Below are positions 1 to 47,550 of a DNA stretch of 47,550 nucleotides, piece after piece (within the stretch, counting starts at the first letter, position 1; every line of letters begins with the position of its first letter). Both the position numbers and the translations under genes were made by a program. The stretch spans positions 1 through 47,550 of the forward strand of contig VXOE01000017.1 in assembly GCA_009840225.1 (NCBI GenBank), in the 5' to 3' direction. This DNA comes from Caldilineaceae bacterium SB0662_bin_25. Its GTDB lineage: Bacteria > Chloroflexota > Anaerolineae > Caldilineales > Caldilineaceae. The notes beneath the pieces were generated by a model that was not told the DNA's origin, ran no database searches, and saw nothing but the letters and a program-made list of their open reading frames with translations.

Positions 1-188
1 CCCCGCACAAGGGAGGGCCGACTAGGCCCGACCGCCCAAATGCGAGGAGAGAGTGAAGAGGAGTGAGGAGAGAGAACTGCAGTTTCCTCTGCCTCAGGGT
101 TGATCACGGACAGGTCCTGGTCAGGGCTCTGCCAGAGGATTGCGAGAGTTCACCCCCATTTTGGGATGCACCCGAGGAAAGAAACTGG
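1..188. other. non-coding left edge
   Basis: No credible gene is visible here. The stretch is purine-rich at the start (several GAG/GGAG repeats), and short open frames on both strands lack ribosome binding sites and family features. It probably holds the end of an upstream intergenic region. Confidence 0.4.
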
Positions 189-218
189 TTGGCGCGGCGC
201 GAATCTGAATGCTATACT
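189..218 (+). promoter_or_regulatory. candidate sigma-70 promoter for the PhyH cassette
   Basis: A TTGGCG -35 hexamer at 189-194 and a TATACT -10 hexamer at 213-218 are separated by 18 bp, upstream of the first gene of the forward cassette. Predicted transcription would start near 225, leaving about 150 nt of untranslated leader. The call rests on sequence match alone. Confidence 0.4.
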
Positions 219-374
219 CCAGCGTGCTGAGACAACCAGTCCCCGTTTTCACCAAGGGGCCATCCTTGATCTTTCGAAGTGTTCTACACGCTTCTGGCCG
301 GCGCGACACTGTCTCGGTATCCATGCGCCTGTGCTGCAGGGCGGACACGACCATCTTCCACCGAAAGAGCTAAA

Positions 375-1151
375 ATGAAACTGTCGAAACAGCAACTGAA
401 CCTGTTCCACGATTTCGGATTTCTGATCTTTCGCCGGCTACTGTCTGCGGAGGAGGTGGCGCGGTACAGCCGTGAGTTTAATGCAGGGCTGGACTCCTGG
501 ATTCAGGGCGGCCAGCATGACGGCAAGAGCCGCCATTACGCCTCGCTGATGGAGGAGAAGTCCCCATTCATCGCTGGGTTGGCCCACGATTCTCGTTTTG
601 CCGACGTGGCCGAACAGTTGATGGGTAAGGAAGTGCTGGCTATCGCGGTGGACGGGAACTACCATGTCAGTGACACGCACTGGCACCCCGATACAAGGTC
701 GCTGGACTACATGGCCGTCAAGTTCTGCATCTATCCGGACCCACTTGACGGGGACACGGGCGCCTTGCGCGTCATACCCGGCTCCCACCGCGATCCATTT
801 CACAGCCAGATCAGCCGCGAACCTGAGACCGCGTACAACATTGCCCAGGCCGACGTGCCTGCCTTTACGTTCGAATCGCAGCCGGGCGATGTCCTGGTAT
901 TTAATGTCGCTCTCTGGCATGCTGCATTTGGCGGGGACAATCACCGGAGGCAGGGCGTGGTTGTCTACTATGAGGATCCGGACACGCCGGAGGCGACGGA
1001 AGCCATCCAGGAACAGATGCGAGGTAACCACAGGGCTTTCGCGCAGGCAGGCCGCCCTATGTACGGACCATACTGGCGTTCCATTGACGACGCCCGCCAC
1101 CAACGCTGGCTTCGACGGTTGGGCGAGTTGGATGCTCTGGAAACACACTGA
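375..1151 (+). CDS. phytanoyl-CoA dioxygenase (PhyH) family protein
   Basis: This 258-residue protein belongs to the PhyH branch of Fe(II)/2-oxoglutarate oxygenases, which hydroxylate small substrates in the cytoplasm. The iron-binding facial triad is visible as H94-P-D96 and distal H172 (in 'ALWHAAFGG'), followed by R181/R182, one of which should bind 2-oxoglutarate. The segment around residues 117-128 (GDTGALRVIPGS) is typical of PhyH proteins. The ATG at 375 is chosen because AAAGAG lies about 7 nt upstream and the fold begins there; the frame is open further upstream but that part looks non-coding. It is followed after 18 nt by the VOC gene, so it probably heads an operon with the next four genes. 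The substrate cannot be read from sequence. Confidence 0.88.
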   Translation: MKLSKQQLNLFHDFGFLIFRRLLSAEEVARYSREFNAGLDSWIQGGQHDGKSRHYASLMEEKSPFIAGLAHDSRFADVAEQLMGKEVLAIAVDGNYHVSDTHWHPDTRSLDYMAVKFCIYPDPLDGDTGALRVIPGSHRDPFHSQISREPETAYNIAQADVPAFTFESQPGDVLVFNVALWHAAFGGDNHRRQGVVVYYEDPDTPEATEAIQEQMRGNHRAFAQAGRPMYGPYWRSIDDARHQRWLRRLGELDALETH

Positions 1152-1169
1152 ACAGGGAGGAAGCGCACT

Positions 1170-1643
1170 GTGATCAGCTCAGTCAATGTGATGGACCATA
1201 TTTCCGTTACGGTGAGCGACATGGAACGTTCGCTGGCGTTTTACCGTGACCTGCTGGGGCTGGAACAGATCGAAACTCACCGGCTGGAAGGCGAGACTAT
1301 CTCGAAGATGGCAGGCAAAAACGACGTGATCATGGAGGTTGTGCGTCTGCAGGCTCCGGAATCGCCGGGGATGCTGCTCGACCTGCAAGAATACGTGCAG
1401 CCGGAGGGAAAGGTCTCGGACGGAAAGCTGGGAGATGTGGGCCACTCCCATATCTGTTTTGGCGTTCCGGACATGGCACAGGCCTACCAGGAACTGAAAG
1501 CGGAAGGGGTCAAGTTCGTATCCGAGCCTGTCAGTTTCGATCTCGGTTGGGCCGTTGTCCACGTGGTCTTCTTCGAGGATCCGGACGGCTACATTTTGGA
1601 ACTGATGCAGGTTCCCTACGAGACAAAGGATGGCGAGCATTGA
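1170..1643 (+). CDS. VOC family protein (glyoxalase/dioxygenase fold)
   Basis: The product is 157 residues long and has a vicinal-oxygen-chelate fold, a metal-dependent family including glyoxalase I, epimerases and ring-cleavage dioxygenases. Two beta-alpha-beta modules are visible: the first starts 'VMDHISVTVSDMERSLAFY' and the second 'GHSHICFGVPDMAQAY'. The final strand is 'DPDGYILELMQV'. The His of DHISV, the His of HSHICF and the Glu of ILELMQ are the expected metal ligands. Translation probably starts at GTG 1170, preceded by GGGAGG at 1155-1160 with 9 nt spacing. The 18-nt gap to the PhyH gene and the 38-nt gap to the SDR gene imply co-transcription. The reaction is unknown. Confidence 0.85.
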   Translation: MISSVNVMDHISVTVSDMERSLAFYRDLLGLEQIETHRLEGETISKMAGKNDVIMEVVRLQAPESPGMLLDLQEYVQPEGKVSDGKLGDVGHSHICFGVPDMAQAYQELKAEGVKFVSEPVSFDLGWAVVHVVFFEDPDGYILELMQVPYETKDGEH

Positions 1644-1681
1644 GGCGAATGGTATCAGGGAAATTCTGCGGGAGGTAGCCT

Positions 1682-2479
1682 ATGCCGCGCTACAACCTTG
1701 ACGGTCAGGTCGCGATTGTCACCGGGGCCGGGCGAGGCATCGGACGGGCTATAGCCCTGCGTTTGGCGCGGGAGGGCTGTCTGGTGACGGTTGCAGACCT
1801 GGATGGTGAAACGGCCGCGCAGGTGGCTGCCGAAATTCAGGAGATGGGCGGCCAGTCCTTTGGGCACCAGGCGGACGTGACAAGCAAAACAGAGGTGGAG
1901 CGGATGGTGGCCGAGACCTGCGAGCAGTTGGGGAGCTTGCAGATCCTCGTGAACAACGCCGGCATTGGTGCGGTTGCGCCATTGCTGGAGACGGATGAGA
2001 AAACGTGGGATGCGTTGATGAACGTAAACGCCAAGAGCGTGCTGTTGTGCTCACAAGCAGGGGCGCGCCGGATGATAGAGCAGGGAGTCGGCGGGCGTAT
2101 CATCAACAACGCATCGGGGGCAGGCAAAATCGCGCCGGGCAAAGGCATTCCTTTGGGGGCCTACGCCGCCAGCAAACATGCCGTAGTTGCGCTGACCAAG
2201 CAGATGGGGTTGGAGCTTTCTGAGCACGGAATCCTGGTAAACTGTGTATGCGCCGGCATTGTCGATACGCCGATGTGGGATCTGATCGACCGCGAGACTG
2301 CGGCGCGTCGGGGGGTGGAGATCGGTACCGTAAAGGCGGAAGCGGTCGCCGGCATTCCTGTGGGCCGCATCCAGCAGCCGGAAGATGTCGCCAATGTGGT
2401 TGCTTTCCTGGCTTCTGACGACGCCAGTTACATGACCGGCCAGACGTACAACGTGAGCGGCGGTCTTCTTCCATATTGA
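1682..2479 (+). CDS. short-chain dehydrogenase/reductase (SDR)
   Basis: This 265-residue protein is a classical NAD(P)-dependent SDR oxidoreductase. Visible features are the cofactor motif TGAGRGIG (residues 14-21), NNAG at 91-94, catalytic S145, and the Y161-A-A-S-K165 active-site motif. The C-terminal ending 'YMTGQTYNVSGGLLPY' is the usual SDR nucleotide-side strand. The ATG at 1682 has GGAGG at 1671-1675. A second SDR starts 16 nt downstream. Together with the PhyH and VOC genes this suggests oxidation of a hydroxylated metabolite. Family assignment is secure; substrate is not known. Confidence 0.92.
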   Translation: MPRYNLDGQVAIVTGAGRGIGRAIALRLAREGCLVTVADLDGETAAQVAAEIQEMGGQSFGHQADVTSKTEVERMVAETCEQLGSLQILVNNAGIGAVAPLLETDEKTWDALMNVNAKSVLLCSQAGARRMIEQGVGGRIINNASGAGKIAPGKGIPLGAYAASKHAVVALTKQMGLELSEHGILVNCVCAGIVDTPMWDLIDRETAARRGVEIGTVKAEAVAGIPVGRIQQPEDVANVVAFLASDDASYMTGQTYNVSGGLLPY

Positions 2480-2495
2480 CCTAGGTGCATTCGGA

Positions 2496-3245
2496 ATGGC
2501 ACATCGTTTGCAAGGCAAAGTAGCTGCAATCACGGGCGCGGGCATGGGCCTGGGACAGGCGGTAGCCATGCTGTTCGCGAGCGAGGGCGCACGGGTCGTG
2601 GTGGGGGAGATAGACGAGGAGAAGGGCCAGGAAACGGTAGAACTGATCCAGGCGAAGGGCGGAGAGGCAGCCCTTGTACAGATGGATGTGCGGCTACGGC
2701 AGGATGCGGAACGCCTGACGCGCGACGCGGTAGAGGTATACGGGCGGCTGGATGTTCTGGTCAACAACGTGGGCGTACAGATAAACAAGGATGTGGTCGA
2801 CACCAGTGAAGACGAGTGGGATTTTGTCGTTGACACGAACCTGAAGAGCATGTTTCTGTGTTCTAAATACGCAGTTGCTCAGATGCGTCAACAGGGCGGC
2901 GGCAACATTATCTGCATCTCCTCGCTTTCGGGCCTGGTCGGCAACGGGCTGCAGGCGTCATATAACGCCAGCAAGCATGGCGTTATCGGCCTTGTGCGCT
3001 CTATGGCGGTTGACCATGCAGTTGACAATATCCGCGTGAATGCCGTCTGTCCCGGCTCGATGAACACGCCATTGACAGAAACAATACCTGAAGAAAAACT
3101 GGCGCCTTACCGTGAAGCGAATTTGCTAAAACGATTTGCCGCGCCAAGCGAAATCGCCCCAGCTGCGCTTTTTCTGGCCAGCGATGAAGCCTCTTTCGTT
3201 ACCGGCTCGGTACTTGTGGCCGACGGCGGTTTTACGACTCTTTAA
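2496..3245 (+). CDS. short-chain dehydrogenase/reductase (SDR)
   Basis: A second SDR of 249 residues, distinct from its neighbour. The cofactor motif is TGAGMGLG (13-20), the NNAG position reads NNVG (90-93), and the catalytic residues are S142/S143, Y156 and K160 (YNASK). The C-terminus 'FVTGSVLVADGGFTTL' is canonical. The start ATG at 2496 has only a weak upstream ribosome site, consistent with translational coupling to the SDR 16 nt upstream. It may catalyse a sequential step with the first SDR, but this is inference from position. Confidence 0.92.
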   Translation: MAHRLQGKVAAITGAGMGLGQAVAMLFASEGARVVVGEIDEEKGQETVELIQAKGGEAALVQMDVRLRQDAERLTRDAVEVYGRLDVLVNNVGVQINKDVVDTSEDEWDFVVDTNLKSMFLCSKYAVAQMRQQGGGNIICISSLSGLVGNGLQASYNASKHGVIGLVRSMAVDHAVDNIRVNAVCPGSMNTPLTETIPEEKLAPYREANLLKRFAAPSEIAPAALFLASDEASFVTGSVLVADGGFTTL

Positions 3246-3315
3246 GAATCTGACCAGTCAGAATCCAACCAAGGTGGGCGCCACAGCCTGCCACCATAGC
3301 GCAGGTGATCCCATA

Positions 3316-4299
3316 ATGAAGCAATTGAACGTCATCTTTTTGCCCCATCCGGTCAAAGTCTCGATGTTTAATCCGTGGGGCATGGACGTGGTAAAGGCTG
3401 TCAGCCGCAACCACAACATGCATGTATTGGATTACGACAAACCGTTGGCGCCCCAATTCGAAGGCATGGATGCAGTCATAGACCACGGCGGTTCGGCTGG
3501 CACGCGCGAAATGGTGGACGCTGCCACCGACGCACGCCTGTGGCAGATCCTGGGGACGGGCTTCGATCACTTCGACCTGGATTACTGGAAGACAACGGGC
3601 ATTCCGGTGGCCAACTGCCCAGGGGCGTTCAGTGCGGTAGCGCTGGCCGAGACCGCGATGATGTTCATTCTGATGTTAACGCGCCGCTATCCGGAAGCGC
3701 GCACACTTCTGGACGAAGGTGAACTATACGAGCCGATGGGCCTGGAATTAGAAGGGCAGCAGCTGGGCATCATCGGCTTTGGGGCCAGCGGCATTGAGCT
3801 GGCACGTCGCGCGATGCCATTCGGGATGAAAATCGCGGCCATCGACATACGGGAGGTGAGCGACGGGGAGCGGCAGGAGTTCGGCCTCTCGTTTGTGGGC
3901 ACGCCCGACGACCTCGAAAAGGTAGTTGCCGAATCGGACATCCTATCTCTTCACTTGCACTTGAACAGCGAGACCCATCACATTATCGATGCCCGTATGC
4001 TAGGCCTGATGAAGCCGACGGCCTACATAATCAACGTCGCACGCGGCGCGTTAATCGATGAACAGGCGCTGACAAAGGCCCTTCTCGACGGCAGACTGGG
4101 CGGCGCCGGAATCGATGCGTATAGCCAGGAGCCCCCAGACCTCAGTTCGCCATTCTTCAAGTTGCCGAACGTCATTGCGACGCCTCATACGGCAGGGGTC
4201 ACCGACGGCACGTCCCGTAAACGAGCGCAGTGCGCCGCCGACAATGTGGACCGGGTAGCCGCCGGTCTTGAGCCACTCTACCGGATCGATCTGGAGTAG
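3316..4299 (+). CDS. D-isomer-specific 2-hydroxyacid dehydrogenase family protein
   Basis: This 327-residue protein resembles phosphoglycerate dehydrogenase and glyoxylate/hydroxypyruvate reductases, which interconvert 2-hydroxy and 2-oxo acids with NAD(P)H. The Rossmann motif is GFGASG (154-159). The catalytic triad of the family is visible: R243 in 'INVARGALID', E272 in 'YSQEPPD', and H291 in 'TPHTAG'. The frame runs open upstream to 3136 inside the preceding SDR gene, but ATG 3316 is preferred because AGGTGA lies 7 nt upstream and the substrate domain begins there. It lies 70 nt after the second SDR and probably ends the cassette. No ACT domain is present, arguing against biosynthetic SerA. 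Confidence 0.88.
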   Translation: MKQLNVIFLPHPVKVSMFNPWGMDVVKAVSRNHNMHVLDYDKPLAPQFEGMDAVIDHGGSAGTREMVDAATDARLWQILGTGFDHFDLDYWKTTGIPVANCPGAFSAVALAETAMMFILMLTRRYPEARTLLDEGELYEPMGLELEGQQLGIIGFGASGIELARRAMPFGMKIAAIDIREVSDGERQEFGLSFVGTPDDLEKVVAESDILSLHLHLNSETHHIIDARMLGLMKPTAYIINVARGALIDEQALTKALLDGRLGGAGIDAYSQEPPDLSSPFFKLPNVIATPHTAGVTDGTSRKRAQCAADNVDRVAAGLEPLYRIDLE

Positions 4300-4418
4300 T
4301 AGGGCAGCAACTCCACTCGCGGGCTACAGATCCCATACTACCATTGCAAAAGGCCGCGTTTGTGCAGCCAAAGGCTTGGTCCGCCCTTCCGTAGACTTTC
4401 AGAAGCCGCCCCAAGGGA

Positions 4419-5276
4419 ATGTCACATTTCATGTTGACCCGGCGCAGGTTCCTGCAATTGGCCGGCTCCGCGGCGTTGGCCGGCGCTGCCGGCCTCGGAT
4501 ACGGAGGTTTGCTGGAGCGGTCATGGGTCGACGTTGAAGAGAGGACGTTCCGTCTCCAGCGTCTGGCGGAGCGACTGTCTGGCTTACGCATCGCCCAGCT
4601 CTCTGACATTCATCTCAGCCGTTTCACTGCGGTGGAACAGTTGATTGCTGCAGTCTCCCGTGTCAATGAATTGCAGCCCGACATTGTTGTATTTACGGGC
4701 GACTACGTAGGGCACGAGCCCCGTTTTGCAGCTGGTCTGATCGAGCCTTTGCGCATGCTGGAGCCTCCTGCCTATGCGGTGTACGGCAACCACGATCTGT
4801 GGACCGATCGCGAAGCTGTGGGAGCCGCTCTGGCCGAGACGCCGGTTACACTCTTGGTCAATCAGAGCCGGGAGGCCGCGCCTGGTCTCATCATCGCTGG
4901 GCTGGACGACGCCTGGTCGGGACATCCCCGCCCGCAACTTGCATTGGCAGGCTCTCCGGTAGACTACACGAGGCTACTGCTTTGCCACGAGCCCGACTAC
5001 TTCGATACCATTCGTAGGGAGAATCTGCCGGTCGCCCTGCAACTAAGCGGGCACAGCCACGGCGGGCAGGTCCGGTTGCCAACAACGCGCCCTGACGGCA
5101 AGGGTTTGGCGACGCGTGCGCCGCTACTGCCGCACATGGCAACCAAATACCCCATAGGGCACTACCACGTTAGAAATTACCAACTCTATACCAACCGAGG
5201 GCTGGGCGTCTGGCCTCTCCCCTTCCGTTTCAACTGCCGGCCGGAGATCACGCTTCTTACCCTGCGGCCGGCCTGA
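4419..5276 (+). CDS. Tat-exported metallophosphoesterase
   Basis: The 285-residue product is a calcineurin-like phosphoesterase. All metal-binding blocks are present: D63-I-H65, GD at 94-95, GNHD (123-126), H190 and GHSH (211-214). The N-terminus carries a twin-arginine signal (TRRRFLQLAG followed by an Ala/Gly-rich hydrophobic stretch to about residue 30), so the enzyme should be folded in the cytoplasm and exported. It resembles the YkuE/YaeI-like group. An in-frame ATG at 4431 gives the more usual MLTRRRF start; the AAGGG at 4413-4417 sits too close to 4419 and somewhat far from 4431, so the exact start is open. The substrate may be a phospholipid or nucleotide diester but is unproven. Confidence 0.88.
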   Translation: MSHFMLTRRRFLQLAGSAALAGAAGLGYGGLLERSWVDVEERTFRLQRLAERLSGLRIAQLSDIHLSRFTAVEQLIAAVSRVNELQPDIVVFTGDYVGHEPRFAAGLIEPLRMLEPPAYAVYGNHDLWTDREAVGAALAETPVTLLVNQSREAAPGLIIAGLDDAWSGHPRPQLALAGSPVDYTRLLLCHEPDYFDTIRRENLPVALQLSGHSHGGQVRLPTTRPDGKGLATRAPLLPHMATKYPIGHYHVRNYQLYTNRGLGVWPLPFRFNCRPEITLLTLRPA

Positions 5277-5385
5277 AAGGTGGATGCAGTCTTACTGCAT
5301 GTATAGCGCTGCTGCGGCACAATGAAAGTACATTTCGGTTACGTGTTTGCGTTTAGAGTAGGGGCATAGCCTGTATCCGAACTAT

Positions 5386-5414
5386 TTGACGCTGTGATTT
5401 CCCTATGCTAGACT
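5386..5414 (+). promoter_or_regulatory. candidate sigma-70 promoter of ftsH
   Basis: TTGACG at 5386-5391 and TAGACT at 5409-5414 are spaced by 17 bp in the 231-nt gap before ftsH. Predicted transcription would start near 5421. The rest of the gap (5277-5507) shows no gene. Confidence 0.45.
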
Positions 5415-5507
5415 TCCCGCGGGGCGGTGGAGGGTCCTAATCGGACGTAAAGGCCTAAGAAGTCGATTTGGCTGACTGTTCGGACCCCGCGGACCCTAAG
5501 AGGAGCT

Positions 5508-7472
5508 ATGGATTCCAAACGAGTTCGAAACGGCATGATCTACTTCCTTTTGGTTGTAGCTCTCGGCGCGTTTCTCTATATCGTTCTGAGTAACCAGGGC
5601 AACAATATTTCGGCGACCGTTTCCATCGCCGAGATCGCGTCCCTGGTACGCGGCGGCAACGTTCAAGAGATTCACGTTGACGGTGACGAAGTATTCGCTT
5701 ATTCGGGCGGCAAGCTCATTGGTTCGCGTAAAGAGACCGGAATCGGATTGGTCGAAACGCTTGAGAATCTGGGCGTCACCGAAGACCAGCTTTCCGCCGT
5801 CAATGTGCAGATCGAAGCGCCGAGTGGGTGGGAGGTGTACGGTAGCATTCTGCTCGCCCTGTTGCCCATCTTGCTGATTGCGGTCTTTTTCATCTTTATT
5901 TTGCGCCAGGCCCAAGGCGCCGGCAATCAGGCCTTTAGCTTCAGCAAGAGCAAGGCGCGCATGTTCACGGGTGACAAACCTACTGTCAACTTCGGGGACG
6001 TGGCAGGCAATGAAGAGGCCCGACAGGACCTGGAGGAGGTGGTTGATTTCCTCAAAGAGCCGCAGAAGTTCGCGTCTCTCGGCGCCCGCATTCCCAAGGG
6101 CGTGTTGCTCGTCGGGCCGCCCGGAACCGGCAAGACGTTGATGGCGAAGGCGGTTTCCGGTGAAGCAGGTGTCCCTTTCTTCAACATAAGCGGCTCCGAG
6201 TTTGTGGAAATGTTTGTTGGCGTCGGGGCCAGCCGCGTTCGAGACCTGTTCGAGCAGGCCAAGAAGAACTCTCCTTGCATCATTTTCATCGACGAGATCG
6301 ACGCTGTGGGCCGACATCGGGGCGCAGGTCTGGGCGGCTCCCACGATGAACGCGAGCAGACTCTCAACCAGATCCTGGTTGAGATGGATGGCTTTGACAC
6401 CGATGTAAACATAATCATCATCGCCGCAACCAACAGGCCGGATATCCTGGATCCGGCGCTGTTGCGGCCCGGCCGCTTCGACCGGCGGGTAATGATGGAT
6501 TCTCCCGACGTAAAGGGCCGGCGTCAGATCCTGGATGTCCACGTGAAAGGCAAGCCTCTGGCAACCGACATCGATTTGGAAGTGGTTGCCAAGCAGACGC
6601 CCGGGTTTGTGGGCGCCGACATCGAGAATCTGGTCAATGAAGCGGCGATCTTGGCTGCCCGCCGCAATCGACGTTCGATTGGCCTGGCTGAATTTCAGGA
6701 AGCGATCGAGCGAGTTATTGCCGGCCCGGAACGGCGCAGCCGGGTAATGTCTCCAAAGGAAAAGGAGATCATCGCCTATCATGAAGCCGGACATGCCGTG
6801 GCGATGCACGTGCTTCCCAGACATGACCCTGTACATAAGGTGACGATCGTTCCCAGGGGCATGGCAGGCGGCTATACGATGCCCTTGCCGGAGGAAGAGT
6901 CCAACCTGAGCACAAGAGACAAGTTCCGTGATGAACTTGCGGCGCTTTTGGGGGGACGGGTCGCAGAGGAGATTCGCTTCGAGGATATCACAACCGGGGC
7001 CAGCAACGACCTCGAACGCGTGACGAACATGGCGCGTTTGATGATTACCCAGTGGGGCATGAGCGAGACGCTTGGCCCGGTACAATACGGTGAACGCGAA
7101 GAGATGGTATTTCTGGGGCGGGGCATCGCCGAGACTCGCAATTACAGCGACAAGGTTGCGCAGGAGATCGATGAAGAGGTTCGCAATCTGGTGGACGAGG
7201 CGCACCGCCGCTGCCACGAGATCCTGACTTCCTATGAGGACCGCCTTGACGCTGTGGCGGCGGCTCTGCTGGAGCAGGAAACTTTGCATGCTGCGGAGTT
7301 CGAGGCCATCATGCGCGGCGAAGACCCATTCCAATCGCTTGACGACATCGAGACAAGACAGACCAGCGGCACACCAACCTCTGAAAGGGACGGCAGCGAA
7401 AGGTCGCAGGAGGAGGATAGCCGTGACCAGGGCCTGGACTTGAGCGGGGGGACATTGCCCGCACCGGCTTGA
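5508..7472 (+). CDS. ftsH: ATP-dependent zinc metalloprotease FtsH
   Basis: FtsH is a membrane-anchored AAA+ protease that degrades misfolded membrane proteins and short-lived regulators. The 654-residue product shows the full architecture: first membrane segment at about 10-28, an extracytoplasmic domain, second membrane segment at about 111-133, Walker A GPPGTGKT (203-210), Walker B IIFIDEID (258-265), second region of homology near 308-326, and the zinc site HEAGH (425-429). The Asp in '[16 protein letters not shown]' should be the third zinc ligand. The acidic, low-complexity C-terminal tail is typical and variable. AGGAG at 5501-5505 lies just before the ATG. It appears to be a single-gene transcript, with a promoter in front and a hairpin after. 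Confidence 0.97.
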
Positions 7473-7522
7473 CAGGGCCGCTTCGCACGTAACCAGACCA
7501 GCTTGACCCTGCTGTTGCCTGG

Positions 7523-7548
7523 CCTCGTCCAGTTGGGCGAGGTCTTCT
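7523..7548 (+). terminator. candidate terminator after ftsH
   Basis: An 8-bp hairpin (CCTCGTCC at 7523-7530, GGGCGAGG at 7535-7542, one G-U pair, 4-nt loop AGTT) is followed by a short T-rich stretch TCTTCT. The U tract is weak, so termination could be partial. Confidence 0.4.
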
Positions 7549-7597
7549 CACATAGTTCACTCCTCTGACCCGTCAGATTGCAGGCACAGACTAAATC

Positions 7598-8359
7598 GTG
7601 TCCCGTCTGCTATATCACCTCGACCGTATGATCCTTGCCGGAACACCGGCCGTCCGCTGGATAGACGGCCTGCTTCTGGTCGTCGGCGCGATGGGCGGTT
7701 TTGGATTCGTACCCGGTGGATTCTTCACGACGGGGATATGCCTTGTGCTGTTCGTATCCTTCATCTGGCTTCGCCGCCACTGGCGCAGCCGGGACTACGT
7801 ACAGTTTCGCGAATTGGCGACGCCTTCCGTCACCCCACAACCTTTAGCCCCAAAGGACAGCGTGCCGATCCACGCCAGCGGCTACTTCTCGGTCGAGGAA
7901 AAGAGCGAACGATTTACCTGGTTACAAGGGTATTTCCGCACGTTTGCGACTCGGGAACACGCTGTCATCTGTCTGGTACAGCCGAAACGCTTTCTGCTGG
8001 CTGAGTGGCCCGAAAAAGACGTTGGTATGTGGTACGTCTTCTTCTTCGCCAAGTCTGTCCGCAGCGTCCGATACGGCATGGTCAGTTACGGAAGAGTGAC
8101 GCAAACTTGCCTGGCTATCGAACATGAGATTCTCATCCCCAAGAAAGGGCGCTTCAGTAGAGAACGTACGGTACAGGAAACTGTTTTGCTAGCATCACCG
8201 ACTGAAGAGGATACGCGCCGAATCCTGGCGGACCTTCTCCATGACAGGGAAGCCAAGAAAGAAGAGGCGACGGCGCCTGAGAAGCCCAGTCACCAGCCCG
8301 ACCCGGCCCACAACGGACAGGTGAAGATCCCCATGGGTGAAACCCGCCGCCTGGACTGA
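7598..8359 (+). CDS. small membrane protein of unknown function
   Basis: I do not recognise this 253-residue protein. Its N-terminal 60 residues contain two hydrophobic segments (about 24-35 and 40-57) around a Gly-rich turn, so it is likely membrane-anchored. The middle region (about 100-215) reads as a compact soluble domain with many aromatic residues, and the C-terminal 35 residues are charged and probably disordered. GTG at 7598 is used as the start; an ATG at 7628 would also keep both membrane segments. It lies 27 nt upstream of the dCMP deaminase gene and may be co-transcribed with it. No catalytic motif is apparent. Confidence 0.7.
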   Translation: MSRLLYHLDRMILAGTPAVRWIDGLLLVVGAMGGFGFVPGGFFTTGICLVLFVSFIWLRRHWRSRDYVQFRELATPSVTPQPLAPKDSVPIHASGYFSVEEKSERFTWLQGYFRTFATREHAVICLVQPKRFLLAEWPEKDVGMWYVFFFAKSVRSVRYGMVSYGRVTQTCLAIEHEILIPKKGRFSRERTVQETVLLASPTEEDTRRILADLLHDREAKKEEATAPEKPSHQPDPAHNGQVKIPMGETRRLD

Positions 8360-8392
8360 TGCAGTCAAGGGCCAGGTAGTTCAACGTTGAGC

Positions 8393-8857
8393 ATGACCCC
8401 GTCGCAAGCAGATCGCCCAACGTGGGATGAGTATTTCCTTCATATCGCCTTCACCGTGGCCACACGCAGCACCTGTGATCGTGCCCACGTGGGCGCTGTC
8501 ATCGTCCGCGACAGACGCATCCTGACAACGGGCTACAATGGTGCGCCAACCGGTCTGCCGCACTGTGATGATGTCGGGCACCTGATGATCGACGGCCACT
8601 GTCTGCGTCCTCTTCACGCTGAACAAAACGCCATCATCCAGGCAGCGCTCCACGGCGTGGGTACCGCCGGCAGCATGATCTATGTGACCCACCAACCTTG
8701 CATCACCTGCGCCAAGATGATCATCAATGCGGGTATAGAAAGAGTCGTTTACGTCGGCACTTACCCGGACGAGAACAGTCGTCTTTTTCTGCAGGAGGCG
8801 GGCGTTTCTCTTGTCCAGATGCCCGCGCCCAAACCTCGAAACGAAAGCCCCAAGTAG
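8393..8857 (+). CDS. dCMP deaminase family protein (ComEB-like)
   Basis: Cytidine/deoxycytidylate deaminase-type zinc enzyme of 154 residues. The catalytic zinc site is complete: H75-A-E77 and PCxxC (C103, C106). The upstream '[13 protein letters not shown]' segment and a Cys/His-containing insert ([13 protein letters not shown]) match dCMP deaminases of the ComEB type, which make dUMP for thymidylate synthesis. ATG at 8393 is chosen; a TTG two codons upstream (8387) is better spaced from the AGGT at about 8374 and could be used instead. It follows the unknown membrane protein closely and precedes the long trp leader. Confidence 0.88.
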
Positions 8858-9113
8858 CAGAATGACTGCGCTGCCTAGAAGTAGGGCAACGTCTGGACAG
8901 TCCCTCGTGTTCTCTCGTAGATTTCTCGTCAGACGTTGATAGGAGCGTCCTTCAGTCCGGGGCGCCGCTCCACCCCCTCTAATTCCGGTAATTCAGGCAG
9001 ATCCTACTTATCTCGGCCCAGACCCTGATTCCACATTCTGTCTGACCACAACTGTGTCATCAGTGGGTCGTCCAGCCCTCTACAGTGAGTTACGACACAA
9101 CTGCCACTGAGAA
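8858..9113. other. intergenic region upstream of the trp promoter
   Basis: About 255 nt without a convincing gene or strong terminator hairpin separates the deaminase gene from the trp promoter. Short open frames have no supporting features. Confidence 0.4.
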
Positions 9114-9142
9114 TTGACAGTCTGTACCTATTGAGATATATT
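9114..9142 (+). promoter_or_regulatory. promoter of the trp/aro forward operon
   Basis: A perfect -35 TTGACA (9114-9119) and a -10 TATATT (9137-9142, one mismatch to consensus) are separated by exactly 17 bp. Predicted transcription would begin near 9149, just before T-box Stem I. This is one of the best promoter matches in the window. Confidence 0.75.
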
Positions 9143-9440
9143 CGATTGCAACAACTGAACAGTAATGACTGTGAACCGGAATAGTAGCGCTCAGAGCGGG
9201 CACCAGAGAGTCTCGGACAGGTGGAAGCGGGACAGCGGCGCAGAGTGTGAATGGACCGGGGAGTTGGACGGCGAACTGTGGACACGTACCGAAATTGGGG
9301 CCATTTGGCTTCCCAGTAAAGTGAAGTGCCACGTACTAGCTGGATCCGGAGACGCCACCGTTATCAGGGCGCTGCAGTTCAGACAGATGCGCCGCGAGGC
9401 GAGATCGTCTGAGTGCGATGAGTGAGACTGGTGCGAGCAT

Positions 9441-9468
9441 CCCTTGCGTTTCATGCAAGGGTTTTTTT
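9441..9468 (+). terminator. terminator-like hairpin nested in T-box Stem III
   Basis: CCCTTGC (9441-9447) and GCAAGGG (9455-9461) form a 7-bp stem with a 7-nt loop, followed directly by a run of seven T (9462-9468). By shape it is an intrinsic terminator, but it sits inside the longer Stem III helix (9425-9433/9482-9490), so its role is uncertain. Confidence 0.5.
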
Positions 9469-9520
9469 GTTGTCCATTGTTCACCAGTCTAAACAGGGTG
9501 GCACCGCGGGCGTCATGACG

Positions 9521-9573
9521 AACCTCGTCCCTTCTAGCAGCAGTTTATGACTGCTATGGAGACGGGGTTTTTT
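9521..9573 (+). terminator. T-box-controlled intrinsic terminator
   Basis: AACCTCGTC (9521-9529) pairs with GACGGGGTT (9561-9569, one G-U). An inner helix TAGCAG/CTGCTA (9535-9540/9551-9556) extends the hairpin, and a T6 tract ends at 9573. The 5' arm overlaps the TCCCT needed by the antiterminator, so the two structures exclude each other. It lies 48 nt before the trpE start. Confidence 0.9.
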
Positions 9574-9620
9574 GTTGGGAAAGAAACTGGGCCAGGATTC
9601 GAGGGAAGAGGAGAGGGCAC

Positions 9621-11162
9621 ATGGCAACCTATAGTCCTTCACTGGAAGAGGTGCGGGAGTTCGCGGCAACCGGAAATACGATCCCGGTGTTCCGGGAACT
9701 GCCAGCCGACCTGGAGACGCCGGTCTCGGTCTACCTGAAATTGCGCAACGGCGGCCCCTCTTTTTTGCTGGAGTCGGTTGAGAAAGGGGAGCAAGTTGGC
9801 CGGTACAGCTTCCTGGGTGTGCGTCCGCCGCTGACGCTGTGCGCACAAGGTGACCAGATGGTCATTGGCGGGTCGGACGGCGCCGAGTTGGAACGCCGGG
9901 AAGGAGACCCGTTCGAGGCCGTGCGCAGCCTTCTGGCGGAACGCTGCCCGGTCGAGGTCCCTGGCCTGCCTCGCTTTTCGGGAGGCGCAGTCGGCTATTT
10001 CGGCTACGACACTGTGCGATTCGTCGAACGCCTGCCCACCACAGCAGAAAGGAAGCTGGCCATCCCGGACATGCTGTTGCTCTTCAGCGACAACCTGGTT
10101 GTCTTCGACCATGTGCAGCACAAATTGCTGGTAATCGCCAACATGCAGACGTCCGGGAAGGGATTGGCAACAGAGGAACAGATAGAGACGGCCTACGCTG
10201 ATGCGATTGCCCGCATCGATGCGATCGTCAGCGACTTGCGCCAACCTCTCACGCCGCCGGAGAATTCGCCTGTTGAGGGTGGTTCCGAGTGGCGCAGCAA
10301 CTTTGCCAAAGAGGAGTACGAAGAGATTGTGCGCCAGGCAAAGGAGTATATCGCTGCCGGCGACATTTTCCAGGTGGTACCCAGTCAGCGCCTCAGCCGT
10401 TCGACTGATGCGGAGCCGTTTGCGATTTATCGCGCTCTTCGCATGTTGAACCCATCGCCCTATATGTACTTCCTGGAATTCAACGGAGTAGCCGGCTTGG
10501 AAGAGATTTCCGGGACCGCCGAGCCGTTGTGGATTATCGGATCCAGTCCGGAAATGCATGTCAGGCTCGAAGACGGTCGCGCCTTCCTGCACCCGATCGC
10601 AGGTACGCGCTGGCGCGGCGAAAACGCTGCCGAGGACGACGCTCTGGCAGAAGGGCTACTGAACGATCCGAAGGAACGGGCCGAGCACGTGATGTTGGTC
10701 GATCTGGGACGCAACGACCTTGGGCGGGTTTGTGAGTATGGCACTGTGAAAGTACCAGAAATGATGGTCATTGAACGTTACAGCCATGTTATGCATATCG
10801 TCAGCGACGTGCAGGGAAAGCTGGCGCCCGGTCACGACGCCATCAGTTTGCTGAAAGCCACGTTTCCGGCGGGTACCGTCAGTGGGGCACCGAAAGTCAG
10901 AGCGATGGAGATTATCGAGGAATTGGAGGGGCTGCGACGCGGGCTGTATGCGGGCGCGGTCGGGTACATCGACTACGATGGCACGATGGACACCTGCATC
11001 GCCATTCGCACAATCGTGATGCAGGGCAAGACCTGCTATCTGCAGGCGGGTGGCGGTGTTGTTGCCGACAGCGATCCCACCTATGAGTGGGAAGAGACGC
11101 TAAACAAGGCCAAGGCACTCTCCGCTGCGGTTCAGCGGGCCGAAGAGGGTCTGGACGATTGA
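9621..11162 (+). CDS. trpE: anthranilate synthase component I
   Basis: TrpE converts chorismate to anthranilate using ammonia delivered by TrpG, the committed step of Trp synthesis. The 513-residue protein has the N-terminal LLES motif ('FLLESVEKGEQVGRYSFLG'), which forms the Trp feedback site in the family. Its chorismate-binding domain includes 'HPIAGTRWRGE', 'DLGRNDLGRV' and 'FPAGTVSGAPKVRAME'. The C-terminal 'GYIDYDGTMDTCIAIRT' segment is also conserved. The PYMYFL segment is present. The ATG at 9621 follows a GAGGAGAGGG purine-rich ribosome site. It is the first gene after the Trp T-box, so its transcription should rise when tRNA-Trp is uncharged. Stop to trpS is 54 nt. Confidence 0.97.
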   Translation: MATYSPSLEEVREFAATGNTIPVFRELPADLETPVSVYLKLRNGGPSFLLESVEKGEQVGRYSFLGVRPPLTLCAQGDQMVIGGSDGAELERREGDPFEAVRSLLAERCPVEVPGLPRFSGGAVGYFGYDTVRFVERLPTTAERKLAIPDMLLLFSDNLVVFDHVQHKLLVIANMQTSGKGLATEEQIETAYADAIARIDAIVSDLRQPLTPPENSPVEGGSEWRSNFAKEEYEEIVRQAKEYIAAGDIFQVVPSQRLSRSTDAEPFAIYRALRMLNPSPYMYFLEFNGVAGLEEISGTAEPLWIIGSSPEMHVRLEDGRAFLHPIAGTRWRGENAAEDDALAEGLLNDPKERAEHVMLVDLGRNDLGRVCEYGTVKVPEMMVIERYSHVMHIVSDVQGKLAPGHDAISLLKATFPAGTVSGAPKVRAMEIIEELEGLRRGLYAGAVGYIDYDGTMDTCIAIRTIVMQGKTCYLQAGGGVVADSDPTYEWEETLNKAKALSAAVQRAEEGLDD

Positions 11163-11216
11163 GACCAGGCAGACGCCAAATTCATTTGGATTTTCCTGTA
11201 AATCCGGGAGGGGAAA

Positions 11217-12272
11217 ATGACACAGAAGAAGCGGATTCTCACCGGCGACCGTCCAACGGGGAAATTACACGTGGGACACTATGTAGGCAGTTTACAGCAC
11301 CGGCTGGCTTTCCAGGAGGAGTACGAATGCTTCTTCATCATAGCCGACCTCCACATGCTGACGACGAAGCCGTCCAAAGAGGACATAGCGCAGATCGGAG
11401 AAAACGCTCGCGAGATCGTTCTCGATCACCTCGCAATTGGAATCGACCCGTCCAAGACATCATTCTATTTGCAGTCAGCCGTGCATGAGATCTACGAGAT
11501 GCACCTGATTCTCAGCGGCATGGTAACGGTCGAGCGCTTGCAACAGTTGCCCACAATCAAGGATATGGCCGCGGCAGCCGAAATGGAGCAGATGCCATAC
11601 AACCTGCTAGGCTACCCTGTGCTGCAGGCGGCCGACATTCTGATGCCGCGCGCGCACATGGTTCCGGTAGGCAAGGACAATGAGTCTCACATTGAAATCA
11701 GCCGGCAGATTGCGCGGCGCTTTAACAACGCCTACTCTGAAGTCTTTCCATTGCCGGACGCATACATCGTCGGCGGCACGCTTGTAGGCACGGACGGACA
11801 AGCCAAGATGAGCAAGAGCCTGGGCAACGCAATCCTGCTCAGCGACGACTCGGCCACGGTCAGGAAGGGGGTGATGAGCATGTATACGGACCCCAACCGT
11901 ATTCGCGCCGACATTCCCGGCACCGTCGAAGGCAACCCGGTCTTCAGCTATCATGACACGTTCAATCCCAATAAGGAGGAAGTGGAAGATCTGAAAAGCC
12001 GGTACCGAGAGGGCGCCGTCGGCGATGTGGAGGTGAAGACGAAACTGTACAACGCCCTGGAAAACTTTCTCGAACCGATCCGTGAACGGCGAGCTTACTA
12101 CGCCGATCAGACCGGCTTCACCGACCAGCTGATCTACGAAGGCACGCAGCGTGCCCAGGAAGAGGCCCGACAGACGCTTATGGAAATGAAGAAAGCGATG
12201 GGATTGACGGGAGTGTGGAATCGGATCCGCCGCTCGAACGAGCGCCGCCAAAAGAGGCTCGCGAAGGCTTAG
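11217..12272 (+). CDS. trpS: tryptophanyl-tRNA synthetase
   Basis: A class I aminoacyl-tRNA synthetase that charges tRNA-Trp. The 351-residue product has HVGH at 18-21 within '[17 protein letters not shown]' and KMSKS at 196-200. The 'GDRPTGKLH' context resembles the TrpRS form found in streptococci and the second TrpRS of Deinococcus more than the B. subtilis/E. coli form; this is from memory of the family. GGGAGGGG lies just before the ATG. Being in the same transcript as trpE, it should be controlled by the same T-box, so shortage of charged tRNA-Trp raises both Trp synthesis and charging. Confidence 0.96.
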
Positions 12273-12300
12273 CCGGGAAACAGGTGAAAGGAGCGGGGCA

Positions 12301-12897
12301 ATGATCGCCGTCATCGACAATTACGATAGCTTCACGTACAATCTGGTACAGTTTTTGGGTGAAATCGTCAATGAGACCCCTCTGCCCGGAGGGGAGGAGG
12401 ACAACCGCATCCAGGTATGGCGTAACGATGCCGTTGAAATCGCGGAGCTGATCGAGAAACGGCCGAACCACATCATAATCAGCCCCGGCCCGGGCACACC
12501 GCAGCAGGACAGCGGCGTCAGCAACGACGTAATCCGTCATATGGGTGACCGGACGCCCATTCTTGGCGTCTGTCTCGGTCAACAGTGCATTGGGCACGTT
12601 CATGGCGGCAATGTCGAGCGGGCCCCGCGGTTGATGCACGGCAAAGTCAGCCCGATTCATCACAAGGGAACGACTCTCTTTCAGGGAATCCCAAGCCCGT
12701 TTACCGCCACCCGATACCATAGTCTGATCGTGGAGGAGCCCTTGCCGGCAGAACTGGAAGCCACAGCCCACACTGTCGAGGGCGAGTTGATGGGCGTCCA
12801 GCACCGGTCAAAGCCAATCTTCGGCGTGCAGTTTCACCCGGAGAGCATTCTGACGGAATACGGGCACGATCTGTTGCGAAACTTCCTTAATGTATGA
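12301..12897 (+). CDS. trpG: anthranilate synthase component II (glutamine amidotransferase)
   Basis: TrpG hydrolyses glutamine and channels ammonia to TrpE. The 198-residue class I amidotransferase shows 'NYDSFTYNLVQ' near the N-terminus, the oxyanion/nucleophile loop with C91 in 'LGVCLGQQ', and the catalytic H179 and E181 in 'FGVQFHPES'. A short insertion around residues 25-36 (rich in Pro, Gly and Glu) lengthens the first module slightly. AAAGGAG precedes the ATG at 12301. Its stop codon overlaps the ATG of the following kinase gene by 4 nt (ATGA), implying translational coupling. It may also serve p-aminobenzoate synthesis, but no pabB is present here. Confidence 0.95.
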   Translation: MIAVIDNYDSFTYNLVQFLGEIVNETPLPGGEEDNRIQVWRNDAVEIAELIEKRPNHIIISPGPGTPQQDSGVSNDVIRHMGDRTPILGVCLGQQCIGHVHGGNVERAPRLMHGKVSPIHHKGTTLFQGIPSPFTATRYHSLIVEEPLPAELEATAHTVEGELMGVQHRSKPIFGVQFHPESILTEYGHDLLRNFLNV

Positions 12898-13973
12898 GCG
12901 GCGCAGCTGGCATGGGTACATGGACACAGGCCGTCCACAACTATCTTACCGGCGCCGCCGCCAGCCGCTTTCGCAGTCAGGAGGTGGTTATCACGGATCA
13001 CTGGCGGGGGCGAGACAACTTGCTCTGGCGGGTCAGATGCGGCGAACGCACCGATGCCGTGGTCAAAATGTTTACAGACGCCGGCCAGGCGCGAAGCCGG
13101 CGGCAGTTCAGCGGGCAGGAGCGGTTTGCACGTGCAGGTTTGGCACCGGAGCCGCTCTGGTATGATCGCTATCCGCACGGACTACCGCGCCAGATCCTGG
13201 TCTACCAGTGGATGGATGGTGGAGTTCTGAAGCTTGCAGAACGCTTCCACCGCACCGCCCACGCCGATGCGGCGGCCCGCGTGCATCGTGCTGACAGGGA
13301 CGAAGTGCAACGATTCAGCCCGCATCCAATCAATCTGCTCACTTTCTGGCAGATTTGGCAAGCAGGGGAAAGCCCTCTGCGTGAGTGGGTATCTGCTGCT
13401 AACGCTCCACTGTTGGCCGACCAGCTCTCAAGGCTTTGGTCGGCCGCGCACGTGCTGATGGATGGCGCGCTGCCTCTGCTTGGTGAAACGCCGCCCTCAC
13501 CAATCCACGGAGACTTGACGGCAGAAAATGCCCTGTTTCACAGAGGGCAGGTTCTATTGGTGGACTGGGAGTTTTTCGGGCTGGGCGACCCGGCCCAGGA
13601 GATCGCCCGCTTTCTGTTTTACGGGGGAGAGGACTGGTCTGATGAGGCCCAAAATGAGTGGCTGGATTACTACCGGGCCGGAAGTTCCGAACCTGATTTG
13701 CCGGATCGAGTCGACCTGTATTTGCGGCTGTTCAACTTTCGGGCAGTAACTTTTTTGCTGGAAGGCATTCGACAGAGGGCCGTCCCGCCACCCGCCGGCA
13801 CAGATCCAGAAGCAGAGGGAGTTGAGTTACATTCTTTTCTCATCAGCGCTTTAACCGCTGCTCTGCGCCGCTCGCTAGTCATATGGGAACTATCTCCGCT
13901 GGGAAGAGGAGACTTTCAACAGTTAGCAGACGAGATCAGTTGTTTGTCAACCATCAAGTCGCGGGAAAGTTAG
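12894..13973 (+). CDS. aminoglycoside phosphotransferase (APH)/choline kinase-fold protein
   Basis: A 359-residue small-molecule kinase-like protein with the APH fold. The catalytic loop is H205-G-D207-L-T-A-E-N212 and the metal-binding Asp is D224 in 'LLVDWEFFGLGDPAQEIA'. The Gly-rich N-lobe is poorly conserved, with K58 in 'AVVKMF' a likely ATP-contact lysine. Its ATG overlaps the trpG stop (ATGA), so it is translated with the trp enzymes. No Trp pathway step needs such a kinase, and its substrate is unknown. A small trp intermediate or an antibiotic-like compound are both possible; sequence does not decide. Confidence 0.8.
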   Translation: MSGAAGMGTWTQAVHNYLTGAAASRFRSQEVVITDHWRGRDNLLWRVRCGERTDAVVKMFTDAGQARSRRQFSGQERFARAGLAPEPLWYDRYPHGLPRQILVYQWMDGGVLKLAERFHRTAHADAAARVHRADRDEVQRFSPHPINLLTFWQIWQAGESPLREWVSAANAPLLADQLSRLWSAAHVLMDGALPLLGETPPSPIHGDLTAENALFHRGQVLLVDWEFFGLGDPAQEIARFLFYGGEDWSDEAQNEWLDYYRAGSSEPDLPDRVDLYLRLFNFRAVTFLLEGIRQRAVPPPAGTDPEAEGVELHSFLISALTAALRRSLVIWELSPLGRGDFQQLADEISCLSTIKSRES

Positions 13974-14030
13974 CTGTCGACATTTTCCGCGGATTCAATG
14001 ATACAGTTCGAATAGACAGGAGAAGCAGTT

Positions 14031-15080
14031 ATGGCGTCACTCATACATGAAGCACTGGAATCGATTCTGGCCGGTCAGGATCTTAACGCCGACGCGGCCG
14101 ACGCGGCGATGACTCAGATCATGAGCGGCCAGGCGACCGATGCCCAGATCGGCGCGTTCCTGGCGGGGCTGCGTATAAAAGGAGAAAGCGTCGCTGAAAT
14201 CACCGGTTGCGCCCGGGCGATGAAGCGCGTCGCAGTGCCGGTGCGGCCTGCTCTCAACGGACAGCGCCTCCTTGACACCTGCGGTACGGGCGGTGATCAA
14301 ACCGGCACGTTCAACATCAGTACCACCGTTGCTTTCGTCGTCGCGGGGGCCGGCGAAAAGGTGGCAAAGCACGGCAACAGGTCTGCCAGCAGTCAGTGCG
14401 GCAGCGCTGATGTGCTTGAGGAGTTGGGCGTTCGATTGGACCTGGGTCCTGAACAGGTCGCAGAGTGCATCGAGGACGTTGGCATCGGCTTTCTGTTCGC
14501 ACCGCTGTACCACCCCGCCATGAAGTACGCCATTGGCCCGCGCAGGGAGCTGGCGACGCGCACTATTTTCAACATCCTCGGTCCGCTGACAAACCCGGCA
14601 TATGCCACGCACCAGGTAATCGGCGTACCCAGCATCGACTTGACAGCGCAGATGGCGGAAGTCTTGGGGGAGATGGGAAGCACTGCAGCGATTGTAGTCC
14701 ATGGCACTACTGATGACGGGCGCGGCGTGGACGAGTTGATCACGAATGGAATAAATCACATCAGTCATCTGCGCGAAGGTGAAGCCAGAATAAGTGAACT
14801 TTCTGCAACTGATCTCGGTCTTTCGCCTGCATCGCTCGACGACCTGGTTGGGGGCGACGCAGGCACAAACGCCGCTATCACCCGGGGAATCCTCAATGGT
14901 GAACTGCACGGCCCCAAGCGGGATGTGGTACTATTGAACACGGCGGCGGCCTTGGCAACCGAGAACGGTGACTGGGAGGCAGGGCTGACCGCGGCGGCAG
15001 AATCGATCGACAGCGGCGCAGCGCAGGACTCGCTAACCAGATTTATCGAGAAGACGCAGAGCTTCAGCGGAAACCAATAG
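14031..15080 (+). CDS. trpD: anthranilate phosphoribosyltransferase
   Basis: TrpD transfers the phosphoribosyl group of PRPP to anthranilate. The 349-residue protein has the family signatures DTCGTGGDQTGTFNIST (the GTGGD phosphate loop), KHGNRSASSQCGSADVLE, and 'GPRRELATRTIFNILGPLTNP'. An AGGAG motif lies 8 nt upstream of the ATG. The 57-nt gap from the kinase gene and the 4-nt gap to trpC place it within the operon. It is full length, with no missing key residues. Confidence 0.97.
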   Translation: MASLIHEALESILAGQDLNADAADAAMTQIMSGQATDAQIGAFLAGLRIKGESVAEITGCARAMKRVAVPVRPALNGQRLLDTCGTGGDQTGTFNISTTVAFVVAGAGEKVAKHGNRSASSQCGSADVLEELGVRLDLGPEQVAECIEDVGIGFLFAPLYHPAMKYAIGPRRELATRTIFNILGPLTNPAYATHQVIGVPSIDLTAQMAEVLGEMGSTAAIVVHGTTDDGRGVDELITNGINHISHLREGEARISELSATDLGLSPASLDDLVGGDAGTNAAITRGILNGELHGPKRDVVLLNTAAALATENGDWEAGLTAAAESIDSGAAQDSLTRFIEKTQSFSGNQ

Positions 15081-15084
15081 TAAA

Positions 15085-15933
15085 ATGGCCAGGTTTTCTC
15101 AGTTGGAAATCAGCAAACACAAGGGACAGGTGCTTGACAGGATCATGGCCTGGAAGCGCCAGGAGGTGGCACGTCAGATGGAGGATGTGCCTCTGGCCGA
15201 ACTCAAGGCCCTTGTGTCGTTAGCCGAGCCGCCTCTGGATTTCGCGGCAGCAATTACAGCCGAGCGTGGGGCAAGTCTCATCGCCGAAGTGAAGCGTGCG
15301 AGCCCCTCCAAGGGGTTGATCGCCCAGGATTGGTCACCGACTGCGATTGCTGAGACGTACGCCGCCAGTGGCGCGGCCGCGATATCCTGCCTGACCGATG
15401 CACGTTTCTTCCAGGGGAAACTAGCCTACCTGGCGGAAATCGTCGAGCACCTGCGCGCCAGGAACCTGTCTACGCCATTGCTGCGCAAAGAGTTTATCTT
15501 TCATCCCTATCAGGTTTACGAGGCGCGCGCGGCTGGGTCGGACGCACTTCTTCTGATCGTAGGCGTATTGGGCGACACCGAATTACGGGAACTCGTAAGC
15601 TTGACGAATCAGTTGGGGATGGACGCGTTGGTGGAAGTCCATGATGAGGAGGAGGTAGCGCGCGCGCTGGCGGCTGAGGCTCAAGTTATCGGGGTAAACA
15701 ATCGTAACCTGAAGACGTTCGAGGTAGATATCGAAACCACCGCCCGGTTACGCAAACTGATCCCTGCCGACATAATTCTGATCGGCGAGAGCGGAATCCG
15801 AAATGCGATCGATGTGGGGCGTATGGCTGAGATGGGTTGCGATGCCATACTCGTGGGCGAAAGCTTCTGCAAGTTGCCCCAGGCGGAGCGAGGCCCTCTT
15901 GTGCGCGAATTCGTGCTCGCAGGCATGCAGTGA
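15085..15933 (+). CDS. trpC: indole-3-glycerol phosphate synthase
   Basis: TrpC closes the indole ring from carboxyphenylaminodeoxyribulose phosphate. The 282-residue TIM barrel contains 'SLIAEVKRASPSKG' (catalytic E and K), 'LLRKEFIFHPYQVYEARAAG' (second catalytic Lys), 'VNNRNLKTFEVD' and 'LIGESGIRN...GCDAILVGES' (phosphate site). The start ATG at 15085 is only 4 nt after trpD and lacks its own Shine-Dalgarno, consistent with coupling. It is a single-function enzyme, not fused to trpF. Confidence 0.96.
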   Translation: MARFSQLEISKHKGQVLDRIMAWKRQEVARQMEDVPLAELKALVSLAEPPLDFAAAITAERGASLIAEVKRASPSKGLIAQDWSPTAIAETYAASGAAAISCLTDARFFQGKLAYLAEIVEHLRARNLSTPLLRKEFIFHPYQVYEARAAGSDALLLIVGVLGDTELRELVSLTNQLGMDALVEVHDEEEVARALAAEAQVIGVNNRNLKTFEVDIETTARLRKLIPADIILIGESGIRNAIDVGRMAEMGCDAILVGESFCKLPQAERGPLVREFVLAGMQ

Positions 15934-15981
15934 ATTGGACAGCTCTGAAAACAAGGTTCCTATGCCCGGGTCGCCTCCAGC

Positions 15982-16713
15982 ATGACCGGCACAGTTCTTA
16001 ATGTGATAGCCGTCCTGATTGGCGGCTCAATTGGAACGGTCTTGGGAAACCGGCTGCCGGCTAGAGTTCAGGAGACGGTCCTACATGGCTTGGGGCTGAT
16101 GGTACTAGCCATCGGCGTCATCATGGCTATCGGTACGGGCAACGTCCTCATTCCTCTTTTCAGCATCGTGGCAGGAGGTGTCCTGGGCGAACTGCTCCGC
16201 ATTGACGACGGTCTGAACTGGCTGGGCAAGCAGGCGGAAGCGCGCTGGGGCGGTCCTCTGGGCCAAGGCAAAGTGGCCGGCTGGAGCATTACCCGAGCTT
16301 TTGTCACGTCCAGCCTGATCTTCTGTGTTGGGCCGATGACCATTCTGGGCAGCATACAGGACGGACTGCTGGGGGATTACGAGCTACTGGCGATAAAGAG
16401 CGCTCTGGACGGCTTTGCGGCCATACCCTTTGCCGCCAGCCTGGGGCCGGGTGTATTGCTCAGTGTGGGTACAGTCGCGCTGGTGCAGGGAGGGCTGTCG
16501 ACACTGGCGATGGGAGTTGGAGGCGGACTCGGAGAGGTTAGCCGGGAAACGCCGTGGGTCGTCGAACTGACGGCCACCGGCGGGGTTCTTATTCTTGGAA
16601 TCGGGCTGACTCTACTGGATTTGAAGAAGATCAGGATCGCCAATCTCTTGCCCAGTATCGCAATTGCACCTTTGCTGGTCTGGCTCCTAAGCATTACGGG
16701 GATTGGATTCTAA
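15982..16713 (+). CDS. DUF554 family membrane protein
   Basis: A 243-residue polytopic membrane protein of the DUF554 (YdfK/YqgA-like) family, recognisable from the N-terminus 'TVLNVIAVLIGGSIGTVLGNRLP' and the central 'SLIFCVGPMTILGSIQDGL'. About six to seven hydrophobic segments can be counted. The family is widespread and of unknown function; transport is often guessed. It lies 48 nt after trpC and 55 nt before trpF, so it is probably expressed with the Trp enzymes. Whether it handles an aromatic metabolite is inference from position only. Confidence 0.85.
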   Translation: MTGTVLNVIAVLIGGSIGTVLGNRLPARVQETVLHGLGLMVLAIGVIMAIGTGNVLIPLFSIVAGGVLGELLRIDDGLNWLGKQAEARWGGPLGQGKVAGWSITRAFVTSSLIFCVGPMTILGSIQDGLLGDYELLAIKSALDGFAAIPFAASLGPGVLLSVGTVALVQGGLSTLAMGVGGGLGEVSRETPWVVELTATGGVLILGIGLTLLDLKKIRIANLLPSIAIAPLLVWLLSITGIGF

Positions 16714-16768
16714 CAGGAAATACGAAGACTCTACGGCTGCAAATCTGCCAGGTTGAGCATTTGGAACA

Positions 16769-17485
16769 ATGACGCACGTAAAGATATGCGGCATCACCAG
16801 CTTTGAAGACGGACTGTGTGCTGCCAGCGCCGGCGCGGACTATCTGGGATTTATCTTTTTCAAAAAGTCTCCTCGCTACATCGTGCCGGAGGCGGCGGGA
16901 GAGATAACTTCACGGTTGACGGAGCACCTATCTGATTCGAACACGCCCCCGGTTAGCGGCGCCGAATCCGGTCAGACTCCTCGCTACATTGGTGTATTCG
17001 TGAATGAAACATTGGAAGCGGTGGAGGAGACAATCTGTCGCGCCAATCTGGACTTTGCCCAGTTGCATGGAGAGGAGACGCCTGCCATGCTGGAGGCCCT
17101 CCGAGGACGCGGCTTCAAGGCGCTGCGTCCAACCAGCGCGGCCGAAGCCGAGATTGAGGCCGAATGGTACGCAGGGCTGGGTCCCAGAAACGGTCCCCAA
17201 CTCCTTGTCGATGCCTACGACCCCGACGAGTACGGCGGCACGGGAAAGCGAGCTGACTGGAACGCTGCTGCCGGTTTGGGGCGTATCTACCCTCGCCTGG
17301 TCCTGGCGGGCGGCCTGACCCCGAAAAATGTCGTCGCAGCCGTGGAGGTTGTTCGGCCTTGGGCGGTTGATGTAAGCAGCGGCGTGGAGTTCAAACCCGG
17401 ACGCAAAGACCCGGACAAAGTGCGCGAATTCATAATTTCAGCCAAAGGCCGGGAGCAGCAGGCGCGGGCTTTGAACGCCGGATGA
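16769..17485 (+). CDS. trpF: phosphoribosylanthranilate isomerase
   Basis: TrpF performs the Amadori isomerisation between TrpD and TrpC. The 238-residue barrel starts 'MTHVKICGITSFEDG' (catalytic Cys in KICG) and has the catalytic Asp in 'LLVDAYDPDEYGGTGKRADW'. The phosphate-binding 'LAGGLTPKNV' and 'DVSSGVEFKPGRKDPDKV' motifs follow. It is slightly longer than usual because of an insert around residues 50-72. The order trpC, DUF554, trpF is unusual; trpF is followed after 11 nt by aroC. Confidence 0.96.
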   Translation: MTHVKICGITSFEDGLCAASAGADYLGFIFFKKSPRYIVPEAAGEITSRLTEHLSDSNTPPVSGAESGQTPRYIGVFVNETLEAVEETICRANLDFAQLHGEETPAMLEALRGRGFKALRPTSAAEAEIEAEWYAGLGPRNGPQLLVDAYDPDEYGGTGKRADWNAAAGLGRIYPRLVLAGGLTPKNVVAAVEVVRPWAVDVSSGVEFKPGRKDPDKVREFIISAKGREQQARALNAG

Positions 17486-17496
17486 GAGATTGAAGC

Positions 17497-18747
17497 ATGG
17501 AGATTCTGGGGGGGCCTCTGTTCGCCGTTGCCGGAGCCGGTGAGTCGCATGGGCCGGGTGTAACGACAATTGTTTTCGGCTGCCCTGCCGGTCTTCGCAT
17601 TCGCCGGGAGGAAGTTCAGCGGTACCTTGACCGGCGCCGGCCGGGCAGCAACCGCCACGGGACGCCCCGGCAAGAGGCCGACAGGGTTGTACTGCTCTCC
17701 GGGCTGTACGAAGAAGGCGAGGTCGACAGCTTGTTGTCCGGGCCGGCGGTATCGATAAGCGGCGGAGCGGATTCTGCAACCGAGAGCTATGAGGTAGGCT
17801 ACTCGACGGGTGAGCCGATCGCCGCGTTGGTACTCTCCACCTCTCAGCGGTCGCGTCACTATGATCAGTTCGCCGGGCCCAGGGGCGAAGTGCGGCCGGG
17901 ACACACCGACCTTGTGAAGTATCACAAGTCGAAGGGCTACGTGGACATCCGCGGCGGCGGCCGTTCCAGTTACCGGTCCACCATCTCGGATGTAATCGGG
18001 GGGGCCATCGCCCGTATCTTTCTGAATGAGCAGTTCGGAACTGTGATCCTGTCTTCGATTTCACAGGTTGGACCGCTTCGCACTGATCTGAGCCTGGCGC
18101 AGCACTTTGCCAGCGTGGCGCGACAGCAGGGCTCGCAGACAGCCACACCAGGACAGGTCGCCGCGGTCGAGGACAAGCTGGACGAAGCCGAAATTCGCTC
18201 GCTGGATGCCGAATTTGCACAGGAGGCGGGTGAACTGATCAAACGCACGCGCATAGAGGGCGATTCGCTGGGCGCGGCGGTAGAGGTCGTGGCGGTCAAC
18301 CCGCCGGCGCTGGTCGGCGAGCCTCTCTATCAGAGTCTCAAAGTGCGGCTGATGGGAGCGTTGGGCGGGCTGAATGCCGTGCAGTCCTGTGAAGTTGGCG
18401 ACGGTGTACAGGTGATTGCCCGCAAGGGTAGTGAGAATAACGACCCCATCCGGCGCAGCGGTTACCAGGCCAACAGCCACGGCGGGCTCATTGGCGGCAT
18501 GACGACCGGTTCTCCGTTGGTCTGCCGAGTCGGATTCAAGCCCACGTCAACGATTCTCAAGACACAGCACTCGGTTCGAAAGAACCTGGAGGAGTTCGAC
18601 TTTGCCTTGGAAAGGGGACGCCACGACCCCTGCGTTGGCGTGCGCGCCGGCGTAACGCTGGAATCCCGTTTGGCAATTGAGTTGATGAACGCTGTGTTGA
18701 TGCACCAGTCCGGCCGCGTGGACCCGCAAAACTTCAAACTATTCTGA
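17497..18747 (+). CDS. aroC: chorismate synthase
   Basis: AroC makes chorismate from EPSP with reduced FMN. The 416-residue product shows 'AGAGESHGPGVTTIVFG', 'RRPGSNRHGTPRQEAD', 'DIRGGGRSSYRSTISDVIGGAIA' and the C-terminal 'RHDPCVGVRAG'. The second signature reads RSSYRST where most family members have RSSARET, so this is a divergent form, but the core residues are kept. It sits 11 nt after trpF and 15 nt before the aroK-aroB fusion. The operon therefore provides both chorismate and its first Trp-branch use. Confidence 0.94.
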   Translation: MEILGGPLFAVAGAGESHGPGVTTIVFGCPAGLRIRREEVQRYLDRRRPGSNRHGTPRQEADRVVLLSGLYEEGEVDSLLSGPAVSISGGADSATESYEVGYSTGEPIAALVLSTSQRSRHYDQFAGPRGEVRPGHTDLVKYHKSKGYVDIRGGGRSSYRSTISDVIGGAIARIFLNEQFGTVILSSISQVGPLRTDLSLAQHFASVARQQGSQTATPGQVAAVEDKLDEAEIRSLDAEFAQEAGELIKRTRIEGDSLGAAVEVVAVNPPALVGEPLYQSLKVRLMGALGGLNAVQSCEVGDGVQVIARKGSENNDPIRRSGYQANSHGGLIGGMTTGSPLVCRVGFKPTSTILKTQHSVRKNLEEFDFALERGRHDPCVGVRAGVTLESRLAIELMNAVLMHQSGRVDPQNFKLF

Positions 18748-18762
18748 TTCGGAGTCAATAGA

Positions 18763-20409
18763 GTGGACAACTCCCTCGTTGCGGCAGTCGTACAATCGAT
18801 GGAAAACCCCGTGGCCGACGGCTGCAACCTGACGCTTACCGGCTTTATGGGTACGGGTAAGACGACTGTAGGCCGCATTCTGGCCGAGCGCATGGGCCGA
18901 CGGCTCGTCGATATGGATGAACTGATAGAGGCTGAGTTCGGGAAGCCTATAGCCCAGATATTTTCTGACGTTGGTGAGGAGCAGTTCCGTCAGGCAGAGG
19001 CGCGGCTGTGTCAGACGCTCGCCGCAGAGACAGGCCTGGTCATTGCAACCGGGGGAGGGGCCCTGGTCAGTGACGAGAATCGGCAGACCATGGAGGCCAG
19101 CGGGCCTGTCGTCTGTTTGGCCGCCGGCGCCGACACGATCCTTGAGCGGGTCGAGACCTTCGAAGATCGCCCGTTGCTGCCCGGAGATCGGGACGAAAAA
19201 AGGCGAAACATCGAGAGGCTGCTCCAGGACCGCCGCGCCGCGTACGGGCGGATCCCCCTGCGCGTGCCGACCGACGGCATCGACCCGGAAACTGTTGCGG
19301 AGCGGGTGCTCGACACGCTGGCGGGCAACAGTGAGATAGCTGGAATGACCCGCATCACCGTGCCTACGCCGGAAGGGCACTATCATATCTGCATTGGCGA
19401 AGGCATTCTGGCGCATGCAGGCCGTCTGTTGTCCAATCGAGAGGTGGCAAAGGGAAAAGCGGCGATCGTTACGAATGCAGATATCGCCAAACACTACGCC
19501 GACATCCTGAGTGAGAGTCTGCAACAGGAAGGCTATACGCCGGTCCTGTGCCTCGTTCCCGAAGGGGAGGCCTACAAGACGCTGGCGACCGTTCAAGATC
19601 TGTACGATCAGTTTGTGGCCGCAGAGCTGGACAGGAAGAGCCCCATTATCGGGCTAGGCGGCGGCGTAGTCGGCGATATGGCTGGCTTCGCGGCCGCCAC
19701 ATATTTGCGAGGGGCTCCTTTCGTACAGATCCCGACTTCGCTGCTGGCGATGGTCGATGCCTCGGTCGGGGGCAAGACGGCCGTGGATTTGCCACAGGGC
19801 AAGAACCTTGTGGGCGCGTTCAAGCAGCCCGAGTTAGTGATAATCGATCCGGAAGTGCTCGCAGAACTTCCGGCAGCCGAGTTTCGTTCAGGGCTGGCGG
19901 AGACGGTCAAGCACGGCATCCTGGGCGCGCCTGATCTTTTCCGCCAGTTGGAAGGCGAAGGGCCGGCAAACCTGACACAGATGATAGCCGATGCAGTGCG
20001 GGTTAAGGTGGATGTGGTGATCGAAGATCCGTTTGAGAGAGGGCGGAGGGCGACGCTCAACCTTGGACACACCTTTGGCCATGCCATCGAACAGGTAAGC
20101 GGCTATTCGCTGCGGCACGGAGAGGCGGTAGCCATCGGTACTGTGGCCGCCGCACGCATGGCAGTGGCGCTGAACCGCTGCGATGCCCAGACTGCGAGCC
20201 GCATCGAGACCTGTCTGGGCAGGCTGGAGCTGCCTACGCAGGCCAGCGGTCTCAACTTGGATGAAGTGTACGCAATGATGTTCAAAGACAAGAAGCGGAG
20301 CGGGAGGCTGTTGAGATTCATCATTCCCCAGGCAATTGGAGATGTGGTAATCATCGACGATCCGGGCGAGCAGGTTGTACTCGATGCCCTGGCCTCCGTA
20401 TTGACGTGA
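18763..20409 (+). CDS. aroKB: bifunctional shikimate kinase / 3-dehydroquinate synthase
   Basis: A 548-residue fusion of two shikimate-pathway enzymes. Residues about 22-185 are shikimate kinase: Walker A GFMGTGKT (27-34), 'VDMDELIE', 'ATGGGA' and 'DRPLLPG'. Residues about 195-548 are dehydroquinate synthase, starting at an internal MTRITV (M195): NAD-binding '[21 protein letters not shown]', '[19 protein letters not shown]', metal ligand E380 with K383 in 'GLAETVKHG', and His ligands in '[10 protein letters not shown]' and 'LRHGEA'. Start is GTG 18763, with GGAG about 9 nt upstream. The two halves catalyse non-consecutive steps (2 and 5). An internal start at M195 could also yield a separate AroB. 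Confidence 0.95.
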
Positions 20410-20416
20410 GAATCTC

Positions 20417-20863
20417 ATGGCTGAAATTCTGGTGTTACATGGCCCCAATCTGAATCTGCTGGGAACGCGCGAACGGTCGATTTACGGAAACGTTACCCTG
20501 GAAACAATAGACCGGGAGCTTGTCGCAGCCGCCGGCACAGACAACGAGATCCGTACCTTTCAGAGCAACTCCGAAGGCTCGCTGATCGATGAGATTCACA
20601 CGGCGCGATCCTGGGCCGACGGACTGTTGATGAATCCCGGCGCGTTCACCCATTATTCGTACGCCATTCGCGACGCGGTGGCGGGGGTAGCCTTGCCTAC
20701 GGTCGAAGTCCACTTGAGCAACGTCCACAGCCGCGAGGAGTTCCGACATCGTTCCGTAATTGCACCGGTCTGCGTTGGACAGATCAGCGGTTTCGGCTGG
20801 CGAAGTTATCTGCTTGGATTGCAGGGGCTCCTGTCAATCATTGCCGAAACTCGGTCTGAGTGA
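20417..20863 (+). CDS. aroQ: 3-dehydroquinate dehydratase, type II
   Basis: The 148-residue protein is a type II dehydroquinase, which forms 3-dehydroshikimate by anti elimination. Visible are '[19 protein letters not shown]' (catalytic Tyr at 23 and nearby Arg), '[15 protein letters not shown]', '[18 protein letters not shown]' (catalytic His) and the C-terminal '[11 protein letters not shown]'. It starts 7 nt after the aroKB stop and is probably the last gene of the forward aromatic operon, since the next gene is over 100 nt away and unrelated. Confidence 0.96.
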
Positions 20864-20973
20864 ATCGGACGGTGCAGTCCTCCAGTCCAGAATCGATACG
20901 ATTTCGACAAGGCTCAAAACCGACCTGACCCGTTGCACGCGACCCTCCCGCACTCTACTTTCTTTTGTTGCAG

Positions 20974-22314
20974 ATGACCCAGTTTCGTTGGCGCCTATTC
21001 TGGACGCTCTCAATACTTATGGTGCTGATGCTGATGGCTGTGCTGGTGATGGCCTCCCGGCAGACAGAAGCCACGACAGCACTGCTCACCTCCGCCATCC
21101 GCACGGACCTTGATCCATTGGTTGAGACTTTGCCAGCGGCAGCACCAATTGCTGTAGCCTTCGCAGACTCACCAGCAAATCCGCAGTCTCGCATAGCAGT
21201 CCTCGTTGGTACGGTCAAGCTATGGCACAGCTGGGCAGGCAAGGACGGCGATGCTCTTACAGCCATAGTAGAACGTTTCCACCAGACCAATTCGAATGTA
21301 CGGGTGGAGACAGAATTTGTGGAATACGGTGAATTGGCCCGGTCCTATGCAGAAGCCGTCAAGAACGGAGAAGGCCCCGACCTGATTCTGGCGCCGAATT
21401 GGTGGATTCGGGAATTGGCGGCCTCAAAGGTGCTTCTGCCGATTGGGAATCAAATAACTGCGCAGGAGCGTGCGCAGTTCATCCCGGCAACCATAGACAA
21501 TCTTGTTTGGGAAGGCACTTTGTACGGACTGCCGACAGACTACGAGCTTGTGGCGCTCTATTTCAACCGGCGGTTGCTGAATGAAACTAAGCTGCCAAGC
21601 ACAGTGGATGACTTAATCCAACTAGCCGAGGAGTCGCCTTCGCAGGGTGCTGGAATATACGCGAGTTTCTATCACCTGGCATGGGGCATCGCGGCTTACG
21701 GAGGGCAGCTGTTCGACGAGGACGGGCGTGTTGTTCTTGAACAGACACCGGCAGCGGCTGACTTTCTGACGCGGCTTCAAAGGGCCGACAGCACTCCGGG
21801 GATCTTTGTTTCTCTCGACTATGGCATGCTGATGGACCGCTTCAAAAGGGAAGAGTTCGCGCTATTTGTCGACGGCCCGTGGAGCGTCGGCGAACTGCGC
21901 CAGAGGTTTGGGGAAGACTTGGGCGTGACCACATTGCCAGCCGGTCTTTCAGGGCCAGCCCGCCCCTGGTTAAGCGCAGACGGCGTTTTTCTCAACCCGA
22001 CCACGCCCGTCGAACAGCGGGACCTCGCACTGACGTTTGCCAGGCACATGACAAACGCGGAGAGCGCATCAACTGTTGCACGCATTGCAGGCCGCCTTCC
22101 GGCACACAGGGACGCGGACTTGAGTGGCGACCCATTACTGGTCGGCTTCGCAGAACAGGCAGGCTATGCCGTTACTCAACCCCACTATCCGGAGTTAGAT
22201 GAAGTTTGGGGCTATGCCAACGACATGATCACGCAGGTCCTGCGCGGGACGGCAACGCCGGAGGAGGCAGTGCTCGAGGCGTCGACACTCATTAATGAAG
22301 CAAACGGGAAATAA
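20974..22314 (+). CDS. extracellular solute-binding protein (ABC type)
   Basis: The product of about 446 residues has an N-terminal hydrophobic segment (roughly residues 7-26) and then a type 1 sugar-binding-protein fold. That fold starts at 'VKLWHSWAGKDGDALTAIVERFHQTN', the typical opening of carbohydrate ABC transporter binding proteins. Other family-like parts are 'GPDLILAPNWWIRELA', 'LPTDYELVALYFNRRLLNE' and 'FVDGPWSVGELRQRFG'. No lipobox cysteine is seen, so it may be secreted or membrane-anchored rather than a lipoprotein. ATG 20974 is preferred over two TTG codons just upstream; no clear ribosome site is present. No permease or ATPase gene is nearby, so it is an orphan. Confidence 0.82.
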   Translation: MTQFRWRLFWTLSILMVLMLMAVLVMASRQTEATTALLTSAIRTDLDPLVETLPAAAPIAVAFADSPANPQSRIAVLVGTVKLWHSWAGKDGDALTAIVERFHQTNSNVRVETEFVEYGELARSYAEAVKNGEGPDLILAPNWWIRELAASKVLLPIGNQITAQERAQFIPATIDNLVWEGTLYGLPTDYELVALYFNRRLLNETKLPSTVDDLIQLAEESPSQGAGIYASFYHLAWGIAAYGGQLFDEDGRVVLEQTPAAADFLTRLQRADSTPGIFVSLDYGMLMDRFKREEFALFVDGPWSVGELRQRFGEDLGVTTLPAGLSGPARPWLSADGVFLNPTTPVEQRDLALTFARHMTNAESASTVARIAGRLPAHRDADLSGDPLLVGFAEQAGYAVTQPHYPELDEVWGYANDMITQVLRGTATPEEAVLEASTLINEANGK

Positions 22315-22365
22315 ACCGGTTTGTCATGGGAACGGTTGCATGGCCGATACCAGCTGACAGGAGAG

Positions 22366-22416
22366 ACAGTCGCCGGGAGCGACTATCGCAGGAATTCGCC
22401 ATGAGATAGCGACTGT
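22366..22416. repeat. inverted repeat downstream of the solute-binding protein gene
   Basis: ACAGTCGC (22366-22373) and GCGACTGT (22409-22416) are perfect inverted arms in the 219-nt gap 22315-22533. There is no T tract after it, so terminator function is doubtful; it could be an RNA structure or protein site. Confidence 0.3.
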
Positions 22417-22533
22417 GTCCTGAAATGCCGCCGACGGCCTCCCGCCAATCTTCAGATAAAGTCCAATTCCCACGGCGTACATGACAGTCTGGCTTTCCCA
22501 AAACGTAGCATTGCAATCGCCCAAGGATCACAT

Positions 22534-23559
22534 ATGGGCCGACTTTCTTTGGAAACCCGCCCCCAAAGTATTGTTGCAGGACTATACGACAGGCTCCCCT
22601 TCCCCAATATTGGACCCATGCAGGAAATCGCGCTTGACCTGGGAATTACTGCCCACGAAGGCGATGTGCAACTGCAAGGGTTGGTCTTTCAAGGTTTTGA
22701 CGGACACCAGTTGCTGTTTGAGCAGCGTTGGTCAGCGGTCACAGTCCGGCAACGCACGGGAGAAGAGGACCTGACGATCTCTGCAAACACCGGTTTGGCC
22801 GTTCGCAGCCTGCAGTTCCTTCTGCATGCGTATCAGCGCCTCACGCATGTCGAAATAACTGCAGTCGGCAGAGCGCCGGTAGCGGCAGAAGCGGCCGATG
22901 CTGGACAGCAGATTCAAGCACACTGCCAGACCCCTGTTACCTACCATGAGCAGCTGACCGATTTCTATTTCCCGCTGGCAGGGGCGTGGTGGGCAGTTCA
23001 GGCCGGTGATTGGAGCGACCTCCACAAAACGGAGGTCTACAGTCAGCCCTTCGCGTTGGACTTCGTCAAGTTGGGACCGGAGGGGCGCACACATCAGGGC
23101 AACGGCCGTGTTCTTTCCGATCATAACAGCTGGCATCAGCCGGTATTTGCGGCGGCGGGGGGTAAGGTGGCGTACGCGTGCTTCGATATGCCGGATATGG
23201 CCCCCGGCGCGATCCCTGACCAGGCTGTCATGCGGGGCGATATGCGGCGTCTGTTGGGTAACGCGGTTGCGATCAGCCACGCCAACGGGGAGTTCAGCTA
23301 CTACGCACACCTTCAACAGGCCAGCTTACAGGTCAACGAGGGAGAATTGGTCCGGAGGGGCACCCTTCTGGGAAGGGTGGGCAACAGCGGAAATTCGCCG
23401 GGGCCGCACCTGCACTTTCATGTAATGAACGGGCCCAACCTTTTCATCGATCAAGGCTTGCCGGTCCTTTTCAGTCACTTTGAGGCCGGTGGGCAGTACT
23501 ATCCTGAACCGACGACGATTCCTACTCGAATGATTGTTATAGGGCCGGAAAGGACGTGA
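22534..23559 (+). CDS. M23 family (LytM-type) metallopeptidase-like protein
   Basis: A 341-residue protein whose C-terminal half is an M23 zinc peptidase domain. Likely zinc ligands are H164 and D176 ('LHKTEVYSQPFALDF') and H294 in the 'PHLHFHV' motif; H259 ('YYAHL') is the likely catalytic His. The usual 'GTLLGRVGNSGNSPGPHLHF' region is intact. The N-terminal half (1-140) is a beta-rich domain I do not recognise. No signal peptide is visible, which is odd for a peptidoglycan hydrolase. AAGGAT is 5 nt before the ATG. It may act on a substrate other than cell wall or be exported in another way. Confidence 0.8.
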   Translation: MGRLSLETRPQSIVAGLYDRLPFPNIGPMQEIALDLGITAHEGDVQLQGLVFQGFDGHQLLFEQRWSAVTVRQRTGEEDLTISANTGLAVRSLQFLLHAYQRLTHVEITAVGRAPVAAEAADAGQQIQAHCQTPVTYHEQLTDFYFPLAGAWWAVQAGDWSDLHKTEVYSQPFALDFVKLGPEGRTHQGNGRVLSDHNSWHQPVFAAAGGKVAYACFDMPDMAPGAIPDQAVMRGDMRRLLGNAVAISHANGEFSYYAHLQQASLQVNEGELVRRGTLLGRVGNSGNSPGPHLHFHVMNGPNLFIDQGLPVLFSHFEAGGQYYPEPTTIPTRMIVIGPERT

Positions 23560-23629
23560 AGTCACCAGCAAGGAACGAAAGGGCAGTCTCCGGCCTATCT
23601 CCCAGCTACCACAATGGCACTCACATGAA

Positions 23630-24091
23630 ATGAATGACGATTCTTCGAATGGCAATGGGCCCGGCGAAGTGCAGCTCTGCTACCGCTTGGACGATGAACT
23701 GTACGATGAAATGGTTGACACCGTTGCCGGCGAGAGAGTGATTGGCTTGGCACTGTGGGAGGAATCGGTCAGCGATGAAGGAAGCGAGCGACCCGCGCCG
23801 GGCCAGCGTGTTCTGTTTGACCTCGACCTCTATCTGGAAAACAGACTGTTGCTGGCACTGTATGGTACAGCACTATATAGCAATCCCGAAAGCAGTCCTT
23901 TGCGCGGCTGGCAACAGGCTGGTAAAATAGTGCAAACTTTGATCAATAATGGCATCTGGTTGGACGAGATAGCGGCAACTGAAGAGGATGAGTTGGTGTT
24001 AATCCTCAGCCGCAATCACGTGCCGTTGTTGTATCTGAATGTGAGTGGCTGGACTGTCGAGGAGTGGGAGACTTTGCCCGACGGGCAGTAA
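23630..24091 (+). CDS. hypothetical acidic protein
   Basis: A 153-residue, strongly acidic soluble protein that I do not recognise. It begins with a Ser/Asn/Gly-rich tail, then has alternating hydrophobic strands ('RVLFDLDLYLENRLLLALYG') and ends 'GWTVEEWETLPDGQ'. There are no cysteine pairs, no membrane segment and no signal peptide. It lies 70 nt after the M23 gene in the same direction. The lack of a strong ribosome site lowers confidence in the exact start. Confidence 0.6.
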   Translation: MNDDSSNGNGPGEVQLCYRLDDELYDEMVDTVAGERVIGLALWEESVSDEGSERPAPGQRVLFDLDLYLENRLLLALYGTALYSNPESSPLRGWQQAGKIVQTLINNGIWLDEIAATEEDELVLILSRNHVPLLYLNVSGWTVEEWETLPDGQ

Positions 24092-24234
24092 CTTCGCCAG
24101 GGAGTTTAGCTACTGTTCTGATTCCGCTCTTGGCGGGATTTGATGATTCGCACTTACATCAGCGCCCCTCCTCCTTAGCTGGTAGAGGCGTTGTAGAGGA
24201 TGAGCCGTTACGACCCGACCGGGGAGGATTCACG

Positions 24235-24780
24235 ATGACAATTCTAACTGCCACAAGCGCCGCCCAGACAAGTACAGAACGCTGGAAGGCGTCGCTTTAC
24301 GCTGCCCTGGCCGCGGCGGTAGTGTCACTCCTGATGGTTCTGCTTAAGGGCGTACCGGTCCTTGGGCCCATACTGGGTATCGTGATCGGAGCCGCTCCCA
24401 TTGCCGGTTACGACTTTGCCCGGGGTGCTCTTGGCCAGAGCTGGCGACCCGTCATCGGCGGTTTGATCGGCAATGTTTTCTTCGTCATTGGTATCGCACT
24501 TCCCGGGGTCTTCACGGAAGACTTTGGTTTTGTCGTCACAGGGATTCCTATTAGCCTCCTTACAGCGATCTTGTGGCCGATTGTAGTCGGCGCGATGAGC
24601 CCGAATCAGTCAATCTGGAAGCTTCTCCTCGCCAGCATAATCGGTCTCGTTCTTGGCTATGTCGTTGCTTTCTTCGCCGCCGGGCAGGATCCGACCAGTT
24701 GGCCTGGTCTGGCGTCTATTCTGTTCTGGGCCGTATGGGGCGGAACGGTAGGCGCGGCGTTGAGCGCTTGGAGCAAGTAG
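24235..24780 (+). CDS. small polytopic membrane protein
   Basis: This 181-residue protein has about five hydrophobic segments (starting near residues 20, 42, 75, 95 and 127), rich in Gly, Ala, Val and Ile. The frame is open upstream to 24064, but ATG 24235 is preferred because GGGGAGG lies 7 nt before it and the extra N-terminus looks non-coding. No family could be named. It is followed by a strong hairpin, so it probably ends its own transcript. Confidence 0.65.
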   Translation: MTILTATSAAQTSTERWKASLYAALAAAVVSLLMVLLKGVPVLGPILGIVIGAAPIAGYDFARGALGQSWRPVIGGLIGNVFFVIGIALPGVFTEDFGFVVTGIPISLLTAILWPIVVGAMSPNQSIWKLLLASIIGLVLGYVVAFFAAGQDPTSWPGLASILFWAVWGGTVGAALSAWSK

Positions 24781-24835
24781 AGAACGATACGAAACACAGA
24801 ACGCGCCGTACGTTATATGAAATGAGAGACCTTGC

Positions 24836-24870
24836 TCAGCGGGCGGAGTTCAGCGCCCGCTGATTCAATT
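24836..24870 (+). terminator. hairpin, possible terminator
   Basis: TCAGCGGGCG (24836-24845) pairs perfectly over 10 bp with CGCCCGCTGA (24854-24863), with an 8-nt loop. It is followed by TTCAATT, a weak U-rich tail. It separates the membrane protein gene from the PucR gene. Confidence 0.45.
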
Positions 24871-24947
24871 CCGGACAATTTAACGAAGTCAGAGTATATC
24901 TGCTACGGCGCTGAATGCGGTAACAAGCGTTCAGACTGGCTCGGCTC

Positions 24948-26603
24948 ATGTATCGCGACGCAACTACGCTGGAAGAAATCTATCGGCTGGCATTGCCGCA
25001 AGGATCGCGGATACTGTATGGGGAAGAGCTGCTGAACCGGCCAGTAAGTTGGGCCTGCAGCCTGCGTCCTAGTCCTCCGGCTTTCCCCAACCTCGAAGGC
25101 GAAGAGTTGGCGTTGATTGACGTCAACGACCTGCGCCAGTTCAACCCTCAGATGCGCTTGGACCGGGTCGTAAACAGCTTGCACCAGGCGAGCATCTCCG
25201 CGATTGGCGTAATTGGAGACGTACCGCAAGAAGCTGTCGCCACCGCCGAGAAGAACCAGACACCTCTTATCGCCCTCCCGGATTCCGAAACCCTCCTTTC
25301 AGTCGAACGGACTGTGATCCGTCTCATCGTAGACCGCGGCGGATACCTTGCCGCCAAGGCGGCAGACTTGCAGCGAGAACTTACGCAGATCGAACTGGAT
25401 GGCGGCGGTATGGAGATGATGGCGGAGCTTCTGGCAAACTTCTCGGAACAGCCAGTCCTCTTTCTGAAAGATGAGGGAACGCCAATTGCTGTTGCCGGTC
25501 TTGAGGAGTTGACCGAACAGCACATACGACGTGTGTTTGCATCTCTACCCAGTCACACGACATTACGAAGCTGGCTGGCCGCCACGTTCGGCGCAGACTC
25601 GTCCGAAAACTCAGAGCTAACCGGTATTCTCCCGATAGACAGCAAGAATCATTACCGCGAGACGGTTGTCAGTCCAGTAATCGTCGGCGAACGAGTTGAA
25701 GGGTATTGCCTCCTGCTACGGTCGAATTCAGGTATTTCCAAGGATATCTCGACGGTAGAAAGACTCGCTGTACTACAAGGAGCCGGCGCGGCAGCCCTGG
25801 CCTGGAGCCGCGAGCAAGCTGTAGGGGCAGTCGAAGAAAGGATGCGGGCCGTCTTTTTGGACGAGTTGCTCGCAACCGAAATAGCCGACGAGGAGGCGTG
25901 GATTCAGCGGGGACGCTCGCTTGGCTTCGACCTGACCATACCCCACACCGCCTGGCTGATTCAGGCTGAGGGTATCCAGGATTGGCCGAACGCGCTGCGC
26001 CAGTACCTTACCGCGAAGCAGAAACCGGTGCTGCTATCTGTCCGCGCTGAAGTGGCACTGCTGTTCTGGCCGTGCGACAATCCCAAGAGTGGGCGGGAAT
26101 TCAAATCGGTTGCCAGCAGCCTGGTAGAGCACTTCACAGCGACTTTCCAGAAGGCTTCACTTGTGGTCGGAATCGGCCGCCCGGCGGCTTCGGTGCGGGA
26201 ATGGCTGCGAAGCCTGGAGCAGGCGCGTGAGAGCTGGCGAATGGGTAGTTCCTGGCAGGCCTCGCCGGTAACCTACTTCGGAGACCTGGGGCTATATCAA
26301 CTGCTGACCGGGCTTGGCGGAAGCGGGGAGGCGAACCGATTCTTCCGCAAAACTGTGGAGCCGCTGATCTCGCATGATGAAGAGCAGAATGCCGAGTTGG
26401 TTGAGACGCTGGAGGCCTTTTTTGCCTGCCACGGCAATCTCAGCCAGACCGCGGCCTCGCTGCATATTCATCGCAACACACTAACCTACCGCCTGCAGCG
26501 CATCGCCGGCATCACCAGGATGGACCTGAATGATGCCGATGCGCGTTTTTCACTCCAACTCGGGCTCAAGCTGCGCCCAGTAATTCACAACCGAATGCAC
26601 TAA
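24948..26603 (+). CDS. PucR family transcriptional regulator
   Basis: A 551-residue regulator. Residues 1-120 match the PucR N-terminal domain ('TTLEEIYRLALPQGSRILYG...'). The central part resembles a GGDEF-like/CdaR domain, and the C-terminus (about 487-545) is the PucR helix-turn-helix: 'FFACHGNLSQTAASLHIHRNTLTYRLQRIAGI'. PucR-type proteins often activate purine, polyol or amino-acid catabolism in response to a small molecule. It is convergent with trpA (30 nt between stop codons). The target genes are unknown; no obvious catabolic operon adjoins it. Confidence 0.9.
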   Translation: MYRDATTLEEIYRLALPQGSRILYGEELLNRPVSWACSLRPSPPAFPNLEGEELALIDVNDLRQFNPQMRLDRVVNSLHQASISAIGVIGDVPQEAVATAEKNQTPLIALPDSETLLSVERTVIRLIVDRGGYLAAKAADLQRELTQIELDGGGMEMMAELLANFSEQPVLFLKDEGTPIAVAGLEELTEQHIRRVFASLPSHTTLRSWLAATFGADSSENSELTGILPIDSKNHYRETVVSPVIVGERVEGYCLLLRSNSGISKDISTVERLAVLQGAGAAALAWSREQAVGAVEERMRAVFLDELLATEIADEEAWIQRGRSLGFDLTIPHTAWLIQAEGIQDWPNALRQYLTAKQKPVLLSVRAEVALLFWPCDNPKSGREFKSVASSLVEHFTATFQKASLVVGIGRPAASVREWLRSLEQARESWRMGSSWQASPVTYFGDLGLYQLLTGLGGSGEANRFFRKTVEPLISHDEEQNAELVETLEAFFACHGNLSQTAASLHIHRNTLTYRLQRIAGITRMDLNDADARFSLQLGLKLRPVIHNRMH

Positions 26604-26632
26604 GCAACGGGCGGTACTGCTCTTTCCTCCTC

Positions 26633-27442
26633 TTACCCGTCCGCCCCTCTGTGGCTGCCGGCCGCCAACTCCTCCGCCAGAGTACGTACGGCGTCGACGC
26701 CCGCGTCCGCGCCGGCGGCTTTCACCAACGCCGAACCGACGACTACTCCCTCGACGATCTCGGACACCCTCGCGGCCTGCGGGCCGGTACTGATCCCGAA
26801 GCCGACCGCCAAGGGCAAGTCGGTGTGACGACGCACGCGTTCAACGAAGGCAGGCAGATAAGGCGGCAGCTCTTCGCGAGCGCCGGTGATTCCGGTTACG
26901 CTCACGAGATAGATGAAACCTGTGGAATGCCTGGCAACCGACTTTATGCGTTCTTCGGTGCTGGTGGGGGCAAGCATGTAAATAGTGGCCAATCCGACAG
27001 CACGACAGGCAGGCTCCAGTAGCTCCGACTCTCCCGGCGGCAGATCGGGGACGATCAGCCCGTCGATACCTGCACTGGCCGCGGCATTTGCGAAGCGCTC
27101 TTCCCCGAAAGCAAGAATTGGATTGTAGTAACTCATGGCGCAAAAGGGCGTGTCTACGCCCTGGTCGCGCAGCTCGCGCGCCATTTTGAGGCAGTCGGCA
27201 ACGGAAGTGCCGCCAACGAGCGCCGCATAGGTGGCCGTCTGAATCGTGGGTCCGTCGGCCAGGGGGTCGCTGTGAGGTATGCCAAATTCGACGATGTCTG
27301 CGCCGGCTCTCGCCAGGGCAGCGACTACCTCCAGAGACTGCTGCCGGGTGGGATAGCCCATTGCATGGTAAGGCATGAATGCAGCGGCGCCAGTCGTTTT
27401 CAGTTCGCGAAATACCTGCTCGATCCGTTCGACTCCCCTCAT
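26633..27442 (-). CDS. trpA: tryptophan synthase alpha chain
   Basis: TrpA cleaves indole-3-glycerol phosphate to indole and glyceraldehyde 3-phosphate and channels indole to TrpB. The 269-residue barrel contains '[20 protein letters not shown]', '[21 protein letters not shown]' (catalytic Glu and Asp), '[11 protein letters not shown]', '[12 protein letters not shown]' and '[16 protein letters not shown]'. The near-invariant first region differs a little (YHAMGYP instead of TAGDP). AGGTGA lies a few nt before the ATG. It is the last gene of the minus-strand operon, 29 nt after trpB. Confidence 0.96.
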
Positions 27443-27471
27443 CTTTCACCTCTCGCCCCATGCTTGCCCAT

Positions 27472-28722
27472 CTATTTGGCTCCTCCGATTGTCTGCATGA
27501 CCGTACCCAGATCCTTGTCGCCGCGTCCGCTGAGATTAACCAAGATCACCTGGTCCCGCGCCATCTGTGGAGCAAGCTCCAACACATAGCCGATGGCATG
27601 TGCACTTTCCAACGCAGGGATAATCCCCTCCAGTTCGCACAGTGCACTAAACCCCTTGAGAGTCTGTGTATCTGTGCAGTAGGTGTATTCGGAGCGTCCA
27701 ACGTCTCGAAGCCAGGCATGTTCAGGGCCCACACTGGCATAATCCAAGCCGGCGGAAATCGAATGGGTCAGGGCGATTTGCCCGTCACCGTCCTGCAGCA
27801 CGAAGCTCTTGGTACCCTGCAGGACGCCGAGCCGGCCCCGTTCCGGGTCGGCGAAACGAGCGGCATGGGCGCCGTCTTCGATGCCGTGCCCGCCTGCCTC
27901 GACGCCGATGAGTCGAACGCTTTCCTCTTCGAGGAATGGATGGAAGATGCCGATGGCGTTACTGCCGCCGCCGACGCAAGCCACAATTACGTCAGGCAGC
28001 CGGCCCGGGCCGCCTTCAGCGGGATCCTGCATCTGGCTGTGGGCCTCGCTGCCGATGATCGATTGGAAGTCCCGTACCATGGCAGGATAGGGATGGGGGC
28101 CAAGTGCGCTGCCCAGCAGGTAGTGGGTGGTATCTACATTTGTGACCCAGTCGCGAATGGCCTCATTGATGGCGTCTTTGAGCGTCTGTGAGCCGCTGTC
28201 GACTGCGCGCACCTCGGTACCGAGGAGCTGCATGCGAAAGACATTCGGCTTCTGACGTTCCATGTCCACCGTGCCCATATAGACGATGCACTCGATTCCC
28301 AGCAGCGCAGACGCCGTGGCGGTGGCGACGCCGTGCTGACCGGCGCCGGTTTCGGCCACGATGCGCGTCTTGCCCATCTTGCGTTTCATCAACAGGGCCT
28401 GACCCAGGGCATTATTGATCTTGTGGGCACCGGAGTGGGCGAGGTCTTCCCGCTTCAGATAGATTTGGGCGCCGCCTAACTCTTCGCTCAGGCGGCGGGC
28501 ATAGGTCAGTGGGGTCGGACGTCCAACGTACGTGTGCTGAAGATGGGCCAGTTCAGCCATAAACTCCTGGTCAATGCGGGCGTTCAGGTAAGCTTCTTCC
28601 AGTTCGTCCAGCGCCGGCATAAGCGTCTCTGGCACGTACTTGCCTCCATACGGACCGAAACGCCCCGTCTCGTCCGGAACGGCGCCGTAGTTAACAGGTG
28701 TCGATGTTTTTGAAAGAGTCAT
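27472..28722 (-). CDS. trpB: tryptophan synthase beta chain
   Basis: The PLP enzyme that condenses indole with serine. The 416-residue protein has '[19 protein letters not shown]', the PLP lysine in '[21 protein letters not shown]', the substrate loop '[18 protein letters not shown]', and the PLP phosphate loop '[17 protein letters not shown]'. The open frame continues to 28809 but ATG 28722 is chosen since GAGG precedes it by a few nt and other TrpB1 proteins begin near there. It belongs to the TrpA-partnered TrpB1 type. It lies in the aro operon rather than with the other trp genes, 43 nt after aroE. Confidence 0.97.
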
Positions 28723-28765
28723 CAGTACCTCGCATTCGGTGTGGCGACGGTTGCCCATCAGTCCG

Positions 28766-29701
28766 TCATCTGCGCTCGAATATGATATTCGTTGCCTGCT
28801 GCATAACATCCACCGGCGCGGTTTCGCCGGTCCATTTTTCCCAGGCGATAGCGCCCTGGTAAACCAGCATGCCCAGGCCTCCTATGGCTGTAGCCCCGTC
28901 GGTAGAGGCCAGTTGCAGCAGTCGGGTCATGGCCGGATTGTAGACAAGGTCGTAGACGATTTGATCTTCACGGAATTCAACATTTTCCTCCCAAGGGAGC
29001 CCTTCGATGCGCGGCTCCATACCTAACGAGGTACAGTTAACGATCAGGTTCGCATCCTGGGCGCTGCCTGTCACATCGTCGGGAAAGGCGGCGCTGTCGA
29101 CTCTGATTTCCGGGAAGTAAGACTGCATCGTTGCCGCCAGATCGACGGCCTTCTCAACGGTGCGGTTGAGAATCATCACACTTTCCACTCCGGCCTCTGC
29201 AAGTCCATATACGACTGCCCTCGAGGAGCCGCCCGCCCCGATCACCAAGGCCCGCCTGCCTTCCGGCTCAACATTGTGAGCTTTCAGATCGGCAATGAAT
29301 CCTGCGCCATCTGTGTTGTCTCCAGTGAGCTGGCCATCCTTTTCGACGACTATTGTATTGACGGCGCCTATGGCTTCTGCCGCGGGTGTCCAGTGTTGCA
29401 GGTGGGGCATGACCGCCTGCTTGTGTGGAACGGTCACGTTGACACCCCTCAATCCCAGTGCGGGCAAGGCGGCAACAGCCTCGGATACTCGTTCGGGCGG
29501 CACTGCGAAGGCCAGGTAACGCCAGTTCATTTGGCGTGCTACGAACGCGGCATTGTGCATCTGCGGGCTGATGGAATGAGTGACCGGCCAGCCGAACAGC
29601 CCAACGAGCGTTGTCGCGGCATTGATGTCGGTCGGAAATATATCCGAATCAGTCCCATCCGAAGGGACGGAGGCCGATTCATTCTGCAGTGGTTTACTCA
29701 T
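28766..29701 (-). CDS. aroE: shikimate dehydrogenase
   Basis: AroE reduces 3-dehydroshikimate with NADPH. The 311-residue product shows the substrate motif '[12 protein letters not shown]', catalytic Lys in 'GVNVTVPHK', catalytic Asp in 'DNTDGAGF', and NADP loop '[13 protein letters not shown]'. The first 30 residues are a non-conserved Ser/Asp-rich extension, so a later start is possible, although no better ATG is seen. Its start overlaps the aroA stop by 8 nt, implying coupling. Confidence 0.95.
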
Positions 29702-31025
29702 CGTCGCTTGCCCACTCCAGTTCTTGCACGTTTACGTTGAGCGCGCGCAACGTAGATTCGAAACCGGGAAAACTGTCGGCGGTAACGTGCGCGTTACGGA
29801 TGGTGGTCTCCCCGTCGGCAATCACGGCGGCCACGGCCAATGCCATCGCCAGCCTGTGATCGCGGTGGCTATCCACGGTTGTGCCCTTGAGCGGCGTCGG
29901 TCCGTCCACGATAAAGCCGTCGGCGGTCTCCTGAATCCGAGCACCCATCTTTTTGAGTTCTGAGACGGTCGTGGCGATTCGATCGGTCTCCTTTACGCGC
30001 AGTTCCTGGGCGTCGCGCACAACGGTGCGCCCTTCGGCCTGTGTCGCGGCAACGGCCAGGACCGGCAACTCGTCGATCATGGTGACGATCTGTGCGCCGC
30101 CGAGTTCCAAGCCCCGGAGCCCGCCGCCGCTGACGATCAGATCTGCCACGGGCTCACCACCCTGAAATGGCCGTTCTCTGCGCCGAATCCTAGCCCCCAT
30201 CTCTGAAAGAGCATCGACGATCCCTGTACGGGTCGCATTGACCCCCACATCGACAATCGTCAGGTTACTGTCCGGCAACGCGGACGCGCCAACCAACAGG
30301 AATGCGGCCGAGGAGATATCGCCGGGAACGAGGATGTTCAGAGGGTTGAGCGGCGAGTGGGGACGCTCGCTATGCGTCGTGTTGCCTAGTGCCGTGACCG
30401 GGGCGCCCATCGATTTCAACATGCGTTCGGTATGGTCACGTGCGGGTCCGGGCTGGTGAACGACTGTCAGGCCGTGGGCGTAGAGGCCTGCCAACAGGAG
30501 ACAGCTCTTGACTTGGGCGCTGGCGACCGGCATATCGTATTCGATAGCGGAGAGGCGGGAGGGAATGATTGTAAGAGGCGCGAACCTGCCATTTTGGCGT
30601 CCGAAAATCTGGGCGCCCATCGAGCGCAAAGGGTCGACAATCCGGGCCATAGGACGCCCGCGAATCTGAGCCGTCCCGCTGAGTACGCTAACGAACACCT
30701 GTCCAGCCAACAGCCCGGATAGCAGTCGCATCGTCGTACCACTGTTATCGCAGTCGAGCACGTCATTGGGCTCTTTCAAGCCATCAAGCCCGACGCCGTG
30801 AACCTCGAGGCGCGTGCGACTGATTTCATCGATGCGCACGCCCATCGCCCGCATGATGTTCATTGTGGCCCGACAGTCGTGACCGTCGAGAAAGTTACGA
30901 ATGTGCGTGGATCCTTCGGCAATAGATCCGAAGATCACCGCCCGATGGCTGATGGACTTATCCCCAGGGACCCCGCACCGACCGACGAGGGGACCTTCAC
31001 TGCTGATTTTGAGTATGTCTGCCAT
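29694..31025 (-). CDS. aroA: 3-phosphoshikimate 1-carboxyvinyltransferase (EPSP synthase)
   Basis: AroA joins shikimate 3-phosphate and PEP. The 443-residue two-domain protein has 'PGDKSISHRAVIFGSIAEG', 'DCDNSGTTMRLLSGLLAG', 'ELPVLAVAATQAEGRTVVRDAQELRVKETDRI' and 'DHRLAMALAVAAV'. The motif NSGTTMRLL differs from the E. coli-like NAGTAMRPL form, so it belongs to a different EPSPS subgroup. No good ribosome site precedes the ATG; the gene is 121 nt downstream of tyrA. It is complete. Confidence 0.96.
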   Translation of the reverse strand: MADILKISSEGPLVGRCGVPGDKSISHRAVIFGSIAEGSTHIRNFLDGHDCRATMNIMRAMGVRIDEISRTRLEVHGVGLDGLKEPNDVLDCDNSGTTMRLLSGLLAGQVFVSVLSGTAQIRGRPMARIVDPLRSMGAQIFGRQNGRFAPLTIIPSRLSAIEYDMPVASAQVKSCLLLAGLYAHGLTVVHQPGPARDHTERMLKSMGAPVTALGNTTHSERPHSPLNPLNILVPGDISSAAFLLVGASALPDSNLTIVDVGVNATRTGIVDALSEMGARIRRRERPFQGGEPVADLIVSGGGLRGLELGGAQIVTMIDELPVLAVAATQAEGRTVVRDAQELRVKETDRIATTVSELKKMGARIQETADGFIVDGPTPLKGTTVDSHRDHRLAMALAVAAVIADGETTIRNAHVTADSFPGFESTLRALNVNVQELEWASDDE

Positions 31026-31146
31026 TGGAGGTTTGGGTTGAATTGGGACGTACAGGCCAATGTGTGTTCAATATGGGTTTCTGCTTCCGATTTATTGGGG
31101 GCTTCGAATCGGGTAGCCTTTCTGCGTCGACAGGCGAGGGCTCATG

Positions 31147-32046
31147 TCAGCCCAGCGCCGGCGTGGCTAACGGACCTTTCTTTTGCCGCCATGCTGCACG
31201 CGTAGCCTGCGAACAGGAGAGCTTACTCTGCAGAGTATCTTCATCGTTATCAGCGAGAAGCGTTCGCAGTTCCTGAAGATGCACACCCAGGGTGTCCAAC
31301 TGTTCCAAGACCGCTTCCCGATTGGTCACCAGAATGTCCAGGAACATCTGCGTATCGCTAGCTGCCACCCGACTGGTGTCGCGAAACCCGCCTGCTGCCA
31401 GCTCCCAGACGGCGGGGTCTTCGTCCCCACAGTCACTGACTGTGTGCACCAAGGCGCTCGCCAGTAGAAAGGGCAGATGGCTTATGGCAGCAACGAGCTG
31501 GTCGTGGCGGTCCGGCTGCATAGTTATAGGGAAGGCCCCGATTGCCTCCGCCAGTTCGGAGGCCAGCTCAATTGTTTCCGTCGACGTGCGGGGCAGGGGC
31601 GTGAGCACCCACGGCGCGCCCTCGTAGAGACCACTTTCTGCGGAGGCGTATCCGGCAGTCTCTTTGCCGGTCATGGGATGGCCGCCAATTGGCTGAACAC
31701 GGGGAGGCAACTGGTCCATGGCCGCGCAGATTTCGGCTTTGGTGCTTCCCATATCCATAACAATGGTACCCGGCCACAGGATTGGCCCGAGCGTCTCCAG
31801 CATCTTGACGACAGCGCGAACAGGCGTGGACAAGATGACAATATCGGCCCCGGCAACTCCGGAGCTGAGATCTGTTGTCGCCAAGTCGACAGAGTTTTCG
31901 TGAAAGGCGCGCAGGATTGTGCCGAAATTGCGGGTAACGCCCCTCACTTCACGGCACAGGTTGCGTTGTTTCAGATCGATACACAGGCTTGCGCCCATCA
32001 GGCCAAGCCCGATGACTGTTACACTACACTCGGAAAGGGATTTCAT
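31147..32046 (-). CDS. tyrA: prephenate dehydrogenase
   Basis: TyrA makes 4-hydroxyphenylpyruvate from prephenate with NAD(P). The 299-residue protein has the Rossmann motif '[10 protein letters not shown]' near the N-terminus, 'STPVRAV', 'DMGSTKAEI', and the prephenate-binding '[16 protein letters not shown]'. A helical C-terminal dimerisation region follows; no ACT domain or chorismate mutase is fused. Arogenate as substrate cannot be excluded from sequence. It sits in the minus-strand aromatic operon, 88 nt after the nearer aroF. Confidence 0.94.
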
Positions 32047-32134
32047 GTATAGACTGTCGTTGCTTAGTTCCCGCTCCTGTTATTCCGGTTAGAGCGGTCA
32101 GGTGAACTGCCGCCTCGCGTCCAGGTTCAGGAAA

Positions 32135-33151
32135 TCAGAGTTGACGTCCAACGGCACTGGCAACAGATTTCAGTTCCTGCATCAGTGAGCCGAAGTGCTC
32201 GAAAGTCAGACTTTGGGCGCCGTCGCTCCAAGCCTTTGACGGGTCTGGATGTACTTCGATCATCAGTGCGTCTGCACCTGCGGCAACCGCGGCCTTCGCA
32301 ATGGGGGCAACGTACTCCCACTGGCCCGTACCGTGTGCCGGGTCGGCCACGACAGGCAGGTGAGTCAACTGCTTCAACACGGGGATGGCATTGATGTCAA
32401 AAGTGTTGCGGGTGGCAGTCTCGTAAGTCCGGATCCCGCGCTCACAGACCATCACCTGCATGTTTCCGTTGCTCAGAATGTATTCGGCCCCCATCAGCAA
32501 CTCTTGAATCGTGCCGCTGATGCCCCGCTTCAGGAAGACCGGTTTGGTCGTCTTGCCCACGGCCTTCAGGAGCGGGTAATTCTGGTTGTTGCGGGCGCCG
32601 ATCTGAAAGATGTCAGTGTAGTCGCCAACCAGTTCGATATCCTCGGAACTCATCACCTCGGTGATGATCGGGAGACCGGTCTGCTCTCTGGCCTCAGCCA
32701 GGTATTTGAGGCCCTCTTCGCCCAGGCCCTGGAAGCTGTACGGGCTACTGCGCGGTTTGAATGCGCCACCGCGGAGAACTGAGCCGCCGGCTTCTTTGAC
32801 AGCGTGCGCCGTCTCCAGGATTTGCTCGCGGCTTTCCACACTGCAAGGACCGGCCATTACCACGACTTTCTCACCGCCGATGTCTGTGCCATTGACGGGA
32901 ATGGTAGTCGACGACTGAACGAAGTCACGACTGGCGTACTTGTAGGGCTGCATAATACGGACTGTTTTTTCCACTCCCTCAAGGACTTCGAATGTGTCCT
33001 GTTGGATCAGATAGTCGTCGGCGCCTATGATGCCAACAATTGTGCGGGCTTCTCCGCGGCTCAGATGCACCTTGTAGCCGAGCTCTTCTACGCGCTTGAC
33101 GACTTCCTCTACTTGCTCCTGCGAGGCTCCTTGCCTCATTACAACAATCAT
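32135..33151 (-). CDS. aroF: DAHP synthase, type I-beta (copy 1)
   Basis: DAHP synthase starts the shikimate pathway from PEP and erythrose 4-phosphate. The 338-residue protein matches the Thermotoga-type enzyme in length and layout: an N-terminal ferredoxin/ACT-like regulatory domain (1-70) and a barrel with '[13 protein letters not shown]', '[19 protein letters not shown]', '[17 protein letters not shown]', '[12 protein letters not shown]', and '[10 protein letters not shown]'. ATG 33151 is preferred over 33187 because AAAGGA is about 7 nt upstream and homologues start there. It is adjacent to a second, closely related copy. In the family the N-terminal domain gives Tyr/Phe feedback inhibition. 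Confidence 0.95.
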
Positions 33152-33244
33152 GGACAGATCCTTTCCCGTTATGGTTGCGTGGCTCAAATGTCGATTTGGA
33201 CTGCGTACTGCGATAGATTGGGCCTATTTCCCTCCAAGGACCGT

Positions 33245-34348
33245 TCAGGCCAACACGGCGCCAGTCTCCATTTCAACTGAATTTCGCACACCCTTGTCGG
33301 CGGTTGCAGCGGGGTGATCCGTTTCCGTTGGCGTTGCAATCGAGCGGCCCACGGCCTCTGCGACCTTCGTTAAAGAGCACATCAGATCGGCGAACCGCTC
33401 CGGTTTGAGACTCTGGTCCCCGTCACTCAAGGCTGACTCCGGGTCTGGGTGGACCTCCAGAATTAGCGCGTCGGCCCCAGCCGCTACTGCAGCTAGCGAC
33501 ATGGGCGACACCAGTTCCCAGTCGCCCGTGCCGTGCGCCGGGTCGGCGACCACTGGCAGGTGTGAGGCCCGCTTGAGAACGGGAATTGCGTTGAGATCGA
33601 AGGTATTGCGGGTGGCAGTTTCGTAGGTACGGATACCGCGCTCGCACAGCATCACCTGCATGTTTCCGTTGCTCAGGATGTACTCGGCGCACATCAGCAG
33701 TTCCTGGATTTCGCCGCTGAGGCCGCGCTTGAGCATGACCGGTTTACGAGTTTTGCCGACTGCCTGGAGAAGTGCGTAATTCTGCATATTGCGGGCGCCG
33801 ATCTGGAGGATATCCACATACTCGGCCACCAGGTCGATCGTCTCAACAGTCATCACTTCGGAGATGACCGGCAGGCCTGTTATCTCCCTGGCCTCGGCCA
33901 GGTACTTCAGCCCCTCCTCGCCAAGCCCCTGGAAGCTGTACGGGCTGGTGCGCGGCTTGAAAGCACCGCCTCGCAGTACACTGGCGCCGGCATCTTTGAC
34001 GGCGATGGCGGTCTGAATAATTTGATCCCTGCTCTCGACGCTGCAGGGCCCGGCCATGACGACAACCTGCTCGCCCCCAAAACTGACGCCGTTCACGTTT
34101 ACGATGGTACGCTCAGGGTGTGTAGCTCTGCTTGCAAGCTTGTACGGGTCCTGGATGCGCACAGTCTTTTGGACGCCCGACATCGCATCAAAGGTCGCCC
34201 TTTGCATCAGGGTCAAGTCGCCGAGAAGGGCGATGACGGTATGACTTTCGCCACATATTGGCTGAGTTTGAGCGCCCATCGAGGCAGCGCGCTTGATTAC
34301 GTTTTCGATCTCGGTATCAGAGGCCTGTGGTTTCATTACGACTACCAT
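33245..34348 (-). CDS. aroF: DAHP synthase, type I-beta (copy 2)
   Basis: A second DAHP synthase of 367 residues, 93 nt upstream of copy 1 in the same operon. The catalytic barrel is nearly the same as copy 1, including long identical runs around '[13 protein letters not shown]' and '[17 protein letters not shown]'. The N-terminal regulatory domain differs much more ([18 protein letters not shown] against [18 protein letters not shown], then diverging), and about 30 extra residues extend the C-terminus. AGGAG lies just upstream of the ATG. The pair probably arose by tandem duplication; different feedback control is plausible. Confidence 0.95.
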
Positions 34349-34449
34349 TTATCTCTCCTGTATCTTGAATTCTTATTCGGAGGATTTGACACTTTCAGTG
34401 TCAAGAGCGCATTCGCTACCCTTTGCCGGAGATTCGAGTCCTTGGAGTT

Positions 34450-35307
34450 CTAAATCTGCAACGTAGCCTCTTGTGCAAACTCTTCAGGGGTAGGTTGCAC
34501 GGCAGCGGGGTAACTGCCCAGCATTTTGACAAAGGCGGCCCTGTTGAGCAGCCCCAAGACGGCAGCACTGCAGTCAGGCTCCTGCCAGTGGCCCTCAAAG
34601 TCCAGATAGAACACATATTGCCAGGGCCGGTTGCGGCGCGGGCGGCTCTCCAGTTTGACAAGATTGATGTTGCGTTCGGCGAACTCACCGAGACAGGCGT
34701 AAAGTGCACCCGGGCTGTGTGGCGTGGCAAAGACGAGGGAAGTTTTGGCGTTTGACGACTGCTGGGCGTCGCCTTTGCCGATGACAAAAAAGCGCGTGAA
34801 GTTGAAGTGCAGGTCCTCGATGCCCTGTTGGACCATCTCCAAGCCATAGATTTCAGCTGCCAGCGCGCTTGCTATGACGCCCACCTTCGGCTCGGGATGC
34901 TCTGCCAGTTCCTTGGCGCTGCCGGCCGTGTCATACCAAGGTATGGCCGTGTAGCCGTGGCGGTTGAGAAAGCTTTCGCACTGTGCCAGGGCCTGCGGAT
35001 GGCTGCGCACTTGCTCAATGTGGTCACCATTGCCCGGCAAAGTCAGTAGATTGTGACGCACACGCAGCAGGATTTCTCCCTGTACGCGAAAATCATGATC
35101 AAGTAAGAGGTCATAGGCTTTATTGATGCTGCCGGCGAGCGAGTTTTCCACAGGCACTACGCCCACAGTAGAGCGGTCATCATCCAACGAAGCGAATATA
35201 TCCTCGAATGTCCTGATGGGCAGAGTATCGACCTCCGCACCGAACTGCTGGCGGATAGCCTCTTCAGAATAGGCGCCGTGCTCTCCCTGAAAAGCTACTA
35301 CTGTCAT
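34450..35307 (-). CDS. pheA: prephenate dehydratase
   Basis: PheA converts prephenate to phenylpyruvate. The 285-residue protein has '[12 protein letters not shown]', '[13 protein letters not shown]', the catalytic T171-R-F motif, and a C-terminal ACT domain (about 190-265) with the Phe-binding ESRP (220-223). It is monofunctional; chorismate mutase is supplied by the adjacent aroH. The frame is open to 35406 but ATG 35307 is chosen since GGAG is 8 nt upstream and homology begins at once. Phe feedback through the ACT domain is expected from the family. Confidence 0.96.
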
Positions 35308-35377
35308 CGGATTGCTCCATGGTTGCCTGACGTCAAAATTGAGCGTCTTCCTGGTCCAAGTCTCCAATTGGGCGCCG

Positions 35378-35815
35378 TCAAGACCAGTTCTCCAACTGCT
35401 CATCAATCCACTGATTCAGTTCGTCCAAGTCAATTTCGGATGCCAACCTCTTGTCAGGGCGCAGAGCCACAGCCTCCTTAAGATAGACATGCTGGATTTC
35501 CTTCTGCGGCGTATCGGTATTCCAGTTGATCAGAACGCGAATACAACGTGGAACAGTGTCTGCAACACGCATTTCATGGCCGCAAAGCATGGGCACATCC
35601 ATCCAACCCAACTGTCGGGCGGCCAGCGCAGGGAATTGACTGACCACATCGAAAGTTGTCGTAAAGATTGCACTGGCCACGTCTTCAGACTGGATATTGT
35701 TAAGACGAATCATAAATGCCAACAGTTCTCTGGTTGCCCGCAAAATAGATTCGGGCGTGTCCTCTTCAATAGTTGTTGCGCCCCGCACACCTCGACAGAC
35801 CACGGCATTCTCCAT
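35378..35815 (-). CDS. aroH: chorismate mutase, AroH type
   Basis: A 145-residue AroH-class chorismate mutase, the trimeric fold known from Bacillus subtilis, not the helical AroQ class. Family residues can be placed by comparison with the Bacillus enzyme: '[11 protein letters not shown]' (active-site Arg), C78 and E81 in '[10 protein letters not shown]', and R93 in '[10 protein letters not shown]'. A tail of about 20 residues after the core is charged. It is the first structural gene of the minus-strand operon, directly downstream of the attenuator. The ribosome site is weak (GCAGCG). Confidence 0.94.
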
Positions 35816-35937
35816 TTTTTCGCTGCGTCGTGCACACGTTGGAGGATACGGTACCTAACGACTTAATTTTTTCTGATACCTCGTTGCGCGTGGCAAGTAT
35901 GCGCACGTGCTGCGGGCAAAATTGCTTTCGGGCCAAC

Positions 35938-35968
35938 AAAAAAAGCGTGGAGTTCGTCTCCACGCTTT
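35938..35968 (-). terminator. intrinsic terminator of the aroH attenuator
   Basis: On the minus strand a perfect 11-bp hairpin (arms 35958-35968 and 35942-35952, 5-nt loop) ends in a run of seven T (35944 down to 35938). It lies between the leader ORF stop and aroH, about 120 nt before the aroH ATG, so it can only act as an attenuator of the downstream operon. Confidence 0.92.
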
Positions 35969-35991
35969 GAGTGTCTTTACGTTGACTGCCC

Positions 35992-36222
35992 TTACACAGC
36001 CCAACGCTCCTCAACCAGCGGAGACGGTTGGTTCACGCCAAAATAATAACCAAACCAAAAGTTGCCAAAAGAAAACCCGCGCCACTCATGGCGCAGGTTG
36101 CTGGACAACAGGATTTCCGCGGCCGACGGGCCATCCAAGAGGTTGATTGGCAGAAGAGAGTCGTCTTCGCTACGAATCAGATCGGCGATTGTCACTGGTG
36201 CTTCGCTTCGTTCGGTAGTCAC
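35992..36222 (-). CDS. aromatic-codon leader peptide (attenuator)
   Basis: This leader ORF (76 codons from GTG 36222) has no enzyme-like features but carries an extraordinary run: codons 50-61 read FSFGNFWFGYYF, 8 aromatic residues of 12 (five Phe, two Tyr, one Trp), with another Trp at 47. The stop codon is 24 nt before the intrinsic terminator in front of aroH. Such a layout is that of leader peptides whose translation senses charged tRNAs. The true start is unclear: GTG 36222 has a distant AGGA, while TTG at 36108 with GGAAA upstream would give a 38-codon peptide of more usual length. Either start keeps the aromatic cluster. Confidence 0.8.
   Translation of the reverse strand: MTTERSEAPVTIADLIRSEDDSLLPINLLDGPSAAEILLSSNLRHEWRGFSFGNFWFGYYFGVNQPSPLVEERWAV
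36012..36030 (-). promoter_or_regulatory. antiterminator segment of the aroH attenuator
   Basis: On the minus strand GTCTCCGCT (36025-36017) can pair with the terminator 5' arm AGCGTGGAGAC (35966-35956): six contiguous pairs plus three across a 2-nt bulge. It lies in the loop of a 5-bp hairpin (CAACC/GGTTG, 36030-36026 and 36016-36012). A ribosome stalled near codon 61 would cover the 5' arm of that hairpin and release the segment. Confidence 0.6.
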
Positions 36223-36279
36223 TCTGTCAAATCGTCCTATTGGCAGGGCGGCTGGGGTTTCTTCAGGACATTGAGGGAG

Positions 36280-36308
36280 AGATTACCACAGGGCAAAACA
36301 GATGTCAA
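36280..36308 (-). promoter_or_regulatory. promoter of the aroH-trpA minus-strand operon
   Basis: On the minus strand a perfect TTGACA (36308-36303) is followed after 17 bp by TAATCT (36285-36280), preceded by TGG (extended -10-like). Predicted transcription starts near 36273, about 50 nt before the leader GTG and 460 nt before aroH. Confidence 0.6.
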
Positions 36309-36727
36309 TTCCGTTGCCGCGAAATTCAAGAATAAGAAAAGCAAGTCCCTCCTCACCCTTTTTGGAGGAGATGCCGGGCAAGGTCTCATGGCAGTATGAG
36401 GAATCCAGCAAGACGGCACTTAGTCCCTCCGCAGGCAAAGGAGCGACTCCATCGGAGGCCATAAAAGCGGTTGAGCAGCATCCAGGCAGGACCCAGCCGG
36501 TTGGTCGTCGCGTCGATTGGCCAACTGTCATTGTTCGAAAGAGGAGGGACGGCGAGAAGTGTCCGTGAGGATTTTCTCCTAGCACCGCCGGAAATTTTCC
36601 TAATAGCTGGTAACTCTGAAGAGAGTGTCATTGGGCCAGATTCCAGAGCCGGTCCCCATCTTGCACATCCCATGCCGTTCCCCGACAATTGTTAGCCAGG
36701 CAGTTCATAGGCTGTCAATGCGTAGGG
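36309..36727. other. non-coding region between divergent transcripts
   Basis: No gene is supported here. Short open frames on both strands lack ribosome sites or family features. The region separates the minus-strand aromatic promoter from the forward SDR gene. Confidence 0.45.
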
Positions 36728-36768
36728 CTGCTGTCAGCAGTGCCGCATAAGGTTTCTTTATCAGAAAC
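36728..36768. promoter_or_regulatory. two short palindromes upstream of the SDR gene
   Basis: CTGCTG-T-CAGCAG (36728-36740) and GTTTCT-TTATC-AGAAAC (36752-36768) are perfect 6-bp inverted repeats 11 bp apart, 45-86 nt upstream of the SDR start. They could be operator sites. No regulator is known and chance is possible for repeats this short. Confidence 0.3.
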
Positions 36769-36813
36769 GTGAAGCGGCGGCTTACGTTTCAACTTCAGCT
36801 AGGGAGGATTCGG

Positions 36814-37584
36814 ATGCAAAACTCATTTTCTTTACACGACAGAGTCGCACTTGTAACCGGGGCGAACGGAGGTATAGGGCGTTCCATTGCATTAGGATAC
36901 AAAGCAATGGGCGCGATAGTCGTTGCCAGCGGGCGCAACCCGCAGAAGAACGCGGCAGTTGCAGAGGAGTTGGGTGACGGCCACGAAGTAATCTCTCTGG
37001 ATGTGCGGGACGAAGAGGCGGTCAATCAGGCGGCGGCGACCATCGTCGAAAAACACGGAAGACTCGACATCCTGGTCAACAATGCCGGTATCGCCCGCCG
37101 CACAAACATACTGGACATGGATACGGAGGACTGGCATTCGGTCATCGACACGCATCTTAACGGCGGCTTCTACTGCGCCAAGGCGGCTGCCAAGGCGATG
37201 GTCAACGCCGGGAACGGGGGCAGAATCATCAACATTGGGTCTATGTACTCGCTGCTTGGGCCGCCCAATGTCACCAACTATGCGGCGGCCAAGACCGGCA
37301 TCCTAGGTTTGACGCGCGGGCTGGCGGTCGAGTTGGCTGTTCACAATATCCAGGTGAATGCACTATTGCCCGGCTGGCACAAGACCGACATGAACCGGGA
37401 ACTACTTGACGGCCCTCTGGGTGAGGAGATCCGGCACAAAACGCCGGCGCGGCGGCTGGGTACGGCCGATGACCTGGCTGGGGCTGCTATTTTCCTGGCC
37501 TCTGACGCGGCCGAGTTCGTCACTGGCACGACCCTGGTTGTGGATGGCGGGTACTCGATCATGGACCGGCAGTGGGCAGATTGA
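36814..37584 (+). CDS. short-chain dehydrogenase/reductase (gluconate 5-dehydrogenase-like)
   Basis: A 256-residue classical SDR with cofactor motif TGANGGIG (15-22), NNAG (89-92), catalytic S143, and Y156-A-A-A-K160. The C-terminus 'FVTGTTLVVDGGYSIMDRQW' is typical. ATG 36814 is chosen over an upstream in-frame ATG (36769) because GGGAGG sits 6 nt before it. Similarity of pattern to gluconate 5-dehydrogenase/2-deoxy-D-gluconate dehydrogenase is an impression only. It is followed by a 70-nt gap to the Uma2 gene and may be a separate unit. Confidence 0.92.
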   Translation: MQNSFSLHDRVALVTGANGGIGRSIALGYKAMGAIVVASGRNPQKNAAVAEELGDGHEVISLDVRDEEAVNQAAATIVEKHGRLDILVNNAGIARRTNILDMDTEDWHSVIDTHLNGGFYCAKAAAKAMVNAGNGGRIINIGSMYSLLGPPNVTNYAAAKTGILGLTRGLAVELAVHNIQVNALLPGWHKTDMNRELLDGPLGEEIRHKTPARRLGTADDLAGAAIFLASDAAEFVTGTTLVVDGGYSIMDRQWAD

Positions 37585-37654
37585 AACCGGCCACTTTGAT
37601 CGGGTATAATTCCATCGACGCTTCGCACTGCTAATGAGACCGAGGAGGACTGCA

Positions 37655-38386
37655 ATGGCTGTGTCGACAGTCGAGCGCCTGAAAATGTCTCCCGCGACAG
37701 AAAATGAGAAGCTTGTTCCGCCATTGAACAACGGCGACCGGCTTACGCGCGCTGAGTTCGAACGCATCTACGCGGCCTATCCTGAGATAAAGAAGGCGGA
37801 ACTCATTGAAGGAGTCGTCTATATGCCATCCCCGGCACGTCATCGTGAACATGGAAAACCACACTTCCACTCAATTAGCTGGCTCGGTACCTATAGCGCG
37901 GCAACGCCCGGCGTTGAAGGCAGTGACAACGCGACGCTGCGCCTTGACTTCGAGAACGAACCTCAGCCGGATGCCCTACTGTTTTTGCCGCCAGAGTACG
38001 GTGGAACAGCAAGGGTGGGTGACGAGGGCTATTTGGAGGGCACGCCGGAACTGATTCTGGAAGTGTCCGCCAGCAGTGCCAGTTATGATCTGAACCAGAA
38101 AAAGAGGGTCTACGCCCGAAATGGCGTAGCGGAGTACATTGTGTATCTGGCATATGAGCAACGAGTTATCTGGTATGTTCTGCGTGACGGCGTCTATGAG
38201 GAGCAACAGGCTGACGACGACGATGTGCTGAAGAGCAGACTTTTTCCCGGCCTTTGGTTGCTACCGAACGCGCTCCTGTCCGGCGATCTTCACAGCGTCC
38301 TGGAAACGCTGCAGCACGGGATAGCATCATCTGAACACAAGACGTTCTGCGCCGCGCTCACACGGCGGCGCGAGGAGGCCAAATGA
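37655..38386 (+). CDS. Uma2 family endonuclease-like protein
   Basis: A 243-residue protein of the Uma2 (DUF820) family, a restriction-endonuclease-like fold abundant in Cyanobacteria and Chloroflexota. Recognisable parts are 'IKKAELIEGVVYMPSPA', 'QPDALLFLPPE', and 'GTPELILEVSASSASYDLNQKKRVYARNGVAEYIVY', which supply the Asp/Glu/Lys core of PD-(D/E)XK nucleases. ATG 37655 has GAGGAGG 6 nt upstream. Its stop overlaps the nitroreductase ATG (ATGA). The natural role of the family is unknown. Confidence 0.9.
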   Translation: MAVSTVERLKMSPATENEKLVPPLNNGDRLTRAEFERIYAAYPEIKKAELIEGVVYMPSPARHREHGKPHFHSISWLGTYSAATPGVEGSDNATLRLDFENEPQPDALLFLPPEYGGTARVGDEGYLEGTPELILEVSASSASYDLNQKKRVYARNGVAEYIVYLAYEQRVIWYVLRDGVYEEQQADDDDVLKSRLFPGLWLLPNALLSGDLHSVLETLQHGIASSEHKTFCAALTRRREEAK

Positions 38387-39048
38387 ATCTCGCAACTCCG
38401 GAGAATCTGGAGGTAGTCGACCACCTGCTGACAACCACGCGATCCGTACGCAAACGGCTGGACCTAGATCGCCCCGTAGAACGAGAAGTCATCGAACAGT
38501 GCCTAGAGATCGCGGCCCAGGCCCCCAGTGGCAGCAACCGTCAGGGCTGGCACTTCGTGGTGGTTACAGATGCGGAGAAGAAACGCTTCATCGCCGAGCG
38601 ATACCGGAAGGCATGGTACGGATACAATGCCACCCGCAATGTGGGTGAAGGGCCGAACTTGACTGCGGAGGAGAAACAGATGCTGCGCGTGATAAGCTCC
38701 GCCCAGTATCTGGCCGACAACATGCAGGACGTGCCTGTGCTGGTAATCCCTTGCATCGAAGGCCGCCCGGAAGATGCTGCGCCGGCTTCGCAGGCCGGAG
38801 TCTATGGCTCGATTTTGCCGGCGGCATGGTCGTTGATGTTGGCGCTGCGCGCCAGAGGACTAGGCTCTGCCTGGACCACCTTGCACCTGCAGAGCGAGGG
38901 GGAGATCGCTGAGATGTTGGGCATCCCCGACGGCATCTCACAGGCCGCGCTGCTGCCGGTCGCCTACTTCAAGGGAGACGACTTCCGCCCGGCTAAACGG
39001 AAGCCGATGCGTGACAGGACCTATTGGGATAGCTGGCAGACAGCATGA
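38383..39048 (+). CDS. nitroreductase family protein
   Basis: An FMN-dependent nitroreductase-fold protein of 221 residues. The N-terminal FMN motif 'TTRSVRKRLDLDRPVEREVIEQCLEIAAQAPSGSNRQGW' and the later 'AWSLMLALRARGLGSAWTT' and 'LLPVAYFKGDDFRPAKRKP' segments are characteristic. The physiological substrate is unknown; such enzymes reduce nitroaromatics, quinones or enones. It is overlapped by 4 nt at both ends, with Uma2 upstream and the EndoQ-UvrD gene downstream, so all three are probably translated from one message. Confidence 0.9.
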   Translation: MNLATPENLEVVDHLLTTTRSVRKRLDLDRPVEREVIEQCLEIAAQAPSGSNRQGWHFVVVTDAEKKRFIAERYRKAWYGYNATRNVGEGPNLTAEEKQMLRVISSAQYLADNMQDVPVLVIPCIEGRPEDAAPASQAGVYGSILPAAWSLMLALRARGLGSAWTTLHLQSEGEIAEMLGIPDGISQAALLPVAYFKGDDFRPAKRKPMRDRTYWDSWQTA

Positions 39049-42000
39049 AACTTGTCGCCGATATTCATCTGCACTCCCACTATTCGCGTGCCACGAGCAA
39101 AAACCTGACCCTTGAGCACCTGTGGAAATGGGCACAGCTCAAAGGCGTACAGGTTGTGGCCACGGGTGACATCGCCCACCCGGGCTGGCTGGCAGAGCTA
39201 CAGATGAAACTGGTTCCGGCCGAGGAAGGGCTATTTCAGCTCAAGCCGGAGTACCAAGCTAGTGTCGCCGACGAGGTGCCCCCGGCCTGCAGGGGAACGG
39301 TTCGATTTCTGATTGGCGGCGAGATCAGCAACATCTACAAGAAGTATGATCGCACGCGCAAGGTACACAACATCGTATTTGCGCCTTCCTTCGAGGCGAC
39401 CACGATACTTCAGGCGGAATTGGAAAAGATCGGCAACATTCGCGCGGACGGACGTCCGATCCTGGGCCTGGACAGCCGCGACCTGTTGGAAATCGTCCTG
39501 GAGGTGGACGACCGCTGCCATTTGATTCCTGCCCACATCTGGACTCCCTGGTTTTCGATCCTCGGTTCAAAGTCCGGTTTCGATTCGGTTGAGGAGTGTT
39601 TCACCGATCTCACTCCCCACATCTTCGCCGTCGAGACGGGTCTCTCATCCGATCCGCCGATGAACTGGCGCGTTTCCTGGCTGGACAGTTACACTCTCAT
39701 CTCCAATTCCGACGCCCACTCGCCGCCAAAACTGGCTCGAGAAGCCACCCTGTTTGATACCGATCTGAGCTATGACTCGCTGTTCGGCGCCCTACAGACC
39801 GGGGATCCTACGGAGTTTCGGGGCACCATCGAGTTCTTCCCGGAGGAGGGCAAGTATCACCTGGACGGCCATCGCAAGTGCGGGGTCTGCTGGGAGCCGG
39901 TCACTACGATCGCAAATGAGGGACTTTGCTCGAGCTGCGGCAAGCCTGTGACTGTCGGCGTCTATCACAGGGTAGAAGAGCTGGCCGACCGAGACCCAGG
40001 CGCACGTCCGAACTCTGCGGCGCCTTTCACGAGCCTCATTCCTTTGCCTGAGGCGCTGAGTGAAGTTCTCGGCGTTGGCCCCAACTCCAAACGCGTGCAG
40101 ACCGAATATCTGCGACTTTTGGGGATATTGGGACCGGAGCTTGAGATCCTGCGGGCCATACCTCTCGAAGATATCTCTGCAGCTGGCGGCCCCGTTTTAG
40201 CCGAGGGGATCCGCCGCATGCGTGAAGGCAAAGTGGTTGCACAGAGCGGTTACGACGGCGAATATGGCGTTATCCGCATGTTCGATGGGGAAGCCGACCA
40301 GCTTTCTTCGTTTCAACTCGGGATGTTTGCGGCCGAGCCAGCGTCTGCGAAGGAGGAACGCGGCACGACGTCAAAAGCATTGAAGCCTGCCACCGAGAAT
40401 GAGCCGAGTCTGCTGTCGAAAGAATCCGAGGCACCCGGAGAGAACGCACTGGCAGATGGGGAAGTTCAGTACAGTTTGCAGCTTGAGGAGGCGCCCAGTA
40501 ATGTTGAACTCCCGCGCCCTCCTTTACGCCAGGGGGCAAACGGCCAAGGCGAGGCCGATTGGTTCGGTCAGTTGAATGCCGAACAGCAGGCAGCCGCAGC
40601 CCATACAGATACGCCGCTGGCGATCGTGGCCGGACCGGGAACCGGCAAGACTCGCACATTGACCGTGCGTATTGCGCGCCTGATCGAGAAGGTGGGCGCG
40701 GCGCCGTCTTCAATTCTGGCGGTTACGTTTACGAACAGGGCCGCGGAAGAGATGCGAGAGAGGCTGGACGAACTCCTGGGCGCAGAAAGGTCGCCCCAAA
40801 TCACAGTTGGGACGTTTCATCAGTTGGGCGCCAGCTTGCTCAGAGAGTTCGGGGCGGCGATTGGAGTTTCCCATAACTTTACGATTCTCGCAGATGCGGA
40901 GCGGCAGACAGTTCTGAGACGGGCCTGCCCGCAGTTGGGAGCAAGGGAGTTGCGGGATGCGTTGGAGGCGATTTCAACGCGCAAGAGCGTTGCAACTGCA
41001 GCGAACGCATACGGTGAAGTCCAGGGGGGCGAGAGCGACATATGGGCGAGCTATCAGGCCGCTCTCGAGGAGGCAAACGCGCTCGATTTCGACGACCTGA
41101 TTCTGCGCGCCGTTCAGTTGCTGGAGTCGGATGCTGCCGTCCTAAGTACAATCCAGGCTCGCTTTCGCTGGGTCTCGGTGGATGAGTATCAGGATGTGAA
41201 CGCGGCGCAACACCGCCTGTTGACTTTGCTTGTCGCGGGTGGCGCCAACCTGTGCGTAATCGGAGATCCGGACCAGGCAATATACGGCTTCCGGGGCGCG
41301 GATCACCGCTACTTTCTCTCCTTTGAGGACGACTACCCTGGTGGCAGGCGACTTCATTTGAAGAAAAATTACCGTTCGGCCCAGACCATTCTGGACGCGG
41401 CGATGCAGGTCATTTCACGCAGTCCCGACCATCAGGCAACCAACCTGATCGCCGAATTTGCCGAGCAGGTAAAGTTGGACGTATATCGCGCACCCACAGA
41501 CAGGGCTGAAGCAGAGTACTTCGTCCACCAAGTGGAACAGATGGTGGGTGGAGTCAGCTACTTCTCCCTGGACTCCGGCCGAGTAGATGAGGATGGCCTG
41601 CCCGAGGACTTTACATTTGGCGATTTCGCTGTTCTCTACCGTCTCAATGCGCAAGCCAGACTGATTGAAGAGGCTTTTGACCGCTCAGGCATCCCATACT
41701 CGACGCTTGGAGGCCCCGCCCTGACAGAACAGAAGCCCGTGCGGGAAATTCTGGCGCTTTTGTGGCTCACGCAGGCGCCGGAATGTAACGTCCATTGGGG
41801 GCGGATCCTGACGGAAGGGAAGCGGGCGCTAAGCGACGAAGCAGTGGCAGATCTCTTGGCGTCGAAGAGCTCTGAGACTATGGAGAGCCCTGCGTCCCCG
41901 GCTTGGCTTGAGCTATTCGCGGCTGCGTCCAGAACCGGGGCCATGCGACAGCCTCAGCGAGAGAGGCTGACAGAGACGGTCGAGCTTGTGAAGATGTTGG

Positions 42001-42542
42001 AGGGCGATTCCTCCGCGCTCATTTCATCGCAGATACGGACCGCGGCCTCCGGCTGGGAAAAGTTGCGCGGCACCGAGTACAGCGACGCCGAACAAGAGCG
42101 AGTCGAGCGCTTTCAGCGCAAGGCGGCGCCCTTCAGAAGCAGGCTACAAGAGTTCCTTACGACTTTGGCATTGCAGAGCGAAGCGGACCAGTACGACAGG
42201 CGGGCGGACCGGGTGACGCTGATGAGTCTCCACGCCGCAAAAGGCCTGGAGTTCGCTGTCGTGTTCATTGCAGGTTGTGAAGAGGGACTCCTGCCCTATG
42301 CGCCTGCCAACCGCGACGTAGACCTGGACGAGGAGCGGCGGCTATTTTACGTGGGCATGACTCGCGCGCAGCGGCGGTTGATCCTGACGCATGCCGGGCG
42401 GCGCTTCCTGTTTGGGCAGGCGATGGAAAACCATCTCTCCGGCTTTGTCACCGACATCGAAGCGGCCTTGCAGGAGGTGCGACAGGCCCAACCGCGCCGG
42501 TCCCGCAAGAGAGATGAAGACCGGCAATTGCGACTGTTCTAG
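39045..42542 (+). CDS. EndoQ-like PHP nuclease fused to UvrD/Rep-type helicase
   Basis: This 1165-residue protein joins two DNA-repair modules. Residues 1 to about 400 match the TIGR00375/EndoQ group: PHP-type metal motif H8-L-H10, 'HNIVFAPSFE', NSDAH ending at H225, a C279/C282/C295/C298 zinc site, and the region 'VLGVGPNSKRVQTEY'. Known EndoQ nicks DNA 5' of deaminated bases and abasic sites. A low-complexity linker (about 430-505) leads to an SF1A helicase: Walker A GPGTGKT (530-536), DEYQD (713-717), 'GDPDQAIYGFRGAD', 'SLHAAKGLEFAVVF' and 'EERRLFYVGMTRAQ'. It starts by a 4-nt overlap with the nitroreductase gene. All catalytic motifs seem intact. Confidence 0.9.
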   Translation: MKLVADIHLHSHYSRATSKNLTLEHLWKWAQLKGVQVVATGDIAHPGWLAELQMKLVPAEEGLFQLKPEYQASVADEVPPACRGTVRFLIGGEISNIYKKYDRTRKVHNIVFAPSFEATTILQAELEKIGNIRADGRPILGLDSRDLLEIVLEVDDRCHLIPAHIWTPWFSILGSKSGFDSVEECFTDLTPHIFAVETGLSSDPPMNWRVSWLDSYTLISNSDAHSPPKLAREATLFDTDLSYDSLFGALQTGDPTEFRGTIEFFPEEGKYHLDGHRKCGVCWEPVTTIANEGLCSSCGKPVTVGVYHRVEELADRDPGARPNSAAPFTSLIPLPEALSEVLGVGPNSKRVQTEYLRLLGILGPELEILRAIPLEDISAAGGPVLAEGIRRMREGKVVAQSGYDGEYGVIRMFDGEADQLSSFQLGMFAAEPASAKEERGTTSKALKPATENEPSLLSKESEAPGENALADGEVQYSLQLEEAPSNVELPRPPLRQGANGQGEADWFGQLNAEQQAAAAHTDTPLAIVAGPGTGKTRTLTVRIARLIEKVGAAPSSILAVTFTNRAAEEMRERLDELLGAERSPQITVGTFHQLGASLLREFGAAIGVSHNFTILADAERQTVLRRACPQLGARELRDALEAISTRKSVATAANAYGEVQGGESDIWASYQAALEEANALDFDDLILRAVQLLESDAAVLSTIQARFRWVSVDEYQDVNAAQHRLLTLLVAGGANLCVIGDPDQAIYGFRGADHRYFLSFEDDYPGGRRLHLKKNYRSAQTILDAAMQVISRSPDHQATNLIAEFAEQVKLDVYRAPTDRAEAEYFVHQVEQMVGGVSYFSLDSGRVDEDGLPEDFTFGDFAVLYRLNAQARLIEEAFDRSGIPYSTLGGPALTEQKPVREILALLWLTQAPECNVHWGRILTEGKRALSDEAVADLLASKSSETMESPASPAWLELFAAASRTGAMRQPQRERLTETVELVKMLEGDSSALISSQIRTAASGWEKLRGTEYSDAEQERVERFQRKAAPFRSRLQEFLTTLALQSEADQYDRRADRVTLMSLHAAKGLEFAVVFIAGCEEGLLPYAPANRDVDLDEERRLFYVGMTRAQRRLILTHAGRRFLFGQAMENHLSGFVTDIEAALQEVRQAQPRRSRKRDEDRQLRLF

Positions 42543-42588
42543 AGTTTCTCTTGGAGTACGCGCAGCACCCCGTTGCGAGAAAAGCCTG

Positions 42589-42613
42589 AATTCGCCGCCT
42601 CCTCTGGCGAATT
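42589..42613. terminator. hairpin between convergent genes
   Basis: AATTCGCC (42589-42596) and GGCGAATT (42606-42613) form an 8-bp hairpin with a 9-nt loop, directly after the aldo/keto reductase stop codon on the minus strand and 46 nt after the EndoQ-UvrD stop. On the minus strand it is followed by CAGGCTTTT. It may act in both directions. Confidence 0.45.
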
Positions 42614-43579
42614 TCACCAGGCGGACGCGTTTTCCAATCTGTCCAGATGTTCGCTGGTGAGCTCCAACTCCAGAGAATCCAAGCTGCCCTGCAGTTGCTC
42701 AACCGAGTTTGCGCCGATGATAGGGGCGGTCATGCCTAGTTGGGCCAAGAGCCAGGCGAGCGAGACGGAAGTCGGTGTGGCCCCAAGTTCAGCAGCAACG
42801 TCCTGTACCGCCTCCAGAACCTTCCAGCCGGCATCGTTGAAGTAGCGTTTGCGTACACTCTCTGCGCGGACGCTGTCTGTGTCGTGTTTGCGGCTGTATT
42901 TGCCCGTGAGGAAGCCGCCGGCCAGCGGGCTGTAAGGGATTATGCCGATTCCGTAAGCCCGGCAGACCTCTCCCAGTTCTAGCTCGAACTCGGCCCTGTG
43001 CACGAGGCTATAGTGGGGCTGGATGGAATCGTAGCGGGCCAGGCCGTGCATGTCGCTGGTCCAGAGCGCTTCCACCAGGCGCCAGGCGGGATAGTTGCTG
43101 CAGCCGATGTAGCGAACTTTGCCCTGCTGCACCAGGCGATCAAATGCCTCCAACGTCTCATGGATGGGTACACCGGCGTCGAAGTAGTGTGCCTGATAGA
43201 GGTCGATCGTATCGGTTTGGAGGCGGCCAAGAGAGGCTTCGCAGGCTTCCAGGACGTGCTTGCGGCTGAGGCCCTCGTCGTTTGGGCCAGGCCCCATCTG
43301 CCCGCGCACCTTGGTGGCGATGATCATCTGGCTGCGGTTGCCGCGGGCCTTCAACCAGCGTCCGATCACCTCCTCGCTAACGCCACCGCTGTTTCCTTCC
43401 ACCCAGCGGCTATAGATGTCGGCGGTATCGATGAAATTGCCGCCGGCCTCGGAAAAGGCGTCCATCACCGCGAAACTCGTCTTTTCGTCGGCAGTCCAGC
43501 CGAACTGCATCGAACCCAAACAGAGAGGTGAAACTTTGAGCCCTGTCCGGCCCAGTCGGCGATATTGGATGCCGCTCAT
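42614..43579 (-). CDS. aldo/keto reductase
   Basis: An NADPH-dependent oxidoreductase of 321 residues with the TIM-barrel AKR fold. The catalytic tetrad is visible: D51 and Y56 in '[11 protein letters not shown]', K90 in 'IIATKVRG', and H131 in 'LYQAHYFD'. The 'NEGLSRKHV'-like and '[12 protein letters not shown]' segments match the general stress/YajO-like subgroup. AGGAG lies upstream of the ATG, and its start overlaps the selB stop by 4 nt. The substrate is unknown; a role with selenium metabolism is not implied by sequence. Confidence 0.93.
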
Positions 43580-45507
43580 AGTTCGACTCCTGTCAGCGTC
43601 CTTTCATCGCCCACGCGGCGGGTGACGCGACGTGCGTCGAGTTCTTCCAGGAGCGCTTGGGCATATTTGCGGCTGGTGTCAAGTAGATCGCGTACGTCGG
43701 CGAGAGTAATTGCTCCTTTGGCTTGGGCCAGGGCAATCGTCTTCTGTGTGGCAACGGCGAAATCCTGCTGGCGAAAGTAGACTGAGCCGGGAAGCCGGAC
43801 GATAGTCTCCCGCTCTACCAGTGATTCCAACAGTTCCTCATCGCCGTTCAATAGACTGAGCGTGTCGATTTCATTGGGCGGGCTGAACGGCGCGTCGGCA
43901 TAGGACTGAAGCGTTCGGTCAACCGCCCGTTGTTGTGCGGGCGAGTAGCGGACGGTGTGGGAAAGCAACCGGACTGTGTTTTCCTCGTCAGCTACCATGC
44001 CATCTTCATTTGCCTGTAGGGTCAAGTCGCTGAAAGCGCGATGGGGCATCTCCTTGCGCAGGCCACCTGCTCCGACCACCCGCAGCCGGCTGCGCACTTC
44101 GCTGCGGGGCATTCCCTGCCGCAGGGGGAAGCGGAGATGGAATTCGCCAAGGAGTAGCTGCATGTCAGCGACAATTTGCTGGTAGGCCGATTCGCTGATG
44201 AGGAGACGCCGGTCGTCCAGCCCTCGCATGGGCCCGTTTTCAAGAAGTTGACGGATAGCCTCAGCCGCAATTCCTTTGTCGAGTCCGGAAGCGGCGATCA
44301 GCTCTGGTTCCGAGAGCAACGGGTCCCGCTCCAGACTCTGCAGCACGACTTCATCGGGGCTTCCCTGGGCCAGCGTTTCCAGCCTGGCGATGGCCGTCGC
44401 GTCGTTTCGACGGTAGCGCCGGCGCGGGTGGGGGTCCAGGATTTCGCCGCCACCGAGAGTAAGGCTGGGAGATGGTTGGCGTAGAATGAACCGGTCCCCG
44501 GCGGCCACTAGAATCGGGCGGTCCAGCCTCAATTGCAGCCATCCCTCGCCGCCGGGAAGCAGCTCGTCGGCAGCAAGGAGACGCATATGAGCCGGCGTCT
44601 CCGACGCTCCGCTGAACAGGTCTACGGCAGTGTTGTGTCGCAGCGGTTTGGGCGCGTCGGGCAGCAGACGGAAGGAGACATCGAGCAGTCGCGTTGCCCG
44701 CAGCGTACCCGGCGTCACCGCGACCTGTCCGCGGCGGATTTCATCGGTGGCGATGCCGCTAAGATTGACGGCGACGCGACTGCCCGGCAAGGCGCGTTCG
44801 ATTTCCTGCTTGTGCGTTTGCAGGGCGCGCACGCGTCCTGAAGGCCCGTCGGGAAGAATATCCACCGGCTCGCCCACGGCAAGATGCCCATCGCTCAGCG
44901 TGCCGGTTACGATTGTGCCAAAACCGGGCAAGCTGAAAATACGGTCGATGGGCAACCGCGGACGGCCTCGATCGCGGCGGGGAGGCAGCGCTGTCAAGGC
45001 GCTTGCCAGGGAAGAACGCAGTTGGTCCAGGCCTTCGCCGTCCTGCGCACTCACAGGAACGATGGGGGCGCCTTCCAGGCGTGTTCCGACCAGGATTTCC
45101 TGAATGTCGAGCTCGATCAACTCCAGCCACTCAGGGTCGTCAATCAGGTCTGTCTTTGTCAGGGCGACCAAGCCCTCGGGAAGCGCGAGCAGGTCCAGGA
45201 TGGCGAGGTGTTCACGGGTCTGGGGCATGACCCCCTCGTCTGCGGCGATGACGAGAACTGCGGCGTCGATGCTGCCGACACCGGCAAGCATATTCTTGAT
45301 GAAATCGATGTGGCCGGGGACGTCTACAATGCTGACAGGCTCAAGAGTGCCGTCGGGCATTGCCAGGTCCATCCAGGCAAAGCCGAGCACGATGGTGAGC
45401 CCGCGACGCTGTTCTTCCTCGAGACGGTCGGGGTCAGTTCCCGTAAGCGCCTGGACCAGGGTCGACTTGCCGTGGTCCACATGTCCTGCGGTGGCGATTA
45501 CCCGCAT
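43576..45507 (-). CDS. selB: selenocysteine-specific elongation factor SelB
   Basis: SelB delivers selenocysteinyl-tRNA to UGA codons marked by a SECIS element. The 643-residue protein has an EF-Tu-like GTPase domain: G1 GHVDHGKST (8-16), '[14 protein letters not shown]', G3 DVPGH (62-66), G4 TKTD (117-120). After domains II-III, the last 230 residues are the winged-helix repeats that bind SECIS RNA ('[30 protein letters not shown]' is a typical ending). 'RGLTI..LGFAW' separates it from EF-Tu. It lies between a coiled-coil gene (1-nt overlap) and the aldo/keto reductase (4-nt overlap). No selA, selC or selD is in the window. Confidence 0.93.
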
Positions 45508-46814
45508 CAGGTGCGGTTCTGTGACGGCTCACCAGAGACGATTCCGGCCGTGCGCGGTGTGCTGTTGTTCTGGCGGGCGTACAGTTCGGCGGTGCGGCGC
45601 TGCTTCTGCCATTCCTCTTCCAGGTCTTTCATCGTATCGTCCCTTTCTTCAAGGGCCGTCTGCAAACCGTCGAGCCAGAGCTGGGCCGCGCTGATATACC
45701 TGCCGCCATATTGCTCCTGCAGCTTCCAAAGGAGGCGCAGCATCTCTTCGTGGACGCGCAGGTCGTGGAGAATCGGGGGGAGATGATCCAGAAGCTCCTT
45801 GTTGTTTTTCTCCTGTTCCCTCCACAGGTGCTCCTGCCGAAGACCCTCGCGACGGCTTCGTTTTTCGTACTCCTCCTGAAAATCCTCCATTTCGCGCCGC
45901 ATGCGTTCTTCGGCCAGTCGCTGCAACTCTTGCACCTGGGTCTGGTCGCGACGCATGTTTTCCTGAAATTCCGGGATCGTATTTGCAGCCCGCCGGGCGG
46001 TTTCCACAGTCTGGGAGAAGGACTGCAAACGCTCTTCATTCTTGTTAACGACCGACTGTTGATCGTCTATGATTTCCTGCCAGCGGGTGAGAACCTGCAA
46101 GCGTTCGACGACCTCGACACGCAGCCGTTCCATGAACTGCTGTTGCTCTTCACGGATTTCGGCAAAGACGGGCCGCCAGCGCTCAATCTCGGCGCTCATG
46201 CGGCGGTCGGCGTCCTCCAGAATGGAAAAGCGTCCGGTGAAGGCCTCGGTACGTTTGAACAGTTCGACGGTTTCCTGCTGTAGCTGAGCGATACGTTTTG
46301 CGTCGCCCGTGCGCTGGTCGGCGAGAAACGGAATCTGGCGGGTACGCTCTTCGATTTCCTTGACAAGCAGATTCACCTGGTTTCGGCTCTCCATTATCAT
46401 ATCGACCAAGCGCTCTTCCTCGCCTTTGCGCAGGTCGACGGCCTCTTCGATGCGGCCGATGCGAGGCAGTTCACGTCTAACCTCGCTGATTTCCCTGGTC
46501 AGGGCTTCCCTGTCTGCCAGCCTGGCGCGCTCATGTTCGCGAGCGGTTTGGGCCTGCCCCTCGTCGCTACGTTCGATCATCAGGCTGAGCTCCTGCTTGA
46601 AGCTCTCAATCTGCTGTTCCAACTGGGAGAATCTGCCCAATTGCGCGGTCGTAGATGCCAGGCGACCTTCAAGCTCCTGGATTCGACGCGCTTGTTCAAC
46701 GATGTCCCCGCTCTGGCTTTCCAGTTGCTGTTGCAATCGGGAAATCTCCGCTCTATCGCGCCGATGTTCTTCATCGAGCCATGTTACGATCTGGGCTAGT
46801 TGGGCGTTGTCCAT
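45507..46814 (-). CDS. long coiled-coil protein of unknown function
   Basis: A 435-residue, highly charged protein made almost entirely of heptad-like coiled coil (about residues 15-390), rich in Glu, Arg, Gln and Leu. It has no signal peptide, membrane segment or Cys motif. Within the coil there are aromatic clusters such as 'IERWRPVFAEIREEQQQF' and 'LHDLRVHEEMLRLLWKLQEQYGG', and the C-terminus is a polar tail. It resembles structural or scaffold-like proteins, but no family can be named with confidence. It starts an operon with selB and the aldo/keto reductase; its stop shares one base with the selB ATG. Confidence 0.75.
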   Translation of the reverse strand: MDNAQLAQIVTWLDEEHRRDRAEISRLQQQLESQSGDIVEQARRIQELEGRLASTTAQLGRFSQLEQQIESFKQELSLMIERSDEGQAQTAREHERARLADREALTREISEVRRELPRIGRIEEAVDLRKGEEERLVDMIMESRNQVNLLVKEIEERTRQIPFLADQRTGDAKRIAQLQQETVELFKRTEAFTGRFSILEDADRRMSAEIERWRPVFAEIREEQQQFMERLRVEVVERLQVLTRWQEIIDDQQSVVNKNEERLQSFSQTVETARRAANTIPEFQENMRRDQTQVQELQRLAEERMRREMEDFQEEYEKRSRREGLRQEHLWREQEKNNKELLDHLPPILHDLRVHEEMLRLLWKLQEQYGGRYISAAQLWLDGLQTALEERDDTMKDLEEEWQKQRRTAELYARQNNSTPRTAGIVSGEPSQNRT

Positions 46815-46975
46815 TTTTCTTTCTTTCAGCTCACCTGGCTGGTATGGGTGAACTCAAATGGGCTTGACTGGCAAGCGAACCGAACTCAATTGTGTTTTTG
46901 GCCCCTTCAACACACGTACTGGGGACGGATCCGGGCCTGTTGCCAACCTGTCCAAAGGGGCATTGCGGAACCTAA

Positions 46976-47005
46976 ATTATACCACTTGCCAGAATGCAGA
47001 AACAA
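46976..47005 (-). promoter_or_regulatory. extended -10 promoter of the coiled-coil/selB operon
   Basis: On the minus strand a consensus TATAAT (46981-46976) is preceded by TGG, an extended -10 element. A weak TTGTTT (47005-47000) lies 18 bp upstream. Transcription would start near 46969, giving a leader of about 155 nt before the coiled-coil gene. Confidence 0.65.
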
Positions 47006-47396
47006 CAGTGAACCAATCAGAGCACAGGGCATACGGATCCTATTGGGAGAGAACTTGGAGGAGATAGTCAGTTCTCCGACCGGCTCGTTTACGTTTGGCA
47101 GCCATACCGATTTTGGCGCTTATCTCTCTGCGTAGGAGGTTGAAAGCCAAACGGCGCGGGACGGGCAGCTTGTGCTGCGCTTGGCCTTTACGCGTCCGAC
47201 AGTCGTCCTCATCCAAGACCCAGTGAACTGAGCTCTCTTTGGTCCAGCGACTGAGAGTGGAAGTCAGGAGCAGTTTGGCATCTTAGGAAAAGACGGAATT
47301 CAGATTCGATCCACATAGTTGTGGGGCTGATGCGAACCTTGTAGCCATTGTGGATCGTTTGTGTTGGTGGTGTGGCACAGGCTTTCTCATGTGTGT
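47006..47396. other. non-coding region near the right edge
   Basis: No credible gene is seen in this stretch upstream of the minus-strand operon promoter. Short open frames lack ribosome sites and family features, and base composition drifts toward GT-rich. Confidence 0.4.
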
Positions 47397-47550
47397 GTTG
47401 GACGAGCGTTTACAAGTGCTTACAAGTGCTTACGAGTGTTTGCAAGCGTTTTCGTGTTGTATCAGTGCAATTCATGCAGTCTGTGTGATGGGCTGCAGTC
47501 AGGGTCTTGCCGGTTCAGGTTGTCTCGTATGAGCGTTGGACGAGAGTTTA
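47397..47550. repeat. direct repeat and 10-bp tandem repeats at the window end
   Basis: GTTGGACGAGCGTTTA (47397-47412) recurs as GTTGGACGAGAGTTTA (47535-47550), one mismatch, 138 bp apart. Between them, starting at 47408, a degenerate 10-bp unit (GYTTACAAGT-like) is repeated about four times to 47447. The array is cut by the window edge, so its full extent is unknown. Confidence 0.55.

Follow-up and report, generated by a model that had tools for sequence, protein, structure and literature searches.

What controls the nine-gene aroH-pheA-aroF-aroF-tyrA-aroA-aroE-trpB-trpA operon of Caldilineaceae bacterium SB0662_bin_25, and which amino acids does that control sense? The initial annotation, made from the sequence alone, proposed that a leader-peptide attenuator in front of aroH reads all three aromatic tRNAs. 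We analyzed the surrounding 47,550-nucleotide stretch of contig VXOE01000017.1 (hereafter the window), and our genome-wide statistics are drawn from this 47.5-kb window and from fetched loci. Sequence evidence makes it very probable that transcription of the aromatic operon is controlled by a ribosome-mediated attenuator at this locus, and the features on which this reading is built are collected in Table 1.

Table 1. Positions in the window of the leader elements, the operon and the trp T-box
Feature	Position	Strand	Basis
Promoter TTGACA-N17-TAATCT, extended TG-type -10 (TGTGGTAATCT)	36280..36308	-	Sequence
Leader ORF, 76 codons, GTG start, TAA stop	35992..36222	-	Intact in genus, pN/pS 0.16
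Hairpin H1 (9-11 bp, 4-nt loop) followed by TTTTCTTTT, intrinsic-terminator-like	36067..36097	-	Covariation, terminator scan
Putative control codons 50-61, F S F G N F W F G Y Y F	36040..36075	-	pN = 0, pS = 0.21
Segment C (GTCTCCGCT), putative antiterminator 5' strand	36017..36025	-	Own-versus-swapped pairing test
Hairpin H2 around the leader stop codon	35979..36007	-	Prediction, made for almost every one of 22 relatives
Segment D, the part that pairs with C (GTGGAGACG), putative antiterminator 3' strand, common to the upper 5' arm and loop of T2	35955..35963	-	
Terminator T2, 11-bp stem, ACGAA loop, seven T	35938..35968	-	Sequence and terminator scan
Operon aroH-pheA-aroF-aroF-tyrA-aroA-aroE-trpB-trpA	26633..35815	-	Pfam, NCBIfam; gene order kept in relatives
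trp T-box (RF00230), UGG specifier (GAA-UGG region)	9162-9535	+	82.5 bits, just below the Rfam gathering score

A leader rich in aromatic codons precedes the operon

Pfam and NCBIfam matches agree with the nine gene identities first assigned from the translations, with aroH encoding an aroH-type chorismate mutase and both aroF genes a DAHP synthase. From the alignment with relatives, the GTG at 35803-35801 is a more probable aroH start than the ATG at 35815. The tandem aroF copies (33245-34348 and 32135-33187, minus strand) are kept in most relatives, and G015 has a tandem pheA besides.

Upstream of aroH, on the minus strand, the promoter consists of TTGACA at 36308-36303, a 17-nt spacer and TAATCT at 36285-36280. 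Since this -10 element shares 3 of 6 positions with TATAAT, a strict consensus promoter scan omits it; the looser pattern TTGACA-N16-18-TANNNT is found 5' of the leader at all 37 Caldilineaceae loci examined (21/21 in a first set and 16/16 in a second). The leader ORF runs from the GTG at 36222 to the TAA at 35994-35992. Its GTG is invariant within the genus, and an AGGA lies 12 nt 5' of it; that this distant AGGA is the sole one at the start codon counts against the attenuator reading. Codons 50-61 comprise five Phe, two Tyr and one Trp (8/12 aromatic), a composition kept across the genus. Across its six reading frames, the 47.5-kb window offers 71,127 12-codon windows; only the one at codons 50-61 has at least eight aromatic codons, and 1.4 million windows from codon-shuffled frames yielded none.

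The initial annotation had thus placed the promoter, leader ORF, codon counts, C segment and terminator correctly on the minus strand. Every element in its parts list is present, while the list lacked a second terminator-like hairpin (H1), the hairpin at the stop codon (H2) and the wide distribution of the leader.

The leader is conserved in the genus, the family and the phylum

All 16 other genomes of the genus carry an intact leader, and the substitution values in Table 1 come from 16 genomes with equal-length leaders. Beyond the genus, a leader profile search with a permissive threshold matched 14 of 17 Caldilineaceae genera, several of them weakly. When 13 Caldilineaceae genera were read base by base, promoter, leader, H1, C, stop-codon hairpin and T2 appeared in constant order in highly divergent sequences. 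At the level of the class, six or more aromatic codons within 12 occur upstream of 42 of 43 aroH-headed loci, compared to 6 of 430 length-matched random segments. The 40 class leaders that have a terminator represent 18 families, and every one of them includes Phe as well as Tyr codons. Elsewhere in the phylum, two families not belonging to the class carry comparable leaders that include a C-like segment. Together with the covariation described below, these comparisons give a positive outcome for the check proposed with the initial annotation, conservation and covariation of the leader frame, aromatic cluster and hairpin, in the genus, in the family, in 18 families across the class and in two more elsewhere in the phylum. 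None of the 14 pheA loci lacking such an operon has an aromatic leader, the second pheA of this genome included. This leaderless paralogue (G000:C65:849-1727, L214) is 69% identical and also occurs in G006.

A conserved ORF could also encode a small functional protein or a modified peptide, with the terminator incidental to it. Codons 20-41 of the leader (36100-36165, minus strand) are indeed conserved at the amino acid level within the genus (LLPINLLDGPSAAEILLS, pN/pS 0.11), and LL(D/N)GPTA, located 5' of the control codons, is common to five genera. However, this region is not kept in other genera and families, where the aromatic run, C and the hairpins alone persist, and the leader peptide matches no Pfam or NCBIfam family. 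We rejected a small-protein gene as the main function and regard this explanation as very improbable. A nascent-peptide effect, or an RNA constraint of an unrecognised sort, could account for the conservation of codons 20-41 in the genus.

T-boxes occur in this genome, so a T-box or another ligand-binding riboswitch might be expected at the site, but the conserved element is an ORF under purifying selection. Rfam returned no family at gathering scores for 35700-36700, where the only matches at E values up to 10 were at chance level. We rejected the T-box family (RF00230) and every other Rfam RNA, amino-acid leader families included, for want of a match in this interval, and consider a riboswitch of either kind here next to inconceivable.

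Segment C and the terminator arm covary

The terminator T2 is formed by arm D (35968-35958) and arm E (35952-35942), with its seven T at 35944-35938; in nearly all relatives, the terminator of the leader lies about 80-116 nt past the aromatic block. Segment C is located inside the leader ORF, 5' of the stop codon. It begins 14 nt past codon 61 here, and the gap between the last aromatic codon and C is 0-20 nt in nearly all relatives. Since C:D and T2 compete for arm D, the two pairings are mutually exclusive.

MAFFT misaligns arm D across two leader subtypes, so we scored C:D covariation by pairing each C with its own or with a swapped D instead of by alignment columns. Across 54 leaders, the mean helix score was 22.4 with the genome's own D and 17.6 with the D of other genomes, and the best of 20,000 permutations reached 19.5 (p about 5e-5). 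Matched changes in C and D are seen in G024, G361, G020, G023 and G187: the pair that reads GTCTCC with GGAGAC in this genome is GCTCCACGC with GCGTGGAGC in G024, TTCGTCAT with ATGACGAA in G361, TTGTCGCCATCT with GGATGGCGACAA in G020 and GATGTTCCGCGC with GCGTGGAGCATC in G187. The earlier suggestion that C is able to pair with the terminator arm is thereby borne out. Counting against an attenuator, the predicted C:D helix is weak in some relatives, with 3 bp in G338 and 5 bp in both G121 and G141.

Between C and D lies H2, whose sequence differs among relatives. Its mean z score in the 22 relatives is -1.6 against mononucleotide shuffles, and 21 of the 22 values are below zero. In our model, H2 would draw C and D together if the stop codon is free of a ribosome. 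A short hairpin between C and C' (CTCC...GGAG), present in many relatives, was weighed as an anti-antiterminator and dropped as weak and short.

A terminator-like hairpin lies inside the leader ORF

H1, also called by the terminator scan, has its stem region at 36097-36076 and is followed by a U-tract that encodes Phe-Ser-Phe. In 37 sequences, which comprise 16 different arm pairs, pairing holds in 138 of 144 cells and two-sided changes occur in 5 of 9 pairs; pairing drops when one arm is shifted by one or two bases. Codon choice in the U-tract is skewed as well, with TTT in 72 of 74 cases at F50 and F52 and TCT in 35 of 37 at position 51, compared to TTT in 31 of 79 (39% of Phe) and TCT in 15 of 177 (8% of Ser) in the operon genes. 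The peptide motif PR...(W)RGFSF is no usual protein motif: PR...RG is what the CCCGCG...CGCGGG hairpin encodes and FSF or FYF what the U-tract encodes.

All 14 Caldilineaceae representatives have H1, and a strict scan detected it in 14 of 40 class-level leaders compared to 16 of 1,200 random places. Aromatic leaders from other Chloroflexota families (L187, L202, L206 and L274-L302) differ in length, and H1 is often missing from them, so a safeguard against untranslated transcripts may vary by lineage.

The E. coli trp model features pause hairpins. One is likewise included in the model for ilvBNC of Corynebacterium glutamicum (PMC11857589), and H1 is placed 5' of the switch; it may, in a variant of the attenuator model, be a pausing hairpin that synchronises polymerase with ribosome, like the trp 1:2 hairpin, and not a terminator. 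On the other hand, the nine-base tract with eight U located 3' of the H1 stem, kept by unusual codon choice, is the signature of a terminator and not of a hairpin pause. We take the pausing role seriously, while stopping short of calling it probable.

A kinetic switch could couple leader translation to termination

Stalling, termination efficiencies, what H1 and H2 do and whether Trp is sensed are matters that we infer from the sequence and from predicted folds. RNA polymerase would initiate near 36273, with a ribosome trailing along the leader ORF. A shortage of charged tRNA-Phe or tRNA-Tyr, and probably of charged tRNA-Trp also, would stall the ribosome within codons 50-61. Since the last control codon is just far enough 5', segment C would stay free and pair with D as it emerges, with H2 folded between them, so that D:E could not form and transcription would read through to aroH...trpA. 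With ample amino acids, the ribosome would cross C, reach the stop codon and sit between C and D, allowing D:E to pair and the U-run to terminate transcription.

We folded the leader with the ribosome-covered RNA masked. With the ribosome stalled at the last control codon, the probability of C:D in this genome is 0.98-0.99 before arm E has emerged. T2 forms if the ribosome is placed at the stop codon, the upstream RNA being excluded by assumption of the model. In folding without a ribosome, C:D still comes first, which predicts read-through of an untranslated leader unless H1 acts; H1 and its U-tract are the best candidate to stop or pause such a transcript. Counting against the attenuator reading, T2 wins at equilibrium in most species, so the switch must be kinetic.

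A fuller scheme, which we offer tentatively and with some doubt, has two terminators acting in series. H1, whose U-tract consists of Phe codons, would stop untranslated transcripts, and T2 would query the charging of Phe, Tyr and Trp tRNAs. A single attenuator would then integrate three aromatic tRNAs for an operon covering nearly the whole pathway, and this arrangement, conserved in Caldilineaceae, would have been derived from a Phe/Tyr version that is common in the phylum.

Phe and Tyr are general, while Trp is confined to some leaders

The initial claim that all three aromatic tRNAs are read is supported in part: codons for Phe and Tyr are universal in the class leaders, and those for Trp occur in only 14 of the 40. 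Within the genus, the central Trp codon is invariant, and 12 of the 13 Caldilineaceae genera that have an RGFSF-type leader retain it. It is absent in the genus g26, although the operon of that genus carries trpBA, and is absent in G338 too. Operons that include trp genes are found mainly in Caldilineaceae; G187, of another family, has trpEGDC-BA in its operon and an aromatic block that ends in YYW.

A Trp codon and its absence are in a ratio of 9:1 for operons with trp genes and 6:27 for those without (Fisher p about 7e-5, in a hand-made table whose trp-bearing cases are mostly from one clade), so the link of the Trp codon to trp genes is suggestive and not phylogenetically independent. A strict rule tying the Trp codon to trp genes in the operon was rejected, because g26 contradicts it and several operons without trp genes carry Trp codons.

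These patterns bear on whether the leader is a Phe/Tyr attenuator with an incidental lone Trp codon, such that Trp starvation alone would bring no derepression and Trp would be handled by the T-box of the trpE operon. The rarity of Trp codons in the class leaders favors such an arrangement, as does g26. In addition, many leader Trp residues sit in WRGF, whose codons build H1, and the same window contains a T-box with a UGG specifier on trpE-trpS-trpG-trpD-trpC. The C. glutamicum leader AroR, with the codons Phe-Tyr-Phe, is reported to show no Tyr response (PMC11802643), so the presence of a codon does not always mean that it is sensed. Against an incidental Trp codon stand its invariance in the genus and retention across Caldilineaceae, the YYW of G187 and, with the dependence noted above, the association with trp genes. 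A leader that would respond to Phe and Tyr alone is a substantial possibility that we would place somewhat below even.

Discussion

The trp and pheA leaders of Enterobacteria (trpL and pheL) resemble the Chloroflexota leader in their clustered cognate codons and in the choice between an antiterminator and an intrinsic terminator before the operon. They are directed at one amino acid each, whereas the Chloroflexota leader covers Phe, Tyr and usually Trp. It also differs from them in having C within the ORF, 5' of the stop codon, and a terminator-like hairpin within the ORF, and it belongs to a different phylum, has an unrelated sequence and matches nothing in Rfam.

Closer in function is AroR of C. 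glutamicum (PMC11802643, PMC4046766), which also combines aromatic codons (Phe-Tyr-Phe) with ribosome stalling before a DAHP synthase operon, aroF. However, AroR has three aromatic codons and is reported to be Tyr-insensitive, while the leaders described here usually have 6-10 in 12, often with Trp, and precede most of the pathway. Several end products of a shared pathway are likewise represented in one leader in ilvGMEDA and ilvBNC, where the C. glutamicum IlvL peptide contains Ile, Val and Leu codons (PMC11857589); those leaders concern branched-chain amino acids and have other structures, in contrast to the aromatic leader. The Acholeplasma motif uORFC-13-1 (PMC8632094) is also a predicted uORF with a Phe-coding U-run and a terminator before aroF, but it has at least one Phe codon only and comes from another phylum with another structure.

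In a 2010 survey, leader-peptide attenuators were then known from Proteobacteria and Actinobacteria only, and one Firmicutes case was added (PMC2965389). A literature search for attenuators in Chloroflexi or Chloroflexus, with most subscription papers outside its reach, found no description of the present leader. Our findings would extend leader-peptide attenuation across another phylum, before a pathway for three essential amino acids and in a form without an Rfam entry. They also point to a terminator-like U-tract that doubles as control codons. Moreover, the leaders form a natural series, from Phe/Tyr to Phe/Tyr plus Trp and with operons that either include or lack trp genes, which offers a way to test how codon sensing evolved.

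The trp T-box is the sole T-box match in the window and precedes trpE, trpS, trpG, a phosphotransferase-family (APH-family) gene, trpD and trpC (genes at 9621-15933, plus strand). Like the aromatic leader, it would sense an aromatic tRNA and control aromatic biosynthesis by attenuation; unlike the leader, it reads the tRNA directly, responds to Trp only and has no leader ORF. The pathway is divided between this tRNA-reading T-box on the trpE operon and the ribosome-reading leader, and the two share one pathway within 30 kb. Elsewhere in the genome, three more T-box candidates, all below the Rfam cut-off, are located at G000:C251:11582-11787, C268:210-476 and C152:20087-20363.
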